Positions 1-64,000 of a stretch of DNA of 64,000 bases are shown here, one piece after another. The number at the start of each line of letters is the position of its first letter. Positions within the stretch are counted from its first letter, which is position 1. Source of the stretch: Levilinea sp. (GTDB lineage: Bacteria; Chloroflexota; Anaerolineae; Anaerolineales; Anaerolineaceae); assembly GCA_029975215.1 (NCBI GenBank), contig JARKPO010000007.1, forward strand, positions 1 through 64,000. The letters run 5' to 3'. A program made the position numbers and the translations under genes. Under the pieces are notes generated by a model. The model ran no database searches and was not told where the DNA came from. It was given only the letters and a program-made list of their open reading frames with translations.

Positions 1-41
1 GCCTGGCAAAAATCATCGACATCGCAGAACAACTCGAGTAA
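1..41 (+). CDS. C-terminal end of an unidentified gene cut by the window edge
   Basis: The reading frame starting at base 3 is open from the edge and reads LAKIIDIAEQLE before a TAA at 39-41. The composition is helix-like and would suit the last helix of a larger protein. The family cannot be told from 12 residues. Because the neighbouring antitoxin gene is truncated between here and base 133, a transposase or other mobile gene is possible, but that is inference. Bases 42-132 hold no gene that I can see. Confidence 0.3.
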   Translation, partial: LAKIIDIAEQLE

Positions 42-132
42 ACTGTCCATCGAGGGCCTCTCTTCGGGATTGGACTACTGTTGTGGTGACAAAAGTTTAC
101 TCCCGTTTTGAGACCCTCTTCTTATCCCGAAC

Positions 133-594
133 TCACGTTAAATAGATGAATTCAAATTCCAGGTCAAAGGCTCTCCATGTGGCTCGTCCTCGGGGGCGGT
201 AGGCCTGACCCTGGCGCATTTCGGGGGTGACGACTTTGATGGGTGTTGAAGCCTGGACCATGGTTGGATTTTGGGTGGAGAAACCGTGATAAGCCAGCGC
301 AGACCAATGACTGATCGCCGCGGGGTTCACCAACGCCTGGGCGATAGCGAAAGGGGGAATGTCGCCCGAATATAGAGGGCTTTTCACCGCATAAGTTCCG
401 CGCTTGAGAATTTCAATCCACCCTGAGCGAGCCAGTTTGCTGATCCGTTTTCGAATCTGCTGGGAGGTCAGCGGTTGGTGCTCCGGCAGCGTCGAAATCT
501 GCTCCAGCGTGAAGATCGGGCCAAACACAGCCACAGCCCTTTCAAGAAGCTGGATTCCCTGAGAATTGGAATAAGAAGTCTTTGCCTCCGGCAT
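133..594 (-). pseudogene. Truncated AbiEi-type (type IV toxin-antitoxin) antitoxin / transcriptional regulator
   Basis: The 153-residue product starts with a winged-helix region (roughly residues 15-70: a helix pair, then SGWIEILKRGTYAV, the usual wing of AbiEi-like regulators). The characteristic segment about SHWSALAYHGF follows, then the beginning of the C-terminal domain. The frame stops just after EFEFIYLT, where family members normally continue for about 80-120 residues, so the C-terminal domain appears lost. No AbiEii nucleotidyltransferase toxin is visible in the window. AbiEi proteins repress their own operon through inverted repeats, and a strong one lies directly upstream (606-640). 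The start at 594 sits 6 nt after a TATAGT -10 box. Family assignment is from motif recall and is fairly but not fully certain; a naturally short regulator is the alternative. Confidence 0.6.
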
Positions 595-600
595 GAAAAT

Positions 601-640
601 ACTATACTTCGATAATACCTTTATTGGGTATTATCAAAGT
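601..640 (-). promoter_or_regulatory. Promoter -10 and inverted-repeat operator of the AbiEi-like gene
   Basis: A 14-bp inverted repeat with one mismatch (ACTTCGATAATACC at 606-619 against the complement of 627-640) has a 7-nt spacer. On the minus strand a TATAGT box (601-606) lies 6 nt from the ATG of the AbiEi-like gene. The transcript would start at or next to the start codon, and the repeat would cover the promoter spacer. This fits negative autoregulation, as known for AbiEi; binding here is inferred. Confidence 0.6.
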
Positions 641-732
641 AATCAATTTAATGGAAGTTTTCTTGATCTACAGCTAAATTCGTTTGGCACACACAACCCA
701 GGTCTTAACTTTCTTTGGAGAAAAAACAAGCC

Positions 733-1158
733 CTACTCCTCCCAATCCTCCCAATCGCCGGGGTCCAGCTGACGCCAGCGCTTGGCCTCGGAGCGGTGAG
801 CCTTATCCTTCAGCCGGCTGCCGCCGGAGGGGCGCGTGGCCTTGCGCACCTTGGGCACCACACTGGCCTGGCGGATCAGCTCCACCAGGCGCTCCACGGC
901 GTCCTGGCGGTTTTGCTCCTGGGTGCGGAATCGGCGCGCTTCGATGATCAGCACACCGTCTTCGGTCAGCCGGTTGCGCGCCAGTTTGGACAGGCGGTCT
1001 TTAATGTCTTCCGGCAGGCTGGCGGCGGTGATGTCGTAATACAGCTGCACCGCCGTGGCGACCTTGTTCACATTTTGGCCGCCTGGCCCGGAGGAACGAA
1101 TGAACTCAAATTGGATGTCACTTTCAGGGATAGAAAGGGTAGGGGTAATTTCGATCAT
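733..1158 (-). CDS. arfB: Peptidyl-tRNA hydrolase ArfB (stalled-ribosome rescue)
   Basis: The 141-residue protein carries the class I release-factor GGQ motif at residues 26-28 inside SSGPGGQNVNKVATAV. Its C-terminal tail is rich in Arg, Lys and Ser (VRKATRPSGGSRLKDKAHRS), the positively charged tail that ArfB/YaeJ threads into the empty mRNA channel. It hydrolyses peptidyl-tRNA on ribosomes stalled without a stop codon. The stop-codon recognition domain of true release factors is absent, and the length matches the ArfB family. It is transcribed alone, divergent from the sulfur operon. A mitochondrial-ICT1-like annotation would mean the same function. Confidence 0.93.
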   Translation of the reverse strand: MIEITPTLSIPESDIQFEFIRSSGPGGQNVNKVATAVQLYYDITAASLPEDIKDRLSKLARNRLTEDGVLIIEARRFRTQEQNRQDAVERLVELIRQASVVPKVRKATRPSGGSRLKDKAHRSEAKRWRQLDPGDWEDWEE

Positions 1159-1270
1159 GAGGATAAGGTGGGAGGAAGGTGGGCAGTGTACGGGTTAATC
1201 ATACCATTTTTTCTGCATCCTTTGACCGGGAGATGGCGTCATTTCATTCTCGATGACAGGCAGAGGGAAA

Positions 1271-1290
1271 TTTGTGAACATTTTCGCAAA
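1271..1290. promoter_or_regulatory. CRP/FNR-family-like binding site
   Basis: The sequence TTTGTGAA-N4-TTCGCAAA is a near-perfect 8+8 dyad. It contains TGTGA-N6-TCGCA, one base from the classic CRP consensus. It lies about 95 bp before the PocR-domain regulator and about 115 bp before arfB, so it could serve either. No CRP-family gene is in the window; the assignment rests only on consensus similarity. Confidence 0.4.
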
Positions 1291-1318
1291 TATGACATTC
1301 GTCCATGACATTTATCAC

Positions 1319-1372
1319 TGTTATAGTATGTTATAGGTTGCTATGATCTAATTGTTGCTAAATGTTATAACA
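1319..1372 (+). promoter_or_regulatory. Promoter region of the sulfur operon with three TGTTATA repeats
   Basis: TGTTATA occurs at 1319-1325, 1329-1335 and 1363-1369. The last copy forms the palindrome TGTTATAACA. The spacings of 10 and 34 bp are close to whole helical turns. An extended -10 element, TGCTATGAT, lies at 1339-1347, giving a leader of about 30 nt to the ATG at 1383. The repeats flank the likely core promoter and could be the operator of the HTH-PocR protein they precede; that is inference. Confidence 0.45.
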
Positions 1373-1382
1373 AAGAGATCAA

Positions 1383-2135
1383 ATGGACGACTTCCTCACC
1401 TCCCGCCAGGTTCAAAACATCCTCAAAGTGGACCGAATCACAGTCTACCGCATGCTGCAGGACGGCCGCTTGAAAGGCGTTAAGATCGGGCAGCAGTGGC
1501 GCTTTCAGCGCAGCGAGGTGGAACGCATGGTGGGGGGCAGCCCTCAGCCCGCCAGCCCTGCCCAAGACCCCGAAAGTCCCTTCCCCACCCACTGCGTGCA
1601 GACCATCCAAGACCTGTTCTCCGATGTGGGGCAAATCGGCGCGGTGGTGGTGAATTCCTCCGGCGCAGCCGTCACCGAAGTCAGCCGCCCGTGCACTTTC
1701 TGTCAGCTGATCCTGGCTTCCCCCTCGGGGCGGCGCGCCTGCGAAGCCTCCTGGGAAAACGTGGCTCAAAACTGCGCGGCGGGCAGCAAATATTTCACCT
1801 GTCACGCCGGCCTGCAGTACGTGGCCGCCCCCATCCAAGACCGCGGCCAGCAGGTGGGCGCGTTTCTGGCGGGGCAGTTCTACTGGCAGCCCGCCGACCC
1901 CCGCGAGCAGGCCGAGCGCATCCGCCGCCTGGCTGAGGCACACAGCATCCCTCAGACGGATTTGGCTGTGGCCGCCGATGAAATCACCGTTATCCCGCCG
2001 GAGCAACACGTCCGCACCGAAGCCTGGCCCTTCACGGCCGCCCGGGCTGTGGAAAGCATCCTGTGCGAACGCACCGGCTTTATGGAACGATTAAAGCAAA
2101 TTGCGAACCTCACGCAGTTATCACAAGGAGCATAA
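1383..2135 (+). CDS. Transcriptional regulator: excisionase-type HTH fused to a PocR sensory domain
   Basis: Residues 1-52 are a MerR/excisionase-type helix-turn-helix (LTSRQVQNILKVDRITVYRM, then GRLKGVKIGQQWRF). Residues about 75-200 are a PocR-type ligand-binding domain, recognised by its spaced cysteines (CTFCQLI, RRACEAS, NCAAG, FTCHAGL) followed by AAPIQDRGQQVGAFLAGQFY. PocR domains bind small molecules and control pathway genes in several phyla. The stop is only 3 nt before the sulfide:quinone oxidoreductase gene, so the regulator is the first gene of the operon it probably controls. The cysteine cluster could sense redox state or reactive sulfur, but no ligand can be read from the sequence. 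Confidence 0.85.
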   Translation: MDDFLTSRQVQNILKVDRITVYRMLQDGRLKGVKIGQQWRFQRSEVERMVGGSPQPASPAQDPESPFPTHCVQTIQDLFSDVGQIGAVVVNSSGAAVTEVSRPCTFCQLILASPSGRRACEASWENVAQNCAAGSKYFTCHAGLQYVAAPIQDRGQQVGAFLAGQFYWQPADPREQAERIRRLAEAHSIPQTDLAVAADEITVIPPEQHVRTEAWPFTAARAVESILCERTGFMERLKQIANLTQLSQGA

Positions 2136-2138
2136 CCT

Positions 2139-3371
2139 ATGAAAAAATTGCTGATCTTGGGCGCCGGCACGGCGGGAACGATGGTGGCCAACCGCTTGAA
2201 CCGCATGTTGGACATGGATGAATGGCAAATCACCCTGGTGGATCAAGACCCCGTGCATTATTACCAGCCGGGCTTTTTGTTCATCCCCTTTGGCGTGTAT
2301 TCCAAAAAAGATGTGATCAAGCCCAAGCGTAATTTCATCCCTCCGCAGATCAAGCTGATCCAATCCACCATTGAGATCATCGAGCCGGAGCACAACCGCG
2401 TGCGGCTGGCGGGCGGTCTGCTCCTGGACTACGACTATTTGATCATCGCCACCGGCGCGGATATTCACCCCGAAGAGACCCCCGGCCTGGCCGAACATGA
2501 ATGGAATCGGTCCATCTTCACCTTCTACTCGTTTGAAGGCTCGGTGGAACTGTGGAAGAAGCTGCAAACCTGGGAAGGTGGGCGCATGGTGGTAAACGTG
2601 GTGGAAAACCCCATCAAGTGTCCCGTGGCTCCGTTGGAATTTTTGATGCTGGCGGATTGGTTCTTCCATGAGCGCGGCATACGCGACCGCGTGGAACTGG
2701 TGTATGCCACCCCTCTGCCGGGCGCGTTCACCAAGCCGATGGCTTCTAAAATGCTGGGTGAGCTGCTGGTGCAGAAAGGCATTCATGTCGAGCCGGAGTT
2801 CAATATTGAACGCGCTGACCCAGACGAAAAGAAAATCGTGTCTTACGACGAGCGTGAAGTGCCCTACGATCTGCTGGTGAGCATCCCGCTCAACAAGGGC
2901 GCCGAGGTGGTGGGCAAATCTGGCCTGGGCGACGAGCTGAATTTTTCGCCGGTCAATAAATACACCTTCCTCTCGGACAAATTTGACAACATTTTTGTCC
3001 TGGGCGATGCTTCCAATGCGCCCGCTTCCAAGGCAGGTTCGGTGACCCACTACGCCATTGACCTGTTCGGCGAGAATTTCATCCGCTACACTTCGGGTCA
3101 AAAGCTGGTGGAAAATTTTGACGGGCACGCCAACTGCTTCCTGGAATCGGGCTTTGGCAAAGGTCTGCTGATTGACTTCAATTACACGCAAGAGCCGCTG
3201 CCGGGGCGGTACCCCCTGCCGGGGGTGGGGCCCTTCACCCTGCTGGAAGAATCCGAAGCCAACCATTGGGGCAAGCTGATGTTCCGCTGGATGTACTGGA
3301 ACATCCTCCTCAAGGGTCATGAACTGCCTTTCCCGCCCACCATGAGCATGGCGGGTAAATGGAAAGCCTAG
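2139..3371 (+). CDS. sqr: Sulfide:quinone oxidoreductase-type FAD flavoprotein
   Basis: The 410-residue protein opens with the FAD dinucleotide motif LLILGAGTAGTMVANRL and has a second nucleotide-contact region around LIIATGADIHPEETPG. Of the redox cysteines expected in sulfide:quinone oxidoreductases, Cys161 (PIKCPVAP) and Cys333 (ANCFLESGFGKG) are present at matching positions; a third N-terminal cysteine is not. The SQR reaction oxidises sulfide to sulfane sulfur or polysulfide and passes electrons to membrane quinone. The C-terminal amphipathic region (WGKLMFRWMYWNILLKG) suits monotopic membrane attachment. It lies directly after the PocR regulator and before DUF1641, DsrC-like and DsrE-like genes, which supports a role in sulfur metabolism. 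Confidence 0.88.
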   Translation: MKKLLILGAGTAGTMVANRLNRMLDMDEWQITLVDQDPVHYYQPGFLFIPFGVYSKKDVIKPKRNFIPPQIKLIQSTIEIIEPEHNRVRLAGGLLLDYDYLIIATGADIHPEETPGLAEHEWNRSIFTFYSFEGSVELWKKLQTWEGGRMVVNVVENPIKCPVAPLEFLMLADWFFHERGIRDRVELVYATPLPGAFTKPMASKMLGELLVQKGIHVEPEFNIERADPDEKKIVSYDEREVPYDLLVSIPLNKGAEVVGKSGLGDELNFSPVNKYTFLSDKFDNIFVLGDASNAPASKAGSVTHYAIDLFGENFIRYTSGQKLVENFDGHANCFLESGFGKGLLIDFNYTQEPLPGRYPLPGVGPFTLLEESEANHWGKLMFRWMYWNILLKGHELPFPPTMSMAGKWKA

Positions 3372-3379
3372 GAGGCACG

Positions 3380-3997
3380 ATGGATCCGCAGTGGACTGAA
3401 CTCAATCAAAAATTGGACGTGCTCACCGCGCAGGTGGCTTATTTAACTGAGCAGGCGCGTCTGAACGCGCTGGAGCGCGAATCGCGCGAGGAACTGTTGG
3501 AAACGGCCATGCCCGTGGCCAAAGACGTGATGCGCCTGGCTTCCGACGAGATGGAAGAAGTGCAGGAATACCTCAACCCCGAAGATCTGGTGCGCATCCT
3601 CAAGAAGATCATCCAGCACACCCCCCAGTTGGAAATGCTGCTGGATAACATTGACGCCGTCACCGACCTGCTGGACACGGTGGGGCCGGTGGTGCGCGAG
3701 GGTATGGATAAGGTCACAGAAGTGACCGGCGATTTGGAAGCCAAGGGCTATTTTGGCCTGGCGCGCGGCGGCGCACACCTGGCCGATCAGGTGGCCGGGG
3801 TGCTGACTGAAGACGACCTGAAACGCCTGGGCGGCACACTGGTTCCGGTGCTGCAGGCGGTGAAGGCGGCTCCCCCCGCGCAGCCGCCTTCCCTGCTGGG
3901 CCTGTTGGGGCAGATGAACGACCCGGCAGTGCGCAGCGGGCTGGCGTTGGCGCTGCGTGCGCTGAAGGCTTTAGGGGCATCCACACGCCCCGCTTAA
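3380..3997 (+). CDS. DUF1641 family protein
   Basis: The protein is 205 residues from the ATG at 3380, which follows the AGGAGG formed by the end of the SQR gene; the longer ORF-track start overlaps that gene. An N-terminal coiled-coil-like stretch is followed by repeated helices (NPEDLVRILKKIIQHTPQLE, then TDLLDTVGPVVREGMDKV) and a C-terminal PALRRGL-type segment (NDPAVRSGLALALRALKALG), which is the DUF1641 signature. The biochemical role is not established. DUF1641 genes are often seen beside SQR or formate-dehydrogenase-type oxidoreductases, so an accessory or assembly role for SQR is a reasonable inference. Confidence 0.8.
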   Translation: MDPQWTELNQKLDVLTAQVAYLTEQARLNALERESREELLETAMPVAKDVMRLASDEMEEVQEYLNPEDLVRILKKIIQHTPQLEMLLDNIDAVTDLLDTVGPVVREGMDKVTEVTGDLEAKGYFGLARGGAHLADQVAGVLTEDDLKRLGGTLVPVLQAVKAAPPAQPPSLLGLLGQMNDPAVRSGLALALRALKALGASTRPA

Positions 3998-4045
3998 TTC
4001 GTGAATTCATCAACGATTGAAAAGAAAAAAGATCTGGAGGATCAC

Positions 4046-4363
4046 ATGGCTACTCGTACAATTGCAGGCAAGACCGTCACGGTCAACGAAGAAGGCTTCA
4101 TGACCAACCCCGCGGAATGGACTCAGGAAATCGCGGTGGAGATCGCCAAAGAAGAGGGCATTGAGGAACTCACCGAAGCCCATTGGAAAGTGATCAACTT
4201 CTGCCGCGAGGTGGGTGCGGCTTCTGGCAAGGCCCCCACCCTGCGCACCATCACCAACGGTGCGGGCATCACCACCAAAGAGATGTTCACCCTCTTCCCC
4301 AAAGGCCCCGCCAAGAAAGTGGCCCACATCGCCGGTCTGGGCAAGCCCGAAGGCTGTGTCTAA
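4046..4363 (+). CDS. DsrC/TusE-like sulfur-carrier protein with a single C-terminal cysteine
   Basis: The start is the ATG at 4046, placed 7 nt after a GGAGG; the ORF-track start at 4001 has no such site. The 105-residue protein matches the DsrC/TusE fold pattern (VNEEGFMTNPAEWTQEIA, then FCREVG and PTLRTITNGAG) and ends in GKPEGCV with Cys104 as the penultimate residue. That is the persulfide-carrying CysA of DsrC. The second DsrC cysteine (CysB), about eleven residues earlier, is Ala here. The protein therefore resembles TusE or DsrC-like carriers that relay sulfane sulfur rather than DsrC partnered with sulfite reductase. Its substrate is probably sulfur released by the SQR upstream. Confidence 0.88.
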   Translation: MATRTIAGKTVTVNEEGFMTNPAEWTQEIAVEIAKEEGIEELTEAHWKVINFCREVGAASGKAPTLRTITNGAGITTKEMFTLFPKGPAKKVAHIAGLGKPEGCV

Positions 4364-4400
4364 ATCAACCGACTGTAATCGATCATAAGGAGAGTTAAGC

Positions 4401-4901
4401 ATGGCTGAAGACCGTAAAGTTGCATTTATTTGCTCGAAGGGCACCCTGGATATGGCCTACCCGGCGCTGGTGATGGGCTGGGCGGCGCTGGGCAACGGCA
4501 TTGATGTCACCATCTTCTTCACCTTCTGGGGCATGGACATCATCAACAAACATCGCGTGGACAAGCTGGAGATTGCGCCCGTGGCCAACACCAGCATGAA
4601 AATGAGCATGATGGGCGTAAACACCGGCAATCTAGGCATTCCCAACCTGATGGGCGTGCTGCCGGGCATGACAGCCTTTGCCACCAAGCTGATGAAAGAC
4701 AAAATGAAAGACCTGGAAGTCCCTCCGGTCAGCGAATATCTGCAAATGCTGGTGGATGCAGGCGCCAAGCTGTATGCCTGCAAAATGTCAGTGGATATGA
4801 TGGGCCTGAAGAAGGAAGATTTCGTGGACGGTGTGATTGACATCGTCACCGCCTCGGATTTCATGGACATGACCGACGGCGCACAGATCATCTTCATCTA
4901 A
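4401..4901 (+). CDS. DsrE-family (DsrE2-like) sulfur-transfer protein
   Basis: The 166-residue protein has the DsrE/F/H-like fold. It begins VAFICSKGTLDMAYPALVMG with Cys11 in the first loop and has a second cysteine, Cys127, in KLYACKMSVDMMG, the usual catalytic position of DsrE2-type proteins. A Met-rich central segment (TSMKMSMMGVNTGNLGIPN) is typical of the membrane-associated DsrE2 branch. It would exchange persulfide with the DsrC-like protein encoded 37 nt upstream. It is the last gene of the operon and is followed by a terminator hairpin. The fold is secure; the exact partner is inferred from position. Confidence 0.85.
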   Translation: MAEDRKVAFICSKGTLDMAYPALVMGWAALGNGIDVTIFFTFWGMDIINKHRVDKLEIAPVANTSMKMSMMGVNTGNLGIPNLMGVLPGMTAFATKLMKDKMKDLEVPPVSEYLQMLVDAGAKLYACKMSVDMMGLKKEDFVDGVIDIVTASDFMDMTDGAQIIFI

Positions 4902-4925
4902 TCCGGCGCAGTCAACGCAAATACA

Positions 4926-4953
4926 AAAGGCCTCCCTCACGGGGGGCCTTTTT
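4926..4953 (+). terminator. Rho-independent terminator of the sulfur operon
   Basis: AAAGGCCTCC, a 5-nt loop and GGGGGGCC pair as a stem and run into TTTTT. It lies 25 nt after the DsrE stop codon. Confidence 0.85.
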
Positions 4954-5059
4954 CTGTGCGCATGGGGTAGAATGACAGCGCAAGAATCCAATAGCGGCTG
5001 CCGCTGCAGTGCAGTATCATCCGAATCACGATTGGATGATCTGCCTGCTGGAAGGTGAA

Positions 5060-6142
5060 ATGATGAACGCGACCCCTGGAACCGAAACGCTGACGTTATC
5101 CCCCGAAGCCTGTTGGGAGGCTGTTCAAAACCGCGATGCCCGCCTGGACGGCCGTATTTTTTACGGTGTGACCACCACAGGCGTATACTGCCGCCCCTCC
5201 TGCCCTTCACGCCTGCCGCGCCGCGCCCATGTGCGCTTTTTTGGCAGCCCTCAGGCCGCCGAGCAGGCTGGTTTTCGCCCGTGTAAACGCTGCCTGCCGC
5301 AGTTGCCGCAGTCTAATTCACCTACCCTGGCGCTCATCCAGCGCGCCTGCCGCATGCTGGAAGAGGCCGAGCGTTCCCCCAACCTGACGCAACTGGCTGA
5401 GGCAGTGGGGATGAGCCCCTATCATTTCCAGCGTCTGTTCAAGAAACACGTGGGCATCTCCCCCAAGCAGTATTTTTTGCAGAAGCGCGGCGAGCGCCTG
5501 CGCGGGGCTTTGACCGCGGGGGCCACCGTTACCGAGGCCATTTATGCGGCGGGGTACGGCTCCAGCGCACCGCTTTACACCCAGGCGGCGGCGGAACTGG
5601 GCATGCGCCCGGCCCAATATCAGCACGGCGCACCTGGGCAGCAGATTCAGTACGCGGTGGCGGCTTCTTCCTTGGGCTGGGTGCTGGTGGCGCGCACGGC
5701 GGTGGGCATCTGCGCCATTGATTTTGGGGCCGACCCCGGCGCATTGGAAGCAGCTTTACGGACGCGTTTTCCACAGGCCGAGCAGGTGTCTGCGGATGCA
5801 GAATTTGAAGGCTGGGTGCGCCAGGTACTGAACTTTTTAGAAGAACCCGCCGGTGGGCTGCATTTGCCCCTGGATATCCGCGGCACAGCCTTTCAGCGGC
5901 GGGTGTGGGCCGCCTTGCAGGAAATCCCCGCCGGTCAGACGGCCACTTATGGACAGGTGGCGCAGCGGCTGGGCAGCCCCAAGGCGGTGCGGGCGGTGGC
6001 CCAGGCCTGCGGGGCCAACACCCTGGCGGTGGCCATTCCCTGCCACCGCGTAGTGGCAGCGGACGGACAGTTGGGCGGTTACCGTTGGGGCGTGGAGCGC
6101 AAACGCCAGCTGCTGGAACGCGAAGCCCGCCCCTCGGAATGA
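5060..6142 (+). CDS. ada: Bifunctional Ada-type methylated-DNA repair protein and transcriptional activator
   Basis: The start at 5060 (or the next codon, 5063) follows GGAAGG. Domains in order are: an Ada zinc-binding methylphosphotriester domain with Cys44, Cys48, Cys75 and Cys78 (VYCRPSCPSR and RPCKRCLP); an AraC-type helix-turn-helix at about 90-180 (MSPYHFQRLFKKHVGISPKQ); and a C-terminal O6-alkylguanine-DNA alkyltransferase with the suicide cysteine Cys328 in AIPCHRVV. The protein accepts methyl groups from DNA phosphotriesters and O6-methylguanine and is consumed in the process. Methylation of the N-terminal domain activates the adaptive response in the E. coli prototype. The gene is monocistronic. 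A second alkyltransferase (ogt) lies at 46.2 kb. Confidence 0.94.
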   Translation: MMNATPGTETLTLSPEACWEAVQNRDARLDGRIFYGVTTTGVYCRPSCPSRLPRRAHVRFFGSPQAAEQAGFRPCKRCLPQLPQSNSPTLALIQRACRMLEEAERSPNLTQLAEAVGMSPYHFQRLFKKHVGISPKQYFLQKRGERLRGALTAGATVTEAIYAAGYGSSAPLYTQAAAELGMRPAQYQHGAPGQQIQYAVAASSLGWVLVARTAVGICAIDFGADPGALEAALRTRFPQAEQVSADAEFEGWVRQVLNFLEEPAGGLHLPLDIRGTAFQRRVWAALQEIPAGQTATYGQVAQRLGSPKAVRAVAQACGANTLAVAIPCHRVVAADGQLGGYRWGVERKRQLLEREARPSE

Positions 6143-6183
6143 GGGCGCGGGCTGGATGGGCGTATCGGAAGGGAAGGGAAAGG

Positions 6184-6552
6184 CTAGGCCTGGGCCATGT
6201 CGCGGCTGGCCAAGATGTTCACGCCGGTTCCCAGGACATCTTCCACCACCACTGCACCCATACGGATGGGGGCCTGCACTTCCACCGTACGCAGCACCTC
6301 GCGCAGCTCGTGGATGCGTCCTTTGGGGAAGGGCGCCGAGGTGTACACCGGCAGCAGGGGATGCAGTCCGCCGCGAATGTTAACCGTGGTGGCCACCATG
6401 CGACGCGGGTCCACCAGCTCGTTGGCGGCGTAGGCATGCCCGCGCTTGCAGCCCGGCTTGACCTCTAAAATCGTCTGTCCTTCGTGGCTGACTTCCAGGG
6501 TGCAGCCTTTGGGGCAGGTGATGCACAGGATTTTGGTTTTTTCGCTCATCAT
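6184..6552 (-). CDS. DUF1667 protein, small cysteine-rich partner of the GlpA/GlpB-like oxidoreductases
   Basis: The 122-residue protein has four conserved-looking cysteines: Cys10, Cys13, Cys17 (LCITCPKGC) and Cys35 (KPGCKRGHAYA). That spacing is suitable for a metal or Fe-S site. The rest (VDPRRMVATTVNIRGG, then PVYTSAPFPKGRIHELRE) is the DUF1667 pattern. It is the last gene of a three-gene operon, 5 nt after the GlpB-like gene. The same trio occurs in many anaerobes, which suggests a complex in which this subunit carries or passes electrons. The function is unproven. Confidence 0.87.
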   Translation of the reverse strand: MMSEKTKILCITCPKGCTLEVSHEGQTILEVKPGCKRGHAYAANELVDPRRMVATTVNIRGGLHPLLPVYTSAPFPKGRIHELREVLRTVEVQAPIRMGAVVVEDVLGTGVNILASRDMAQA

Positions 6553-6557
6553 TTCAC

Positions 6558-7835
6558 CTATCGTTTGACCACAGCCAGGGTCAATTCGTCCGCTTTCTGC
6601 ACTTCATCATAGGCTGTGGTGGGAATTTCCAGGGTGATGATTTCCCCGGGGCGGGCGTACAGCTCGCCCTTGCGCGCGATCAGATTGGTGCGGTTGCGCA
6701 CTTCCACCCACACCGGCGATTCAATCGGCTGGCGCACGCGCAATTGCAAGCGCACGGGGGTTTCGGCCAGGGTTTCGCGGTCCATGCGGTGTGGCACGAC
6801 ATAGCGCACGTTTTCGCCCGCCAGCAGCGGCACCAGGCGGTTTTCTTTGCGCCGCACCTGAGCCGCGAAGCGCGCAGCGCTGATGCCCGCCAGCCGCCCG
6901 GCTTCGGAGACCCAATCCACCAGGTCGTAGACATGCACCACGTTTCCGGCGGCGAAAATGCCGGGGATGTTGGTCTGGAAACTGTCGTCCACAAACGGCC
7001 CACCGGTGAGCGGGTCAATCAGCACGCCCGCCTGGCGCGAAAGTTCGTTTTCGGGGATGAGGCCCACCGAAAGCAGCATGGTGTCGCAGGGGATGATCTC
7101 CTCGCTGCCGGGGATGGGGTTCCAGCGCTCATCCACGCGCACGGTCTCCACCGCCTCGACGCGCTTGCGTCCGATGATGCGCTTGACGGTGTGGCTGAGC
7201 TGCAGGGGGATGTCAAAATCCATCAGACACTGCACATAGTTGCGCGTCAGGCCGGTCAGGTAAGGCATGACCTCCAGCACGCGCTCCACATGCGCCCCTT
7301 CCAGGGTCAGGCGGCGGGCCATGATCATGCCGATATCGCCGGAACCGAGGATGACATAGCGGCTGCCGGGCATAAAGCCTTCCACATTCACCCAGCGTTG
7401 GGCGGTTCCGGCGGTGTACACCCCTGCCGGGCGCATGCCGGGGATGCGAATTTGGGCGCGGGTGCGTTCGCGGCAGCCCATTGAGAGCACCACTGAACGC
7501 GCGGTCAGATCCACAATGCCGCTGTGTTTGCCGGTGGCAAAGATGCGCCGCTGCGAACTGACGTCCAATACCATCGTATCCAACAGGAACTCCACGCCGT
7601 TATCCAGGGCTTGATCAATGAAGCGCTGGGCGTAGCTGGGCCCGGGGAGGTCCTGCTGAAAGGTTTCCAGGCCAAAGCCGTTGTGGATGCACTGCTGCAA
7701 AATTCCGCCCAATTCCTTGTCACGTTCAATCACCAGCACATCTTCTGCGCCGTTCTGGCGGGCAGCAATGGCCGCCGCCAGGCCGCCCGGCCCCGCGCCG
7801 ATGATGACCACGTCATACCGTTCTTTTGTCGTCAT
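6558..7835 (-). CDS. NAD(P)/FAD-dependent pyridine nucleotide-disulfide-type oxidoreductase (GlpB-like)
   Basis: The 425-residue flavoprotein starts DVVIIGAGPGGLAAAIAARQNGA (FAD site) and has a second dinucleotide motif, RYVILGSGDIGMIMARRL, near residue 180. A C-terminal FAD signature, GIFAAGNVVHVYDLVDWVS, is also visible. It resembles the HcnB/GlpB-like subunit that pairs with FAD-dependent glycerol-3-phosphate dehydrogenase-like proteins. Cys68 in LQQCIHNGFG is conserved in this group. The gene starts 1 nt after the stop of the GlpA-like gene and is followed at 5 nt by DUF1667, so the three are co-translated. It probably oxidises or reduces NAD(P)H for the complex. The physiological substrate is unknown. 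Confidence 0.87.
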   Translation of the reverse strand: MTTKERYDVVIIGAGPGGLAAAIAARQNGAEDVLVIERDKELGGILQQCIHNGFGLETFQQDLPGPSYAQRFIDQALDNGVEFLLDTMVLDVSSQRRIFATGKHSGIVDLTARSVVLSMGCRERTRAQIRIPGMRPAGVYTAGTAQRWVNVEGFMPGSRYVILGSGDIGMIMARRLTLEGAHVERVLEVMPYLTGLTRNYVQCLMDFDIPLQLSHTVKRIIGRKRVEAVETVRVDERWNPIPGSEEIIPCDTMLLSVGLIPENELSRQAGVLIDPLTGGPFVDDSFQTNIPGIFAAGNVVHVYDLVDWVSEAGRLAGISAARFAAQVRRKENRLVPLLAGENVRYVVPHRMDRETLAETPVRLQLRVRQPIESPVWVEVRNRTNLIARKGELYARPGEIITLEIPTTAYDEVQKADELTLAVVKR

Positions 7836-7836
7836 C

Positions 7837-9321
7837 TCAGGCCTCCCACGCTTTGGTTTTGCGGGTCAAAAATTCGGACCCCGGGCCTTTTTTGGTGACC
7901 TCTTCGGGGGCAATACCCAGCTCTTCGGCCAGGATTTCCACCACGCGCGGCATGTCAAAGGAGCCCAGGCAGCGGCCAGTTCCCAGCCAGGTGCGCCGTT
8001 TGATGGCATCGTAATTGCGGGCGGGGATGGGGGCGTGAATCTCGGCGATGATCTCCCCTTCGGTGACCATCTCGCAGCGGCAGATCACACGTCCAAAGCG
8101 CGGATCGGCTTTGATGAGCTTCATCTGCTCTTCACGCGGCAGCTTGCGGAAGTGCGGCCGGGGCGGGCGGATGGGGTTCCAATCTGGCTTCTCTTCCAGC
8201 TTCTCACCCGCTTCGCGCAGCAGTTCGATGACGTGCAGGGCAATGGCGGGGGCCGAGGTCAGGCCGGGGGATTCAATCCCGCCGATGTTTACCAGCCCAG
8301 GGGCTTCGCGCGGGGTTTCAATGATGAAATCGTGGTTGTGAGATACGCCCGGGGTCAGGCAGGGGGCGTTGCCGTGGGCGCGCAGCCCGGCAAAAACGGC
8401 GATGGCCAGGCGCGGGGTGAGGGAGGGGATCAGCTTCTGCGCCCCTTCCCAAATCTCGGCCATGCCGTCGCTGGTGACGGCGCTGTCTTCCACATCGTCC
8501 ACAAACTGCGAATTGGGCCCGACCATGGCGTTGCCGTGCAGGGTGGCCGTCACCAGAATGCCTTTGCCGCGCTCAGAGGGCACGGGGAAAAGCACGTTGT
8601 TCACTTCCAATTCCGCGCGGTCTAAGACGGCGTATTCCCCGCGGCGGGGGGTGATCTTAAACTCGGGGCGCACCCCGGCTTTGTGCATCACCTGGTCGGC
8701 GTACAGACCGGCGGCGTTGACCGCCCAGCGGCAGCCAAAGTCGCCAACATTGGTGCGCACGCCCACAATGCGCGCGCCGTCGAAGAGGAAATCCTGAAAT
8801 TCGGTTTCCAGCAGTACGGTAACGCCGTTGGCCACGGCGTTCTCAGCGGCGGCCACAGTGGCCATGAAGGGGTCGCAGATGCCGCCCGTGGGGGCCCACA
8901 GCGCCCCGCTGACCAGCGGGTTGATGTTGGGTTCGCGCGAGCGCATTTCGTCCGCCAGGATCACATGCATGCCGGGCACACCGTTGCGCCGCCCCTGTTC
9001 CAGCAGCTTATCCAGCGCGCCCAGTTCCTCCGGCCCAATCGCCACCACGTAGTCGCCGCGCCGGTCGTATTCAAAGCCCAGCTCGCCCGACAGCGTATCC
9101 CACATGGCGTTGCCGGCCACGTTCATTTTGGCTTTCAGCGTGCCGGGTTCGGGGTCGTAACCGGCGTGGACGATGGCCGAGTTGGCCGCGGAAGCGCCCG
9201 TGCCGATATCGGCGGCCTTGTCGATCAGCAAGATGTTCAGGCGGTAGCGCGAGAGAAAGCGCGCCGTCATGCAACCGACAATTCCGCCTCCGATGATAAT
9301 CACATCGTAAGCTTTCATCAT
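7837..9321 (-). CDS. FAD-dependent glycerol-3-phosphate dehydrogenase-like oxidoreductase with altered BFD-like Fe-S domain
   Basis: Residues 1-370 form a DAO-type FAD domain (DVIIIGGGIVGCMTARFLSR, then GASAANSAIVHAGYDPEPGT), as in GlpA and L-2-hydroxyglutarate oxidases. Residues about 410-470 are a BFD-like [2Fe-2S] domain with Cys414 and Cys416 (VICRCEMV) and Cys451 (GTGRCLGS). The fourth ligand, normally Cys in RCQGGFC-like segments, is Asp456 here. The protein would oxidise glycerol-3-phosphate or a 2-hydroxyacid and pass electrons to its operon partners. No glpK, glpF or glpC lies nearby, so glycerol use is not shown by context. Annotation as GlpA is by family only. Confidence 0.85.
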   Translation of the reverse strand: MMKAYDVIIIGGGIVGCMTARFLSRYRLNILLIDKAADIGTGASAANSAIVHAGYDPEPGTLKAKMNVAGNAMWDTLSGELGFEYDRRGDYVVAIGPEELGALDKLLEQGRRNGVPGMHVILADEMRSREPNINPLVSGALWAPTGGICDPFMATVAAAENAVANGVTVLLETEFQDFLFDGARIVGVRTNVGDFGCRWAVNAAGLYADQVMHKAGVRPEFKITPRRGEYAVLDRAELEVNNVLFPVPSERGKGILVTATLHGNAMVGPNSQFVDDVEDSAVTSDGMAEIWEGAQKLIPSLTPRLAIAVFAGLRAHGNAPCLTPGVSHNHDFIIETPREAPGLVNIGGIESPGLTSAPAIALHVIELLREAGEKLEEKPDWNPIRPPRPHFRKLPREEQMKLIKADPRFGRVICRCEMVTEGEIIAEIHAPIPARNYDAIKRRTWLGTGRCLGSFDMPRVVEILAEELGIAPEEVTKKGPGSEFLTRKTKAWEA

Positions 9322-9674
9322 TCGCTTCTTTCGTTTTGGAGTTCTAGATAGTGAACGGCTTTGTGTTCTTTTTCACCAACAGCGTATGTGTAGTATACCC
9401 GAAACGCAGGCCGGTTCCGGACTTTTTAAAGCCTCTATTTGGAGCGAATCTCCTCCCCGGGCCTGCGGGTAGCCTGTGCCAGAACGAACAGGATCCTGTT
9501 TGGGGAATTGAACCGCGGCGGCACGAATGGCCACATAGGATCCCTTTCTGTGCCCATCCTTGCAGCGGTGCTCTTATTTTACTTCGCCTTTTGGCTATGG
9601 TACACTCATAGCACAATCGGTGAGATTATAGATCAATGAAGGCTGGTAACACATCGACAGGAGGAGCGAAACAG
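9322..9674. other. 353-bp divergent intergenic region between the GlpA-like and E1 alpha genes
   Basis: The region holds the two divergent promoters listed separately. No tRNA, riboswitch or convincing small gene was found. The ORFs on both strands here (for example 9344-9616 and 9439-9639) have no recognisable motif and overlap each other. A TATACT box on the minus strand (plus-strand AGTATA at 9392-9397) could give the GlpA-like operon a leader of about 64 nt. The middle part (9440-9540) is unexplained. Confidence 0.5.
9578..9606 (+). promoter_or_regulatory. Sigma-70-type promoter of the 2-oxoacid dehydrogenase operon
   Basis: TTTACT (9578-9583) and TACACT (9601-9606) are separated by 17 bp. 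The start of transcription would be near 9613, leaving about 60 nt of leader before the ATG at 9675. No operator was recognised. Confidence 0.55.
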
Positions 9675-10658
9675 ATGGAAGTGACCGCTGAATTAAAGCG
9701 CGACATGTTCTGGCACATGCTTTTATCCAGGCGGCTGGACGAACGCGCCTGGGTGCTGCACCGCCAGGGCAAAATTGCCTTTCATATTTCTGGCATCGGC
9801 CAGGAGGCGGCCCAGGTGGGCGCGGCCTTTGCCCTGCGGCGCGGCGAAGATTGGGTGACGCCCTATTACCGCGATCTGGCCCTGATGCTGTGCCTGGGCT
9901 ACACCCCCCGTGATTTTGTACTCAGCCTGATGGGCAAGCGTGAGGAGCCCAATTCGGGCGGGCGGCAAATGCCCTCCCATTGGAGCCTGCGCTCGGCTAA
10001 CGCCGTCAGCCATTCCGCGCCGGTGGCCACCCAGGCCCCGCACGCGGCCGGCATCGGCCTGGCGATCAAGATGCGCAAAGAGGATAAGGTGGTGCTGACC
10101 ACCATCGGCGAAGGCTCCACTTCGCAGGGGGAATGGTACGAGGCGGTCAACTGGGCCGCCATTCACGCCCTGCCGGTGATCTTCCTGGTGGAAAACAACC
10201 AATACGCCATCTCCGTTCCCACCGATAAGCAGATGGCGGTCAAATCCGCCGCGGACAAAGCCTGCGGCTTGGGCCTGGACGGTCGCATGGTGGACGGCAC
10301 GGACGTGTTTGCTGTATACGCGGTGATGAGCGAGGTGGTGGCCAAAGCCCGCTCCGGCGGCGGCCCCAGCCTGATTGAGGTGCGCATGTACCGCATCACC
10401 CCGCACTCTTCGGATGACGACGACCGCTCGTACCGCACGCGCGAAGAGGTGGAAGAGAACAAGAAGCGCGACCCCATTTTGGTGGCGCGCACCCAATTGC
10501 TGGAAAGCGGCGTGCTCAGCGCCCGCGAACTGGAGGAGATGGAGAGCCGCGCCAAGGCCATGGTGGACGACGCCGTGGCCTACGCCGAAAAAGCCCCTTA
10601 TCCGGCGGTGGAAGAAGCCGCCTACCCGGTGTATGTGGAGGAGGTGCGCCGTGCCTGA
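9675..10658 (+). CDS. pdhA: Pyruvate/2-oxoacid dehydrogenase complex E1 component, alpha subunit
   Basis: The ATG at 9675 is preceded by AGGAGG at 9659-9664 and is preferred over the ORF-track start at 9636. The 327-residue protein has the thiamine diphosphate motif GEGSTSQGEWYEAVNWA with its closing Asn pair in ENNQYAISVP, and the phosphorylation-loop-like segment TPHSSDDDDRSYRT. It catalyses, with the beta subunit, decarboxylation of a 2-oxoacid and reductive acylation of the lipoyl domain of E2. Substrate could be pyruvate, acetoin or branched-chain 2-oxoacids; sequence alone does not settle which. The E1 beta gene overlaps its last codons. Confidence 0.9.
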   Translation: MEVTAELKRDMFWHMLLSRRLDERAWVLHRQGKIAFHISGIGQEAAQVGAAFALRRGEDWVTPYYRDLALMLCLGYTPRDFVLSLMGKREEPNSGGRQMPSHWSLRSANAVSHSAPVATQAPHAAGIGLAIKMRKEDKVVLTTIGEGSTSQGEWYEAVNWAAIHALPVIFLVENNQYAISVPTDKQMAVKSAADKACGLGLDGRMVDGTDVFAVYAVMSEVVAKARSGGGPSLIEVRMYRITPHSSDDDDRSYRTREEVEENKKRDPILVARTQLLESGVLSARELEEMESRAKAMVDDAVAYAEKAPYPAVEEAAYPVYVEEVRRA

Positions 10659-11634
10659 GATGACCCTGATTGACGCCGTGCGCATGGCGATGGATGAAGA
10701 AATGGCCCGCGACCCCAACGTGTTCATCGTGGGCGAGGATGTGGGCGTGCGCGGGGGTGTTTTTCGCGCCACAATGGGCCTGTTTGATAAATACGGCCCA
10801 GAACGCGTGATTGATTCCCCCCTGGCGGAGCTGTCCATTGTGGGGGTGGGCATCGGCGCGGCCCTGTACGGCATGCGCCCCATCTGTGAAATCCAATTTG
10901 CCGATTTTATCTACCCGGCCTTCAACCAGATCGTCAGCGAGGCGGCCAAGATGTGCTACCGCTCCAACGGCGATTGGACCGTGCCAATGGTCATCCGCGC
11001 CCCCTACGGCGGCGGCATCGGCGGCGGTCTGTACCATTCGCAGAGCGTGGAAGCCTTCTTTACACACGTCCCCGGCCTGAAGGTGGTCATCCCCTCCAAC
11101 CCGTATGACGCCAAGGGGCTGCTGAAATCGGCGGTGCGCGACCCCAACCCGGTGATGTTCTTTGAGCCGAAAAAAGGCTACCGTCTGATCCGCGGGGAAG
11201 TGCCGGAGGGCGAGTACACCGTGCCCATCGGCCCGGCCCAGGTGACGCGCGCCGGCGCGGATGTGAGCGTGTTTGCCTACGGCATGATGCACCATTACAC
11301 CCTGCAGGCGGCCGAAAAGCTGGCGGCCGAGGGCGTGGATGTGGAAGTGGTGGACTTGCGCACCCTCTACCCCGTGGACCGTGAGACCATCTTGACCTCG
11401 GTGCGCAAGACAGGCAAGGCCCTGATTGTGCATGAGGACAACCTCACCGGCGGCTACGGGGCTGAAATTGCCGCGACCATCGCCGAACACGCCTTCCAGG
11501 ATCTGGACGCCCCCGTACGCCGCCTGGCGGGGCCGGATGTGCCCGGTGTGCCCTTCAGCCACCCGCTGCAGGATTGGTTCATGCCTAACCCTGAGAAAAT
11601 CGCCGCTGCGCTGCGCGAACTGGCCGCTTTCTAA
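10651..11634 (+). CDS. pdhB: Pyruvate/2-oxoacid dehydrogenase complex E1 component, beta subunit
   Basis: The GTG at 10651 follows GGAGGAGG and overlaps the end of the alpha-subunit gene by 8 nt, which indicates translational coupling. The longer ORF in the track runs through the alpha gene and is not the real start; an ATG at 10660 is the alternative. The 327-residue product is a transketolase-like beta chain (MTLIDAVRMAMDEEMARDP, GEDVGVRGGVFRAT, then RVIDSPLAELSIVGVGIGAA) with the C-terminal domain (VEVVDLRTLYPVDRETI). It completes the thiamine diphosphate site together with the alpha chain. Confidence 0.92.
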   Translation: MPEMTLIDAVRMAMDEEMARDPNVFIVGEDVGVRGGVFRATMGLFDKYGPERVIDSPLAELSIVGVGIGAALYGMRPICEIQFADFIYPAFNQIVSEAAKMCYRSNGDWTVPMVIRAPYGGGIGGGLYHSQSVEAFFTHVPGLKVVIPSNPYDAKGLLKSAVRDPNPVMFFEPKKGYRLIRGEVPEGEYTVPIGPAQVTRAGADVSVFAYGMMHHYTLQAAEKLAAEGVDVEVVDLRTLYPVDRETILTSVRKTGKALIVHEDNLTGGYGAEIAATIAEHAFQDLDAPVRRLAGPDVPGVPFSHPLQDWFMPNPEKIAAALRELAAF

Positions 11635-11662
11635 CCGCGTTACCTTTTTTGGGAGAGATCCT

Positions 11663-12991
11663 ATGCCGACAAAAGTGATCATGCCGCAGTTGGGTGAATC
11701 CGTGGTTGAAGGCACGGTGACCCAATGGCTGCGCCAGGAAGGTGAGACGATTCAGGAATTTGAATCGCTGCTGGAGGTCAACACCGATAAGGTGGACAGC
11801 GAGATCCCTTCGCCCGCGGGGGGCACGCTGCTGAAAATCCTGGTACCCGCCGGAACCACCGTGCGCGCCGGAACGATTTTGGCGTGGATCGGCCAGCCCG
11901 GTGAGGCTATTCCCGAGGGTGGCGGTCCCCAAAGCACGCATGCCGCCGAACCCGCACCTCAGGCTGAGGCCCCCGCGCCGCCGCCTGCCCCTGCGCCTGC
12001 CGCCGGACGCGATCGCGATCTGGGCTTTATCTCACCGGTGGTGGCGCGCCTGGCGCGCGAGCAGGGGGTGGATTTGACCCGGGTGAAAGGTACCGGCGAG
12101 GGCGGGCGCATCACCAAAAAAGATGTGCTGGCCTTCCTGGCCGCGCCCCCACCCACCCAGGCCGAACCGCCGGCCTGGGAGACCCCCGGCGAGGGCGACC
12201 TCTTCCGCCCCACCGAGCTGATGTTCACCGCGGGCGCGCCGCCCAGCACTGCACCAACCCCGCCCAAAGCTGCCCCGCCGCCGCCCGCCCCACCTGCGCC
12301 CACCGCCCAGGCCGGAGACCGGCTGGTGCCCCTGGACACCCTGCGCAAGTCCATCGCCGCCCACATGGTGCTGAGCAAGCACACCTCGCCGCACGTCACC
12401 ACCGTCATGGAAGCCAATTTGCAGCGCGTGGTGGCTCACCGCGAAGCGCACAAGGCAGCCTTTGCCCGCGACGGCGTTAACCTGACCTACACCGCCTATT
12501 GGATCTCGGCCCTGGTGGCCGCCCTCAAGGCCGTGCCCCTGGTCAACTCCTCCTGGACGGAGGAAGGCATCCTCATCCACAGCGCCATTCACATCGGCAT
12601 GGCCACCTCGCTGGGGGCCGATGGGCTGATTGTGCCGGTGATTAAGCACGCCGACGGGCTGAGCCTGTTGGGTCTGGCCCGATCCATCAACGACCTGGCC
12701 GAGCGCGCCCGCGCCCGCCGTCTGCAGCCAGATGAGGTCAAGGGCGGCACCTGCACCATCACCAACCACGGAATCTCTGGTTCTCTCTTTGCCACACCCA
12801 TCATCAATCAGCCGCAATGTGCTATACTGGGCGTCGGAGCCATTCAAAAGCGGCCGGTGGTGATTGAGGATGCCATCGCCATCCGCCCCATGGTGTACCT
12901 GTCCCTCACCTTCGATCACCGCATTTTGGATGGCGCAGCCGCGGATCTATTCCTGTCCACGGTGGTCCATACCCTTCAAGATTGGAGCTAA
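11663..12991 (+). CDS. pdhC: Dihydrolipoamide acyltransferase, E2 component of the 2-oxoacid dehydrogenase complex
   Basis: The start is the ATG at 11663 after GGGAGAG; the ORF-track start lies inside the E1 beta gene. Domains of the 442-residue protein are: one lipoyl domain with the lipoylated Lys43 in NTDKVDSEIPSP; an Ala/Pro linker; a peripheral-subunit-binding domain (SPVVARLAREQGVDLTRVKG, TGEGGRITKKDV); a second Pro-rich linker; and the CAT catalytic domain ending in LTFDHRILDGAAAD with the active-site His near 419. It forms the core of the complex and transfers the acyl group to CoA. No E3 gene is in the window, so E3 must be encoded elsewhere. Confidence 0.92.
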   Translation: MPTKVIMPQLGESVVEGTVTQWLRQEGETIQEFESLLEVNTDKVDSEIPSPAGGTLLKILVPAGTTVRAGTILAWIGQPGEAIPEGGGPQSTHAAEPAPQAEAPAPPPAPAPAAGRDRDLGFISPVVARLAREQGVDLTRVKGTGEGGRITKKDVLAFLAAPPPTQAEPPAWETPGEGDLFRPTELMFTAGAPPSTAPTPPKAAPPPPAPPAPTAQAGDRLVPLDTLRKSIAAHMVLSKHTSPHVTTVMEANLQRVVAHREAHKAAFARDGVNLTYTAYWISALVAALKAVPLVNSSWTEEGILIHSAIHIGMATSLGADGLIVPVIKHADGLSLLGLARSINDLAERARARRLQPDEVKGGTCTITNHGISGSLFATPIINQPQCAILGVGAIQKRPVVIEDAIAIRPMVYLSLTFDHRILDGAAADLFLSTVVHTLQDWS

Positions 12992-12996
12992 CTGCG

Positions 12997-14877
12997 ATGA
13001 TTCGAACGGATGGCCCCTGGTTTAAAGACGAAGCCAACCGCCGCCTGCTGCTGCGGGGGATTAACCTCAGCGGCAGCACCAAAGTGCCCTTCACACCCAA
13101 CGGCGCAACCCACCTTCGCGAAAATTTCTTCGACCACCGCACTGTGTCTTTTGTCGGGAGGCCCTTTCCCCTGGCCGAGGCGGATGAACATCTGTCCCGT
13201 CTGCGCCGCTGGGGGTTCAATTTCCTGCGGTTTCTGGTCACCTGGGAAGCCATTGAGCATGCCGGGCCAGGCTCGTATGACGAAGCCTACCTGGATTATG
13301 TCGTGCAGGTCATCCGCAAGGCGGCCCAGCACGGCTTTGATGTGTTCATTGACCCCCATCAGGACGTGTGGAGCCGTTTCACTGGCGGCGACGGCGCCCC
13401 CGGCTGGACTCTGGAAGCGGTCGGCTTTGATCTGACCCGCCTGCACGAGACCGGCACAGCCTTTGTGCACGCCATGACGGCCGGCCCATACCCGCGCATG
13501 ATCTGGCCGACCAACTATCACAAGCTGGCCGCGGCCACCATGTTCACCCTGTTCTTCGCGGGCAACGACTTTGCCCCCAACACCCTGGTGGATGGGGTTC
13601 CTGTGCAGGAATTTTTGCAGGGCCACTACATCCACGCCATCCAGCAGCTGGCGATCCGTCTGAAGGACGAACCCAACGTGATCGGCTATGATTCGCTCAA
13701 CGAGCCGCACCGCGGCTTTGCGGGCCTGAGTAACCTGAACAGCATCCATCCCCCCTTCGATTTTGGCCCCAGCCCCACGCCTTTGCAGTCCTTTGCCCTG
13801 GGCGACGGCATCCCCCAGACGGTGGGGGTATATGAACAAGGCATCACCGGCCGCCGCCTGGTGGAGCGCCGCAAGCTGAACCCAGCAGGGGTGCGCGCCT
13901 GGCTGCCCGGCCGTGAATGCATCTGGCGATCTCACGGCGTGTGGGATGTGGACGTGAACGGCCAGCCCTACCTGCTGAAACCGGACTACTTTACCCATGT
14001 GGACGGTCGCAAGGTGGATTTCCCCCACGATTATCTGCGCCCCTTCGCCAACCGCTACGCCCGTGCCATACGCATGGTGCATCCCAACGCCATCCTGTTC
14101 CTGGAAGGCACCCTGGGCGATGAACTGCCTGTGTGGGGGCCGAACGACGCCGAAAATATCGTCAACGCCACCCACTGGTACGACGACATCACCCTCTTCC
14201 TCAAGGATTACCACAGTTGGTTCAGCGTGGACGTGGACAGCCGCCGCCTGGTTTTGGGAGCCGGCAACATCAATAAAATGCACGCGCGCCAACTGGGTCA
14301 GATCAAAGAAGTCTCACGTACCCGCCTGGGGGATGTGCCCACCCTGATTGGTGAATTTGGCACGCCTATGGACATGAAACGCAAGCACGCCTACCGCACC
14401 GGCGATTTTTCGGCTCAAATCCAGGCCCTGGACGATTCGTACCGCGCGCTGGAAGCCAATCTGCTCAACAGCACGCTGTGGAATTACACCCCAGACAATA
14501 ACAACACCCACGGCGATCTGTGGAACGAAGAGGACCTGTCCATTTTCAGCCGCGACCAGCAAAAAGACCCCAACGACCCCGATTCGGGCGGGCGGGCTTT
14601 ACCGGCGGCGGTGCGCCCCTACGCACGCAAAACCTCTGGTGATTTGCTGCGCATGTCTTTTGATTTGAAAAAGCGCGTGTTTGAAATGGCTTTTCGCCAC
14701 GATCCCCAGGTGACGGCCCCCACCGAGGTGTTTGTGCCCCGGCTGCACTATCCCAAAGGCTGCCAGGTGCAGGTTTCAGACGGCGAATACAGCCTGGATC
14801 TGGACGCCCAGGTATTGCTCTACCAGCCTTCAACGGAGCGCAGCGAACACACCCTGCGGCTGACTCCTCTGGGGTGA
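12997..14877 (+). CDS. Glycoside hydrolase family 5 protein, similar to the glucosylceramidase / steryl-glucosidase branch
   Basis: The 626-residue protein (ATG 12997, 5 nt after the E2 stop) has the GH5 catalytic pair Glu236 (YDSLNEPHRG) and Glu453 (PTLIGEFGTPMDM). The segment IDPHQDVWSRFTGGDGAPGW (residues 118-137) strongly recalls GH5_12 enzymes known mainly from fungi, which cleave glucosylceramide or steryl glucosides. The C-terminal 110 residues form a separate beta-rich domain. No signal peptide is evident, so it probably acts in the cytoplasm on a glycolipid or imported glycoside. The pairing with the dehydrogenase operon may be positional only, since no strong ribosome-binding site precedes it. 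Subfamily is from recall; family is secure. Confidence 0.85.
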   Translation: MIRTDGPWFKDEANRRLLLRGINLSGSTKVPFTPNGATHLRENFFDHRTVSFVGRPFPLAEADEHLSRLRRWGFNFLRFLVTWEAIEHAGPGSYDEAYLDYVVQVIRKAAQHGFDVFIDPHQDVWSRFTGGDGAPGWTLEAVGFDLTRLHETGTAFVHAMTAGPYPRMIWPTNYHKLAAATMFTLFFAGNDFAPNTLVDGVPVQEFLQGHYIHAIQQLAIRLKDEPNVIGYDSLNEPHRGFAGLSNLNSIHPPFDFGPSPTPLQSFALGDGIPQTVGVYEQGITGRRLVERRKLNPAGVRAWLPGRECIWRSHGVWDVDVNGQPYLLKPDYFTHVDGRKVDFPHDYLRPFANRYARAIRMVHPNAILFLEGTLGDELPVWGPNDAENIVNATHWYDDITLFLKDYHSWFSVDVDSRRLVLGAGNINKMHARQLGQIKEVSRTRLGDVPTLIGEFGTPMDMKRKHAYRTGDFSAQIQALDDSYRALEANLLNSTLWNYTPDNNNTHGDLWNEEDLSIFSRDQQKDPNDPDSGGRALPAAVRPYARKTSGDLLRMSFDLKKRVFEMAFRHDPQVTAPTEVFVPRLHYPKGCQVQVSDGEYSLDLDAQVLLYQPSTERSEHTLRLTPLG

Positions 14878-14898
14878 TCCTTCTCAGCGGTTAAACAG

Positions 14899-14938
14899 AA
14901 CGGGCTGCCTTCCACAGGCTGGAGGGCGGCCCGTTTTC
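14899..14938. terminator. Bidirectional terminator hairpin between convergent genes
   Basis: AACGGGC-T-GCC and GGC-G-GCCCGTT form a stem around a 13-nt loop, and the plus strand runs into TTTTCTTT. It separates the GH5 gene from the convergent glycosyltransferase gene. Confidence 0.75.
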
Positions 14939-14939
14939 T

Positions 14940-16547
14940 TTAGGGGGCGGGACGGCGCGCGAAGAGCACCCCAAAACTGTCCGCCAGCACGCGCTGGTAG
15001 CCCGGCAGGCGGTCTTCCTGGGCCATGCGGTAGAACTCGTGTACCCACTGCATATCCCCGGGGTCGACAGCGCGTTCCACCGCGCTGGGGTCAGCGTAGA
15101 GGGTGATGTTCTCCTGCTCCAGCGCGATCAAATCGGGATTCAACGCGCTGACCTTTTCCCAGTTGGGCAGGCTCCAATCCATCTGCACACTGCGCAGATC
15201 CGTTTCGGGCAGATACACGCGCCAATCGCGGAAGACGCGCAGTTTTTGGCCGGGGCGCTCCTGGGCGATCCAATCTTCCACCCGGGCGGTGAAGCCCAGG
15301 CTGATGGAGGTCTCTTCGCGCTGGAGCTGCTGATTGTAAATCTGGGTGTCCTTGTTGAAATACATCCCAAATTGCAGCAGCACCAACATCAGCGCGGCGG
15401 TACGCAGCCCCCACTGCCAGCGCGCACGGGTGATTTGCCAGGGGCGCCAGCCTTCGGGCAGCAGGTGTACCAGGCAGGAAATGAGCGGCAGCATCACCGG
15501 CAGGAAATAATGCGTACGGCGGGTAGCAAACACAGTGAAGACCGCCATCATGGGCACGGCCCAGGCAAGGATCATGGCACTGCCCAGGCGCGACTCAGCT
15601 TTGCGCAGGCCCATCCCCAGCCCGGCCAGGCTGAGCAGCACAAAGGCCAGTTCGCCGTAATGCACGCGGAAATCCTCAGGGTACTGCCCCCATTGAAAAT
15701 ACGTATCGGCAGAGGTCAGGAAAATGCCCTGCGAGGCCTCGCGGAAGAGGGAGCGTTGGGTGGCCAGGATCTCAGCCCGTTCCTGGGGCAGCAGCAGCAG
15801 CGGGTTGGCAATCACCACCGCGGCGGCCATCACGCCCACAAAAGCCGTCCCCAACAGCGCAGCGCGCGCCCAGGTCAGCTTGCGTCGGGCGATGCCCCAC
15901 AACAGGTAGGTGGGCACAGCCAGCACAAAAAACACCCCCAGCAGCTTGGTGCCCACCGCCAGCCCGCAGGCCGCCGCCGCAAAGAGGAAATGCCGCCCGT
16001 AGCGGAAGTCATCGCGCTGGAGGAAAAACAGGGTGAGGACGATGAACAGCACCATCAGGCTGTCCACATGCCACCACAGGTTGTTCACCACCACGCCCGG
16101 CACAGCCAGCAGCAGCACAAACAGCCCCACCGAACGCGGCCAGGAGCGAAAGCGCGTCTGCATAAAGGTCAGCAGCAGCAGGGCAGCCAGCATGGGCAAA
16201 ACGCTGATCATCTGCCGCAGGGTGGTGATAATCCACGGGCTGTGCGCCGTCCACTCTGCCCCCCACCACAGGCGCAGGGGCAGCACGCTCAGCGCGGAGC
16301 TGAGGTAAAAGGGATAGCCGTAGTAGTAATGCAGGTAAATGGTGAAATTGCGCAGGCTCTGGTAGGCGCTGTCGCCCGGTGTCAGCATGCGTACCACGTG
16401 GGGGTATTGAGCGTATTCGTCCACCTCAAAGATGGACAGCATATTGGCATCACGCGCGCCGGTACGGTTGGCGGGGATGAAGGCGGCGAAATAGGTCGCC
16501 GCTATGAAAAGCAGGATGAGGAATACCTGGCGCTGTGTTGAACTCAC
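14940..16547 (-). CDS. Polytopic membrane glycosyltransferase (GT-C / GT39-like)
   Basis: The 535-residue protein has about ten to twelve hydrophobic segments. The first extracytoplasmic loop carries an acidic motif, FEVDEYAQYPHVVRML, in the position where GT-C enzymes place their catalytic Asp/Glu (the EVDE pair). The C-terminal 130 residues are soluble. GT-C enzymes use polyprenyl-phosphate sugars to glycosylate proteins, lipids or polysaccharides outside the membrane. It begins 2 nt after the aldo/keto reductase stop and ends the kamA-led operon. The acceptor is unknown. Confidence 0.75.
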   Translation of the reverse strand: MSSTQRQVFLILLFIAATYFAAFIPANRTGARDANMLSIFEVDEYAQYPHVVRMLTPGDSAYQSLRNFTIYLHYYYGYPFYLSSALSVLPLRLWWGAEWTAHSPWIITTLRQMISVLPMLAALLLLTFMQTRFRSWPRSVGLFVLLLAVPGVVVNNLWWHVDSLMVLFIVLTLFFLQRDDFRYGRHFLFAAAACGLAVGTKLLGVFFVLAVPTYLLWGIARRKLTWARAALLGTAFVGVMAAAVVIANPLLLLPQERAEILATQRSLFREASQGIFLTSADTYFQWGQYPEDFRVHYGELAFVLLSLAGLGMGLRKAESRLGSAMILAWAVPMMAVFTVFATRRTHYFLPVMLPLISCLVHLLPEGWRPWQITRARWQWGLRTAALMLVLLQFGMYFNKDTQIYNQQLQREETSISLGFTARVEDWIAQERPGQKLRVFRDWRVYLPETDLRSVQMDWSLPNWEKVSALNPDLIALEQENITLYADPSAVERAVDPGDMQWVHEFYRMAQEDRLPGYQRVLADSFGVLFARRPAP

Positions 16548-16549
16548 GG

Positions 16550-17509
16550 TTATTCCGGCTGATTGCCCATGATTTGTTCGATCTGTTCCAGAATTTCGTC
16601 GTTCAGTTGGTCGACAGCGTCGGCGGCACCCAAATTTTCATCTAACTGTTCCTGGCGGGTAGCGCCGGTGATGACGCTGCTGACCTCTTTGCGGCGCAGC
16701 AGCCAGGCAATGGACAGCTGGGCGGTGGTGATATCCAATTCCTGGGCCAGGGCGGTCAGTTGGCGCACCTGGCTCACCCGTTCGGGGGTCAGCTCGTCGC
16801 GCATCCAGCCCATTTCGGGCAGCGAAGCGCGGCTGCCGCTGGGGATGCCGTCGTTGTATTTACCGGAGAGGATGCCAAATTCCAAAGGGCTCCAGGTGGT
16901 CAGGCCCAGGCCAAATTCCCTGCAAACAGGAGTCAGCTCCACTTCCACACGGCGGCGATAGAGCAGGTTGTAGCGCGGCTGTTCCATCGTGGGGGCGATG
17001 AGGCCGTAGCGCCCAGCCACGCCAAAGGCCTGCACGACCTGAGCCGGCTCCCATTCGGAGGTGCCCCAGTAAAGGATTTTGCCCTGGCGCACCAGGCTGT
17101 CCATGGTCTGCACCACCTCTTCGATGGGCGTGTCGGGGTCATAGCGGTGGCAGAAATACAGGTCGAGGTAATCGGTGCCCGTGCGGCGCAGGCTGGCGTG
17201 AATGGATTCAACAATGTGCTTGCGCGAGAGTCCGCGCCCGTTGGGGCCGGGCATGGTGGGCCAAAAGACTTTGCTGGAGAGCACCAGGGCTTCGCGCGGC
17301 AGGTCTTGAATGGCGCGGCCCAGCAGCACTTCGGCTTGACCGTTGGCGTACACATCCGCACAGTCAAAGAAATTGACCCCCTGGTCGTAAGCGGCGTGGA
17401 TCAAATCGCGCGCGCCGCTGGTGTCCACCTGTCCCCCGAAGGTGATCCAGGAACCCAGCGAAATCTCGCTGACCTTCAAGCCAGAACGTCCTAAGCGCCG
17501 GTAATGCAT
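16550..17509 (-). CDS. Aldo/keto reductase
   Basis: The start at 17509 (MHYRRLGRSGLKVSE) has a GGAGG 9 nt upstream, better than the ORF-track start at 17527. The 319-residue TIM-barrel protein shows the AKR catalytic tetrad: Asp and Tyr in FDCADVYANGQAE, Lys in VLSSKVFWP and His in LDLYFCHRYD. A NADPH-binding C-terminal part (SSVITGATRQEQLDENL) is present. It resembles the YghZ / potassium-channel-beta-like AKR group and would reduce an aldehyde or ketone, substrate unknown. It sits between the FkbM methyltransferase and glycosyltransferase genes. A paralogue is at 35.8 kb. Confidence 0.9.
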   Translation of the reverse strand: MHYRRLGRSGLKVSEISLGSWITFGGQVDTSGARDLIHAAYDQGVNFFDCADVYANGQAEVLLGRAIQDLPREALVLSSKVFWPTMPGPNGRGLSRKHIVESIHASLRRTGTDYLDLYFCHRYDPDTPIEEVVQTMDSLVRQGKILYWGTSEWEPAQVVQAFGVAGRYGLIAPTMEQPRYNLLYRRRVEVELTPVCREFGLGLTTWSPLEFGILSGKYNDGIPSGSRASLPEMGWMRDELTPERVSQVRQLTALAQELDITTAQLSIAWLLRRKEVSSVITGATRQEQLDENLGAADAVDQLNDEILEQIEQIMGNQPE

Positions 17510-17534
17510 CTTGGTACCCTCCACCAAATGAGGT

Positions 17535-18449
17535 CTATTCAGGCGGGCGGGCGATCACATAGGAACGCTCGTCCAATTCCGCCGCGCTGCGCAGGGTGGG
17601 TGCGCCGTGGATCATGGCGCACAGCTGGTACCCCAGCGGGGCCAGCAAATCCCAGGCGGTTTGGGCGGCGGCGCGGCTGTGCAGCTCTACCAACAGCAGG
17701 GGGGGATGGGTTTGCAGAATGCGCTGCATCCCTGGCAGGGCCAACACCTCGCCGCCTTCAATGTCCATCTTCACCACATCGGGGGCGGGGCGGCCCTGGG
17801 TGAACACAAATTCGTCCAGGCTCACCCCCGTCACCCACAGCTCACCGGGGTACTGCTGATTGTTGCGCCCCACCGAGCCGTCCACCTTGCCCATGCTGGT
17901 GGAATCGTGCACCAAAAAGCGCACCTGTCCGCCGCGGTCTACCACGGCTGCGGGCACCACTTCCACACCGCTGGCAAAGTCGTTCAGGGCCAGGTTTTCG
18001 CGCAGCCGCGTCACATTGTCAGGCAGGGCCTCGAAGGCAAACACCTGCCCGCGGCTGCCCACTGCGCGGGCCATCAGCAGGCTGATGTAACCGATATTGG
18101 CCCCCACGTCATAAACCACCTGGCCGGGGCGCACGAAGTCCCGCACAATCTCCTGCAGTTCGGTTTCGTACGTCCCCAGCCAGTAGTCTTTTTCTTTGTG
18201 TAAATCCAGGTTCAGACGGGCGCCTTGCAGCCCGCCCGCGGCCACCTCCACCATCACCCGCCCCTCTGGCACAGCCTGATTGAGCTGCTTGCGCAGGAAA
18301 CGCGCCAGCGGCGGCACACGGTAAAACGCCCGCCGCCAGGAATCGGGCAGGTGGCGGGCTGTCCAGGATGCCAGAGAAACCAGGGGATGCGTGGCCAAGG
18401 GGTTTAGTCCTCGGTTTTCGAGCCGGAGCCAATGCCCAGCGGCTTCCAT
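17535..18449 (-). CDS. FkbM family SAM-dependent methyltransferase
   Basis: The SAM-binding motif is VVYDVGANIGYISLLMARAV, followed by FAFEALPDNVTRLRENLALN. The FkbM C-terminal signature is DVVKMDIEGGEVLALPGM. These enzymes O-methylate sugars, polyketides or lipids. The listed start is the longest frame and overlaps kamA by 46 nt. A TTG at 18398, just after the kamA stop, is an alternative, as is a later ATG; none has a clear ribosome-binding site. Its neighbours, an AKR and a membrane glycosyltransferase, suggest modification of a surface or secreted glycan, which is inference. Confidence 0.82.
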   Translation of the reverse strand: MEAAGHWLRLENRGLNPLATHPLVSLASWTARHLPDSWRRAFYRVPPLARFLRKQLNQAVPEGRVMVEVAAGGLQGARLNLDLHKEKDYWLGTYETELQEIVRDFVRPGQVVYDVGANIGYISLLMARAVGSRGQVFAFEALPDNVTRLRENLALNDFASGVEVVPAAVVDRGGQVRFLVHDSTSMGKVDGSVGRNNQQYPGELWVTGVSLDEFVFTQGRPAPDVVKMDIEGGEVLALPGMQRILQTHPPLLLVELHSRAAAQTAWDLLAPLGYQLCAMIHGAPTLRSAAELDERSYVIARPPE

Positions 18450-19747
18450 TTGGAATCGTCCGCGCGCAGGCGGTGCGCCCCGCCGCCGCGGTTGTGTAGC
18501 TGGTCGAAGCCTTCCGGCTTGATGAACATCTCTTCGCCGTCCAGCAGGCCGCTGAGGCCGGACTGCCCAGGCTCCACGCGCTTATTCTGGCAGTAGGCGC
18601 AGGTCTTGGGGTCGTGAGGGCGGTATTCGATCGGCTCTTCGTAGGTGGTGATGTAGCCTTCGTAGTTGCGCAGCACAATCTTGTGATCCGACATGGTGAC
18701 CTGATAATTGGGCATGAGCGGAATTTTTCCGCCGCCGCCGGGGGCGTCCACCACATAGGTGGGCACGGCGTAGCCGGAGGTGTGGCCGCGCAGGCCTTCA
18801 ATAATCTCGATGCCTTTGGCCACAGGCGTGCGGAAGTGCCCTGCGCCTTCTACCAGATCGCACTGGTAGAGGTAGTAGGGCCGCACGCGAATGCGCACCA
18901 AATCCTGCACCAGCTTGCGCTGGATATGCACACAGTCGTTCACCCCTGCCAGCAGCACGGCCTGGTTGCCCAGAGGGATGCCCGCGCGGGTCAGCCTGTC
19001 GGTGGCCTGGGCCAGCTCGGCGCTGATTTCGTTGGGATGGTTGACGTGGATGTTCATCCACAGGGGGTGGTATTTTTGCAGCATATTGCACAAATCATCA
19101 TCCACACGCTGGGGCATGAAGACCGGCACGCGCGAACCGATGCGGATGATCTCGATGTGGGGGATTTCCCGCAGACGGCTGAGCAGTTCTTCCAACAGCT
19201 TAGGGGCCAGCACCAGGGGGTCACCGCCCGAAAGGAGCACGTCGCGCACCTGGGGGGTGCGTTTGAGGTACTCGATCTGCATTTCAAATTCGCTGCGTGA
19301 GAAGGTGGCCGTGGGATCGCCCACAATGCGCGAGCGGGTGCAGTAACGGCAGTAGGACGCGCACTGGGTGGTCACCAGCATGAGCACGCGGTCAGGGTAG
19401 CGGTGCACCAGGCCGGGCACGGGGGAGTGGCGGTCTTCAGCCAGCGAGTCTTCCATCATGCCGGTAAAAGGTGCAATTTCATCGTCGCGCGGAACCACCT
19501 GCTTGCGGATGGGGTCTTCGGGGTCGTTGGGATCAATCAGCGAAGCGTAATAGGGGGTGATATCCACGCGGAACAGGTTCTGCGTGTTCAGCGCGCGCCG
19601 CTCGGAATCGGTCAGGTTTAAAACTTTCTCAAAATCTTCGGCGGAATTCAGCCGGTTGCTCAACTGCCAGCGCCAGTTATTCCATTTTTCATCGGGGATG
19701 TCCTGGTAGATCGGGGCGCGCTTGGAGGGGAAAGGCAAGTTTGCCAT
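18404..19747 (-). CDS. kamA: KamA-family radical SAM protein (lysine 2,3-aminomutase type)
   Basis: The 447-residue protein has the radical SAM cysteines Cys129, Cys133 and Cys136 in the KamA-type pattern QCASYCRYCTRSR. The motif VLLSGGDPLVL and a PLP-lysine segment, DAPGGGGKIPLMPNYQ, follow. The C-terminal zinc-binding-type cysteines (KTCAYCQNKR) are also seen. The family moves an amino group from C2 to C3 using SAM and PLP, classically L-lysine to beta-lysine for osmoprotection or fermentation. No beta-lysine acetyltransferase (ablB) or lysine fermentation gene is adjacent, so glutamate or another substrate is possible. AGGAG precedes the ATG. It leads the minus-strand operon that runs to 14940. 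Confidence 0.9.
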   Translation of the reverse strand: MANLPFPSKRAPIYQDIPDEKWNNWRWQLSNRLNSAEDFEKVLNLTDSERRALNTQNLFRVDITPYYASLIDPNDPEDPIRKQVVPRDDEIAPFTGMMEDSLAEDRHSPVPGLVHRYPDRVLMLVTTQCASYCRYCTRSRIVGDPTATFSRSEFEMQIEYLKRTPQVRDVLLSGGDPLVLAPKLLEELLSRLREIPHIEIIRIGSRVPVFMPQRVDDDLCNMLQKYHPLWMNIHVNHPNEISAELAQATDRLTRAGIPLGNQAVLLAGVNDCVHIQRKLVQDLVRIRVRPYYLYQCDLVEGAGHFRTPVAKGIEIIEGLRGHTSGYAVPTYVVDAPGGGGKIPLMPNYQVTMSDHKIVLRNYEGYITTYEEPIEYRPHDPKTCAYCQNKRVEPGQSGLSGLLDGEEMFIKPEGFDQLHNRGGGAHRLRADDSKWKPLGIGSGSKTED

Positions 19748-19810
19748 GAGGAATCTCCTTACTGTACTGCCATCTATAAAAAGGTATCGGGTGATGCCTG
19801 AGGGGGGGGC

Positions 19811-19906
19811 TCAGGCCGCAGCGCATTCCAGCTCGCCCACCAGGGGTGGGTCGTGGTCGGTGCGGAAGAAGCCCGCGATGGCAGAAACGGAAACCGAAAA
19901 ACGCAT
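19811..19906 (-). CDS. Possible 31-residue small protein upstream of kamA
   Basis: An ATG at 19906 opens a 31-codon frame with a hydrophobic N-terminal half (MRFSVSVSAIAGFF), an acidic/Pro centre (DHDPPL) and a C-terminal ECAAA. It lies on the same strand as kamA, about 60 nt before its start. There is no obvious ribosome-binding site and I recognise no family. It could be a leader peptide or chance; no other gene is visible in 19748-20022. Confidence 0.2.
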   Translation of the reverse strand: MRFSVSVSAIAGFFRTDHDPPLVGELECAAA

Positions 19907-19960
19907 GATGTTATTCTAAAGGAAAAAGTCCCCTGGAGCAAGCGGGCGGGCGCGAAATGC

Positions 19961-20000
19961 AACCGGCCTTCTCCGGCAGAGACGCCAGAGAAGGCCGGTT
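19961..20000. terminator. Strong hairpin downstream of the GPH transporter operon
   Basis: A perfect 13-bp stem (AACCGGCCTTCTC with its complement) encloses a 14-nt loop. It lies 23 nt after the transporter stop. There is no long T-run on either strand, so it may be a terminator or a 3-prime stabilising structure. Confidence 0.55.
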
Positions 20001-20022
20001 TGCCGTGAATCTGCTTTAGATG

Positions 20023-21432
20023 TTATCCCTCGTAGCGAATGCCCTTGGAGGCCAGCAGGTTCTTTTCTTTCTCCATGTGCAGTTGGGACAGGGAGTGCTT
20101 GATCTCGTCCCAGGCCTTACCGGCCAGGGGGTAATAGAACAGAGATAAGAAGCTGATGCCCAGCAGGATGCCGGGGATGAGCACCCAGCCCAGCAAAATG
20201 CCGGTTTCCGCCTGCGCAGACTGCGTGCCGGACAGGCCGGAGAAGTTGTAGCCGTTTTGGGTCAGGAACCAGATGAAGGCCGAATTGGCGATGCTGATGG
20301 CGGGCTTGGTGATGAAGCTGTTCACGCCTGCGTACATGCCCTCGCGGCGCAGGCCGGTGCGGTGTTCGTCCATATCCACCACATCCCCATTCATCAGCGG
20401 GATGAGATACATACCCCCGGCGAAGCCGATGCCAAAGCAGAACACGCCCAGCATGGCAGGAACCAGCTGACGGCCCAGGGCCAAGACCAGGAAGCAGCCC
20501 ACGGAGAACACGGCGGCCATCACCATCGTGCAGGTTTTCACCCCCCAGGGCTCGCGGCGGTTGACGAACAGGAACACCCCGCCGACAATGCCCACGCCCA
20601 GGGCGGCATAGAGCGGCACAGCGGGGATGGAAAACTCGGCCAGATAGTAATTCAGGCCGAGCATCAGCGAGGTCTGCACATAAATGATGGTGAAGCTGAT
20701 CACTTCAAAGACGATGAAGGAACGATTGGTGAAGCATTCTTTGAGCGACTTAAGGAAGGGCAGCTGCTCTTCTTCCTGCTGGAAGTGCATCTCTTTGTAG
20801 AAATAGGTGCTGAAGAATATCAAGGCTGCCATGACAATGCCAAAGCCGGCCATGATGATCTGGAAGGTGAGCGGGTTGGTGCCGGGTTCGGGTTTAATAA
20901 AGCCCCACAGAACCAGCGGCACAGCCAGAGGGAACACGGAGAAGATCAGCTTCCAGATGAAGATGCTGCTGCGCGCCTTGTTGGAGACGGCCATTTCAAA
21001 AGGCATGACGTAGATGCTGGTGGCGATGGCAGTGTAAAGCACATCAAAGATGAACAGCAGAGTGGTCATTTGAATGAACATGACCGTCTGGCTGGCCTGT
21101 ACGCCGCCAAAATTGATCCAGCACAGCACAAAAGCCAGCCCAATCAGCGGTGCGCCAAAGCGGATATAGGGGATTCGCCGCCCCAGCGCGCTTTTGGTGC
21201 GGTCGCTGATGTAGCCAAACAGCGGGTCGTTGACCGCATTCCAGATACCAAAGAGCAGCCAGGCGGTGGCCGCCAGCCCCGGATCCATGCCGCGGAAACT
21301 GGTGAAATAATAGGTCAGGCCGATGCTGACCACAAAGGTGTTCAGCATGGCGCAGGCAGCATCGGCGATAGAAACCCAGATTCTGCTTTTCAGGGGCACT
21401 TTCTCTTCGTGCAAAGCCAGGTTTTCAGACAT
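20023..21432 (-). CDS. GPH-family (glycoside-pentoside-hexuronide:cation) MFS symporter, first copy
   Basis: From the ATG at 21432 (GAGG about 6 nt before it) the protein is 469 residues with about twelve membrane segments. The family signature NAVNDPLFGYISDRTKSALG-RRIPYIRFG lies in the loop after helix 2, as in MelB and XylP. The late loop around NGDVVDMDEHRTGLRREGMY is also typical of the group. It would import a sugar or glycoside with a cation. It is the last gene of an operon with a hydrolase and a second GPH transporter. No glycosidase or sugar kinase is adjacent, so the substrate is open. Confidence 0.88.
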   Translation of the reverse strand: MSENLALHEEKVPLKSRIWVSIADAACAMLNTFVVSIGLTYYFTSFRGMDPGLAATAWLLFGIWNAVNDPLFGYISDRTKSALGRRIPYIRFGAPLIGLAFVLCWINFGGVQASQTVMFIQMTTLLFIFDVLYTAIATSIYVMPFEMAVSNKARSSIFIWKLIFSVFPLAVPLVLWGFIKPEPGTNPLTFQIIMAGFGIVMAALIFFSTYFYKEMHFQQEEEQLPFLKSLKECFTNRSFIVFEVISFTIIYVQTSLMLGLNYYLAEFSIPAVPLYAALGVGIVGGVFLFVNRREPWGVKTCTMVMAAVFSVGCFLVLALGRQLVPAMLGVFCFGIGFAGGMYLIPLMNGDVVDMDEHRTGLRREGMYAGVNSFITKPAISIANSAFIWFLTQNGYNFSGLSGTQSAQAETGILLGWVLIPGILLGISFLSLFYYPLAGKAWDEIKHSLSQLHMEKEKNLLASKGIRYEG

Positions 21433-21453
21433 GATCATCCTCATCAAGTAGGG

Positions 21454-22359
21454 TTAAAGAATTTGATTTTCCATCAAGAAGTGGGTGACAACCCGGGTGT
21501 ATTCTTCTTGATTCGTCCAGAAGGATTCGGCGTGCGCTGCGCTGGGCGCCACGTACACCTGGCGCGGGCCGTGGGTCTTGTTTTCATACAGCGCGTACAC
21601 CTGGCGGGTGGGGATGAAATCATCCTCTGCGCCGTGGATGAAAAGCACCGGTGCGCTGATTTTCTGCACTTCCTGGGTGGGACGCACGTCCTCAAAGCGC
21701 ATGCCGGTGAGCAGTTTACTCATCAGGCTGGCCGCGGGAATCAGCAGAAAGGCCGGCAGATGGTAATCCTGTTGGAGGCGGTACCTTAAAAGGTCGGGCA
21801 GTTCGCTGTAACTGCAGTCCGAGACCACAAAACGGATGCGCGCATCCACCGCCGCGTGCATCAAGGAAATCCCCGCGCCCATCGACTCGCCGTGAGTTCC
21901 GATGACGGCGCCCGGGCCGATCTTTTCGAGCATCCAACTGGTGAGCGACTGCAGGTCGTAGCGTTCATAATAGCCAAAGGTGGAATTGCGACCGCCGCTT
22001 TTTCCGTGGTTGCGCAGATCGTAGATCAGCACGTTGAACCCCAGGTCACGGAAAATTTTCATGTACTTTACAGACCCGAACAGGGTGTAGGTGATGCCGT
22101 GTGAAAGGATCACGCCGCGTTTGGAGCCGGGGACCGGGAAGTAATACCCATGCAGCTCGTAGCCGTAGGGCGAGGGCAGCCGCAGAACTTCTTTTTCCAT
22201 GCGCTGAAATTCTTCTTCGACCAGCTTGCCGCTGGCTTTTTCGATTTCGTAGGTTTCCTCAAAGCCAAAACATTTGGGGAAGGTGACGATATAAGCAAAA
22301 TACAGCCCGCTGAGCAGCAGGAGCAGCAGCAAAACCAGGACAGCAATGAGCAAAGGCAT
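21454..22359 (-). CDS. Membrane-anchored alpha/beta hydrolase
   Basis: The 301-residue protein begins with a Leu/Val-rich transmembrane helix (residues 3-24). An alpha/beta-hydrolase fold follows: an oxyanion segment (GVILSHGITYT), the nucleophile elbow GTHGESMGAG, an acid in FIHGAEDDFIPT and His in SAAHAESFW. It is similar to YqkD/BAAT-like lipases and esterases with a lid segment between 165 and 220. It would hydrolyse an ester or similar bond at the membrane surface. It lies between the two GPH transporter genes, with gaps of 4 and 21 nt, so it may process the transported compound; the substrate is not identifiable. Confidence 0.84.
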   Translation of the reverse strand: MPLLIAVLVLLLLLLLSGLYFAYIVTFPKCFGFEETYEIEKASGKLVEEEFQRMEKEVLRLPSPYGYELHGYYFPVPGSKRGVILSHGITYTLFGSVKYMKIFRDLGFNVLIYDLRNHGKSGGRNSTFGYYERYDLQSLTSWMLEKIGPGAVIGTHGESMGAGISLMHAAVDARIRFVVSDCSYSELPDLLRYRLQQDYHLPAFLLIPAASLMSKLLTGMRFEDVRPTQEVQKISAPVLFIHGAEDDFIPTRQVYALYENKTHGPRQVYVAPSAAHAESFWTNQEEYTRVVTHFLMENQIL

Positions 22360-22363
22360 AAAA

Positions 22364-23752
22364 TCACTCCTCGGAATGCGCCGAACCGGCGCTGGCAGCC
22401 CTGGCCTGCAGCAGGGCTTTCACTTGCTTCAGCCGCGCGCCGTGCAGCGGATAAAACCACAGGGCGGCAATGGCCAGCAGCGAACCCAGCGCAGGCGGGA
22501 TGCTCATGAAAATGCGAAAGCCCTCGGCCACACTTTCCGGCTGGGCAGCAGCCAGCGGGTCGTACCCGTAGACGGTGGATACCCAGCCAAACACCAGTGA
22601 ACTGAGAGCGTAGGCAAAAGTAATCACAAATCCGCTCATACCGAAGTACATGCCTTCACGGCGCTGACCGGTTTGGGTCTCATCTTCATCAATCACATCC
22701 GAAAGGGTCACATCCCCCATGAGCAGCAGCCCCGCCAGGGCGGTGCCCATCAAGGCCGCGGTGAGCAAGGCAGCCAGCAGGCTTTGCGCCAGATAGAGGG
22801 GGATGGTGGACATACCCATCAGGGCGTAAGCGATGAGCAGGGTGGTGCGCGCCTCCAGGCGGTTGGCCAGGAAACGCTTCCACGGGTAGAGCGCCAGGGT
22901 AGCTACGATGAAAATGGTGGCCAGGATCATAGATGAAGAAGAAGGGTCGGCCCCCAGGCTGTATTTGGTGTAAAACGCCAGGCCAGAGGAGGCCACAGCC
23001 GTGGCAAAATGGCGCATGGTTTGGGCAAAAACGACGGTGAGGAAACTGCGGTTGTAAAAGGTGGCCCTCACAGACTGCCACCAGGGCACTTCGGGCGCGC
23101 TGAGATTGGACTGGCGTTCAAACATGCCGCGCACAGCAAACAGCAGGGCAGCGGCCGAGATCAGCCCCAGCAGCAGGCCCATCCACGGCCAGCCGATGAT
23201 GGAGGCCAGCGAAATGGGCAAAGCTGCGCCAATGATCAGCCCCACCGTCATAAAGATGTTCATGCGCACCGCCGCGCTGGTGCGGTCGTGGTATTCCGAG
23301 AACATTTCCGGCAGCAGGGCGTAATAGGCGGTCTGCACCACGGTGGCCAGGGTTTCAAAAAGGAACAAAGCGGCGATGAACCAGATCAGCAAGGCAGCCG
23401 GCTGATCAGCGCCGTTGAAGGGCGCCAGGAACAGGGCGGCAAAAAACAGGGCGTAAGGCACCGTGCCAAACAAGATGAATGGAATGCGCCGGCCCCAGCG
23501 CGATTTGGTGCGGTCGGAGAGATAGCCCATGAGGGGGTTGTTGACCGCGTTGAAAATGGCGTAGGCGGTCATCACCGCCGAGGCCCACAGCGGCGGCAAC
23601 TTGAGTACATCCACATAGAAAAACAGCACCACCGCCCCGACGGTTTGGTAGGGGATGGCGCAGCCCAGGTTGCCCAGAGCGTACAGCCAGCGTTGACCAG
23701 AGGAGGTTTGAATCTGGGCGTCTTGAACCAGCGGGTTGGCGATTCGGCGCAT
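22364..23752 (-). CDS. GPH-family MFS symporter, second copy
   Basis: The 462-residue protein has about twelve membrane helices and the GPH signature NNPLMGYLSDRTKSRWGRRI. The same late acidic motif as its paralogue is seen (DVIDEDETQTGQRREGMYFG). It is the first gene of the operon (22364-23752), with GAGG before the ATG. Two distinct GPH carriers in one operon suggest two related substrates or uptake and export of a substrate/product pair; this is inference. Expression is probably set by the palindrome at 23781. Confidence 0.88.
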   Translation of the reverse strand: MRRIANPLVQDAQIQTSSGQRWLYALGNLGCAIPYQTVGAVVLFFYVDVLKLPPLWASAVMTAYAIFNAVNNPLMGYLSDRTKSRWGRRIPFILFGTVPYALFFAALFLAPFNGADQPAALLIWFIAALFLFETLATVVQTAYYALLPEMFSEYHDRTSAAVRMNIFMTVGLIIGAALPISLASIIGWPWMGLLLGLISAAALLFAVRGMFERQSNLSAPEVPWWQSVRATFYNRSFLTVVFAQTMRHFATAVASSGLAFYTKYSLGADPSSSSMILATIFIVATLALYPWKRFLANRLEARTTLLIAYALMGMSTIPLYLAQSLLAALLTAALMGTALAGLLLMGDVTLSDVIDEDETQTGQRREGMYFGMSGFVITFAYALSSLVFGWVSTVYGYDPLAAAQPESVAEGFRIFMSIPPALGSLLAIAALWFYPLHGARLKQVKALLQARAASAGSAHSEE

Positions 23753-23780
23753 GAAAGCCTCGCGATGAGATCGGGGGCGT

Positions 23781-23819
23781 CCATGTTACCGGTAACATGG
23801 ACGGGATAGCCTGATTGTA
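23781..23819 (-). promoter_or_regulatory. Promoter and perfect 20-bp palindromic operator of the GPH transporter operon
   Basis: CCATGTTACCGGTAACATGG (23781-23800) is a perfect 20-bp palindrome with a central CG, typical of LacI-family operators. It is close to the ATGTTA...TAACAT sites I recall for gluconate/idonate repressors. On the minus strand a TACAAT -10 box (plus-strand 23814-23819) lies just upstream of the palindrome, so a bound repressor would block the start of transcription. No LacI-family gene is in the window. Confidence 0.75.
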
Positions 23820-23956
23820 CCTAAAAACACAAAAAATTCATACCGAAAACGGTGTGGGAATTTGGTGAATTCTTGTGCCTGCAGTCCCCCCGGCGAAGGC
23901 CTGACCGAATCGCAGCGGAAGGATATAAATCTTTTATCAGAACCGCCGCTGCCCGC

Positions 23957-23985
23957 TTGACGCTGATTTTCAGGCATGGTATCAT
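23957..23985 (+). promoter_or_regulatory. Sigma-70-type promoter of the hrcA operon
   Basis: TTGACG (23957-23962) and TATCAT (23980-23985) are separated by exactly 17 bp. Transcription would start about 23992, just before the CIRCE element. Confidence 0.8.
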
Positions 23986-23999
23986 CATTCCTGTATGTT

Positions 24000-24026
24000 T
24001 TAGCACTCTCAGCGTTCGAGTGCTAA
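24000..24026 (+). promoter_or_regulatory. CIRCE operator (HrcA-binding inverted repeat)
   Basis: TTAGCACTC-N9-GAGTGCTAA matches the CIRCE consensus perfectly. It overlaps the transcript start region and ends 11 nt before the hrcA ATG. HrcA bound here would repress the operon until heat or unfolded protein titrates the GroE system that keeps HrcA active. Confidence 0.96.
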
Positions 24027-24037
24027 AAAGGTGAGTG

Positions 24038-25078
24038 ATGGAACCCTTAAGTGAACGTCAGAAGCTCATTCTAACCCTGGTGATTCACGAATACATCCGC
24101 ACGGCTGCGCCGGTGGGCTCTAACCATCTGGTGACTCATTACCATTTGGATTACAGCCCGGCCACTGTGCGCAACGAATTGCAGGCCCTGACCGAGATGG
24201 GATATCTGCGCCAGCCGCATACCTCTGCGGGGCGCGTGCCTTCGGATGAGGGCTACCGCTATTTTGTGGGCCGCCTTTTGCAACAGTCGGATCTGCCCTC
24301 CTCCACCCAACGCACCATCACCCACCAGTTTTATCAAATGCGGCACGACACCGACCAGTGGATGCGCCTGGCGGCCTCGGTTTTGGCCAGCCAATCGCGC
24401 GCGGCCTCCATGGTCACCGCCCCCCACCCCGAGCAGGTCCTGTTCAAGCACGTGGAGCTGATCGCCACCCGCGGGCGGCAGGTGCTGATGGTGTTGGTGA
24501 TGCTGGGCGGTGAAATCCGCCAACGACTGTTGACCCTATCAGAACCGCTATCGCAGGAACAGCTTTCAGCAGCGGCCGACCGGCTGAACGCGCTGCTGCA
24601 GGGCAAAGACACCCTGTCCATTCAGGCCCTTTCGCTGCCTTTAGACGCCCTGGAGCAGGCCATTTTGGATTGGGTGATTGAGGAAATGGCCCGCGCCGAC
24701 GCCCTGCCTTCGGGTGAGGTGTATCTGGACGGGCTGACCAATGTGGTGGGCGAGCCGGAATTTTCAGATTCAGAAGAAGCCCGCCGCACGCTGCGCCTGT
24801 TGGAAGAGCGCACCTTGCTCAACGACCTGCTGACGCGCAGCACGGTGCTGACGGATGCCCCGGTGGGCGGGGTTCAGGTGCTCATCGGCGGTGAAGGATC
24901 GTATGACGAGCTGCGCCGCTGTTCGGTGGTGCTGGCGCGCTACGGTGCCCCTGGCCTGGCCATGGGCACGCTGGGCGTGCTGGGCCCCATGCGCATGCCC
25001 TATGGACGCGCCATTTCCACAGTCCGCTTCCTGGCGGGCCTTTTAAGCGAACTGGTGGCGGATACGCTGGTGGAATAA
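24038..25078 (+). CDS. hrcA: Heat-inducible transcription repressor HrcA
   Basis: The ATG at 24038 follows AAGGTGAG. The 346-residue protein has the N-terminal winged helix typical of HrcA (LSERQKLILTLVIHEYIRTA, then SPATVRNELQALTEMGYL with the wing HTSAGRVPSDEGYRYFV). A GAF-like central domain follows, with the C-terminal signature MGTLGVLGPMRMPYGRAIST. It represses its own operon through the CIRCE element directly upstream. The gene order hrcA-grpE-dnaK-dnaJ is the classical one. Confidence 0.96.
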   Translation: MEPLSERQKLILTLVIHEYIRTAAPVGSNHLVTHYHLDYSPATVRNELQALTEMGYLRQPHTSAGRVPSDEGYRYFVGRLLQQSDLPSSTQRTITHQFYQMRHDTDQWMRLAASVLASQSRAASMVTAPHPEQVLFKHVELIATRGRQVLMVLVMLGGEIRQRLLTLSEPLSQEQLSAAADRLNALLQGKDTLSIQALSLPLDALEQAILDWVIEEMARADALPSGEVYLDGLTNVVGEPEFSDSEEARRTLRLLEERTLLNDLLTRSTVLTDAPVGGVQVLIGGEGSYDELRRCSVVLARYGAPGLAMGTLGVLGPMRMPYGRAISTVRFLAGLLSELVADTLVE

Positions 25079-25106
25079 ATCAAGTTTACAGAGCGAGGTG
25101 ATGTAC

Positions 25107-25664
25107 ATGCCAAAAACCAAGAAAACCGCTGCGCAGGCAACCCCTGAAGAAACCCATGCCGAACCTCAGGCCGAGGGCAGCGCGGCTGAACGGGAGGCGG
25201 AATTGCAAAAATTGCAGCAGGAACTGGAAGAAGCGCGCCGTATCGCTGCTGAGAATTCGGAAGGCTGGCAGCGCGAACGCGCCGATTTCCTGAATTATAA
25301 AAAGCGCATTGAACGCGATCAGGCGTTAATCTCACAGTCTATTACCGGGGAGGTGATTAAGAAGTATTTGGCCGTCCTGGATGACTTGGAGCGGGCTTTA
25401 AAAGCGCGCCCCACCGAAGGCGACGGCGCTGCCTGGGCGAGCGGGATTGAACTCATCCAGCGCAAGCTAACCACTATTCTTGAAAATGAGGGCGTGCTGC
25501 AAATCCCTGCAGAGGGCGCGCAGTTTGACCCTAACCTTCACGAAGCCATCACGCACGAAGACAGCCCGGACCATGAAAGCGGCCAGGTCATCGAAGTGCT
25601 CCAGCAAGGATATAAAATCGGCGACCGGGTGCTGCGCCCGGCGTTGGTTCGCGTAGCTCGATAG
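25107..25664 (+). CDS. grpE: Nucleotide exchange factor GrpE
   Basis: The ATG at 25107 lies 8 nt after GAGG, better placed than the upstream ATG at 25101. The 185-residue protein has the acidic, Gln/Glu-rich coiled-coil N-terminus and the GrpE core (ADFLNYKKRIERDQ, then KKYLAVLDDLERAL). The C-terminal beta-wing signature includes DPNLHEAIT and QGYKIGDRVLRPALVRVA. It releases ADP from DnaK and acts as a thermosensor in other bacteria. It is co-transcribed with hrcA and dnaK. Confidence 0.95.
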   Translation: MPKTKKTAAQATPEETHAEPQAEGSAAEREAELQKLQQELEEARRIAAENSEGWQRERADFLNYKKRIERDQALISQSITGEVIKKYLAVLDDLERALKARPTEGDGAAWASGIELIQRKLTTILENEGVLQIPAEGAQFDPNLHEAITHEDSPDHESGQVIEVLQQGYKIGDRVLRPALVRVAR

Positions 25665-25673
25665 GAGGAATCT

Positions 25674-27590
25674 ATGGGAAAAATCATTGGAATTGATCTG
25701 GGCACCACCAATTCGGTTGTCGCGGTGATGGTCGGCGGCGAGCCTACAGTCATCCCCACCGCGGAAGGCGAACGCCTCTGCCCGTCGGTTGTGGCGGTCA
25801 ATAAAAACCGCGAACGTCTGGTGGGCCGCACGGCCCGCAACCAGGCCATCATCAACCCCGAGAACACCATCTTCTCGATCAAGCGCTTCATGGGGCGCAA
25901 GTACGAAGATGCCGAAGTGCAGCGCTCGTTGGGGCGCGTGCCGTATCACGTGGCCAAGGCCCCCAATGGGGACGCGCGCGTGATCATGGACGGTAAGGAA
26001 TATTCCCCGCCGGAAATTTCTGCCATGATCTTGAGCAAACTCAAAGCCGATGCGGAAGCCTATTTGGGTGAGCCGGTGACCCAGGCGGTCATCACCGTTC
26101 CGGCGTACTTTAACGACGCGCAGCGCAACGCCACCAAAGATGCCGGCCGCATTGCTGGTTTGGAAGTGCTGCGCATCATCAACGAACCCACGGCCTCTTC
26201 ACTGGCTTACGGTTTGGACAAGAAAAAGAATGAAATCATCGCCGTGTACGACCTGGGCGGCGGTACCTTCGACATCTCCATTTTGGATGTGGGCGACGGC
26301 GTTTTCCAGGTGCGCGCCACCTCCGGCGATACCTTCCTGGGCGGCGACGACTTCGATCAGCGCGTGATGGAATATCTCATCTCAGAATTCAAGCGCGACA
26401 CCGGCATTGACCTGCACAACGATCGGGCTGCCTTGCAGCGTTTGAAAGAAGCCTCAGAAAAGGCCAAGATCGAGCTGTCCAGCACCATGCAGACCGAGAT
26501 CAACCTGCCTTACATCACCGCAGATGCCAGCGGCCCCAAGCACCTGGTGATGACCCTCACCCGCGCCAAGCTGGAGCAGCTGACGGCAGACTTGATCCAG
26601 CGCTCGCTGGAACCGATGCGGCGGGCTTTGGCCGACGCGGGCTTGAAGACCTCCGACATTTCTGAAGTGGTTTTGGTGGGCGGTATGACCCGTATGCCGG
26701 CGGTGCAGGAAGCCGTGCGCCGCGAATTTGGCAAAGACCCCCACAAGGGCGTCAACCCGGATGAGGTGGTGGCGGTCGGCGCGGCCATTCAGGCGGGCGT
26801 TTTGGGCGGCGAGGTGAAAGATATCCTCCTGCTGGATGTGACCCCCCTGACCCTTTCGGTGGAAACCCTGGGCGGCGTGGCCACCCCCATTTTGGAACGC
26901 AACACCACCATCCCGGCCCGCAAGAGTCAGATCTTCTCCACCGCTTCCGACGGCCAGACTCAGGTGGAAATCCACGTGCTGCAGGGCGAGCGCCCCATGG
27001 CCGCAGATAACAAATCCCTGGGCAAGTTCACCCTGGACGGCATCCCGCCCGCGCCGCGCGGCGTTCCGCAGGTGGAAGTGACCTTTGACATTGACGCCAA
27101 CGGCATCCTCAAGGTGACCGCTATGGACAAGGCCACCAACCGCAGCCAGCACATCACCATCACGGCTTCCTCCGGTCTGAACGATGCTGAAGTGGAGCGC
27201 ATGCGCAAGGAAGCTGAAGCCCACGCGGAAGAAGACCTGAAGCGCAAAGAGCTGATTGAGGCGCGCAACCATGCGGATAATTTGATTTACACCACCGAAA
27301 AGACCCTCAAGGACTACGGTGATAAAATTCCTGCGGATAAGAAGAGCGCCGCAGAAGAGGCCGTCAAGAAACTGCGCGATACCATGCAGTCCAACGATCT
27401 GGACGCCATCAAGCGCGATTCTGACCGCCTGGGCGAACTGCTTCAGCAGTTGGGCGCCTGCATGTACCAGCAGCCCGGTGCGGCCGGCCCCGGCGGCGTG
27501 GGCGGCGGCCCGGCGGGAGATGCAGGCAGCGGCCCGGCGGCAGGCCCCGCGGGTGATGACGTGGTGGACGGCGAGTTCCACAGCGCCTAA
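25674..27590 (+). CDS. dnaK: Chaperone protein DnaK (Hsp70)
   Basis: The 638-residue protein has the Hsp70 signatures: [14 protein letters not shown] at the N-terminus, [20 protein letters not shown], and [20 protein letters not shown] normal substrate-binding domain ([14 protein letters not shown]) and helical lid follow. The C-terminal tail is Gly/Pro/Ala-rich and ends DDVVDGEF, close to the usual EEVD-like bacterial tail. It binds exposed hydrophobic segments of client proteins in an ATP cycle driven by DnaJ and GrpE. Length and motifs are fully standard. Confidence 0.98.
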
Positions 27591-27631
27591 GCCCAATTTC
27601 GGCGCAAACCGCCTGACAATGCATTTCAACG

Positions 27632-27661
27632 GGGATACCCGGTCGCCAGGCCGGGTATCCC
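27632..27661 (+). other. mRNA hairpin between dnaK and dnaJ
   Basis: A perfect 11-bp stem (GGGATACCCGG with CCGGGTATCCC) with an 8-nt loop lies in the 168-bp dnaK-dnaJ gap. No T-run follows, so it is more likely an mRNA processing or stabilising element, or a weak attenuator, than a terminator. The rest of the gap shows no gene. Confidence 0.6.
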
Positions 27662-27758
27662 TGAGGTGTTCAAATCCCAAAAACCGCCCGTTCCCGTCTG
27701 GCGCCGGGGATGGTGAGCTGGCTGCCTGGCTGGCCGCGGGAAGCAGGTGAATTAACGG

Positions 27759-28883
27759 ATGGCACAAAAGGACTACTACGAGATTCTCGGCGTGCAGCGC
27801 AGCGCCACCTCAGACGAGCTGAAAACCGCTTTTCGCAACCTGGCGCGCCAATATCACCCCGATGTGAACAAATCGCCGGACGCCGAAGAACGCTTTAAAG
27901 AGATCAACGAAGCGTACGCGGTGCTTTCAGATGCCGACAAGCGCGCCGCCTACGACCGCTTTGGGGTGGAAGGCTTGAACGGCATGGGCGGCATTCCCAA
28001 TTATGCCGATATTGACCTTTCTGATATCCTGGAAGGTTTGTTTGGCTTTGGCTTTGGCGGTGGGGGGTCTTCGCGCCGTTCGCGCAACGCCCCGCGCCGC
28101 GGTGCCGACCTGAGCACGGTGCTGCAGCTGACCTTTGAAGAAGCTGTGTTCGGTACGGATAAAGAGGTTGAGATCACGCGCGATGAAACCTGCTCCGCCT
28201 GTCACGGCAGCGGGTCAGAACCCGGTAGCGGCCCCACCCGCTGCGCCACGTGCAACGGCCAGGGTGAGGTGCGCACGGTTCGGCAGTCCATCTTTGGCTC
28301 GATGGTGCAGGTGGTCACCTGCCCGTCCTGCAGCGGCAAAGGGGAGGTCATCAGCAACCCCTGTAAAACCTGCCGCGGGCGCGGTTTGGAGCGGCGCACC
28401 ATCCGCAAGGTGGTCACCATCCCTCCCGGGGTGGATAACGGCACGCAGCTGCGCCTGGGCGGTGAAGGGCAGCCGGGCGCGAACGGCGGGCCGAACGGCA
28501 ACCTGTACATTGAAATGCGCGTGGCCAATCACCAGTTTTTCCGCCGCCGCCAGAACGATATCCTCCTCGACTTGAATATCAACATTGCCCAGGCAGTGTT
28601 GGGCGCGGAAATTGAAGTGCCCACCCTCGACGGTCCCTCCCGCCTGAAAATTCCGGCGGGAACCCAGCCGGGGAAGGTCTTTACCCTGAAGAACAAAGGC
28701 GTGCCCCAACTGCGCGGCAGCGGCCGCGGCGATCAGCATGTGGTTGTTTCGGTGGAAATCCCCACCAAGCTGAGTGCGGAGCAGCGCAAGCTGTTTGAGG
28801 ATCTGGCCCAAACCCTGGGCAGTGAAGTTCGCCCGCAGGAAAAGAGTTTCATGGATATTCTCAAGGAGGTTCTGGGTGGATAA
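27759..28883 (+). CDS. dnaJ: Chaperone protein DnaJ (Hsp40)
   Basis: The J domain (residues 1-70) has the HPD motif in [10 protein letters not shown] Gly/Phe-rich linker ([14 protein letters not shown]) leads to the zinc domain with four CxxCxGxG repeats ([32 protein letters not shown]). The C-terminal substrate-binding domain follows. It stimulates DnaK ATP hydrolysis and delivers clients. The 374-residue length is standard. The prmA start codon lies within its last codons. Confidence 0.97.
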
Positions 28884-29790
28884 AGCCCATTGGTTAGAAG
28901 TGTCTTTGACGGTGGACGGCGAGCTGGCTGAAGCCGTGGCGGATGTGATGGCGCGTTATGTCAAAAACGGCGTGGTGGTGGAAAGCGGCGTGATCTACAA
29001 TGACGCTGAGGACGAAGGCACCCCTTTTGGCCCGGTGCGCGTGTACGGCTTTTTGCTGGCGACGCCCGATCTGGAGGAACAGCGCCAAAAATTGCTGGAA
29101 GCGTTGTGGCACCTGGGTCAGATTCAACCCCTGCCCGAGCCGTCCTTCCGCGTGATTGACGATGAAGATTGGATGGCCTCCTGGAAACAGCATTACCGCC
29201 CCATTCCCATCGGGGAACGGTTGTTGGTGCTGCCCGCCTGGGTGGAATCCAGCGATCCGCGCCGCGTGGCGGTGAAAATTGACCCCAGCATGGCCTTTGG
29301 AACGGGAACCCACCCCACTACCCAGCTGTGCATGGCCATGATTGAAAAATATCTGACCCCCGGCCAGCAGGTGATCGATGTGGGCTGCGGCTCCGGCATC
29401 CTCTCCATCGCGGCCATCAAGCTGGGCGCAGGGCACACCCTGGCAGTGGATATTGACGATGAATCCACCCGCGCAACCCTGGAAAACGCCGAGCGCAACG
29501 ATGTAAACACCGGCCTGGAGATTGGCAAAGGTTCCGTGGCCGAAATTCGCGCCGGGCAGTTCAGCCTGCGCGCGGCCCCGCTGGTTCTGGCCAACATTCT
29601 GGCCCCGATCATTCTGCGCTTGTTTGATGACGGCCTGGGGGAATTGGTGGAGCCGGGCGGGACTCTGGTGCTTTCAGGCATCTTGGTCGAGCAGGCCGCG
29701 GCGGTGCAGGCGCGAGCCGAGGCCGAGGGATATACCCATGTAGAAACGGCGCAGATGGGCGATTGGGTGGCCATTGTCCTGCGGCGCTAG
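28876..29790 (+). CDS. prmA: Ribosomal protein L11 methyltransferase
   Basis: The GTG at 28876 has an AAGGAGG 6 nt upstream and overlaps the dnaJ end by 8 nt; the ORF-track start lies inside dnaJ. The 304-residue protein has the PrmA N-terminal substrate domain ([20 protein letters not shown]) and the segment [14 protein letters not shown]. The SAM site is [20 protein letters not shown] and the catalytic-type motif is LANILAPII. It trimethylates ribosomal protein L11. Coupling to the dnaK operon is common in Gram-positive and related lineages. Confidence 0.95.
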
Positions 29791-29813
29791 GCTGATGGGT
29801 ACGGAGTAATCAC

Positions 29814-29849
29814 AAAGGTGCGTTCGATGAAGCTGAACGCACCTTTTTT
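29814..29849. terminator. Rho-independent terminator of the heat-shock operon
   Basis: A perfect 12-bp stem (AAAGGTGCGTTC and GAACGCACCTTT) with a 9-nt loop runs into TTTTTT on the plus strand. It lies 24 nt after the prmA stop, and the AAA start of the stem could also serve the convergent ABC operon. Confidence 0.9.
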
Positions 29850-29889
29850 ACTGCTGCGCCCCCGACAATGCGTTCGCGGTGACGCTCTG

Positions 29890-31722
29890 CTAAATGGCCT
29901 GACCCTTAAACTGACTGACGTACAAATGATGGTAAAAGCCGCGCGCAGCCAGCAGTTGCGGATGGCTGCCCTGCTCCACAATCTGCCCGTCGTTGATCAC
30001 CACCACCCGATCGGCATCGCGAATGGTGCTTAGACGGTGGGCGATGACAAAACTGGTGCGGCCTTCCATCAGGCGCAGCAGCGACTTCTGAATGCGCAAC
30101 TCGGTGCGCGTGTCTACGCTGCTGGTGGCTTCGTCCAGAATCAAAATGGCCGGGTCGGCCAAAATGGCGCGGGCGATGGCCAACAGCTGGCGCTGCCCCT
30201 GGCTCAAGTTGCTGGCCCGCTCCGACAGGCGGGTTGCATACCCCTGAGGTAGTTGGCGGATGAAGTGATCGGCGTCTGCCAGTCGCGCCGCGCGCATCAC
30301 TTCCTCGTCGCTGGCCTCCAGCCGCCCGTAGCGGATGTTTTCCATGACCGTGTCGGCAAATAAGAAGGTATCCTGCAGCACCAGCCCCAACTGACGGCGC
30401 AGGTCGGACTTGCGAATCTGGCGGATGTCCACCCCATCCACGCAGATCTGGCCAGATTGGATATCGTAAAAGCGCGTCAGCAGGTTGATGATGGTGGTCT
30501 TGCCTGCGCCGGTCGGCCCCACCAGGGCGATGGTCTGTCCGGCGGGCACCTCCAGGCTGAAATCGTGCAGCACGGGGTGATCGGAATGGTAGCCAAAGCG
30601 CACATGCTCAAAACGCACATGTCCCTGGGCGGCGCGCAGCGGCTGGGCATTGGGGGCGTCTTCCACCTCGGCGCGCACATCCATCACCTGAAACACGCGC
30701 TCGGCCCCCGCCAGGGCAGCCTGAATGGCGTTGTACATGTTGGCCAGCTGGCGGATGGGCTGGGTGAAATTTTGACCGTACTGAATGAAGGTGGCAATGG
30801 TGCCCACGCTGGCCAACCCCAGCAAAGCCAGCCAGCCGCCCAGCCCCGCCAGCACAATCACAAAGAAATTGCCCAGCACGCTGGTGAGCGGCATGAGCAG
30901 CAAGGCGTAGCTGTTGGCATACACGCCCGCCTGAAAGACGGCCTGGTTCTGCTGACGGAAGGCCTCCAAAACAGAATCGCTGCGCCGGAAGGCTTTGACC
31001 ACTTTTTGGCCGCTGATGGCCTCTTCCATCACCCCGTTCAGCCCGCCCAGGTGCTTTTGTAGATCGCGGAAACCCTTGCGGGTGTAGCGGGCCACAAATT
31101 CGGTGAACCAATAGGTGATGGGCACAATGATCAGGGTGGCCAGAGCCAGCCAGGGGTTCAAAATGAACATGGCGGCCAGGATGCCCACCAACGAAAGCAC
31201 GCTGGCCAGCAGGGCAGTCACATTCTGTGAGATGGCCTGGTTAACGGCTTCAATGTCGTTGGTCAGGCGGCTCATCAGCTCGCCCGCGGGGTGGGTGTCA
31301 AAAAAGCGCAGGGAAAGGGACTGCAAATGGGCAAACAGATCACGGCGCAGGTCCCGCAGGGCACGCTGCGAAAGGCTGGCCATGATCCAATTGGCCGCCG
31401 CCTGCGACAGGTTGGCCGCCGCGTACACCCCCAGCATGGTCAGCGCCGTGCGCGCCAGACCAGCGGCATCCCGCTGACTGATAAAGCGGTCAATGGCCAC
31501 GCCCAGCAGGTAGGGGGCCACCAGACCCAAAAGGGTGTAGGTGAGCACCAGGGCCAGGACCCCCAGCAGCGCCCACCGGTAGGGGCGCAGATAGGGCAGC
31601 AGCCGCAGCAGGGCATGGCGCGGGTCTTGCGCTTTTTCAATGCGGGCTGCGCCCGCCGGCATGCGCCCCTGCATGCGGCTGCGCAGATCGCTGGGACGGG
31701 TGGTAACCGGTAAGTTGTTCAT
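29890..31722 (-). CDS. ABC exporter half-transporter, catalytically canonical subunit
   Basis: The 610-residue protein has six membrane helices (about 55-330) and a nucleotide-binding domain. The domain shows Walker A GPTGAGKTT, Q-loop LVLQDTFLF, signature LSQGQRQ, Walker B with the catalytic Glu (ILILDEATSSVD) and H-loop VIAHRLST. Its start overlaps the stop of the partner gene by 4 nt, so the two are translated together. The pair matches heterodimeric multidrug or lipid exporters (TM287/288, BmrCD, LmrCD type). The substrate is unknown; the MarR gene upstream suggests a toxic or lipophilic compound. Confidence 0.92.
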   Translation of the reverse strand: MNNLPVTTRPSDLRSRMQGRMPAGAARIEKAQDPRHALLRLLPYLRPYRWALLGVLALVLTYTLLGLVAPYLLGVAIDRFISQRDAAGLARTALTMLGVYAAANLSQAAANWIMASLSQRALRDLRRDLFAHLQSLSLRFFDTHPAGELMSRLTNDIEAVNQAISQNVTALLASVLSLVGILAAMFILNPWLALATLIIVPITYWFTEFVARYTRKGFRDLQKHLGGLNGVMEEAISGQKVVKAFRRSDSVLEAFRQQNQAVFQAGVYANSYALLLMPLTSVLGNFFVIVLAGLGGWLALLGLASVGTIATFIQYGQNFTQPIRQLANMYNAIQAALAGAERVFQVMDVRAEVEDAPNAQPLRAAQGHVRFEHVRFGYHSDHPVLHDFSLEVPAGQTIALVGPTGAGKTTIINLLTRFYDIQSGQICVDGVDIRQIRKSDLRRQLGLVLQDTFLFADTVMENIRYGRLEASDEEVMRAARLADADHFIRQLPQGYATRLSERASNLSQGQRQLLAIARAILADPAILILDEATSSVDTRTELRIQKSLLRLMEGRTSFVIAHRLSTIRDADRVVVINDGQIVEQGSHPQLLAARGFYHHLYVSQFKGQAI

Positions 31723-33494
31723 CGCTGCACACTCCCCAGAGCCGGGGGTTGGGCTTCCTGCAAGCCCCCGCCGAGCTGTGAATCGTAAATTTCCTGATAA
31801 ATGGGACTGGAGCGCATCAGCTCGGCGTGGGTTCCCTGTGCGGCGATGCGCCCCTTCTCCAATACGATAATCTTGTCCGCGTTCAGCACGGTGCTGATGC
31901 GCTGGGCCACCACAAAGCTGGTGCGACCGTGCAGGTAGGTTTCCAGCGCGTTTTGAATTTCGGTTTCGGTCTCCACATCCACCGAGCTGGTGCTGTCATC
32001 CAAAATGAGGATTTTGGGCTGGGTGATCAGGGCGCGGGCGATGGCGATGCGCTGCTTTTGGCCGCCGGAAAGATTGACCCCGCGCTCTTCCACGCGCGTG
32101 TCGTAGCCGTTGGGCAGTTCCAGAATAAATTCGTGGGCCTGCGCGGCGCGGGCGGCGGCAACCACCTCCTCATCGCTGGCCTGGGGGCGGCCGTAGCGGA
32201 TGTTATCGCGCACACTGCCCGAAAACAGCACGCTCTCCTGCGGCACAATGCCCACATGCGCCAGCAGCGAATCCTGCTGCAGGTTGCGGATGTCCACCCC
32301 GTCAATGGTGATCTGCCCCTGGGTCACGTCATAAAAACGCGGGATCAGGTTCACCAGGGTGGTCTTTCCGGCGCCGGTGGCCCCCAAAATGGCCACCGTC
32401 TGGCCGGGTTCCGCCCGCAGGTTAATCCCATCCAACACCACGGCGCTGCTGCTGCCCTGATATTGAAAACTCACGTCGCGAAACACCACCTCCCCGCGGA
32501 TGTCCTCCGGCAGCCGCCCCGCGTTGGGAGCCTCCTGCACCTCCGGCTCAGCGTCCAGCACCTCGTGGATGCGCTGGGCCGAGGCGATGCCGTTGGCCCA
32601 GGTGTTTGACAGCACGGTCATCATCGTCAGTGGGGTCATGGTGGTCATCATGTAATTGGTGAAGGCCACAATCTCGCCCACGGTCAATTCGCCGCGGATG
32701 CTCTGCAGGCCGCCCGCCCAGATGACGGTGACGATTCCGGCATTCACAAACAAGGTCAAGATGGGCGACATGGCCGACATGAACTGCATCACGCGCACGG
32801 TGCGGTCGGTGAAATCCTGGTTGGCGGCCTCAAAACGCTGGCTCTCAAAATCGGCGCGCACAAAAGCCTTCACCAGGCGCGCCCCGGCGATATTTTCCTG
32901 CAGCACGGTGTTGAGCCGGTCCAGCTTTTGCTGCACCCTGCGGAACAAAGGCTCCATGCGAATGCTGAAGACCACAATGATGGCCAAAGTGACCAGCAGC
33001 AGGGGGACCATGGTCAGCGAAAGCTGGCGGTTGGTGTTAAACATCAAAATCAGGCTGCCGATCATCAGCATGGGGGCGCGCGTGCCGATGCGCAGCGAAA
33101 CCTGAAGCAGGCGCTGCACCGCGCCAACGTCGCTGGTCAGGCGCACCAGCAGGTTGCCGGTGGTGAAGCGGTCCAGGTTTCCATAGGAAAATTGCTGCAC
33201 CTTCACAAAGATACCATCGCGCAGGTCGCGGGCCACGTTTTCGCCGGTGCGCACCGAGAAAATGTTGTTGCCCACCGCCACCAACGCGCTGAGCAGAGAA
33301 ATTCCCAGCATAAGCACAGAGGTCTGCCAGACCACCGTCAGGTTGTTTCCCTTGATGCCCTGGTCAATGATGCGCTGGATCAGGCGCGGGATGGCCAGCT
33401 CCAGAAAGACCATGATAAACAGCAGCAGCAAAGACAGCAGGGCATAGTTCGTATACGGTTTTACAAATCGCAGCAGTTTTTGCAGAGCGCGCAT
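31719..33494 (-). CDS. ABC exporter half-transporter, subunit with degenerate ATP site
   Basis: The 591-residue protein has six membrane helices and a nucleotide-binding domain. Walker A is GATGAGKTT and the signature LSGGQKQ is intact. The Walker B catalytic Glu is replaced by Asp (ILILDDSTSS) and the H-loop His by Gln (VVAQRIST). These two changes are the hallmark of the non-hydrolysing site in heterodimeric exporters such as TM287/288. It therefore pairs with the canonical subunit encoded next to it. The gene lies 11 nt downstream of the MarR gene in the same operon. Confidence 0.92.
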   Translation of the reverse strand: MRALQKLLRFVKPYTNYALLSLLLLFIMVFLELAIPRLIQRIIDQGIKGNNLTVVWQTSVLMLGISLLSALVAVGNNIFSVRTGENVARDLRDGIFVKVQQFSYGNLDRFTTGNLLVRLTSDVGAVQRLLQVSLRIGTRAPMLMIGSLILMFNTNRQLSLTMVPLLLVTLAIIVVFSIRMEPLFRRVQQKLDRLNTVLQENIAGARLVKAFVRADFESQRFEAANQDFTDRTVRVMQFMSAMSPILTLFVNAGIVTVIWAGGLQSIRGELTVGEIVAFTNYMMTTMTPLTMMTVLSNTWANGIASAQRIHEVLDAEPEVQEAPNAGRLPEDIRGEVVFRDVSFQYQGSSSAVVLDGINLRAEPGQTVAILGATGAGKTTLVNLIPRFYDVTQGQITIDGVDIRNLQQDSLLAHVGIVPQESVLFSGSVRDNIRYGRPQASDEEVVAAARAAQAHEFILELPNGYDTRVEERGVNLSGGQKQRIAIARALITQPKILILDDSTSSVDVETETEIQNALETYLHGRTSFVVAQRISTVLNADKIIVLEKGRIAAQGTHAELMRSSPIYQEIYDSQLGGGLQEAQPPALGSVQR

Positions 33495-33505
33495 GGGTCT
33501 ACCGC

Positions 33506-34015
33506 CTATTTAGGATGGCTGCCAGTCGTGGGCAGCTGAACAGCATCGGGTTGAGAAGAGGGGTTGAACACCTGATGCAGCACGGTCAGCCCCTGAATGA
33601 CAGCGCGCATCTCTTCCGCCGACAGCCCGGCCAATTTCTCCGCCATCCAGGCGCGGTTGTGTTGGAAGATGGTGTCCAGCAGCGCCGATCCCGCGGGGGT
33701 CAGCTCCAACTGGACGCGGCGGCGGTCCTGGGAGTCGGTGCGGCGCACCACCAGGCCGCGTTCCGCCAGCCCATCCACCGCCTGGGTGACGGCCGAGCGG
33801 CTGATCTGCTTGAAGTCGGCCAGTTCGCTGGCGGAGGTGATGCCTTTGCGGATCAGGCGCAGCACGTGGAATTGCTCCACGCTCAGGTCAAACTGGCGGG
33901 CGGCCAGCGTGCGGATATTGACCCGAATGTGGTTCCAGGTGGGAGGGAAGGTTTCCCAAAATTGGTCTAACAGAAAGGGCAGCAGCTCGTCTGCGTTGGG
34001 CGGGTTCTCAGGCAT
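33506..34015 (-). CDS. MarR-family transcriptional regulator
   Basis: The 169-residue protein is a MarR winged helix: a dimerisation helix, then FDLSVEQFHVLRLIRKGITS, the recognition helix region ISRSAVTQAVDGLAERGLVV and the wing RRTDSQDRRRVQLELTPAG. It is the first gene of the ABC exporter operon. A small palindrome covers the likely start of transcription at 34041-34057, so it probably represses its own operon and is released by a transported compound. The inducer is not predictable. Confidence 0.9.
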   Translation of the reverse strand: MPENPPNADELLPFLLDQFWETFPPTWNHIRVNIRTLAARQFDLSVEQFHVLRLIRKGITSASELADFKQISRSAVTQAVDGLAERGLVVRRTDSQDRRRVQLELTPAGSALLDTIFQHNRAWMAEKLAGLSAEEMRAVIQGLTVLHQVFNPSSQPDAVQLPTTGSHPK

Positions 34016-34040
34016 GGGAGGTCAGCTCGGGGGGTAAAGT

Positions 34041-34085
34041 AATTAAGGTACTTAACTATTATAGCATTCTGCGCAAATCTGTCCA
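34041..34085 (-). promoter_or_regulatory. Promoter and MarR-type operator of the ABC exporter operon
   Basis: On the minus strand, TGGACA (plus 34080-34085) and TATAAT (34058-34063) are 16 bp apart. The inverted repeat TTAAG-GTA-CTTAA (34043-34055) covers the expected start of transcription. This layout suits repression by the MarR protein encoded first in the operon; binding is inferred. Confidence 0.75.
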
Positions 34086-34176
34086 GGGGAATGAGGGGCG
34101 TTCAGGGAGGCGCCATTCGCACACATTATTGAGCAGATTCCCCAAACTCGAAGATCTCTTTTCCGCGATTCAACCC

Positions 34177-34182
34177 TATAAT
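34177..34182 (+). promoter_or_regulatory. Probable -10 box of the PPK2 gene
   Basis: A perfect TATAAT lies 83 nt before the PPK2 start. No good -35 match lies 16-18 bp upstream, so the promoter is only partly supported. Confidence 0.4.
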
Positions 34183-34265
34183 AAAAATACAGGTTTGGTT
34201 CCCCCCACACACCCACATCCAATCACAGCCGCCCACATGTTCACCCGCAGTTTTGGGAGGGTTCG

Positions 34266-35162
34266 ATGGCAAAAAAAGAGAAAGCGGCTCACAAAAAGTC
34301 AACAGAGGCGGCCCCTGCGCGCGCACCTGCTGGCACGCCGGCAGGCCCCCCGCCGCAGCCCGGCGCTGTGATGATTGACAAAAAAGCCTATGAAAAGGAA
34401 CTGCGCCGCCTGCAGATTGAGCTGGTCAAGCTGCAGGAGTGGGTGCGGTTCCAGGGGTTGAAGGTGGTGGTGATCTTTGAAGGGCGCGATGCCGCTGGGA
34501 AGGGCGGGGTGATCAAGCGCATCACCGAAAGCCTGAACCCGCGCGTGTGCCGCGTGGTGGCGCTGCCCACCCCCACCGAACGCGAAAAAACACAGTGGTA
34601 TTTCCAGCGCTACGTGGTGCATTTGCCCGCCGCGGGCGAAATCGTGCTCTTTGACCGCAGCTGGTATAACCGCGCCGGGGTAGAGCGCGTGATGGGCTTC
34701 TGCACCGACGACGAATACCGCGAATTCCTGCGCTCCGCTCCCGAATTTGAGCGCATGCTGGTGCGCTCCGGTATCATTTTGATCAAGTACTGGTTTTCGG
34801 TCAGCGATAAAGAGCAGGAAAAGCGCTTCCAGGCGCGCATTGCCGACCCCACCAAGCGCTGGAAGCTCAGCCCCATGGACGTGCAGTCGCGCTCGCGCTG
34901 GGTGGAATATTCGCGCGCCAAGGATGAAATGTTCGCCCACACCGACATCAAACAGGCCCCCTGGTATGTGGTCAACGCGGACAATAAAATGTGCGCCCGC
35001 CTGAACTGCATCCGCCACCTGTTAAGCCTGATCCCCTACCAGGATCTGACCCCCGAGCCCATTGAGCTGCCCCCGCGCCAGGAAGAACACGGCTACGTGC
35101 GCCCGCCGATCACCGACCAGACCTTTGTGCCCGAGCTTTACCTGCCGGAAAAAGGCGCCTGA
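34266..35162 (+). CDS. ppk2: Polyphosphate kinase 2 (PPK2 class I type)
   Basis: GGGAGG precedes the ATG. After a Lys/Ala/Pro-rich N-terminal extension of about 35 residues, the protein has the PPK2 P-loop kinase core. Walker A is FEGRDAAGKGG, the basic segment NPRVCRVVALPTPTEREKTQ follows, and the second motif is LFDRSWYNRAGVERVMGF. Further conserved stretches are YWFSVSDKEQEKRFQARI and KRWKLSPMD. PPK2 enzymes use polyphosphate to phosphorylate nucleoside diphosphates (or the reverse). One-domain length near 300 fits class I. The gene is monocistronic. Confidence 0.93.
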   Translation: MAKKEKAAHKKSTEAAPARAPAGTPAGPPPQPGAVMIDKKAYEKELRRLQIELVKLQEWVRFQGLKVVVIFEGRDAAGKGGVIKRITESLNPRVCRVVALPTPTEREKTQWYFQRYVVHLPAAGEIVLFDRSWYNRAGVERVMGFCTDDEYREFLRSAPEFERMLVRSGIILIKYWFSVSDKEQEKRFQARIADPTKRWKLSPMDVQSRSRWVEYSRAKDEMFAHTDIKQAPWYVVNADNKMCARLNCIRHLLSLIPYQDLTPEPIELPPRQEEHGYVRPPITDQTFVPELYLPEKGA

Positions 35163-35176
35163 GGCGTGTTTAAATC

Positions 35177-35206
35177 CAAAGCTGGGGCGGCAGCGCCCCA
35201 GCTTTG
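35177..35206. terminator. Hairpin between convergent ppk2 and dodecin genes
   Basis: A perfect 13-bp stem (CAAAGCTGGGGCG with its complement) and a 4-nt loop lie between the two stop codons. There is no long T-run, but position and strength suggest termination from both sides. Confidence 0.65.
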
Positions 35207-35239
35207 AGTGAAATCTGTTGAATAGAAAATGACGGGGGG

Positions 35240-35446
35240 TTAATCTACGGCGAAGCCGACCTTCACCGTCACCTGCCATTGGGTCACCTGGCTGCCTTCA
35301 ATGCGGCCGCGGGTTTCCACCACCTCGAACCAGCTCATCCCGCGCACCGATTCGCCCGCCTTTTGGATGGCGGTCTGCACGGCATCTTCAATGCTGACCG
35401 ACGAGGTGCCGGTTAACTCGATTTTCTTATACACACTGGTGCTCAT
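35240..35446 (-). CDS. Dodecin (flavin storage/buffer protein)
   Basis: The 68-residue protein has the dodecin pattern: [22 protein letters not shown], the aromatic flavin-stacking Trp in [12 protein letters not shown], then [15 protein letters not shown]. Dodecins form hollow dodecamers that bind riboflavin, FMN or CoA and protect against free flavin. The ATG overlaps the stop of the DUF1232-like gene (ATGA), so the two are translationally coupled. Confidence 0.93.
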
Positions 35447-35739
35447 GGATTGTCCTCCGTAGGGGGTTGAGAATTGGGGGTTTCCGGCGGGGCGCTGCGG
35501 TACTTGCGCCCCTCAAAAAATTCCAGCAGGCCCGCCCAAACCAGCATAAAGGCGGCGCCTTCGTCCAGGTTGCCGATGAAAGGGATGTTATCGGGCAGAA
35601 ATTCGAGGATGCCGGCGGTGGGGTTCAACAGATACAGTGCCCCCAACGCCGCCAGGGTATACACCACCCACACCGGCCAACCACGCTGGCTGAGGGGAGT
35701 GGTGAGCAGGGGTTTATCAATTTCTTTCGATTCGCTCAT
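35443..35739 (-). CDS. Small membrane protein with a DUF1232 (YkvA)-like segment
   Basis: The likely start is the ATG at 35739 ([12 protein letters not shown]); the longer ORF-track start runs into the upstream aldo/keto reductase gene. The 98-residue protein has a hydrophobic helix ([18 protein letters not shown]) followed by [20 protein letters not shown]. The latter resembles the conserved P-D-x-I-P-x-x-G-x-x-D motif of DUF1232. The C-terminus is charged and Pro-rich. Its function is unknown. It is coupled to the dodecin gene. Confidence 0.65.
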
Positions 35740-35771
35740 ATCCAATCTCACCTTTCCGCCGGGGGTCTGGC

Positions 35772-36728
35772 CTATTCCACCAAACCGCGCGGCGCATTGT
35801 CCAAAATGGCGTTCACTTCGGCGGTTTCGCTCTCGCTCAATTTCCAATCCGAGGCTTTCACATTGGCCAGGAGCTGATCCAGCCGGGTGGCGCCGGTGAT
35901 GACCGAGCGCACCTCCGGGCGAGCCAACAGCCAGGCCTGAGCCAGTTCATTCAAGCCGCGGCCACGGGCCTTGGCCCAGGCGTCCAGCTTTTCAATGCGG
36001 TCGTAATTTTCGTCCGTCATGTACTGCTGCACATAGGTGCTGCTTTCCCCGCGCGAACCGGCAGGGGCGGGTTGACCGCGCTGGTATTTGCCGCTGAGGA
36101 AGCCGCCCGCCAGAGGGAAATAAGGCACAAAGCCGGTGCCATGCGCGCGGCAGTAGGGCAGCACCTCGGTTTCCACCCCGCGTTCCAGCATATGGTAATG
36201 CGACTGGAGGGCGATGAAAGGCGTCCACCCGCGCACCTCCGCCAGCAAATTGGCGTGAGCCAGCTGCCAGGAGGCAAACGCCGATGCGCCGATGTAGCGC
36301 ACCTTGCCCATGCGCACCAGGTCGTCCAACGCGCGCAGGGTTTCTTCAATCGGCGTGGTCTCATCCCAGCGGTGCAGGTAATACAGATCAATGTGGTCGT
36401 GCTGCAAGCGCCGCAGGCTGTCTTCGACGGCGTTGAAAATATGGTAGCGCGAGGCGCCCCGTTCCATGATGCCTTCGCCGGTTTCGAAATAAAACTTGGT
36501 GGCCAGCACAAAACGATTCCAGCGGCCTTTGAGGGCCATCCCCAGGGTTTCTTCAGAGCGTCCGTCCGTGTAGATATTGGCCGAATCGAGGAAATTGATG
36601 CCGTGATCCTGCGCCGCAGCGATGACTTCGTTCACGCCCGCCTGATCCAGCTTGGAGCCAAAGCGGTTGGTGCCCAGCCCGATGACGGATACCCGCAGCC
36701 CAGAAGGGCCTAGATTGCGATATTCCAT
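35772..36728 (-). CDS. Aldo/keto reductase
   Basis: The start at 36728 (MEYRNLGPSGLRVSVIGLGT) is preceded by GGAG; the ORF-track start overlaps the upstream gene. The 318-residue protein has the AKR tetrad: Asp and Tyr in LDSANIYTDGRSE, Lys in ATKFYF, and His in DLYYLHRWDE. The cofactor loop VRSVITGATRLDQLLANV is also present. It is related to the AKR at 16.6 kb but clearly different in sequence. The substrate is unknown. Confidence 0.9.
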   Translation of the reverse strand: MEYRNLGPSGLRVSVIGLGTNRFGSKLDQAGVNEVIAAAQDHGINFLDSANIYTDGRSEETLGMALKGRWNRFVLATKFYFETGEGIMERGASRYHIFNAVEDSLRRLQHDHIDLYYLHRWDETTPIEETLRALDDLVRMGKVRYIGASAFASWQLAHANLLAEVRGWTPFIALQSHYHMLERGVETEVLPYCRAHGTGFVPYFPLAGGFLSGKYQRGQPAPAGSRGESSTYVQQYMTDENYDRIEKLDAWAKARGRGLNELAQAWLLARPEVRSVITGATRLDQLLANVKASDWKLSESETAEVNAILDNAPRGLVE

Positions 36729-36768
36729 GCGGTTATGCTCTCCTTCATGTTCAAAATCCAGCGCGCGT

Positions 36769-37764
36769 TCAGCGCACCTGGTTGGGATCAATCACATACA
36801 GCCACCAGTTGTTGGCCACGCTGCCGGTGAACCCCGCCTTGCGCGGAAAATGCCCCAGCCACCACAGGTGGTGCTGGCGGATGTCGCCCCCGCCCCATTC
36901 AGCGCAGCCCACCATCACCGCCTCGCCGCGCAGCTGGGGGAAATCGCTCCAGGTGCGGCAGCGGGTGAGCACGGGGGTGGGGTTGCCCCATTCATAATCG
37001 GTGCGGCTGTTGGGGGCGTAATGCACACTGCCCACCTCGGCCTGGCCGGGGTGGCTTTTGTCATAGCGCGTAAAGCGCTCCCAAAAATTGGGTGTGCCGC
37101 TGGCGGTGCTGTACACATGCTGGAGGATGGACTCAGCCCGGTGGCCAAAGGCTTCTAACATCTCGCCCACCCCGCGCTGCAAATTGAAGCCCATCAAAAT
37201 CACACGGCGGTTAAAACTGCCCGCGTTTTCCAAGGCAGGCGCGTTGCACCAAAATGCGCCCGGCCCAGCCATGCGCGATTCATAAAACCCGGCGTACGGA
37301 TAGCCCATCAGCCAGATCTCGTCCGCGTCCCCACGGTTCACGCGCTCCACCAGGTTAAAATCGGCCACCAGGCGGTGGTAATCGAGCCAATCGGGCTGGT
37401 GAGCGCTGCTTTCACCGCGGATCACCGCCAGATATTCCTCCGGGGTGTAGCGAAACCCGTCCGCCTTGACAGGGAAGGCATGCGTGGTGATGCGCTCGGT
37501 GAGTGTGTAGCGCACATAGCCGCCGCTGACCGTCTGCAGATCCTGGATGTAGGCGTTCATCAGGGCTTCGGGATCGTTCCAACGCATGACCTTCGAGAGG
37601 GGCTGGTTGTCGTGCGAAGGCACCAGCGGGTCAAACAAAATTGCCAGCACCTTACGCTCCACCGGCTGAATCTCCCACCCGGCGGGCGGTGGGGGTTCGG
37701 GCGGGGCCGGCGCGGCAAACAGCGAGCGCCACCAGGCTTGCAGCTTGCGGAAAAATTCATCCAT
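36769..37764 (-). CDS. Conserved-looking Trp/His-rich protein of unknown function
   Basis: I do not recognise the family. The 331-residue product starts with an amphipathic helix (MDEFFRKLQAWWRSLF) and a Pro-rich stretch (APPEPPPPAGWEIQPVE). A soluble domain follows, with DEIWLMGYPYAGFYESRMAG, GAFWCNAPALENAG and GHRAESILQHVY. Aromatic residues, especially Trp, are frequent. Several Asp/Glu/His residues could bind metal. No signal peptide or long hydrophobic helix is seen. The stop lies 40 nt before the AKR start and the gene starts 18 nt after the hpt stop, so it is probably in one operon with them. Confidence 0.6.
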   Translation of the reverse strand: MDEFFRKLQAWWRSLFAAPAPPEPPPPAGWEIQPVERKVLAILFDPLVPSHDNQPLSKVMRWNDPEALMNAYIQDLQTVSGGYVRYTLTERITTHAFPVKADGFRYTPEEYLAVIRGESSAHQPDWLDYHRLVADFNLVERVNRGDADEIWLMGYPYAGFYESRMAGPGAFWCNAPALENAGSFNRRVILMGFNLQRGVGEMLEAFGHRAESILQHVYSTASGTPNFWERFTRYDKSHPGQAEVGSVHYAPNSRTDYEWGNPTPVLTRCRTWSDFPQLRGEAVMVGCAEWGGGDIRQHHLWWLGHFPRKAGFTGSVANNWWLYVIDPNQVR

Positions 37765-37782
37765 ACTGGCCTCCTCGCTGGC

Positions 37783-38349
37783 TCAGCCGTAAATCTTGTG
37801 ATACTTATCCAAATCCACCGAGGCGATATAGGGCAGGTTGCGGCCTTTTTCATCAATATCCAGGCCGTAACCCACCACAAAGTAGTCCGGTATTTGAAAG
37901 CCGCAGTAATCAATGGGGATGTCCACTTTGCGGCGTTCCACCTTATCCAACAGAGCACACACCTTTAGGCTGCGCGGTTTGCGGTCTAACAGCAGCTTGC
38001 GGATGGTGGCGATGGTGTAGCCCGTGTCCACAATGTCGTCAATCAGAATCACATCCCAACCAGCGATGTTGGTTTTATGGTCGGAATCAATGCGGATGAA
38101 GCCGCTGGACTCGGCTCCGGCATAAGAAGATACCGACATGAAGTCCATGGTCAGCGGCAGCTGCACCTTGCGCATCAGGTCGGTGATGAACATCACACTG
38201 CCGCGCAGCAGCCCCAAAAGCAGCAGCTTATCTGAGCCGCGGTAATCACGGGTGATGGTGTTGCCCAACTGCTGCACGCGCCGCTCGATTTCTTCTTGTG
38301 AAAAAAGAATTTGGCCGATAAAGTCGTAGGAAAAATCATGCGCTGTCAT
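37783..38349 (-). CDS. hpt: Hypoxanthine (guanine) phosphoribosyltransferase
   Basis: The start at 38349 has GAGGAG 9 nt upstream; the ORF-track start is far upstream and unlikely. The 188-residue protein has the PRPP-binding motif VILIDDIVDTGYTIATI and the N-terminal loop LLLLGLLRGSVMFITDL. The purine-contact region near the C-terminus is CGFQIPDYFVVGYGLDIDEK. It salvages hypoxanthine and guanine into IMP and GMP. Confidence 0.94.
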   Translation of the reverse strand: MTAHDFSYDFIGQILFSQEEIERRVQQLGNTITRDYRGSDKLLLLGLLRGSVMFITDLMRKVQLPLTMDFMSVSSYAGAESSGFIRIDSDHKTNIAGWDVILIDDIVDTGYTIATIRKLLLDRKPRSLKVCALLDKVERRKVDIPIDYCGFQIPDYFVVGYGLDIDEKGRNLPYIASVDLDKYHKIYG

Positions 38350-38477
38350 CGCTTGCTCCTCATCAAAATTCGCGGTTCCGCAAAATGATTGTATCAGCGA
38401 ATCCCTTTGAATGGAAACCTTTGGGATTATTTCGAGTACAATGCTCAATATACTCACCTATTCGCCCGGAGTGCGCC

Positions 38478-39965
38478 ATGAGAAAACTTTCTCTTCTGAT
38501 CCGCGGTGTTGCCATCTTTGGTTTGGCTCTCAGCCTGCTTTGGCAGGCCGCCCTGCCGGTTCAGGCCGATGTGGCTCCGCCGGATTGGCCGCCCGGGGCC
38601 AACCCCGCCCCAGGTGCAGAGATCACCCAGGTGCGCATGGAATCCGAAAAGGTGACCCTGACGGTCTTACCCAAGCCGAACGGGGCCGCCCCAGGCTCCG
38701 CTGCAGTGGAGGCGGTGTTTAACCTGCGCAATTTGGGCAGCGCCGAAGAGAAAATGACCGTGCGCTTCCCGCTTTCCTTCTGGAACGGTTCTTCCGACGG
38801 CTTTGGCCGCTTTCCAGAGATTCGCAGCATCGAAGTCAAAGTAAACAACCGCAGCGTCCCCACCCGCCGCATGGAAAGCCCCAACCCCAGCGAATATGAA
38901 GATACACCCCTGCCCTGGGCAGCCTTTGATGTGACCTTCCCGCCCGGCGAGGAAGTGGTGCTGTGGGTGCGCTACGGGTGTGACGGCATGGGCGAATTCC
39001 CCAACGTCTCCTTCCGCTACATCCTGGAAACGGGCGCGGGCTGGCAGGGGACCATTGGTAAGGCCGAATTGGAGGTACGCCTGCCCTACCCCGCCAGCGA
39101 AGAGAACGTCGTTTTTGATGAAGGTGTCGGCTTCGGTGGGATGACCCCTGGGGGCATTCTTTCAGGGCAGTCCATCCGCTGGGTTTTCGAAGACCTGGAA
39201 CCCGGTCCGCAGGATAACCTGAACGTGCGGGTGACCATGCCCGCAGCCTGGCAAAAGGTGTTGAAAGAGCGCGAATATACCCAGCGCAGCCCGCGCGACG
39301 GCGAAGGCTGGGGACGGCTGGGCAAGGCGCTGAAAGATGTGCTGCGGCTGCGGCGCGGCATGCGCACGGACGCGGCAGCACAGAAAATGTACCAAGAAAG
39401 CGTCCGCGCGTATGAAAAATCCGTCGAACTGCTGCCAGAAGATGCGCTGTGGCATTACGGCTTTGCCGATTTGCTGTGGCTGCGGGCTTATTGGAGCGAT
39501 CAGGGCATTTTCTCATCCCAATACAGCGATGCCCGCCGTGCAGTTCTGGAGCTGCGCCGCGCACTGGAAATTAACCCCAAACTGCCCCAGGCGTTGGAGA
39601 TGCTGCAAGAGGTAGGGCTTTCGGCCCCCGATCTGGTGCGGTGGGACGGTTCCAGCGCAGATTATTTGATTCTAACAGCCACCCCCACGGCCAAACCGAC
39701 CGAGATCCCCATCGAAGCCCTGTTGGCCAGCCCCACCCCGCCCGCACCGCCCACCCCAACGCAGGCGGTTCCCCCCAGCCCGGCTCCCCCCGCGCAGGAG
39801 CAGGCCGCCCAACCCTCACCCACCCCCACCCCGCCGCCCACGGCGACCGTGCCGCCCAACGCCAAAGGTCCGCGTCTGCCGGGCTGCGCATCTGCCTTGG
39901 CTCTGCCGGCGGCCGCGGTGATGCTGTGGGCGCGCGGGCGAAAGGCCAATCCCATATCGGGATAA
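38478..39965 (+). CDS. Exported protein with TPR-like region, Pro/Thr-rich stalk and C-terminal membrane tail
   Basis: From the ATG at 38478 the product is 495 residues. It has a signal peptide (MRKLSLLIRG followed by FGLALSLLWQAALPVQA) and a beta-rich region of about 250 residues (AEKLTV-type strands, VWVRYGCDGMGEFPNVSFRY). One or two TPR-like helix pairs (SVRAYEKSVELLPEDALWHY) follow, then a Pro/Thr/Ala-rich stalk. The tail GPRLPGCASALALPAAAVML ends in WARGRK, shaped like a cell-surface sorting signal. It probably stands on the outer face of the cell. The family is not recognised. A TATACT box at 38449-38454 may be its promoter. Confidence 0.75.
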   Translation: MRKLSLLIRGVAIFGLALSLLWQAALPVQADVAPPDWPPGANPAPGAEITQVRMESEKVTLTVLPKPNGAAPGSAAVEAVFNLRNLGSAEEKMTVRFPLSFWNGSSDGFGRFPEIRSIEVKVNNRSVPTRRMESPNPSEYEDTPLPWAAFDVTFPPGEEVVLWVRYGCDGMGEFPNVSFRYILETGAGWQGTIGKAELEVRLPYPASEENVVFDEGVGFGGMTPGGILSGQSIRWVFEDLEPGPQDNLNVRVTMPAAWQKVLKEREYTQRSPRDGEGWGRLGKALKDVLRLRRGMRTDAAAQKMYQESVRAYEKSVELLPEDALWHYGFADLLWLRAYWSDQGIFSSQYSDARRAVLELRRALEINPKLPQALEMLQEVGLSAPDLVRWDGSSADYLILTATPTAKPTEIPIEALLASPTPPAPPTPTQAVPPSPAPPAQEQAAQPSPTPTPPPTATVPPNAKGPRLPGCASALALPAAAVMLWARGRKANPISG

Positions 39966-39985
39966 GAGCCAGTCGCGCCTACCGG

Positions 39986-40013
39986 TTGGTTTTTTTGTGC
40001 GCCGTGCTACAAT
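39986..40013 (+). promoter_or_regulatory. Promoter of the GGDEF gene, probably giving a leaderless transcript
   Basis: TTGGTT (39986-39991) and TACAAT (40008-40013) are 16 bp apart. The ATG at 40021 lies 7 nt after the -10 box, where transcription itself should start. Confidence 0.6.
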
Positions 40014-40020
40014 AAAAACG

Positions 40021-42468
40021 ATGAACTGGCACCTCACGCCTCTCTCAGGATTGATCCTGCTGGCAGCCGTCATCCCGCTGGGTTTGCTGGTGCTGGCTCG
40101 CCTGCGTCCGGCCATGCTGGCCCGGCCGCAGTTTTGTTTGTTGTTGGCAGCGATCATCGTCTGGCAGGTGGGGTACAGCCTGGAATGGGGCACACAGAGC
40201 TTCACTCAAAAGCTGTTTTGGGCACAGGTGGAGTATCTCGGCATTGTGTGGGTGCCTTTGCTCTGGGCGCTGCTGGTGGCCGAAGCCACCCATCAAAGCA
40301 GTTGGCTGCAGCTCCCCCGTATTCGCTGGCTGGCAGTGCTGCCCATGGTCACCATCGTGATGGTCTGGAGCAACGACGCCCATGGCCTGGTTTGGAGCCA
40401 GATCACCCTATCGGCGGGCAGCGCCACCGGACCGCTGCACTTTGAACACGGCCCCTGGTTCTGGCTGAATGTGTTTTATACGTATTTTTTGGTGATCCTT
40501 TCCTGGGTATGGCTGGTGCAGGAGCTGCGCCGCCCGTTCAGCGTTCACCGCCGCCAGGTCGCCTTGCTGCTGGGCATCAGCACCCTGCCGGTGGCTGCGA
40601 ACCTGGCCTACCTGGTCTTTCGCCAGCAGCTCAACGGCCTGGATCTGACCCCTATCGGCCTGGGTCTGGCCGCCCTGGTGTACGGCCTGGCGGTGGCCTG
40701 GGATAACAGCTATGTGCTGCTGCCGGTGGCGCGCGCCGTGCTGATTGAGGCTTTACAGGACGGCGTGGTAGTGATGGACGCGTCGAACCGCATTTTGGAT
40801 ATCAATCCGGCGGCACGCTCCATGCTGTCCAATCCCAAAGAAGAAGTCATCAGCCGTCCAGTGAACGCCGCCCTGCCGTTTTTGGACTCATTGGTGGCCA
40901 ACCCCGTGCCGCAGAGCGAGATCGAACTTTCCCCCGGACGGTTTGTGGAAGTGCGCACCATCCCGCTGAATAACCGCGGCGTTTTTGTGGGGCATTTGGT
41001 CCTGCTGCGCGACATCTCCGAGCGCAAGCAGGCCGAACTGGCCTTACAGGACAGCGAACTCAAATTCCGCACCCTGGTGCAGGTCAGCTCCGATGCGATC
41101 TTCATCATTGACAACGAGACCGGCCAGATTCTGGATGTGAACGAAGCCGGTCCGGCCATGTATGGGTACACGCGCGAAGAACTGCTGAGCATGAAGAATA
41201 CGGACGTCTCCGCACAGCCGGAAGAAACCCGCATCGCCACGCACAGCACCGAAATCGGCCAGGTGCTGGTTCCCGTGCGCTACCACCGCCGCAAAGACGG
41301 CACAGTGTTCCCTGTGGAGATCATCGGAAAGGCGTTTGAATGGAAAGGGCGCACCGTGCACGCCGCCGCCATCCGCGATATCAGCGAGCGCGTTCGCGTG
41401 GACAAGCAGTTGGAAGGTCTGCTCAAAGCCGAACGCAGCCGGGTGAAGCAGTTAGATGCGCTGCGCATGATCTGGGTGGAGTTGGCCACGGAATTTGACC
41501 TGAACTCGCTCCTATCCAAAATCTTGGAAAGCGCCCGCAGCCTGCTCTCCGCTGATACCGGTGAGCTTTCTTTGTATGAGCCAGAGGAAGATCAACTGCG
41601 GGTGGTGGCTTCCTGCGGTTTTGACAAAGACACCGGCGGAGATATTGTGCCAATGGGCGAAGGTCTGATGGGGCTTTCGGCACAAACCAAGCAGCCCTTG
41701 TTGGTGAAAAATTACCAAAAATGGGAGAATCGTTCGCCGCGCTACTCTACCCTGGTGTTGGAAGAGGCGGTGGGCGCCCCCATGCTGTCGGGCGGGGTGC
41801 TGTTGGGATCGGTGGTGTTGGGCAGCTTCCAGCCGAACACCTTTGATGCATCCAGCATGGATTTGCTGAATTTGTTCGTGCAGCAGGCCTCGCTGGCCAT
41901 TCACAACGCGCGCCTGTTCGAGCAGTTGAACGACCTGGCAGTCACCGACACGCTTACCGGCCTGTTTAACCGCCGCCACTTTTTCTATCAGGCCGAAACC
42001 CTGGTGATCCGCGCCCAGCGGTACAGTTCGCCCCTTTCGGCGGTGATGATTGACCTGGACCACTTCAAAGAGATCAATGATACTTTCGGCCACTCCGCGG
42101 GGGATCATGTTCTGCGTGAGGTGGCGCGGGTATTGTCGGCAGCCCTGCGCAAAAGCGATCTGATTGGGCGTTACGGCGGCGAAGAATTCTGCGTGCTGCT
42201 GCCTGAAATTGATTTGGAAGAAGCCCGCGCTGCCGCGGAACGGCTGCGGCAGGAAGTCTTTAACCTGCAAATCCCCACCCTTAAGGGCACGGCTGCGGTG
42301 ACGGCCAGCCTGGGGGTGGCTACGTTGAACCTCAGCGGTGAAACCCTCGATCAGCTCCTGCAGCGGGCCGATGCCGCCCTGTATCGGGCAAAACGCGCCG
42401 GGCGCAACGCGGTTTCAGTGGAAGCAGGTGGGGGCGCGGACGTGATGGTGGATGACAAACTACAGTAA
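40021..42468 (+). CDS. Membrane diguanylate cyclase: 7TM sensor, two PAS, GAF and GGDEF domains
   Basis: The 815-residue protein has seven membrane helices (about 1-225, HisKA_7TM-like). Two PAS domains follow (about 230-335 and 340-455, the latter SDAIFIIDNETGQILDVNEA), then a GAF domain (about 480-640) and GGDEF (about 650-805). The active loop is GGEEF in IGRYGGEEFCVLLPE, an active variant. RKSD five residues before it is an intact product-inhibition I-site. It should make cyclic di-GMP in response to a membrane or cytoplasmic cue. No EAL domain is fused. The start at 40021 is chosen over 39997 because the promoter lies between them. Confidence 0.92.
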   Translation: MNWHLTPLSGLILLAAVIPLGLLVLARLRPAMLARPQFCLLLAAIIVWQVGYSLEWGTQSFTQKLFWAQVEYLGIVWVPLLWALLVAEATHQSSWLQLPRIRWLAVLPMVTIVMVWSNDAHGLVWSQITLSAGSATGPLHFEHGPWFWLNVFYTYFLVILSWVWLVQELRRPFSVHRRQVALLLGISTLPVAANLAYLVFRQQLNGLDLTPIGLGLAALVYGLAVAWDNSYVLLPVARAVLIEALQDGVVVMDASNRILDINPAARSMLSNPKEEVISRPVNAALPFLDSLVANPVPQSEIELSPGRFVEVRTIPLNNRGVFVGHLVLLRDISERKQAELALQDSELKFRTLVQVSSDAIFIIDNETGQILDVNEAGPAMYGYTREELLSMKNTDVSAQPEETRIATHSTEIGQVLVPVRYHRRKDGTVFPVEIIGKAFEWKGRTVHAAAIRDISERVRVDKQLEGLLKAERSRVKQLDALRMIWVELATEFDLNSLLSKILESARSLLSADTGELSLYEPEEDQLRVVASCGFDKDTGGDIVPMGEGLMGLSAQTKQPLLVKNYQKWENRSPRYSTLVLEEAVGAPMLSGGVLLGSVVLGSFQPNTFDASSMDLLNLFVQQASLAIHNARLFEQLNDLAVTDTLTGLFNRRHFFYQAETLVIRAQRYSSPLSAVMIDLDHFKEINDTFGHSAGDHVLREVARVLSAALRKSDLIGRYGGEEFCVLLPEIDLEEARAAAERLRQEVFNLQIPTLKGTAAVTASLGVATLNLSGETLDQLLQRADAALYRAKRAGRNAVSVEAGGGADVMVDDKLQ

Positions 42469-42483
42469 AGAAAGGCTCTGAAG

Positions 42484-42951
42484 ATGCCGCGGTACCCCTA
42501 CCCAACCCTCCCCATGGATGTGACCATTTCTATCCTATCCGCGGTGGATGATGAATTGATTTCGGCTTTTCAAACCTTAATGCCGCAATTGAACCCCAGC
42601 CTGCCCGCGCCGGATGCAGCCGCGCTGTCTTCTATCCTTTCTTTCCCCGCAGTAAGCCTTTTGGCAGCCCGCCTGGAGGGCAGGATCGTGGGCGTGTTGA
42701 CCCTGGCGGTGTTCCCCGCACCCACCGGCGTGCGCGCCTGGGTGGAGGATGTGGTCGTGGATCAGACGGCGCGCGGGCGCGGGATTGGCGAAGCGCTGAC
42801 GCGCTGGGCTTTGGCTCTGGCGGCCGAACGCGGCGCAAAATCGGTGGAACTGACCTCGCGCCCCGCGCGTGCCGCAGCCAACCGCCTGTACCAGCGCCTG
42901 GGGTTTATCCAGCCGCAAACCAATTATTACCGTTATTCCTTCACGGAGTGA
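42484..42951 (+). CDS. GNAT-family N-acetyltransferase
   Basis: The 155-residue protein has the GNAT acetyl-CoA motif VVDQTARGRGIGEALTRWAL and the C-terminal VELTSRPARAAANRLYQRLG with GFIQPQTNYYR. It follows the GGDEF gene by 15 nt and precedes another GNAT gene by 9 nt. The acceptor is unknown. An in-frame ATG at 42514 is an alternative start. Confidence 0.9.
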   Translation: MPRYPYPTLPMDVTISILSAVDDELISAFQTLMPQLNPSLPAPDAAALSSILSFPAVSLLAARLEGRIVGVLTLAVFPAPTGVRAWVEDVVVDQTARGRGIGEALTRWALALAAERGAKSVELTSRPARAAANRLYQRLGFIQPQTNYYRYSFTE

Positions 42952-42960
42952 GGGTGCCCC

Positions 42961-43425
42961 ATGAAGATGTTTCGTATTCGCCCTCCGGAGCCGCAGGATG
43001 AAGCTGCATTGGTGGATCTTTCGCTCCATTTTGCCGGTGAATCCGACTGGACCAGCACCATCCCCATCGGGCAAATTGACACCCTGGAAAAGGCGCACCA
43101 ACGTTTGTTCGGAGAACAGGTCCTTTCAGTGGTGGTGGCCGAAAACGACCAGGGCAAGATGATTGGGTACATAGGCATTTACCGCACCGAACACAACCCC
43201 TATGCGTCCATATTGGTACACAAGGAATATCGCCTGCGCGGGTTGGGGCGGGCTTTGGTGGAGCAGGCCTTTGAAAAACTGCCCCCTGGCCTGACGGTGG
43301 AAGCCTGGGTGGGAGCTTTTAACCATCTATCCCTGGCTGCCACCCCCCGCCTGGGGTTCCATTGGGATCACAGCGTTGAGGTGGACGGGCGCACCTTGAA
43401 TATTTTCATTCGCCAATCAGAATAG
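42961..43425 (+). CDS. GNAT-family N-acetyltransferase
   Basis: The 154-residue protein begins FRIRPPEPQDEAALVDLSLH and carries the acetyl-CoA-binding stretch LVHKEYRLRGLGRALVEQAF. The end, NHLSLAATPRLGFHW, is typical of the family. It forms a pair with the preceding GNAT gene but the two are only distantly alike. Substrate is unknown. Confidence 0.88.
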   Translation: MKMFRIRPPEPQDEAALVDLSLHFAGESDWTSTIPIGQIDTLEKAHQRLFGEQVLSVVVAENDQGKMIGYIGIYRTEHNPYASILVHKEYRLRGLGRALVEQAFEKLPPGLTVEAWVGAFNHLSLAATPRLGFHWDHSVEVDGRTLNIFIRQSE

Positions 43426-43445
43426 ACCTCACCCAATCGGCAGTT

Positions 43446-43485
43446 AAAAACGCCAGCCCGCGCTGTATTCTTTTGCGGGCTGGCG
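43446..43485 (-). terminator. Rho-independent terminator of tyrS
   Basis: A perfect 11-bp stem (CGCCAGCCCGC and its complement) with a 13-nt loop is followed on the minus strand by TTTTT. It also lies just after the convergent GNAT gene. Confidence 0.85.
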
Positions 43486-43507
43486 AATGGTTTCAGCAGG
43501 GATGCGC

Positions 43508-44788
43508 CTAAGACAGCACGCGCACCAGATGGTAGTTCTTTTTGCCCTTGCGCAGGACGATGAACTGTCCGGCCAACAGATCGTTGACCGTCACCATCTG
43601 CAGCGGGTCTTGGATGCGCACGTTGTTGATGGACAGACCGCCCTCGCTGATGCTGCGGCGGGCATCGCCCTTGGATTTAACCAGACTGGTTCCGACCAAC
43701 AGGTCCACTACGGCCAGCCCTTCGCCTTCCAACTGGCTTTTGGGCAGCTCGCTGGCGGGCACTTCGGCGAACACGTCGGCAATATCAGCGGCGTCCAGGC
43801 TGCTGATGTCACCGCCAAACAGGGCCTGAGTGGCCTGTTCAGCGCGCGCCAGGGCCGTGGGGCCGTGGACGGTGTCGGTCATCACCCGCGCCAGCGTACG
43901 CTGAGCTTCGCGCTGTTCGGGGCGCTGTGCAGTGGCCTCGGCCAGGGCTTCAATCTCATCCTTAGACAGAAAAGTGAAGTATTTCAGGTAGTTCACCACA
44001 TCCCGGTCGTCCGTATTCAACCAGAACTGGTAGAAACGATAGGGTGAGGTGCGCTCTGCCGAAAGCCACACACTGCCCGATTCGGTTTTGCCAAACTTGC
44101 TGCCGTCGGATTTGGTGATCAGCGGATACACCATGCCGTAAGCCTGCCCACCGCGCATGCGCCGGATCAGCTCCACGCCCGCAGTAATGTTGCCCCATTG
44201 GTCGCTCCCGCCGGTCTGCAGCACGCAGCCGGCGTGATCGTACAGATAGAGGAAATCGTAGGACTGCATCAACATGTAAGAGAATTCGGTGAAGGACAAA
44301 CCGTCCTCCCGTTCCAGGCGGCTGCGCACAGAATCTTTGGCCAGCATGTAGTTGACGGTGAAATGCTTTCCAACGTCGCGCAGGAACGAGACCAGATTGA
44401 GCGGGACAAGCCAATCGGCGTTGTTCCACAGGCGGGCGGGGTTCGATTTCACCTCGAAATCCAGGAAATGCGCCAACTGGCCCTTGATGGACTCCACATT
44501 GGCAGCCAACTGCTCCAGACTGAGCAGCTGACGTTCCTGCGCCTTCCCGCTGGGATCGCCGATCATGCCGGTTCCGCCCCCGGCCAGCGCGATGGGATGG
44601 TGCCCATAGCGCTGAAGGCGCGCCAGGGCGATCAACGGGACCATATGGCCGACGTGCAGACTGTCGCCGGTGGGGTCAAACCCGTTGTAGACCGTGACCT
44701 TCTGGCTGGCCAGCAGCTGCTGGACGCCTTCGACATGGTCATACACCATACCGCGCCACTTCAGATCTTCAAAAGCATTTGCAAACAT
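43508..44788 (-). CDS. tyrS: Tyrosyl-tRNA synthetase
   Basis: The 426-residue class I synthetase has the HIGH-type motif His45-Val-Gly-His48 in [15 protein letters not shown] and the tyrosine-recognition segment [16 protein letters not shown]. The KMSKS-type loop is KFGKTESG. An S4-like RNA-binding domain is at the C-terminus ([20 protein letters not shown]). GGAAGG precedes the ATG. No T-box leader is seen upstream; the 186-bp gap to the DegV gene shows only promoter-like sequence. Confidence 0.97.
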
Positions 44789-44974
44789 GTTTCCCTTCCT
44801 ACGATGGGCCGCCCGGGGCAGGGCTGACCGAGATATCAGTTGATTTTAACACGGTTTCCTGCGCCTGAAACCCGCTATCCGGCCAGGTTTTTGGCTGTCC
44901 ACTTCGCGCAGCGCAGTCAAAGGTCGTATAATGGTCTCATTAACACTAGGTCCGGCGAAACAGGAAGGGACGGT

Positions 44975-45847
44975 ATGCACGATTCTCGCGTAGCAATTAT
45001 CACCGACAGTACCTGCGATTTACCGCAGGAGATGATTGATCAGTACGGGATTTACATTCAACCGCTGCGGGTCATTTGGGGCGAAGAACAGTTGCGGGAC
45101 CGCATTGATATTCAACCCCAAGAGTTTTACGAGCGGCTGGCCCAGGGCTACCCCATCCCCACCTCCTCTCAGCCCAGCGTGCTGGAATTTGTGGAGCTGT
45201 ACCGGCGAGCGCAGGCCGAGGGCGCCGAAGAAATTGTGACCCTGACGCTCAGCTCCGGCATGAGCGGCACCAATCAAACCGCCCTGCAGGCCGCCCAGCA
45301 GGTTTCGCTGCCGGTGCACGTGATTGACACCAAAGGTCCCACCATGACCCTGGGGTGGCAGGTTCTGGCCGTGGCACGGGCGCGGCTGGCGGGGGTAAAC
45401 GTGCAGGGTATGCTGGCCGCCGCGGAAAAGGTGCGCCGTTCACTGGTGCAGTTTGTGTGCATGGACACGGTGGAATATCTGCGCAAGGGGGGGCGGATTG
45501 GCAAAGCCATTGGCCTGCTGGCCAATATGCTGGACATCAAGCCCATCATTCAGGTCAATCACGAAAGCGGCGTGGTGGAGCCGATTGCCGTGGCGCGCAC
45601 GCACCGCAAAGCCGTTGAAGTCTTTTACGAGAAGTTTTTCAGCCGGCTGAACACCTCGCTGCCCATGCGCATCGCCGTGCTGCACGGGGGTGTGGCGGAA
45701 GAGGCCCAGCAGTTGGCGGAGCGCATCAACGCCGATTTTCACCCCGTGGAGATCATCGTCAACACCACCGGCCCGGTGCTGGGCATTCACACCGGCCCGC
45801 GCGCCCTGGCCCTGGCGGGGTATTGCGAAGAGGCAGGCAGCGCTTAA
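44975..45847 (+). CDS. DegV family fatty-acid-binding protein
   Basis: The ATG at 44975 follows GGAAGGGACGGT; the ORF-track start lies upstream of a TATAAT box (44927-44932) that probably belongs to its promoter. The 290-residue protein starts VAIITDSTCDLPQEMIDQYG, the DegV signature. The phosphate/carboxylate-binding loop is TLSSGMSGTNQTALQAA. DegV proteins bind fatty acids and, as FakB, present them to a fatty-acid kinase (FakA). No fakA is in the window, so the kinase link is not shown here. Confidence 0.93.
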   Translation: MHDSRVAIITDSTCDLPQEMIDQYGIYIQPLRVIWGEEQLRDRIDIQPQEFYERLAQGYPIPTSSQPSVLEFVELYRRAQAEGAEEIVTLTLSSGMSGTNQTALQAAQQVSLPVHVIDTKGPTMTLGWQVLAVARARLAGVNVQGMLAAAEKVRRSLVQFVCMDTVEYLRKGGRIGKAIGLLANMLDIKPIIQVNHESGVVEPIAVARTHRKAVEVFYEKFFSRLNTSLPMRIAVLHGGVAEEAQQLAERINADFHPVEIIVNTTGPVLGIHTGPRALALAGYCEEAGSA

Positions 45848-45878
45848 AAAAATCAGCCCCCGAAGGGGTTGATTTTTA
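45848..45878 (+). terminator. Rho-independent terminator after the DegV gene
   Basis: AAAATCAGCCCC pairs with GGGGTTGATTTT across a short loop and runs into TTTTT. The stem begins 1 nt after the DegV stop codon. Confidence 0.85.
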
Positions 45879-46150
45879 TCGGTTAAATTAGCGAGCGCCG
45901 GGGACGCCGACCCCGGCGCTCTCTTAAGGAGGAGAAGAAGAGAAGTCGCCCTTGCAAATATATTACCAAGATCATCAGATTCCTGCATGACGCTTACCCT
46001 ACGCTTACCCTACGCCCCCCCAACAATTATGCAAACAGCCGCCTGATTCTGCCTGTTTTGCCGCCACCTGCGTCAAAATCTCCCTCCCGCAGCCGCGCGT
46101 GCACTGCGGGGGTCTCTGATATACTTACTTTTAGCACGGAGGGACGGCAT
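45879..46150. other. Gene-free region between degV and ogt with a strong hairpin and a short tandem repeat
   Basis: A perfect 11-bp stem (GAGCGCCGGGG, 45893-45903, with 45911-45921) follows the terminator and is itself followed by TCTTAAGGAGGAG. CGCTTACCCTA is repeated in tandem near 45990-46012. A TATACT box at 46120-46125 probably belongs to ogt. No convincing ORF is present. The hairpin could be a second terminator or part of a small RNA. Confidence 0.45.
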
Positions 46151-46693
46151 ATGAACATCGGGGATTCGGGGATTCCAGTTTGGTCGGGTGAATTGGCGGA
46201 AACGCCCATCGGCCCCATCTGTGTGACAGTCTCAGAAGTGGGACTGCGCCAGGTGGTTTTTGCACCCCTGCGCGGTTGGGCCGCACAGCCCGGAGAGCGG
46301 CCCCAGCCGCCTGAGACCGCTCCCGCCTGGTTGGGCGAGGCTCTGAGGCAGGTGGATGACTATTTGCATTGCCACTGCCGCCTGTTCGGCCTGCCCATCG
46401 ATTGGCGCGGTGTGGGCATATTTCAGCGCGAGGTGCTGGAGCTGACCCAGCGAATTGCCTTCGGTGAGGTGCGCACCTACGCAGATCTGGCCCACGATCT
46501 GGGGCGGCCCCGAGCGGCCCGCGCCGTGGGCGGAGCGTTGGCGCGCAACCCCATGCCCCTGGTGCTGCCTTGCCACCGCGTGGTGGGCAGCGACCGCCGC
46601 CTGCACGGTTTTGGCGCGCCCGGCGGCACCGCCACCAAAGCCTGGCTGCTGCAAATGGAAGGCGTGCCCCTGGACGGCCAACGCGTTCGCTGA
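46151..46693 (+). CDS. ogt: Methylated-DNA--[protein]-cysteine S-methyltransferase
   Basis: The start at 46151 is preceded by GGAGGGAC. The 180-residue protein has the alkyltransferase pattern: QREVLELTQRIAFGEVRTYA, the DNA-binding Arg finger region GRPRAARAVGGALARNP, and the active-site motif LPCHRVVGSDRRLHGFG. It repairs O6-alkylguanine by transferring the alkyl group to its own cysteine. Unlike the Ada protein at 5.1 kb it has no regulatory domains, so it probably gives basal protection. Confidence 0.93.
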   Translation: MNIGDSGIPVWSGELAETPIGPICVTVSEVGLRQVVFAPLRGWAAQPGERPQPPETAPAWLGEALRQVDDYLHCHCRLFGLPIDWRGVGIFQREVLELTQRIAFGEVRTYADLAHDLGRPRAARAVGGALARNPMPLVLPCHRVVGSDRRLHGFGAPGGTATKAWLLQMEGVPLDGQRVR

Positions 46694-46783
46694 CCTTCGT
46701 CCTTTGGGATCATTTCTTATTGGCGGCGCGGGGCTGTCGGCGGCCCTGCGCATACTGGTTGGCAGCTTGAATCTGGAGGTAGG

Positions 46784-47701
46784 ATGAGCCAAAAGTCGTC
46801 GTTTCGTTCTGGTTTTGTCACCCTGGTGGGCCGTCCCAATGTGGGCAAATCCACTTTGCTGAACGCGCTGCTGAAGCAAAAAGTGGCCGCGGTGTCGCCC
46901 CGTCCGCAGACCACGCGCCGCCGCCAACTGGGCATTTTAACCCTGCCCCAGGCTCAACTGGTGCTGATGGACACCCCCGGCATGCATTCCCCCCGCCACA
47001 AGCTGGGTGAATTTATGAACGCCGAAGCCGCCGACACCCTGGGCGATGCGGATGCGATTGTGTGGCTGGTGGATGCCAGCCAGCCGCCCACGCCCGAAGA
47101 TGAGGCCATCGCCGCTCGTATCGCCGCACTCAGCCAGCCCCCGCCGGTCTTCCTGACCCTGAATAAGGTAGACACCTGTTCCGCGGCGGATGTGGACCTG
47201 CGCCGGGAACAGTTTGCCGCTCTGCTGCCGGGGGCGCATCTCTTCTCGATCTCAGCGGCCCACGGACAGGGGCGAGACGCCTTGCTGCAAGCCCTGGTGG
47301 AGACTTTGCCCGAAGGCCCGCCCTATTACGATGCGGATCAGATCACCGATCTGTACGAACGCGACATCGCCGCCGACCTGGTGCGCGAGGCAGCCCTGGT
47401 ACTGCTGCGCGAGGAAGTCCCCCACGGCATCGCTGTGCGCATTGATGAATACACCGAACGCAGCGAAAACAACGCTTATATCGCCGCCACCCTCTTTGTG
47501 GAGCGCGACTCGCACAAAGGCATCGTCATTGGCAAAGGCGGCGAAATGCTCAAGCAAATTGGCTCGCTGGCCCGCCAGAAAATCGAAGAGATGTCGGACC
47601 GCAAGATTTTCTTGGAGCTGCGCGTCAAGGTAGATAAAAACTGGCGGGATAACCCCGACGCACTGCGCGGGTTTGGCTATTCGATCGAAAAAGATTCCTG
47701 A
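46784..47701 (+). CDS. era: GTPase Era
   Basis: The 305-residue protein shows the G motifs: GRPNVGKST (G1), the switch region PQTTRRR, MDTPGMHSP (G3), LNKVD (G4) and SAAHGQG (G5). The C-terminal KH domain includes the RNA-binding loop IVIGKGGEMLKQIG. Era helps mature 16S rRNA and the 30S subunit. GGAGG precedes the ATG. Confidence 0.97.
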   Translation: MSQKSSFRSGFVTLVGRPNVGKSTLLNALLKQKVAAVSPRPQTTRRRQLGILTLPQAQLVLMDTPGMHSPRHKLGEFMNAEAADTLGDADAIVWLVDASQPPTPEDEAIAARIAALSQPPPVFLTLNKVDTCSAADVDLRREQFAALLPGAHLFSISAAHGQGRDALLQALVETLPEGPPYYDADQITDLYERDIAADLVREAALVLLREEVPHGIAVRIDEYTERSENNAYIAATLFVERDSHKGIVIGKGGEMLKQIGSLARQKIEEMSDRKIFLELRVKVDKNWRDNPDALRGFGYSIEKDS

Positions 47702-47733
47702 TCAACCCCGATTCATCTACGAAAGCAGGGACT

Positions 47734-48399
47734 ATGCTCAATTTTTGGTTTTGGCTGGCATTGATTACGGCGGCAGCAGATTGGGTGGTGGTGGCGCGCG
47801 GCGGGGGGCGGCTGCGCTGGCTGACCAAACCCGGTGCGCTGCTGCTGATGATTGTGTGGTTCACCACTGTGGGCGCCTGGCGCGGCCCGCTGCTGTGGTT
47901 TGGGTTAGCGCTGGTGTTTTCTATGCTGGGGGATATTCTGCTGCTGCCGCCGCGTTTGTTTTTAGGCGGGCTGCTGGCTTTCTTAACCGCGCACGCCTTT
48001 TATGTGGTGGGCTTCAACACCTCGCCGCTGGCTTTCCGTTGGACGGCCTTGTTTTTGCTGCTGCCTGTACTGCTGCCCATGGGCCTGTTTAATCAGCGCC
48101 TGCTGAACAAGATGCGCCGCGGGCCTGAAACCCGCCTAACCATCATCCTGGTGATGGTTTACAGTCTGGTGATCGGCCTGATGCTGGTCTCAGCGCTGCT
48201 TACCCCCTTCCGCCCGGCCTGGCCGGTAGGCCCAGCCTGGATGGCGGTGGCCGGGGCAATGTTGTTTGTGCTCTCCGATTCCACCCTGGCGGCGGCGCGC
48301 TTCATCCGCCCGCTGCGCTACAGTGAGCTGGCGGTGATCGTCACCTATCACGTCGGGCAGTTCCTGCTGGCGGGGGCGGCCCTGTGGATGTTTGCCTGA
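47734..48399 (+). CDS. YhhN/TMEM86-type membrane protein (lysoplasmalogenase-like)
   Basis: The 221-residue protein has about seven to eight hydrophobic helices. The family motifs are FSMLGDILLLPP (with the Asp proposed to be catalytic) and MLFVLSDSTLAAARF with a second acidic pair. A final YHVGQFLLAGA helix is also typical. Characterised members hydrolyse the vinyl-ether bond of lysoplasmalogens. Plasmalogens occur in anaerobic bacteria, so the activity is plausible but unproven here. It lies 32 nt after era. Confidence 0.82.
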   Translation: MLNFWFWLALITAAADWVVVARGGGRLRWLTKPGALLLMIVWFTTVGAWRGPLLWFGLALVFSMLGDILLLPPRLFLGGLLAFLTAHAFYVVGFNTSPLAFRWTALFLLLPVLLPMGLFNQRLLNKMRRGPETRLTIILVMVYSLVIGLMLVSALLTPFRPAWPVGPAWMAVAGAMLFVLSDSTLAAARFIRPLRYSELAVIVTYHVGQFLLAGAALWMFA

Positions 48400-48429
48400 G
48401 GCCCAGCCGAACTTTCTCTGTCTAATCCA

Positions 48430-48485
48430 TTGACTCGGCGCAGATCGTCTGGTATATTGGACTAAAGTCCAACATATCAGACGAT
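48430..48485 (+). promoter_or_regulatory. Promoter overlapped by a 42-bp imperfect palindrome
   Basis: TTGACT (48430-48435) and TATATT (48453-48458) are 17 bp apart. A dyad of two 20-bp arms with 18 matches and a 2-bp centre spans 48444-48485. It covers the spacer end, the -10 box and the expected start of transcription near 48465. The first gene downstream encodes an HTH protein, so autoregulation is the simple reading. Confidence 0.8.
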
Positions 48486-48494
48486 AGGTGCTGC

Positions 48495-49649
48495 ATGTCC
48501 GATTCTTTACCCCTTGGCGCTGCGGTTGAACGCACCATGCGCCTGGTGGAGCTTTTGCTGTCTGCTCCCGACGGCCTTACCCCCCAGGAACTGCTTTTAC
48601 AGCTAGATATTTCGCGCAGCACCCTCTTTTTGCTCCTGCGCAGCATGAAGGCTTTGGGATATGTGGAGCAGGCCGAGAAGCGCGGCCGCTACTATCCCGG
48701 CCCGCGCCTGCAAACCTGGCAGCAGCCCAGCCCGCCCCTCTCACGCGATCTGCTCACCGCCTTTTACCAGGAGGGTGCGCGCCTCAACAACCCCGAGACC
48801 CTGGCGCTGACGGTGCGTGCCGAAGCGGGCGTGCTGGTGGTGGGGCAGGTGGAAGGCAGCCAGCAGGTGCGCAGCGTGCTTCAGCCCGGCCAGGTGTACA
48901 CCAACCTGCGTGCCGCGGCTGAAGTGTTGGCAGAATTCCCCAGCGCCGAGGTGCGGACCTACGGCTATCACTTTTATGAAAATGAAGACAGCCTGGAACT
49001 GGCCCTGCCGGTGTGTCCCGACGGCGCCACCCCCCAGGCTGCCCTGCTGCTCAGCGCGCCGCGCTTCCGCTGGCGTTCGGAAATTTTCCTGGAACGCCAT
49101 CTGCCCGAACAGCGCGCCCTGGCCGCCCGGCTTTCTCACCAAATGGGCGCGACCGCCTACACCCCCTTTCACTATCACCCCGCCGCCCAACTTCAGCCTT
49201 CCGGTCCGCTTTCACCCGAAGAGATTTCCAACTTCCTGCAAGGTCCCTGGACGGCGCGCCTGGCCTGTGTGCGTCCCGACGGCCGCCCCCATGTCATCCC
49301 CGTCTGGCAGGAATGGGACGGCAGCGCTTTTTGCGTGGTGGCCTGGCAGGGTTCGCAGTGGGCCGATTACGTCGCCCAGGATCCCAACGTCTCGCTGACG
49401 GTGGACGAGCCCTGGCCCCCGCTGCGGCGGGTGGTGGTGCGCGGGGTCGCCGAGCCGCTGGCCGCGGGCGACCCAGAGGCCCTGCACAAACTGGTGCGCT
49501 CGCTGGCCAGCCGCTATTTGGGTCAGCTGACCCCCGGCTTGCTGGAGCAGGTGCAGGGGGCTTTTCGCATTCAGCCACAGGCGGTACGCGGCTGGATGGG
49601 CGTGCCGGGGACACCCGCGCGAGGGTCAGCACATGCATCTGGAAATTGA
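48495..49649 (+). CDS. HTH regulator (IclR-like) fused to a PPOX-class flavin-binding split-barrel domain
   Basis: Residues 1-75 are an IclR-type winged helix (AAVERTMRLVELLLSAPDGL, then LDISRSTLFLLLRSMKALGY with wing AEKRGRYYPGPRLQTW). A middle region of about 150 residues is like a degenerate IclR effector domain. Residues about 235-375 are a pyridoxamine-phosphate-oxidase-like split barrel (FLQGPWTARLACVRPDGRPH, VIPVWQEWDG, WPPLRRVVVRGVAEPLA). Such barrels bind FMN, F420 or PLP. The gene is first in an operon with an NMT1/THI5-type ABC importer and overlaps the ATPase gene by 17 nt. The fusion suggests a vitamin- or cofactor-sensing regulator; the ligand is inferred. Confidence 0.8.
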   Translation: MSDSLPLGAAVERTMRLVELLLSAPDGLTPQELLLQLDISRSTLFLLLRSMKALGYVEQAEKRGRYYPGPRLQTWQQPSPPLSRDLLTAFYQEGARLNNPETLALTVRAEAGVLVVGQVEGSQQVRSVLQPGQVYTNLRAAAEVLAEFPSAEVRTYGYHFYENEDSLELALPVCPDGATPQAALLLSAPRFRWRSEIFLERHLPEQRALAARLSHQMGATAYTPFHYHPAAQLQPSGPLSPEEISNFLQGPWTARLACVRPDGRPHVIPVWQEWDGSAFCVVAWQGSQWADYVAQDPNVSLTVDEPWPPLRRVVVRGVAEPLAAGDPEALHKLVRSLASRYLGQLTPGLLEQVQGAFRIQPQAVRGWMGVPGTPARGSAHASGN

Positions 49650-50397
49650 TCACCTCTCCCACACCTTTGCGGGCCGCCCGCCGCGCGCAGCCCTGGCAGA
49701 CCTGAGCTTCGCGGTGCCCTCCGGCCAGTTCACCGCCGTCATCGGCCCCAGCGGCTGCGGCAAGTCTACGCTGCTGCGCCTGGCGGCAGGGCTGCTGCCG
49801 GTGCAGGAGGGAAGTTTGCGGCTGGGCGGGCAGACCCCGTCTCAGGCGGGCGCCCAGCGGAGCGTGGCCTGGATGGCGCAAAGCCCGGCCCTGCTGCCCT
49901 GGCGCACGGTGCGCGATAACGTTTTGCTGGCCTTGCGCTTTTTGCCCGCAGGCCATGCTGCCCGCCTTTCGGTGGACGAGGCACTGGCGCGCGTGGGGCT
50001 GTTGGATTCGGCCAACGCGTACCCTTTCATGCTCTCCGGCGGGATGCAGCAGCGCCTGGCCCTGGCGCGCACTTTGATGCTGGACGCCGGACTGTGGCTG
50101 ATGGACGAACCCTTCGCCGCCCTGGATGAGCTGACCCGCGAGCGCCTCACCCACGAATTGCTGAACTTGTGGCAGGCCCAGCGCCCCACCGTGCTGTGGG
50201 TTACCCACCACATTCAAGAAGCCCTGCGTCTGGCCGATCGGGTGGTGGTGCTTTCCCCGCGTCCGGCCCGCCTGATCCTGGACCTGCCGGTGGAGCTGCC
50301 GCGCCCGCGCCCCGAAAGCTCGCCCGCGTTTCAGGCGCTGTTGGGCCGTCTGCGCGCCGCCCTGGGCCTGGCCGCCGCGGCCGCGGAGGGCGCATGA
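49633..50397 (+). CDS. ABC importer ATP-binding protein (nitrate/taurine/vitamin-precursor type)
   Basis: The 254-residue ATPase has Walker A GPSGCGKST, a Q-loop in VAWMAQSPALLPW, signature LSGGMQQRLALAR, Walker B LWLMDEPFAALDE and H-loop LWVTHHIQEALRLAD. The sequence most resembles SsuB/TauB/ThiZ-type ATPases. It overlaps the regulator gene upstream by 17 nt and the permease gene by 4 nt (ATGA), so the operon is translationally coupled. Confidence 0.93.
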   Translation: MHLEIDHLSHTFAGRPPRAALADLSFAVPSGQFTAVIGPSGCGKSTLLRLAAGLLPVQEGSLRLGGQTPSQAGAQRSVAWMAQSPALLPWRTVRDNVLLALRFLPAGHAARLSVDEALARVGLLDSANAYPFMLSGGMQQRLALARTLMLDAGLWLMDEPFAALDELTRERLTHELLNLWQAQRPTVLWVTHHIQEALRLADRVVVLSPRPARLILDLPVELPRPRPESSPAFQALLGRLRAALGLAAAAAEGA

Positions 50398-51167
50398 AGC
50401 CCCGCGCCGTCTGGAACCCCCGCGATCTGCTCACTGCAGGGCTGATTGTGTTCACCTTCTTTCTGCTGTGGGAATTGAGCGTGCGCCTGCTCGACATGCC
50501 GGTGTACCTGCTGCCGTCCCCCAGCCTGGTGACCCTTACCCTGTTTCAAAACACGGGCCTGTATGCCCAGGCCACCGCGTTGACATTGGGAGAGGCTCTG
50601 GTGGGGCTGGTACTGGGGCTGTCGGCCGGTTTTTTGCTGGCCAGCATACTGGTTTTGCGCCCAGGGCTGGAAGGCGGCGTGATGACCCTGGCGATCCTGG
50701 TCAAATCCACCCCAATGGTGGCAATTGCCCCCCTGCTGACCCTGTGGATGGGCTTTGGGGTGCTGCCCAAAATCGTCATCACCGCCCTGATGACCTTTTT
50801 TCCCGTGCTGGTCAACATCCTCACCGGCCTGCAGCGCACCGACCCAGCCCTACTGGACCTGTTCCGCGCCTGGCACGCCAGCCGCTGGGAAACCTTTCTC
50901 TTTTTGCGCCTGCCCTCTTCCCTGCCTTACCTGTTCGCCGCGCTGAAGATCAGCGCGCCCCTGGCTCTCATCGGCGCGGTGGTGGCCGAATGGACGGGCG
51001 CCTCCGGCGGGCTGGGGCGCACCATGTGGCTGGCCTACACCAATCTCAACCTGCCTTATCTGTTTGCCGCCATCTTCATCCTGGCTGCAGTCGGCATGTT
51101 TCTGTATCAGTTTTTGGCCTGGCTGGAGGCCCGTGCGGTCTTCTGGCAGGTGCCCCCGCAAGACTAA
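50394..51167 (+). CDS. ABC importer permease (SsuC/ThiX/RibX-like)
   Basis: The start at 50394 overlaps the ATPase stop; the ORF-track start lies inside that gene. The 257-residue protein has about six membrane helices and the permease EAA-like loop FRAWHASRWETFLFLRLPSS. It belongs to the BPD_transp_1 group that serves NMT1/THI5-like binding proteins. It would form the channel with the ATPase upstream. Confidence 0.9.
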   Translation: MKPRAVWNPRDLLTAGLIVFTFFLLWELSVRLLDMPVYLLPSPSLVTLTLFQNTGLYAQATALTLGEALVGLVLGLSAGFLLASILVLRPGLEGGVMTLAILVKSTPMVAIAPLLTLWMGFGVLPKIVITALMTFFPVLVNILTGLQRTDPALLDLFRAWHASRWETFLFLRLPSSLPYLFAALKISAPLALIGAVVAEWTGASGGLGRTMWLAYTNLNLPYLFAAIFILAAVGMFLYQFLAWLEARAVFWQVPPQD

Positions 51168-51196
51168 CTCTTATCCAATGAATAGGGAAAACGAAG

Positions 51197-52192
51197 ATGA
51201 AAACGAAGATGTTATTTCGCTGGTTCTTGGGGATGGGGATGCTGGTATCGCTTTTGGGCTGCCGTCCGGCGCAGCCCGCCGCGCCCGATCAGCTGACCTT
51301 TATGGCTGGCTACAAACCGCAGGCCAACCTGCCCTTTGTGGGCGTGTATGTGGCCCAGGAGAAAGGTTTTTTTGCTGAAGAAAACCTCCAGGTCGACATT
51401 CAGCATTCTGCGGGGCAGGGGCAGCATTTACAGTTGGTGGCGGCGGGCGAAGTGCAGGTGACCACCCAGGACGCGGGTATTTTATTGCAGCGCCGTTCTA
51501 CCCCCGGGTTGCCGCTGGTCTCCATCGCCCTCATCGGCCAGCGCGGCCAGCAAGCCTTTGCAGCCCTGCAGTCCACCGGGCTGAAGACCCCTCAGGATTG
51601 GGCCGGTCATACCGTGGGGTACAAAGGCTCCCCTCCGCCGGAATTATTCGCGCTGATGGCGGCCAACAACTTGAGCCAGGACGACGTGCAGTTGGTGAAC
51701 GTTGGCTTTGACCCGCGCATCTTATCGGAAGGCAAAGTGGACGTCTACCCCGTGTTTAAGTCCAACGAACCCGATATGCTGCGTTCCTGGGGTTACGAGC
51801 TGACCCTGTGGGACCCCGCTGATTACGGCGTGCCCAGCCTGGGGCTGACCTACGTCACCAGTCAGGAAACCCTGGACACCCAGCCGGAGAAGTTGGCGCG
51901 TTTTCTGCGCGCCGCCCTGAAAGGCATAGACTACGCCAGCCAGAACCTGGATGAGGCTGTGAATATTGTGATGAAATACGCCGGAGAACAGGCTGATCCG
52001 AAGCACCAGCGCTTTATGCTGGAAACCGAGCTGGCCGACTACCGCAGCCCCGTCACCGAGGCGCACGGTGCCGGTTGGCAGACTGAAGAGCAGTGGTCAG
52101 CCCTGGCAGAAATGCTGCTGAAATATGAACTGGTGAAAGAAGTCAACGTGGCAGGTGCGTTCACCAACGAACTGCTGCCCCAAAGCAAGTAA
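51197..52192 (+). CDS. ABC importer substrate-binding lipoprotein, NMT1/THI5-like
   Basis: The 331-residue protein has a lipoprotein signal with lipobox VSLLGC (Cys22). The NMT1/THI5-like binding fold follows: LTFMAGYKPQANLPFVGVYV, AQEKGFFAEENLQVDIQHSA, then GHTVGYKGSPPPELFALMAA and VDVYPVFKSNEPDML. Family members bind thiamine precursors (ThiY), riboflavin (RibY) or sulfonates. RibXY systems have been described in Chloroflexi, and the flavin-type PPOX domain in the operon regulator makes riboflavin or a thiamine/PLP precursor plausible. No riboswitch was recognised before the operon. Confidence 0.88.
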   Translation: MKTKMLFRWFLGMGMLVSLLGCRPAQPAAPDQLTFMAGYKPQANLPFVGVYVAQEKGFFAEENLQVDIQHSAGQGQHLQLVAAGEVQVTTQDAGILLQRRSTPGLPLVSIALIGQRGQQAFAALQSTGLKTPQDWAGHTVGYKGSPPPELFALMAANNLSQDDVQLVNVGFDPRILSEGKVDVYPVFKSNEPDMLRSWGYELTLWDPADYGVPSLGLTYVTSQETLDTQPEKLARFLRAALKGIDYASQNLDEAVNIVMKYAGEQADPKHQRFMLETELADYRSPVTEAHGAGWQTEEQWSALAEMLLKYELVKEVNVAGAFTNELLPQSK

Positions 52193-52194
52193 TC

Positions 52195-52503
52195 CTAAGG
52201 CAGCCAGCGGCCGATATCCGCCCAGGCATACTCCAGGTGAGCCGCAAGGTTCTTACCGGCCTTGCGTTTCACCTGGCGGTGGGCAAATTCCATCAGCTCC
52301 AGTCCGCCGATCTCATCCAGGCGGCGGCCGATCTGGCGCGCGCCCTCATGGCGGCACTGAGCGTTAAATGGGCGGCCGGGACGTTCGGAGAGGTAATCTT
52401 CCTTTTGACCGATGGTGATCAACTCGCTGATCAGGCGGTTGACCTCTTCGCGTTTCGCGGGAGGGCAGGGGGCTAAATTGAAAAAATCGCTAAAGAAACT
52501 CAT
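52195..52503 (-). CDS. Small conserved-looking protein of unknown function
   Basis: The start at 52503 (MSFFSDFFNLAPCPP) has GGAGGAG 8 nt upstream. The 102-residue protein has LISELITIGQKEDYLSERPG, RRLDEIGGLELMEFAHRQVK and a C-terminal AHLEYAWADIGRWLP. The pattern is mostly helical and soluble, without membrane segments. I do not recognise a named family. It ends 2 nt from the convergent binding-protein gene. Confidence 0.65.
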   Translation of the reverse strand: MSFFSDFFNLAPCPPAKREEVNRLISELITIGQKEDYLSERPGRPFNAQCRHEGARQIGRRLDEIGGLELMEFAHRQVKRKAGKNLAAHLEYAWADIGRWLP

Positions 52504-52578
52504 GCGCGTTTCTCCTCCAACGCCGGTCGGTACGGCGCAGTCATTTGACTTCATTATACTTTATGGTAAAACAAAGCC

Positions 52579-53331
52579 ATGCGATGGATTTACCTTTCCC
52601 CTCATTTAGATGATGCCGTCTTATCCTGCGGTGGGCTGATCTGGGAGCAGGTTCAGGCCGGCGCGCAGGTGGAAATTTGGACGATCTGCGCCGGGGATCC
52701 CCCCCGCGGGCCGTTTTTCCCCTTCGCCGAAGAGCTGCACCAGCGTTGGGGCACCAGCGGAGAGGCCGCCCTGGCGGTTCGCCGCGCCGAAGACCGCGCC
52801 GCCTGTGCACAATTGGGGGCCGTCTCCCGTCACTTTGACCTGCCGGACTGCATCTACCGCCGCCAGCCGGGCAGCGATCTGCCTCTGGTGGAACGCTCGG
52901 AAGATTTGTTCCGCGGGCTGAACCCGGTGGAACAGCCCCTGGTGGAAGCCTGGGCGCAGCGCCTGAGACAGGCATTGGAGGGTGAATCCGCCCAGGTGGT
53001 CAGCCCCCTGACCCTGGGCGGCCATATGGATCACGCCCTGACGCGCGCCGCGGCCGAAAAGCTGGGGCGGCGGCTGTGGTATTACCCCGATTACCCCTAC
53101 GCCGCCATGCACGCGGTGAATGTGCCCGCCTGGCTGGGGCCGGGCTGGGAGGGCTTAGCCCAGGCCGTTTCTGCCCAGGGGCTGGAGGCCTGGCAGGCAG
53201 CTGTGGCCGCCTATGCCTCGCAGATCAGCTCTTTTTGGCCGGGGATCGAGGCCATGCGCGCCGCGGTGGCCGCCTACGAGCAAACCCAGGCCGGTATGCG
53301 CTTGTGGCGCAAGATTGGAGAAAGTGGATAA
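52579..53331 (+). CDS. PIG-L/LmbE family deacetylase
   Basis: The 250-residue protein begins with the zinc-binding motif of the family, SPHLDDAVLSCGGLI (His and Asp ligands). A second zinc His lies in LGGHMDHALTRAAAEKLG. These enzymes remove acetyl groups from GlcNAc-containing small molecules or glycolipids such as mycothiol or bacillithiol precursors. The first-gene position before the 53-62 kb block may be meaningful or accidental; there is a 40-bp gap with its own -10 box for the next gene. Confidence 0.88.
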   Translation: MRWIYLSPHLDDAVLSCGGLIWEQVQAGAQVEIWTICAGDPPRGPFFPFAEELHQRWGTSGEAALAVRRAEDRAACAQLGAVSRHFDLPDCIYRRQPGSDLPLVERSEDLFRGLNPVEQPLVEAWAQRLRQALEGESAQVVSPLTLGGHMDHALTRAAAEKLGRRLWYYPDYPYAAMHAVNVPAWLGPGWEGLAQAVSAQGLEAWQAAVAAYASQISSFWPGIEAMRAAVAAYEQTQAGMRLWRKIGESG

Positions 53332-53371
53332 ATAATCACCTTGCGATTTGTTCTTGTGCTATACTGGAAAC

Positions 53372-53623
53372 ATGCAAGAACGTTCATTCTGGTTATCCTG
53401 GGCGCACAACTTGCAACGTTGGGGGCTGCGTGAACCCGTTGCAGCCTTACTTGAAGCTGGAGGACCGCTGTCGCTTCTCCTGGCGCAGGTGGTCTATTTG
53501 GGTCAACCTCTGTTAAGCGGATCTTCCTCAGCTGGGGCCTGGCAGGCTCTGGCGGAGATGTTGGAAGACCCGCTGCAAACTCGTTCTTTTGCCGCATTTT
53601 TGCGGGAGGAGGAGGTTGCGTAA
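53372..53623 (+). CDS. Small protein of unknown function, first gene of the 53-62 kb block
   Basis: The ATG at 53372 lies 6 nt after a TATACT box (53360-53365), pointing to a leaderless transcript; the ORF-track start is upstream of that box. The 83-residue product is probably all-helical, with two amphipathic stretches (ERSFWLSWAHNLQRWGLREP, then LSLLLAQVVYLGQPLLSG). It has an acidic C-terminus. Its stop overlaps the next start (TAATG). I recognise no family. Confidence 0.6.
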   Translation: MQERSFWLSWAHNLQRWGLREPVAALLEAGGPLSLLLAQVVYLGQPLLSGSSSAGAWQALAEMLEDPLQTRSFAAFLREEEVA

Positions 53624-54378
53624 TGGCATTATCCAGTATCCTCGGGATCGGGCTGGTGGGGCTGGGGCTGGCGCTGCTGTTCTTTTTTGCGCTGCCGGGC
53701 CGCCAGCGAGAGGCGCACGCCTGGCGCCCCATCCCGGCCATTCGCCGTCTCCGGCGCGCCATTGGTCTGGCGGTGGAGGACGGCAAGCGGCTGCACATTT
53801 CTTTGGGCAAAGCCAACCTGCTGACGCCGGATAACGGTTCAGCGTTGTCGGCTTTAAGCACCCTGGAGCGCATCGCGCGCATGAGCGTGGTCAGCGACCG
53901 CCCGCCGGTGGTCACCAGTGGGGATGGGGCTTTGGCCGTGCTCAGCCAGGACACCCTGCAGGCCGCCTACCGCACCAGCCACGCCCTGGACCAATATGAC
54001 CCCGACCGCGGCCGCTTGAGCGGGCCGACGGCGCTTTCGTATGTCGCCGGTTCACTGCCCGTCATCCGCGATGAGCAGGTTTCTACCAATATTTTGATGG
54101 GCAACTTTGGCCCGGAAGTGGCGTTGATGACCGAAGCCAGCGAAAAGGCCCGCGCCTTCACCCTGGCGGCCAGCGATTCGCTGTCAGCTCAGGCGGTGTT
54201 ATACGCTGCCGCGGAAGAGACCCTCATCGGCGAAGAACTGTTCGCCGCCCCGGCCTATCTTCAGGCCGGCGCCGCCCACCAGGCCAGTTTGCGCGTTCAA
54301 GACGTGCTGCGCTGGGTGCTGGTGGCCCTGCTGATCTTGGGGGCGCTGCTCAAAATGGCAGGAGTGGATTTGCTATGA
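53623..54378 (+). CDS. DUF6754-like membrane protein
   Basis: The 251-residue protein has an N-terminal membrane helix (SSILGIGLVGLGLALLFFFA) and a C-terminal one (VLRWVLVALLILGALLKMAG). They flank a soluble domain with LAVEDGKRLHISLGKANLLT and TNILMGNFGPEVALMTEASE. The pattern agrees with DUF6754 as I remember it. The function is unknown. The gene overlaps both neighbours (TAATG and ATGA), so it is co-translated in the block. Confidence 0.65.
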   Translation: MALSSILGIGLVGLGLALLFFFALPGRQREAHAWRPIPAIRRLRRAIGLAVEDGKRLHISLGKANLLTPDNGSALSALSTLERIARMSVVSDRPPVVTSGDGALAVLSQDTLQAAYRTSHALDQYDPDRGRLSGPTALSYVAGSLPVIRDEQVSTNILMGNFGPEVALMTEASEKARAFTLAASDSLSAQAVLYAAAEETLIGEELFAAPAYLQAGAAHQASLRVQDVLRWVLVALLILGALLKMAGVDLL

Positions 54379-55001
54379 GATCCCCCGTTACCACTGCCGT
54401 CGCCATTGGGTTAGGTATCGTCGCCCTCCTGGGCTATTTTGTGCCCTTGCCGTTTTTGGTAGATATCCAAAGCCTGCTGCTCAGTTGGGCGGTGATATTG
54501 GCCGCGGTGGCGGCTTTGGTGGCCATTTTCAACCTGGTGCGCGTTCACGTGCGCAAGCTGCGCGGCAGCCCGCCCAAACAGCGCGGAGATGGGTACAGCC
54601 TGCTGGTGCTGATTGGGTTTGCGGTCACTTTCCTGGCGGGGCTGCTGCTGACGCCGGACCATCCTCAGTTTCAGCAGGCGGTTTTGGCGGTGCAAACGCC
54701 GGTAGAAACCAGCCTGATCGCGGTGCTGGCGGTGACCCTGGCGTACGCCAGTCTGCGCCTGCTGCAGCGCCGCCCCAACTGGATGGGCATCCTGTTTGCC
54801 CTCAGCGCGGCCTTTTTCCTGATTCTGGCCAGCGGCGCCCTCTCGGGGCTGCGCGGCCTGCCGCTTTTGGGAGATCTGCTGGGCGTGGTGGAGCGTCTGC
54901 CGCTGGCGGGCGCGCGCGGGCTTTTATTGGGCATCGGCTTAGGCAGCCTCTTGACCGGGCTGCGTATTTTGATGGGCGCGGACCGCCCATATAGTGGGTG
55001 A
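54375..55001 (+). CDS. Multispanning membrane protein of unknown function
   Basis: The 208-residue protein has about six hydrophobic helices. A basic cytoplasmic loop lies between helices 2 and 3 (VRVHVRKLRGSPPKQRG). The C-terminal helices are Gly/Leu-rich (GARGLLLGIGLGSLLTGLRI). No known motif is seen. It overlaps the DUF6754-like gene by 4 nt and ends 3 nt before the zinc-ribbon gene. The paired membrane protein at 57825 has a similar size and plan. Confidence 0.6.
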   Translation: MRSPVTTAVAIGLGIVALLGYFVPLPFLVDIQSLLLSWAVILAAVAALVAIFNLVRVHVRKLRGSPPKQRGDGYSLLVLIGFAVTFLAGLLLTPDHPQFQQAVLAVQTPVETSLIAVLAVTLAYASLRLLQRRPNWMGILFALSAAFFLILASGALSGLRGLPLLGDLLGVVERLPLAGARGLLLGIGLGSLLTGLRILMGADRPYSG

Positions 55002-55003
55002 GC

Positions 55004-57817
55004 ATGGCTGAGAAGCATTGTCCGATTTGCGGAAGCAGCAATACCGAGGCGGCCACCAACTGCCAGTTTTGCGGCGCGCCCTTTGGGGACCTGCCGGCTC
55101 GCCCCGAGCCGGACGATACCCCGGATTGGCTGAAGGATTTCCAATCCACCGACAGCGGCGCCGCAGAACCAGAACCCGCCGCCCCGGCTGAATCGGGCCT
55201 GCCCGATTGGCTCTCCTCCATCCGCCAACGCTCTGCCGCAGAAGAAGCGCCGGGGGTGGAGGGTCTTTTGGGCGCGGAGGAAGAGGAATCCGGCGCGGTG
55301 AAAGCCGACCTGCCCGACTGGCTTTCAGATTTGCGCCCCAGCGCGGCCGAACCGCCCGCCCCAGCGGCGAGCGCGGCTGAACCCGAAGAAGACGACACCG
55401 CCTGGCTGAAGGGCCTGGGCGATTGGCAAAACGGCCCCCTGGGCGGAGATTCCAGCACCTCGGCCACCGAACCTGAGGGGGATGATTGGCTGCGTAATTT
55501 GGGGGGCGGGCTGGACGAGATCCCCGCTGAGCCGCCTTTACCGGTGCAGCCAGCAGGAAACCAGGATTGGCTGGGCGACTTGCGCAATTTGTCAACTGAA
55601 CGCGCTGCTGCCCCCTCAGAAGAACCCTCGGCGTTGGAAGGGCTTCCCTCCTGGTTGGAGGATACCCCCGCACCGCAAACCTCCGCTGCTTCCGAAGACA
55701 ATTTCCAGGATTGGCTGGCGGATGTTCCCGAAGAACTGCCGGCCCAGCCCAGCAGCGCGGCCGAGACCGGGCTGGGGGATTTGCCGGATTGGATGCAGAC
55801 TCCTCCGGCCGCTGACGAGACGCCCATCGCTGCCGGAAACGAGCCAGATTGGCTGAGCGCATTCGCCGCGGAAACCTCCGCGCAGGAGACTCCCGCAGAA
55901 GCCGCCCCTGCCTCAGACGACACCCCCGACTGGCTCAAATCTTTCGCCAGCGAGATCCCCGCGCCAGAAACGCCCGCCGCTGCCGGAAACGAGCCAGATT
56001 GGCTGAGCGCATTCGCCGCGGACACCTCCGCGCAGGAGACTCCCGCAGAAGCCGCCCCTGCGGCTGCAGAGGACGGAACCCCCGACTGGCTGAAAGAATT
56101 CGCCAGCGAGACCCCCGCGCCAGAAACGCCTGCCGCTGCCGGAAACGAGCCGGATTGGCTGAGCGCATTCGCCGCGGATACCTCCGCGCAGGAGACCCCC
56201 GCAGAAGCCGCCCCTGCGGCTGCAGAGGACGGAACTCCCGACTGGCTGAAAGAATTCGCGGCCGACTTCTCTGCTCAGGAAACGCCGGAAGCTGAACCCC
56301 CAGCCCCCGCTTCCCCAGGTGAGACTCGCGTTTTCCAGGGCGAGACGCGCGCATTTGACCTGCCGGAAAGCGAACCGTCCTCCGGCGAGACCGCCGATTG
56401 GCTGCGCGCCTTTGCCAGCGAAGACAGCAGCGTATTCGCCACCCCAACCTCAGACACCGCCCCCATCAGCGGCGAGCCAGTTCCAGCCTTCGCCCTGGGA
56501 GATGGAGCCGATCTGCCCGATTGGCTTTCTGAAGTCGACCTATCGGAAATGAACCTGGAAAGCGACACTTCCGGCGATGCGGCCCTGGCTTCTGCGGATC
56601 AGGTTCCCGATTGGCTGCGAGATAAGGCCAGCCAGGCCGGGGTAGAACTGAGCGGTGAAACTGAGGCTGAAGCGGAAGCCGCAGCCCCTGCAGGCGAACT
56701 GGCCCCGGCGGCGCTGCCTGCCTGGTTGCAGGCCATGCGGCCGGTAGAAGCCGTCATGCAAACCGGGGCCGAAGGCGCGCTGGTGGAAAGTGAACATGTA
56801 GAAAAAGCCGGGCCGCTGGCCGGCATTCAGGGCATTTTGCCCACGCTGGATCTGACCCGCCAATACCGCAAGCCTCCGCGCTATTCGTCCAAGCTAAAAA
56901 CCTCCGAAAAACAGCGCGAACATGCCGAACTGCTGGACGCATTGGTCTCCGGTGAATCTCAGCCGCAGCAAGTGCAGCGCGAATTTGTGCAAGCCCCCCA
57001 ACGGGCCATGCGCATTGGCATCGGCCTGCTGCTGATCCTGGTGGTGGTGCTCACCTACCTGTTCGGCGGCGTCCCGGCGAACCCTGCTGCGCCCGTGGAG
57101 GTGCTGAACTTCAACAACGCCGTGGGCGCGCTGCCCTCAGGCAGCACCGTGCTGCTGGCAGTGGATTATGCCCCGGCCTATTCGGGTGAAATGCGGCTGG
57201 CCGCCACGCGGGTGGTGCAGATGCTCATGGAAAAGGGCCTGCGCCTGGCCCTGGTTTCTACCCAGGTGACCGGGCCGGTGCTGGGCGCGGATCTGCTGCG
57301 CAGCGCCGCGGCGGAACTGCCCGCGGGCAGTTTTAATTTCGATGAACAAAGCGCCAACCTGGGCTATTTGCCGGGCGGCATCGCCTCGCTGCGCGAATTT
57401 GCCAACCAACCGCGCCGGGCCGTCCGCTGGCCGGGCATGTGGGACCGGCCCGCAGTGCAGCAGGTGAACGCTCTGACGGATTTCTCTGCGATTATCGTCC
57501 TGACCGATCAAGTGGAAGGCGGGCGGGCCTGGATGGAACAGGTGCAGCCCCTCTACGGCGAGCGTCCCTTCCTGCTGGTCTCCAGCGCCCAGGCGGCGCC
57601 GGTGCTTCAGGCCTATGTCAACGAGGGTCAGGCGGATGGATTGGTGGCCGGTTTCACCGGCGGCATGGCGTTTGCCGGATTATCCGGGCAGACGCCGGCT
57701 GGTTTAGGGGGATGGTGGGGCAGCTACCGCGCCGGGTTGTTCCTGGCGGTGGTGCTGATCTTCTTGGGGGTGATCCTTCAGGCGCTGATCCGCCTGAGCA
57801 CCCGCCGGAAAGCGTGA
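55004..57817 (+). CDS. Zinc-ribbon protein with PDWL-type repeats and two membrane helices
   Basis: The 937-residue protein opens with a zinc ribbon of two Cys pairs (HCPICGSSNTEAATNCQFCG). About 570 acidic, Pro/Ala-rich residues follow, carrying roughly fourteen copies of a [D/E]-x-P-D-W-L motif. Three late copies lie in near-identical units of 50-52 residues. After a basic helix (SSKLKTSEKQREHAELLDAL), a membrane helix (MRIGIGLLLILVVVLTYLFG, near 670) leads to an outer domain of about 230 residues. A C-terminal helix, LFLAVVLIFLGVILQAL, ends in RKA. The long disordered arm would be cytoplasmic and could tether several copies of a partner. No family function is known to me. Confidence 0.7.
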   Translation: MAEKHCPICGSSNTEAATNCQFCGAPFGDLPARPEPDDTPDWLKDFQSTDSGAAEPEPAAPAESGLPDWLSSIRQRSAAEEAPGVEGLLGAEEEESGAVKADLPDWLSDLRPSAAEPPAPAASAAEPEEDDTAWLKGLGDWQNGPLGGDSSTSATEPEGDDWLRNLGGGLDEIPAEPPLPVQPAGNQDWLGDLRNLSTERAAAPSEEPSALEGLPSWLEDTPAPQTSAASEDNFQDWLADVPEELPAQPSSAAETGLGDLPDWMQTPPAADETPIAAGNEPDWLSAFAAETSAQETPAEAAPASDDTPDWLKSFASEIPAPETPAAAGNEPDWLSAFAADTSAQETPAEAAPAAAEDGTPDWLKEFASETPAPETPAAAGNEPDWLSAFAADTSAQETPAEAAPAAAEDGTPDWLKEFAADFSAQETPEAEPPAPASPGETRVFQGETRAFDLPESEPSSGETADWLRAFASEDSSVFATPTSDTAPISGEPVPAFALGDGADLPDWLSEVDLSEMNLESDTSGDAALASADQVPDWLRDKASQAGVELSGETEAEAEAAAPAGELAPAALPAWLQAMRPVEAVMQTGAEGALVESEHVEKAGPLAGIQGILPTLDLTRQYRKPPRYSSKLKTSEKQREHAELLDALVSGESQPQQVQREFVQAPQRAMRIGIGLLLILVVVLTYLFGGVPANPAAPVEVLNFNNAVGALPSGSTVLLAVDYAPAYSGEMRLAATRVVQMLMEKGLRLALVSTQVTGPVLGADLLRSAAAELPAGSFNFDEQSANLGYLPGGIASLREFANQPRRAVRWPGMWDRPAVQQVNALTDFSAIIVLTDQVEGGRAWMEQVQPLYGERPFLLVSSAQAAPVLQAYVNEGQADGLVAGFTGGMAFAGLSGQTPAGLGGWWGSYRAGLFLAVVLIFLGVILQALIRLSTRRKA
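55835..56290 (+). repeat. Near-identical in-frame repeats inside the PDWL protein gene
   Basis: A unit beginning GGAAACGAGCC starts at 55835, 55985 and 56141, giving periods of 150 and 156 bp (50 and 52 codons). Copies differ by only a few bases, so the expansion is recent or homogenised. Copy number should vary between related strains. Confidence 0.8.
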
Positions 57818-57824
57818 GGCCCGG

Positions 57825-58490
57825 ATGTCAATGGATTTGATTTGGACGGCGGTGGGCTTTTTGCTGACGGTGTGCGTGTTGAGCTACCTGTTTGGGGATA
57901 ACCCGCTCTTCCGCCTGGCTACGTCTCTATTCGTGGGCGTGGCGGCGGGGTATGCGGCTGTGCTTCTGATTTATCAGGTGCTGCTGCCGCGCCTGGTGCT
58001 GCCTTTGCTGCAAGGCTCGCTGGCCGAACGCGGCCTGCTGGTCATCCCTCTGGTGCTCAGCGTATTACTGCTCTTCAAGCTCTCTCCGCGCTTCACCCGC
58101 CTGGGCAACCTCTCGATGGGAGTGATTGTGGGCGTGGGCGCGGGGGTGTTGGTGGGCGGCACGGTGTTGGGAACCCTGCTGGGCCAAACCCGCGCAGCGG
58201 TGGACGCCTTTGCCCTGCGGGGCACGGCCAGCCCGATGGTGCTCTTATTCGAGGCCGTTCTGTTTCTGATCGGCACGGTATCCACCCTGGTGTACTTCCA
58301 TTTTGGCGTCAAGCCGCGCCCCAACCAGCCCGCCCGGCGGCCTTCATGGATGGAATTCACGGCGAGCATTGGTCAGGTGTTCCTGGCAGTGACTTTGGGC
58401 GCTTTGTTTGCCGGGGTGTTCGCCGCGGCACTGGCCGCATTAATTGACCGTGCGGATTTCCTCTTCCGTGCGGTTCAAATGCTATTCTGA
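57825..58490 (+). CDS. Multispanning membrane protein of unknown function
   Basis: The 221-residue protein has about six membrane helices. It includes a Gly/Val-rich pair (MGVIVGVGAGVLVGGTVLGT) and a basic loop (FGVKPRPNQPARRPSW). I recognise no family. It starts 8 nt after the zinc-ribbon gene and ends 10 nt before the MutL-like gene. Its size and plan are similar to the protein encoded at 54375, so the two may form a membrane complex with the zinc-ribbon protein. Confidence 0.6.
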   Translation: MSMDLIWTAVGFLLTVCVLSYLFGDNPLFRLATSLFVGVAAGYAAVLLIYQVLLPRLVLPLLQGSLAERGLLVIPLVLSVLLLFKLSPRFTRLGNLSMGVIVGVGAGVLVGGTVLGTLLGQTRAAVDAFALRGTASPMVLLFEAVLFLIGTVSTLVYFHFGVKPRPNQPARRPSWMEFTASIGQVFLAVTLGALFAGVFAAALAALIDRADFLFRAVQMLF

Positions 58491-58499
58491 GTGTAGCCC

Positions 58500-60227
58500 A
58501 TGAGCCCTTCGATCATTGATGCTCAATCCATCCTGGCGGTTGAAATTGGCACGGTCACGACCCGCGCGCTCTTGTTTGACGTGGTGGAGGGGCAGTACCG
58601 TTTCATCGCCCAGGGCAGCGCCCCCAGCACGGTCAACGCGCCCTTCCGTGAAGCCGGGGAGGGCATTCACCTGGCGGTGAACCGCCTGGAAGAAATCACC
58701 GGCCGCACCTTGATGAACCTGAAGGGCGAGTTGATTCTGCCAGTGCAAAGCGACAACAGCGGTGTGGACCGGCTGGTGCTCACCTACACCGCCGGACCGG
58801 CGCTGCGCGTGGTGGTGGCGGGGCTGCTGGCGGATGTTTCCCTGGAAAGTGCACGCAACCTGGCGGCCACCCTGCCGGTGCAGGTGGTGGAAACACTGGG
58901 CCTCAACGATACCCGCAGCCTGGATTTGCAGATGCAGGCCCTGATCGCGGCCGAGCCAGATCTGGTGCTGCTGGCGGGCGGCAGTGAACACGGCGCCAGC
59001 CGCTCGGTGTTTAAGCTGGCAGAGCTGATCAGCCTGGCCTACCGTGTGCTGCCGCCAGACCGCCGCCCGCATGTGCTCTACGCGGGCAATCAGGCCCTGG
59101 CCAAAAAGATCAAAGAGGGCCTGGAGCGCACGGTACACACGCTGACCGCCCCCAATGTACGCCCGTCGGTGGATGTTGAAGACCTGGCTCCCGCTGAAAG
59201 CGCGCTCAGCGAAGCAGCGGCCAATATCCGCTACGCACAGATCGGCGGTCTGCAAAATTGGGGTTCCATCAGCAGCGCCCTGCCCTTGCCGGGTTCATTG
59301 GCCTTTGGGCGCATGATCCGCTTCCTTAGTCACATTGGGGACGCGGTGAAGGGCGTGTTGGGGGTGCAATTGGGCTCCGGCAGCACCACCCTGGCGATGG
59401 GCAAGGGCGGTAATCTGGCGCTGGAAGTCTTCCCCTACAGCAGCGGCCGCGGTGCTTCTTTGGTGTTGGAGCACAGCGCCTTAGAAGACATCACCCAATG
59501 GCTGCCGATGCACATGCCCGATGTGGTGGCGCGAGACTATCTGGTGCAGAAAACCCTTTACCCCCAGGTGATGCCCACCACCAGCGAGACGCTGGCTCTG
59601 GAATTGGCGCTGGCGCGCCAGGCCCTGCGCCTTTCCATGCAGCAGATGCTGGCCCGCCACCCGCTGTACAACCTATCCTACGAGCCCATTCTGGCGGGCG
59701 GGGCGGTGTTGACCCAGGCCCCCCAGCCAGCCCACGCCCTGTTGGCGCTCTTAGACGGACTGCAGCCGGTGGGGGTGACCACCCTGTTCCTGGATCAAAA
59801 CGAACTGCTCACCAGCCTGGGGGCCGCCGCGCAGATCAACTCGCTGCTGCCCGTTCAGGTGATCGAATCCGGCGCGCTGCTCAACCTGGGCACGGTCATC
59901 TGCCCGGTGAGCGACGCCCGCTACGGCACGCCCATTCTGCGCGCCCGCCTGGAATATGAGCGCGGGGGTGAAAATGTGGTGGAGGTGCGTCAGGGTTCTT
60001 TGGTGACTTTGCCCCTGCAAAATGGGCAGGTGGCCAATCTGCACCTCCAGCCTTTGCGCCGTGTGCAGATTGACCCGCGCGGCAAGCCCGGCCCGGCCAA
60101 ATTCCAAATCGTGGGCGGGGCGTGCGGTGCGGTGATTGACGCGCGCGGCCGGCCGCTGGTTCTGCCCAAAGATTCGGCCCGCCGCCGCGAGATGATCAAG
60201 AAATGGAGCCTGGCTTTCGGCATCTAG
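58500..60227 (+). CDS. MutL/GlmL-like ASKHA-fold protein
   Basis: The 575-residue protein resembles the GlmL/MutL group named after the glutamate mutase accessory protein. Its N-terminal phosphate loop is AVEIGTVTTRALLFDVVEG and a second nucleotide motif is GVQLGSGSTTLAMGKGGNL. An internal segment, AAEPDLVLLAGGSEHGASRS, is also typical. No glutamate mutase subunits (glmS/glmE) or other B12 enzymes lie in the window. Here it sits among membrane-protein genes, so it may be an ATP-binding partner of that assembly rather than a reactivase. That is inference; the family match is by recall. Confidence 0.72.
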   Translation: MSPSIIDAQSILAVEIGTVTTRALLFDVVEGQYRFIAQGSAPSTVNAPFREAGEGIHLAVNRLEEITGRTLMNLKGELILPVQSDNSGVDRLVLTYTAGPALRVVVAGLLADVSLESARNLAATLPVQVVETLGLNDTRSLDLQMQALIAAEPDLVLLAGGSEHGASRSVFKLAELISLAYRVLPPDRRPHVLYAGNQALAKKIKEGLERTVHTLTAPNVRPSVDVEDLAPAESALSEAAANIRYAQIGGLQNWGSISSALPLPGSLAFGRMIRFLSHIGDAVKGVLGVQLGSGSTTLAMGKGGNLALEVFPYSSGRGASLVLEHSALEDITQWLPMHMPDVVARDYLVQKTLYPQVMPTTSETLALELALARQALRLSMQQMLARHPLYNLSYEPILAGGAVLTQAPQPAHALLALLDGLQPVGVTTLFLDQNELLTSLGAAAQINSLLPVQVIESGALLNLGTVICPVSDARYGTPILRARLEYERGGENVVEVRQGSLVTLPLQNGQVANLHLQPLRRVQIDPRGKPGPAKFQIVGGACGAVIDARGRPLVLPKDSARRREMIKKWSLAFGI

Positions 60228-60246
60228 CCCAGCAACTGCGGCTGAT

Positions 60247-61347
60247 GTGCAGATTGGTACAAAGATTGCACCTTATCCTTTGGGATTAAACACTATGCAA
60301 GCACCTGTCACCCACATTTTGGCCCTCACCAACCTGCGCCGGGCGCGGCTGCTTCCGGCGGCAGGCAAAGTGTTGGTCAAGCAAGGTCAAAAGGTTTCCC
60401 CCAACGATGTGATTGCGGAAACCGTGCTGCACCCGCGCCACATGGTGTTTGACGTGCGCCAGGCGCTGGGCATCACCCGTCCGGCGCAGCTCAGCCAGGC
60501 CATCGAGCGCCGCGTGGGCGACAAGGTGGAGGTGGATGACGTGCTGGCGCGCTCTGGCGGCCTGTTTAAGCGCGTCCTGCGCGCACCGGTGGCCGGACAG
60601 ATTTCCATCATCGCCGGTGGGCGGATTGTGATGGAGGTGGACAGCCCCCTCTTCCAACTGCGCGCCGGACTGGCAGGCATCATCACCGAGATCATCCCCG
60701 AACGCGGCGCCATTCTGGAAGCCAGCGGGGCCTTGGTGCAGGGGGCCTGGGGCAACGGGCGTATCGATTCCGGCGTGCTGCTTTCGCTGGCCGCCGCCCC
60801 CGAAGATATGCTCACCCGCGAGCGCCTGGATGTGAGCATGCGCGGGGCGGTGGTGGTGGCCGGGCACTGTGCCCAGGCAGATGCGATCCGTGCGGCCAAC
60901 GAGCTGCCCCTGCGCGGCCTGATTTTGGGCAGCGCCACGGCGGATCTGCTGCCGGCCCTGCAAACCGCGCTCTTTCCCATCCTCTTAACCGAAGGTTTCG
61001 GCCGCATTCCCATGAATCTGGCCGCCCACCGCATTTTGACCACCAACGAGAAGCGCGACACCGCGGTCAACGCCACCATGTGGAACGCATTTACCGGCGA
61101 GCGCCCCGAAGTGCTCATCCCCCTGCCCGCCGCAGGCAGCGTGCCCGCCGAAAGCGTCACCCTGAAAGAGGGCCTGCACGTGCGCATTTTGGGGATGCAG
61201 CAAGCCGCGCGGGTGGGGACGATTGTGTCCCTGCCGGCAGAGCTGGTGACTTTGCCGAACGGCGTGCGCGCCCGCGTGGCGCAGGTCAAATTGGAAAACG
61301 ATGAGCAGTTCGCCGTGCCGCTATGCAATCTGGATGTGCTAGAATAA
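60247..61347 (+). CDS. Barrel-domain protein with lipoyl-like and KOW-like segments, unknown function
   Basis: The 366-residue protein has a region like a lipoyl/biotinyl half-barrel (AGKVLVKQGQKVSPNDVIAE) and another around RVLRAPVAGQISIIAGGRIV. A Rossmann-like middle follows (MRGAVVVAGHCAQADAIRAA). The C-terminus is KOW-like (GLHVRILGMQQAARVGTIVS, then CNLDVLE). No attached lysine motif is evident. No membrane helix is seen. It follows the MutL-like gene by 19 nt and may work with it. An in-frame ATG at 60295 is an alternative start. Confidence 0.6.
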   Translation: MQIGTKIAPYPLGLNTMQAPVTHILALTNLRRARLLPAAGKVLVKQGQKVSPNDVIAETVLHPRHMVFDVRQALGITRPAQLSQAIERRVGDKVEVDDVLARSGGLFKRVLRAPVAGQISIIAGGRIVMEVDSPLFQLRAGLAGIITEIIPERGAILEASGALVQGAWGNGRIDSGVLLSLAAAPEDMLTRERLDVSMRGAVVVAGHCAQADAIRAANELPLRGLILGSATADLLPALQTALFPILLTEGFGRIPMNLAAHRILTTNEKRDTAVNATMWNAFTGERPEVLIPLPAAGSVPAESVTLKEGLHVRILGMQQAARVGTIVSLPAELVTLPNGVRARVAQVKLENDEQFAVPLCNLDVLE

Positions 61348-61423
61348 TCTTGCACGGGCCTGCCGTGCCCTGGCAGTGCGCCGGGCGGGGCTGTCTGGCA
61401 ACCTGAATTGGAGGAGGACAAGC

Positions 61424-62050
61424 ATGAGCAACTTTGACGACAGCGTTTTTGAGGGTTTTGAAGAAGAGCCCCCCGAAGCTCCCAAAGAAAGTAAGGGCGG
61501 CGGCAACAACAACCGCACGTTCTTGATCGCCGTGGGCATCATTGCCGCAGTCACCGTTTTGGTGGTGATCGTGGGCGGCATCTTGCTGGTGGCGCTGCGT
61601 TCCGGCGGAACGAGCACCGCCATGCAGCAGGCCGCGCAGATCAACGCGCAGAACACGGCCACTTCGATGGCGGCCACCAGTGTGGCGGCCACCGAGGCCT
61701 TCATGCGCATTCCCACCAACACCCCCCAGCCCACCGCCACGCCCGAACCGACCAAAACGCCGGTAGTGGTCTTCCCCACCGACACCCCGCAGCCCACCGA
61801 AGAACCTCCGCTGGCAGCTGCAGACGCGGCAGCAGTGGAATCTTCGGCGCGCACGCAGACGGTGGCGGCCTTGCTGACCCAGGCCGCGGCGGGCACCACC
61901 CCCACCGTTCCCGGCCCCACGCCCACCGCCCTGCCCAATACCGGCTTCATGGATGAAGTCGGCCTGCCGGGCATGCTGGGCCTGTCGGCGCTGCTGATTG
62001 TGGTCATCTTCCTGGCGCGCCGCCTGCGCTTCTCGGCCCACCAATCCTAA
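61424..62050 (+). CDS. Surface protein with N-terminal membrane helix, Pro/Thr stalk and LPNTG sorting signal
   Basis: The ATG at 61424 has GGAGGAGG 7 nt upstream. The 208-residue protein has an acidic cytoplasmic start and a membrane helix at about 32-57. An Ala/Thr-rich segment and a Pro/Thr stalk (PTATPEPTKTP, TPQPTEEPP) follow. Then come LPNTG at 170-174, a hydrophobic helix (GMLGLSALLIVVIFLA) and RRLR. This is a complete sortase-type tail, but no sortase gene is in the window. Having both an N-terminal anchor and LPNTG is unusual. It is the last gene before a strong terminator. Confidence 0.75.
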   Translation: MSNFDDSVFEGFEEEPPEAPKESKGGGNNNRTFLIAVGIIAAVTVLVVIVGGILLVALRSGGTSTAMQQAAQINAQNTATSMAATSVAATEAFMRIPTNTPQPTATPEPTKTPVVVFPTDTPQPTEEPPLAAADAAAVESSARTQTVAALLTQAAAGTTPTVPGPTPTALPNTGFMDEVGLPGMLGLSALLIVVIFLARRLRFSAHQS

Positions 62051-62119
62051 GACCCTCCCTTCTCAGGCTGCCCGGCCCCTGGCATTGAGCCGCGCAGGCA
62101 GACGAAAGATGCACTTCCG

Positions 62120-62151
62120 CTTGGGCGCCCGTTGCGGCGCCCAAGTTTTTT
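62120..62151 (+). terminator. Rho-independent terminator at the end of the 53-62 kb block
   Basis: A perfect 10-bp stem (CTTGGGCGCC and GGCGCCCAAG) with a 6-nt loop runs into TTTTTT on the plus strand. Confidence 0.9.
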
Positions 62152-62167
62152 GTTCACCTGTGCTGCA

Positions 62168-62196
62168 AAACAAAAGCCCCGCCGCAGCGGGGCTTT
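62168..62196 (-). terminator. Rho-independent terminator of the phosphohexomutase gene
   Basis: AAAGCCCCGC and GCGGGGCTTT form a 10-bp stem with a 4-nt loop. On the minus strand it runs into TTGTTTTG. It lies 22 nt after the stop of the minus-strand gene. Confidence 0.8.
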
Positions 62197-62217
62197 AAAT
62201 ACCTTTTGAGAGGCAGG

Positions 62218-63678
62218 CTAGGCCACGCTGTTGGCCACTTCTTCGCCAAAGCCCAGCAAAGCCTTCACCATTGCCTGGCTGCGCCCTTCGGCGTACACGC
62301 GCAGCACCGGTTCCGTTCCCGACGGGCGGATCAGCAGCCACGAGTCATCGTTCATCACATATTTGACCCCGTCCAGGGTGCTCACCTGGGCCACGCCTTC
62401 CCCGCCAATTTCAGCCGGAGCTTCATCGCGCAGACGCTGGGTAATGGCCGATTTGGACACCGGGTGGCGCAGGCGCAGGTCTTTGCGCTCGTAGAAGGCC
62501 GGGCCGACGTCTTCCAACAGGTCGTCCACCAGCTCGTTGAGGGGCGCGCGCGCGGCGGCCACAATCTCGGCCAGCAGCAGGCCCATGATGGGACCGTCAC
62601 CTTCAGGAATGTGCCCCTTGAAGGAGATGCCGCCCGATTCTTCGCCGCCGATGAGCACATCCTCTTTCATCATGTAATCGGCGATGTGGTTAAAGCCCAC
62701 CGGAGTCTCATACAGGGGCAGCCCGTAGCGCGCCGCCAGCCGGTCCACCATGCGCGAGGTGGACACCGTGCGCACCACCGCACCACGCCAGCCACGCTTT
62801 TCCACCAGATAGCGCAGCGACAGGGCGATGATCTTGTGCGGATCCACGAAGTTGCCGCGCCCGTCCATGGCCCCAATGCGGTCGGCGTCGCCGTCCGTGG
62901 CCAGGCCAAAATCGCCAAAGCCAGAGCTGATGGCCCCCGCCAGGGGAGCCAAATAGCGGGCGATGGGTTCTGGGTGGACCCCGCCGAAGCCGGGGTTCAT
63001 CTCGCCGCGAATTTCATACACCTCGCAGCCTGTCCCCTGCAGCGCCCCGCGGATGACCCCGCGCCCCGATCCATACATCGAATCAACCACCACGCGCAGC
63101 TTGCCTTCGGCGATGACGTCGAAATTGATCAGCTGGCGCACATGATCCAGATACGAGGGGATGGGGTTAAAGCGCTGGATGCGCTTCATTTGCAGGGCCT
63201 GTTCGTAATCCATCAGGTTTGGCCCGCGGCTCTGAATTTCGTTGTCATTCAGATACACTTCCACCTGGCGGCACTGTTCCGGCGAGGCCGAACTGCCGGT
63301 GGCGGCCTTCAGCTTGACGCCGTTGTAGCGCGGCGGGTTGTGCGAAGCGGTGATCATCACCCCGCCCACCGCCTTTTGCTGGTAAACGGCGTACGAAATG
63401 GCCGGGGTGGGCGCATCCGATTGAGCCAACAGCACATTAAAGCCGTTGGCTGCCAACACGCGGGCCACATCCGTGGCGTAGCGGTCGGAAAGGAAGCGTG
63501 TGTCGAACCCCACCACGATCTTGCGCGGGTCAAACCCATTGCTGGGCGGATTTCCGTTGTGCCAGGTGGAAGATGCGATGGCGTCAGCAATCGCCTGGGC
63601 GACCATACGCAGATTATTAAAAGTGAACGTGTCTGAAATGACAGCACGCCAGCCGTCGGTGCCAAAATGGATTGGCAT
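62218..63678 (-). CDS. Phosphoglucomutase/phosphomannomutase family protein
   Basis: The 486-residue protein has the alpha-D-phosphohexomutase landmarks: phosphoserine Ser112 in ITASHNPPRYNG, metal loop ATDGDADRIG, sugar loop GGEESGGIS and phosphate loop RPSGTEPVLRVYAEG. It interconverts 1- and 6-phosphates of glucose, mannose or glucosamine. GlmM is less likely because the serine loop is the PGM/PMM form; the preferred sugar cannot be fixed from sequence. It probably supplies sugar phosphates for glycan synthesis. Confidence 0.93.
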   Translation of the reverse strand: MPIHFGTDGWRAVISDTFTFNNLRMVAQAIADAIASSTWHNGNPPSNGFDPRKIVVGFDTRFLSDRYATDVARVLAANGFNVLLAQSDAPTPAISYAVYQQKAVGGVMITASHNPPRYNGVKLKAATGSSASPEQCRQVEVYLNDNEIQSRGPNLMDYEQALQMKRIQRFNPIPSYLDHVRQLINFDVIAEGKLRVVVDSMYGSGRGVIRGALQGTGCEVYEIRGEMNPGFGGVHPEPIARYLAPLAGAISSGFGDFGLATDGDADRIGAMDGRGNFVDPHKIIALSLRYLVEKRGWRGAVVRTVSTSRMVDRLAARYGLPLYETPVGFNHIADYMMKEDVLIGGEESGGISFKGHIPEGDGPIMGLLLAEIVAAARAPLNELVDDLLEDVGPAFYERKDLRLRHPVSKSAITQRLRDEAPAEIGGEGVAQVSTLDGVKYVMNDDSWLLIRPSGTEPVLRVYAEGRSQAMVKALLGFGEEVANSVA

Positions 63679-63714
63679 AGGGAATGATCTCCTCAGTAAA
63701 ATAGATTTAGCGGT

Positions 63715-64000
63715 CTACCAGCCAGGAACAGGCGTGGCGGTAGCCAGGAGAGAACGTAAAATCCACCCTTCCACCCCGTCCTCCGTACGTACATACACCC
63801 ACAGGCTCGTGCCTTTTTGAACCACACGTTCGGTCACTTCCACCAGCATGCCGTTCAGCAGGGTTTTTACCACCGCAGAGGTTTGATCAGGTTCAGCGCG
63901 AATCACCGCCCCATCCGAGCCGCGCGCGTTGATGCGGGCATAGACGGGGGTGGGCACAGGGCTGAGGGTCAACGTGGGCGTGCGCGAAGGCACCAGGGTG
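63715..64000 (-). CDS. C-terminal part of a protein with Pro/Thr stalk and bacterial SH3-like domain
   Basis: The frame is open to the window edge; the GTG at 63993 used by the ORF track is probably internal. A Pro/Thr/Ser stretch (SRTPTLTLSPVPTP) is followed by an SH3b-like domain (ARINARGSDGAVIRAEPDQT, then LLNGMLVEVTERV and YVRTEDGVEGWILRSLL). Such domains bind peptidoglycan or polysaccharide outside the cell. The N-terminal part, likely with a signal peptide, lies beyond the window. Confidence 0.75.
   Translation of the reverse strand, partial: TLVPSRTPTLTLSPVPTPVYARINARGSDGAVIRAEPDQTSAVVKTLLNGMLVEVTERVVQKGTSLWVYVRTEDGVEGWILRSLLATATPVPGW

Follow-up and report, generated by a model that had tools for sequence, protein, structure and literature searches.

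Eight genes packed on one strand at positions 53372–62050 of a 64,000-nucleotide stretch of Levilinea sp. DNA (contig JARKPO010000007.1; hereafter, the window) raise the question of what their products build together. We located eight ORFs, g1–g8, on the forward strand, each where the first-pass annotation had placed it (Table 1). Adjacent genes overlap by 1 nt (g1/g2) or 4 nt (g2/g3 and g3/g4), or are separated by 7 nt (g4/g5), 9 nt (g5/g6), and 19 nt (g6/g7); the g7/g8 spacing is 28 nt with the GTG start of g8 and 76 nt with its ATG start. The earlier description of the block as tightly packed and closed by a terminator holds: overlaps or gaps measure at most 76 nt, and an 11-bp stem lies 3′ of g8. 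Its membrane-centered character is likewise borne out, an ASKHA protein being accompanied by a zinc-ribbon repeat protein and by a surface/membrane protein. A comparison with congeners revealed purifying selection on all eight genes (dN/dS 0.04–0.13). We found no account of a system of this kind, and the products have no listed function; a literature search on DUF6754, the eight-gene set, and the repeat motif returned nothing.

Table 1 Features of the eight-gene block, in window coordinates.
Feature	Position	Strand	Description	Basis or comment
g1	53372..53623	+	83 aa, mostly helical, no known family	Profile homologue heads the cluster in most relatives
g2	53623..54378	+	DUF6754 protein	Pfam PF20539, E=3.5e-29
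g3	54375..55001	+	~6-span membrane protein, no known family	
g4	54998..57817	+	939 aa; zinc ribbon, acidic repeat region, TM, extracytoplasmic alpha/beta domain, TM	
g4 zinc ribbon	55019..55072	+	CPIC-x10-CQFC	Sequence; conserved in most g4 homologues
g4 repeat region	55115..56737	+	19 W[LM] motifs, consensus [DE][LVI]P[DA]WL[QRK]	
g4 Rossmann-like domain	57146..57649	+	Extracytoplasmic alpha/beta domain	AF2, model residues 78-245
g5	57825..58490	+	~6-span membrane protein, no known family	Not homologous to g3
g6	58500..60227	+	575-aa ASKHA protein, MutL/GlmL superfamily	PF13941 E=3.5e-52; alignments; tree
g7	60295..61347	+	Soluble; barrel-sandwich, alpha/beta middle, C-terminal KOW domain	ORF opens at 60247
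g8	61424..62050	+	Two-TM protein, P/T-rich extracytoplasmic linker, LPNTGFMDEVGLPG...RRLR tail	Alternative GTG start at 61376
Terminator-like hairpin	62119..62146	+	Stem of 11 pairs, then TTTTTG	3′ of g8

The block is a conserved unit. All eight genes occur in the same order on one strand in 45 of the 62 Anaerolineae-type loci, far beyond chance; 13 of the remaining loci are cut by contig ends, and in four the sole missing genes are the small g1 and/or g8. The gene-order check in Chloroflexota relatives proposed in the first-pass annotation thus did not find the genes scattered. Across a phylum panel of 301 genomes, g2 is present in 67, the g4 C-domain (g4C) in 69, and both in 66 (Fisher p ~1e-61, uncorrected for relatedness), and every genome with g4C has a g6-family match. 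At the level of the phylum Chloroflexota, the operon is modular. The broadest unit in a wider family comparison is g6–g7, usually joined by a motif-repeat zinc-ribbon protein; the multispanning membrane genes g1–g3 and g5 are an add-on that several families lack. Outside Anaerolineae, g6–g7 persist in several families without g1–g5. Chloroflexia-like genomes carry the cluster without g7, and g8 is missing or undetected in most clusters outside Anaerolineae. That g1–g5 and g7 are each absent somewhere while g6 stays would fit co-transcription maintained by operon inertia, with no joint function, an explanation to which we give very little credence: g2 and g4C co-occur almost perfectly, gene order is conserved across families, and motif proteins recur directly 5′ of g6 in differing architectures. 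Searches for relatives on plasmids or viral contigs found none, and PADLOC anti-phage defence families gave only a weak match to a low-complexity part of g8 (E 0.003). A core that recurs in many other families, with the full set kept in order through almost all Anaerolineae, points to an unrecognised basic cellular process in Chloroflexota, a large phylum that is mostly uncultured and in which the envelope and cell division have received little study.

We tentatively propose, at slightly under even confidence, that the operon encodes a multivalent scaffold complex that is tethered to the membrane and has a dedicated regulator of the ASKHA type (ATP-binding fold). The proposal builds on what was observed of co-conservation and gene order, of domain composition and motif statistics, and of anchor exchange and purifying selection; direct binding, clustering, ATP use, and any specific cellular process are inferred. 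The hub would be g4, in which the cytosolic half is predicted to be an acidic, disordered chain bearing the zinc ribbon and about 19 short linear motifs, and two membrane helices bracketing an extracytoplasmic Rossmann-like domain would provide the anchor. Its earlier label as a zinc-ribbon/PDWL-repeat protein is apt, given a CxxC-x10-CxxC ribbon at residues 8–25 and 19 W[LM] motifs within the first 639 residues. W[LMI] pairs number 839 versus 119 expected, with a sharp consensus. Part of the repeats forms a recent 156-bp DNA tandem array (55820–56259), and repeat number varies between congeners (939 versus 1130 aa for g4), yet dN/dS stays within the low range given above. A genome scan for PDWL-repeat proteins identified g4 as the sole cluster among the matches listed. 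The AF2 model of g4C has a mean pLDDT of 78, rising to ~90 or more over most of the 78–245 domain, and a PDB fold search gave no match more specific than the generic Rossmann type (TM about 0.3); the g4 C-domain, like g1, g3, and g5, matched no family. In multivalent scaffold hubs such as PopZ, CsoS2, and EPYC1, one short motif recurs many times along an acidic or disordered chain. The g4 chain resembles them in this respect, and in its position near a membrane or partner, but unlike them includes a zinc ribbon and a domain on the extracytoplasmic side; we know of no sequence kinship between g4 and any of the three. Under the proposal, the multiple motif copies would bind a folded partner and so cluster it at the membrane.

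The anchor itself varies. Where g1–g5 are missing, g6–g7 are often preceded by a soluble counterpart of g4. This protein has a zinc ribbon and repeats of the g4 motif, [D/E][L/V]PxWL[R/K/Q], and ends in an amphipathic helix in place of membrane spans; a zinc-ribbon/LPxWL protein lies immediately 5′ of g6 in loci L157–L161, L164, L167, L168, L172, L174, and L175. The tails of the soluble proteins have a hydrophobic moment of 0.73–0.81 in four of nine cases and 0.687 in a fifth, compared with a background 95th percentile of 0.69. In two Chloroflexia-type loci (L104 and L107), the C-terminal tail of g6 itself bears the motif, which also favors the scaffold proposal. Because the membrane anchor is exchangeable for an amphipathic helix while the zinc ribbon, the motifs, and g6–g7 are retained, tethering of the motifs beside g6 would be the conserved point of the system. 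With the motif and the ASKHA partner constant while the anchor changes, the system lends itself to simple, direct experiments. Counting against the proposal, g7 is absent from Chloroflexia-like clusters, family f31 possesses g1–g5 and g6–g7 with a short g4 devoid of zinc ribbon and motifs, and f33, f44, f46, f70, and f87 encode g6–g7 with no motif protein nearby; g6–g7 must therefore have a motif-independent role.

In Anaerolineae, Chloroflexia-like genomes, and several other lineages, g2, g3, and g5, together with g1, would form an integral membrane complex with g4; similar small membrane proteins may also occur in other phyla. DUF6754 membership of g2 is clear (102 bits against PF20539, curated cut-off 27). 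Its N- and C-terminal membrane helices flank a ~190-aa domain that is predicted from charge to be cytosolic, and an alignment of homologues identified E52, G54, G160, E204, and R230 as invariant; the AF2 model was poor (pLDDT 53) and unusable. The two multispanning proteins noted earlier, g3 and g5, are indeed similar in size, but homology is undetectable and paralogy was rejected (hhalign probability 0.3%). A relationship between g2 and g4C as Rossmann domains was likewise discarded (12% probability over 29 columns). The outer part of the complex would be g8, anchored in the membrane or cell wall. It scores 17.2 bits against TIGR01167 (cut-off 15.9), and its N-terminal span is anchor-like, unlike a cleaved signal. 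The LPNTG motif that had marked g8 as a surface protein is real in the window, where it is joined by a hydrophobic span and a basic tail, but no more than 39 of 60 homologues keep the exact LPxTG, while the GFADEVGLPG stretch behind it is conserved.

With its four integral membrane proteins, its extracytoplasmic domain, and g8 of LPxTG type, in a genome that has seven sortase-type places, the block could also suit a surface-export or envelope-assembly machine in which g2–g5 form a channel or platform, g8 is the sortase-anchored outer end, and g6 is the motor. We find this doubtful, since Pfam and NCBIfam searches of the block identified neither a secretion ATPase nor a pilin, glycosyltransferase, or substrate, g8 has the patchy distribution described above with LPxTG degenerate in a third of homologues, and the membrane set is dispensable, g6 and g7 occurring without g2–g5 in other families. 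What stands of the envelope-spanning machine first suggested for this locus is a membrane-centered unit; the machine itself stays conjectural, with g6–g7 the broadest unit and g1–g3/g5 absent in several families.

Under the scaffold proposal, g6 would use ATP to load the clustered partner, to release it, or to reorganise it. A few members (L077 and L079) have degenerate phosphate-loop residues, so ATP use by g6 is not universal. The N-terminal half of g6 clearly belongs to the superfamily of MutL/GlmL, accessory proteins of coenzyme-B12 mutases (178 bits against PF13941, cut-off 27); the protein also has an extra C-terminal region of ~110 aa that ends in a conserved G-x-V-I-D-A-R-G-R-P motif. 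This membership, and the presence in the same genome of a true GlmL-type paralogue as a separate gene in a D-ornithine 4,5-aminomutase operon, could make g6 a reactivase or chaperone, like the GlmL-type accessory proteins of B12-dependent mutases, that serves an enzyme outside the operon. We regard such a role as very unlikely: g6 falls far below the GlmL equivalog/subfamily cut-offs (57 versus 475 bits for NF040745; 42.8 versus 204 for TIGR01319), it carries the additional C-terminal domain, and no B12-dependent mutase was found in the block or among recurrent neighbors.

Like FtsA and PilM with their membrane partners, g6, of presumed ASKHA fold class, sits beside membrane platform proteins. 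Unlike them, it matches no FtsA/PilM-type model, only MutL-type families in Pfam and NCBIfam, and has no PilN/PilO/PilQ, FtsZ, or MinCD neighbors. The kinship with PilM, FtsA, and MamK invoked in the first-pass annotation is therefore not supported; a TIGR01174 search identified the bona fide FtsA of the same genome outside the window (G000:C20:97021-98124). Two related candidates were also rejected, namely g6 as a stand-in for a missing FtsA, which 30 of 31 genomes do encode, and an FtsA-like membrane helix at the end of g6 in Anaerolineae, where this tail is not clearly amphipathic compared with background.

A soluble adaptor of g6 may be provided by g7, which probably starts at ATG 60295 because homologues begin at that Met. 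It carries two types of small domain, with Pfam detecting the barrel-sandwich (RnfC_N/NqrA-like) in 15 of 21 members and KOW in 8 of 21, and its middle is a novel alpha/beta region with a conserved WGN. Unlike RnfC/NqrA, g7 has no detectable Fe-S, SLBB, or NADH-binding domains; the full-length RnfC model TIGR01945 gave 11 bits against a cut-off of 246, and a search of the whole block found no Fe-S or flavin families. A PDB match of g7 to 'lysozyme' was dismissed as chance, since it rests on a QGxWGNG stretch of 25 residues that recurs within one chain.

The FtsZ tail peptide is recognised by known partners as a short linear motif (PMC9939409). The g4 motif follows the pattern of this C-terminal conserved peptide, acidic-aliphatic-P-x-aromatic-L-basic, and its logo matches the FtsZ tails of the same genomes register for register, the best copies being DLDVPTWLR, ELDLPAWLR, and DMDIPEWLR. 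The repeats might accordingly imitate the FtsZ peptide (DLDIPAFLR) and engage FtsA or another tail binder, as a Chloroflexota-specific module for divisome positioning or regulation. An FtsZ-tail matrix separated g4 from flanking proteins with an AUC of 0.86 and from shuffled g4 with an AUC of 0.81, and the 31 genomes include 30 with FtsA and none with SepF, so that an FtsZ-tail binder exists. However, every g4 repeat has W where surveyed FtsZ tails have F/Y, the copies are internal and tandem in a membrane protein whereas FtsZ has one at the end of a GTPase, and the median best copy of g4 scores 7.9 bits, a value reached by about 5% of unrelated flanking proteins. The motif is short, the cluster contains no divisome gene, and g6 is not FtsA. 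On balance we judge this division role unlikely, and the likeness to the FtsZ tail (DIPAFLR) suggests a testable link to division rather than proof of one. It is an equally guarded conjecture that a phylum-wide module, with tandem FtsZ-tail mimics on a membrane scaffold and a dedicated non-FtsA ASKHA protein, positions or regulates division or another membrane-bound assembly.

The eight same-strand genes, here g1–g8, form a compact block with overlaps or short gaps between members, and all eight open reading frames lie where the first-pass annotation had placed them. The strong terminator it described is likewise present 3' of the block, as a hairpin followed by a T-run. Between the window and the congener Levilinea saccharolytica (L001), dN/dS is 0.04–0.13 in each of the eight genes, so all are real and maintained; g7 is 96% identical between the two. 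The sole large difference resides in the repeat region of g4 (939 versus 1130 residues, window versus L001); a 156-bp tandem array lies within this region in the window.

Within the same genus, family, and order, g6 is present in 56 of 61 genomes. The g6 surroundings from these genomes plus eight database loci gave a set of 62, in which the genes are not scattered, in line with the single unit proposed earlier: 45 loci hold g1–g8 complete and colinear on one strand, 13 (including L004) are truncated at a contig end, and the other four miss nothing but the small g1 and/or g8. Intergenic spacing in this set has a median of 2 nt and is ≤150 nt in 99% of cases. An upstream PIG-L deacetylase is common to only a subset of loci, and downstream, on the opposite strand, 33 loci have a convergent phosphohexomutase and 27 a DUF389-like membrane protein rich in P/T; the unit is therefore the eight genes. 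A separate transporter cluster lies upstream in the window, and three loci (L033, L035, L054) carry a second, longer g8-like protein (~400–430 aa) on the opposite strand, 1.7–2.4 kb past g8.

Coordinates of the block, its neighbors, and related loci
Feature	Location	Strand	Description
g1–g8	window 53372-62050		eight-gene block
Terminator	window 62119-62146		hairpin and T-run
Transporter cluster	window 49633-52192		ABC-type ATPase, permease, substrate-binding lipoprotein; NMT1/SsuA-like type by eye
Phosphohexomutase	window 62218-63678	-	convergent
DUF389-like protein	L001:13466-14653	-	P/T-rich membrane protein
D-ornithine 4,5-aminomutase operon	L084:3324-11348 (contig C13, window's own genome)		GlmL-related protein, racemase, diaminopentanoate dehydrogenase
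FtsZ	C20:95875-96861 (L126), same genome		full
FtsZ	C10:17524-18450, same genome		full

Among the products, g2 belongs to DUF6754, and g3 and g5 have ~6 spans each and no family assignment; kinship between these two was considered, and comparison found none. The C-terminal domain of g4 (g4C) is Rossmann-like and sits between two spans, with AlphaFold2 pLDDT ~90 or more across most of the domain and generic matches only in a fold search. By the positive-inside rule, the g4 zinc ribbon and repeats are predicted to be cytosolic and the Rossmann-like domain outside. g8 spans the membrane twice and has a P/T-rich linker plus an LPxTG motif; the surface motif read as LPNTG holds in the window, and exact LPxTG is present in only 39 of 60 homologues. 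The genome encodes sortases.

g6 scores as a member of the MutL/GlmL superfamily, far under GlmL cut-offs, and has an extra C-terminal domain whose end bears the conserved motif IDARGRP; it is an orphan of that superfamily. The genome's true GlmL-type protein is encoded elsewhere, in an ornithine aminomutase operon. Kinship of g6 with PilM, FtsA, and MamK was not borne out by membership tests, and the first-pass comparison with them describes a possible way of working. g7 combines an RnfC/NqrA-type barrel-sandwich domain with a KOW domain.

Across 301 Chloroflexota genomes, DUF6754 occurs in 67, g4C in 69, and both in 66 (Fisher p ~1e-61, a statistic that ignores kinship among the genomes). 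The g6 family is broader, with 180 genomes at E<=0.001, some true GlmL relatives among these. Some families keep g1–g6, with or without g7; others have g6–g7 only, often with a zinc-ribbon/motif protein directly 5'. The latter protein (~500–1200 residues) has an N-terminal zinc ribbon like that of g4, no membrane spans, repeats of the form SLIDxxxLPxW[LM]R that share the g4 motif, and a basic or amphipathic C-terminal helix, e.g. KKRGIFEAIRDWLSR. What look like intermediate architectures are a motif protein with a single TM anchor (L168 type) and one with two zinc ribbons, two LPxWLR motifs, and one TM (L164 type). The g6 tree mostly tracks family grouping, class labels beyond Anaerolineae (Chloroflexia-like etc.) being guesses partly from tree position, and three GlmL-type proteins form a separate supported group. 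Single in-frame TAG codons within the g4C match (G167, G136, G334, G269) and the g6 match (G077) could reflect a gene end within the match, a frameshift, or an assembly error.

Sequence evidence shows one operon conserved in Anaerolineae and a broader modular family across the phylum, in which a membrane-tethered, multivalent motif protein adjoins a specific ASKHA protein and the anchors are exchangeable. Among the systems tested, the block fits no known kind; genome searches spanned Chloroflexota only. g4 and its soluble counterparts may serve as scaffolds, g6–g7 would act upon a clustered partner, and g2, g3, and g5 could join g4 in one complex. We hold this general scaffold-plus-ASKHA reading tentatively, at somewhat under an even chance.

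A narrower proposal is that the g4 repeats imitate the FtsZ tail, a short recognition peptide read by FtsA, SepF, ZipA, MinC, and others (PMC9939409). W[LMI] occurs 839 times in g4 homologues against 119 expected, within a consensus of acidic (-4), L/V/I (-3), P (-2, 78%), D/A (-1), W, L, and Q/R/K (+2). In the same genomes, the FtsZ tail sequence is DLDIPAFLR, alike in pattern and register, but with F where g4 has W. A matrix trained on FtsZ tails separates g4 repeats from flanking proteins (AUC 0.86) and from shuffled g4 (AUC 0.81), and a typical single copy scores modestly. FtsA is encoded in 30 of 31 Chloroflexota panel genomes, and SepF (PF04472) in none of the 31. The resemblance between the peptides is a lead, and we consider imitation of FtsZ unlikely. 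G183 (family f66) is the panel genome with no FtsA above cut-off. FtsZ tails read across the panel keep the canonical peptide in both FtsZ groups, and two full FtsZ proteins, as in the window's genome, are typical of most Anaerolineae genomes checked.
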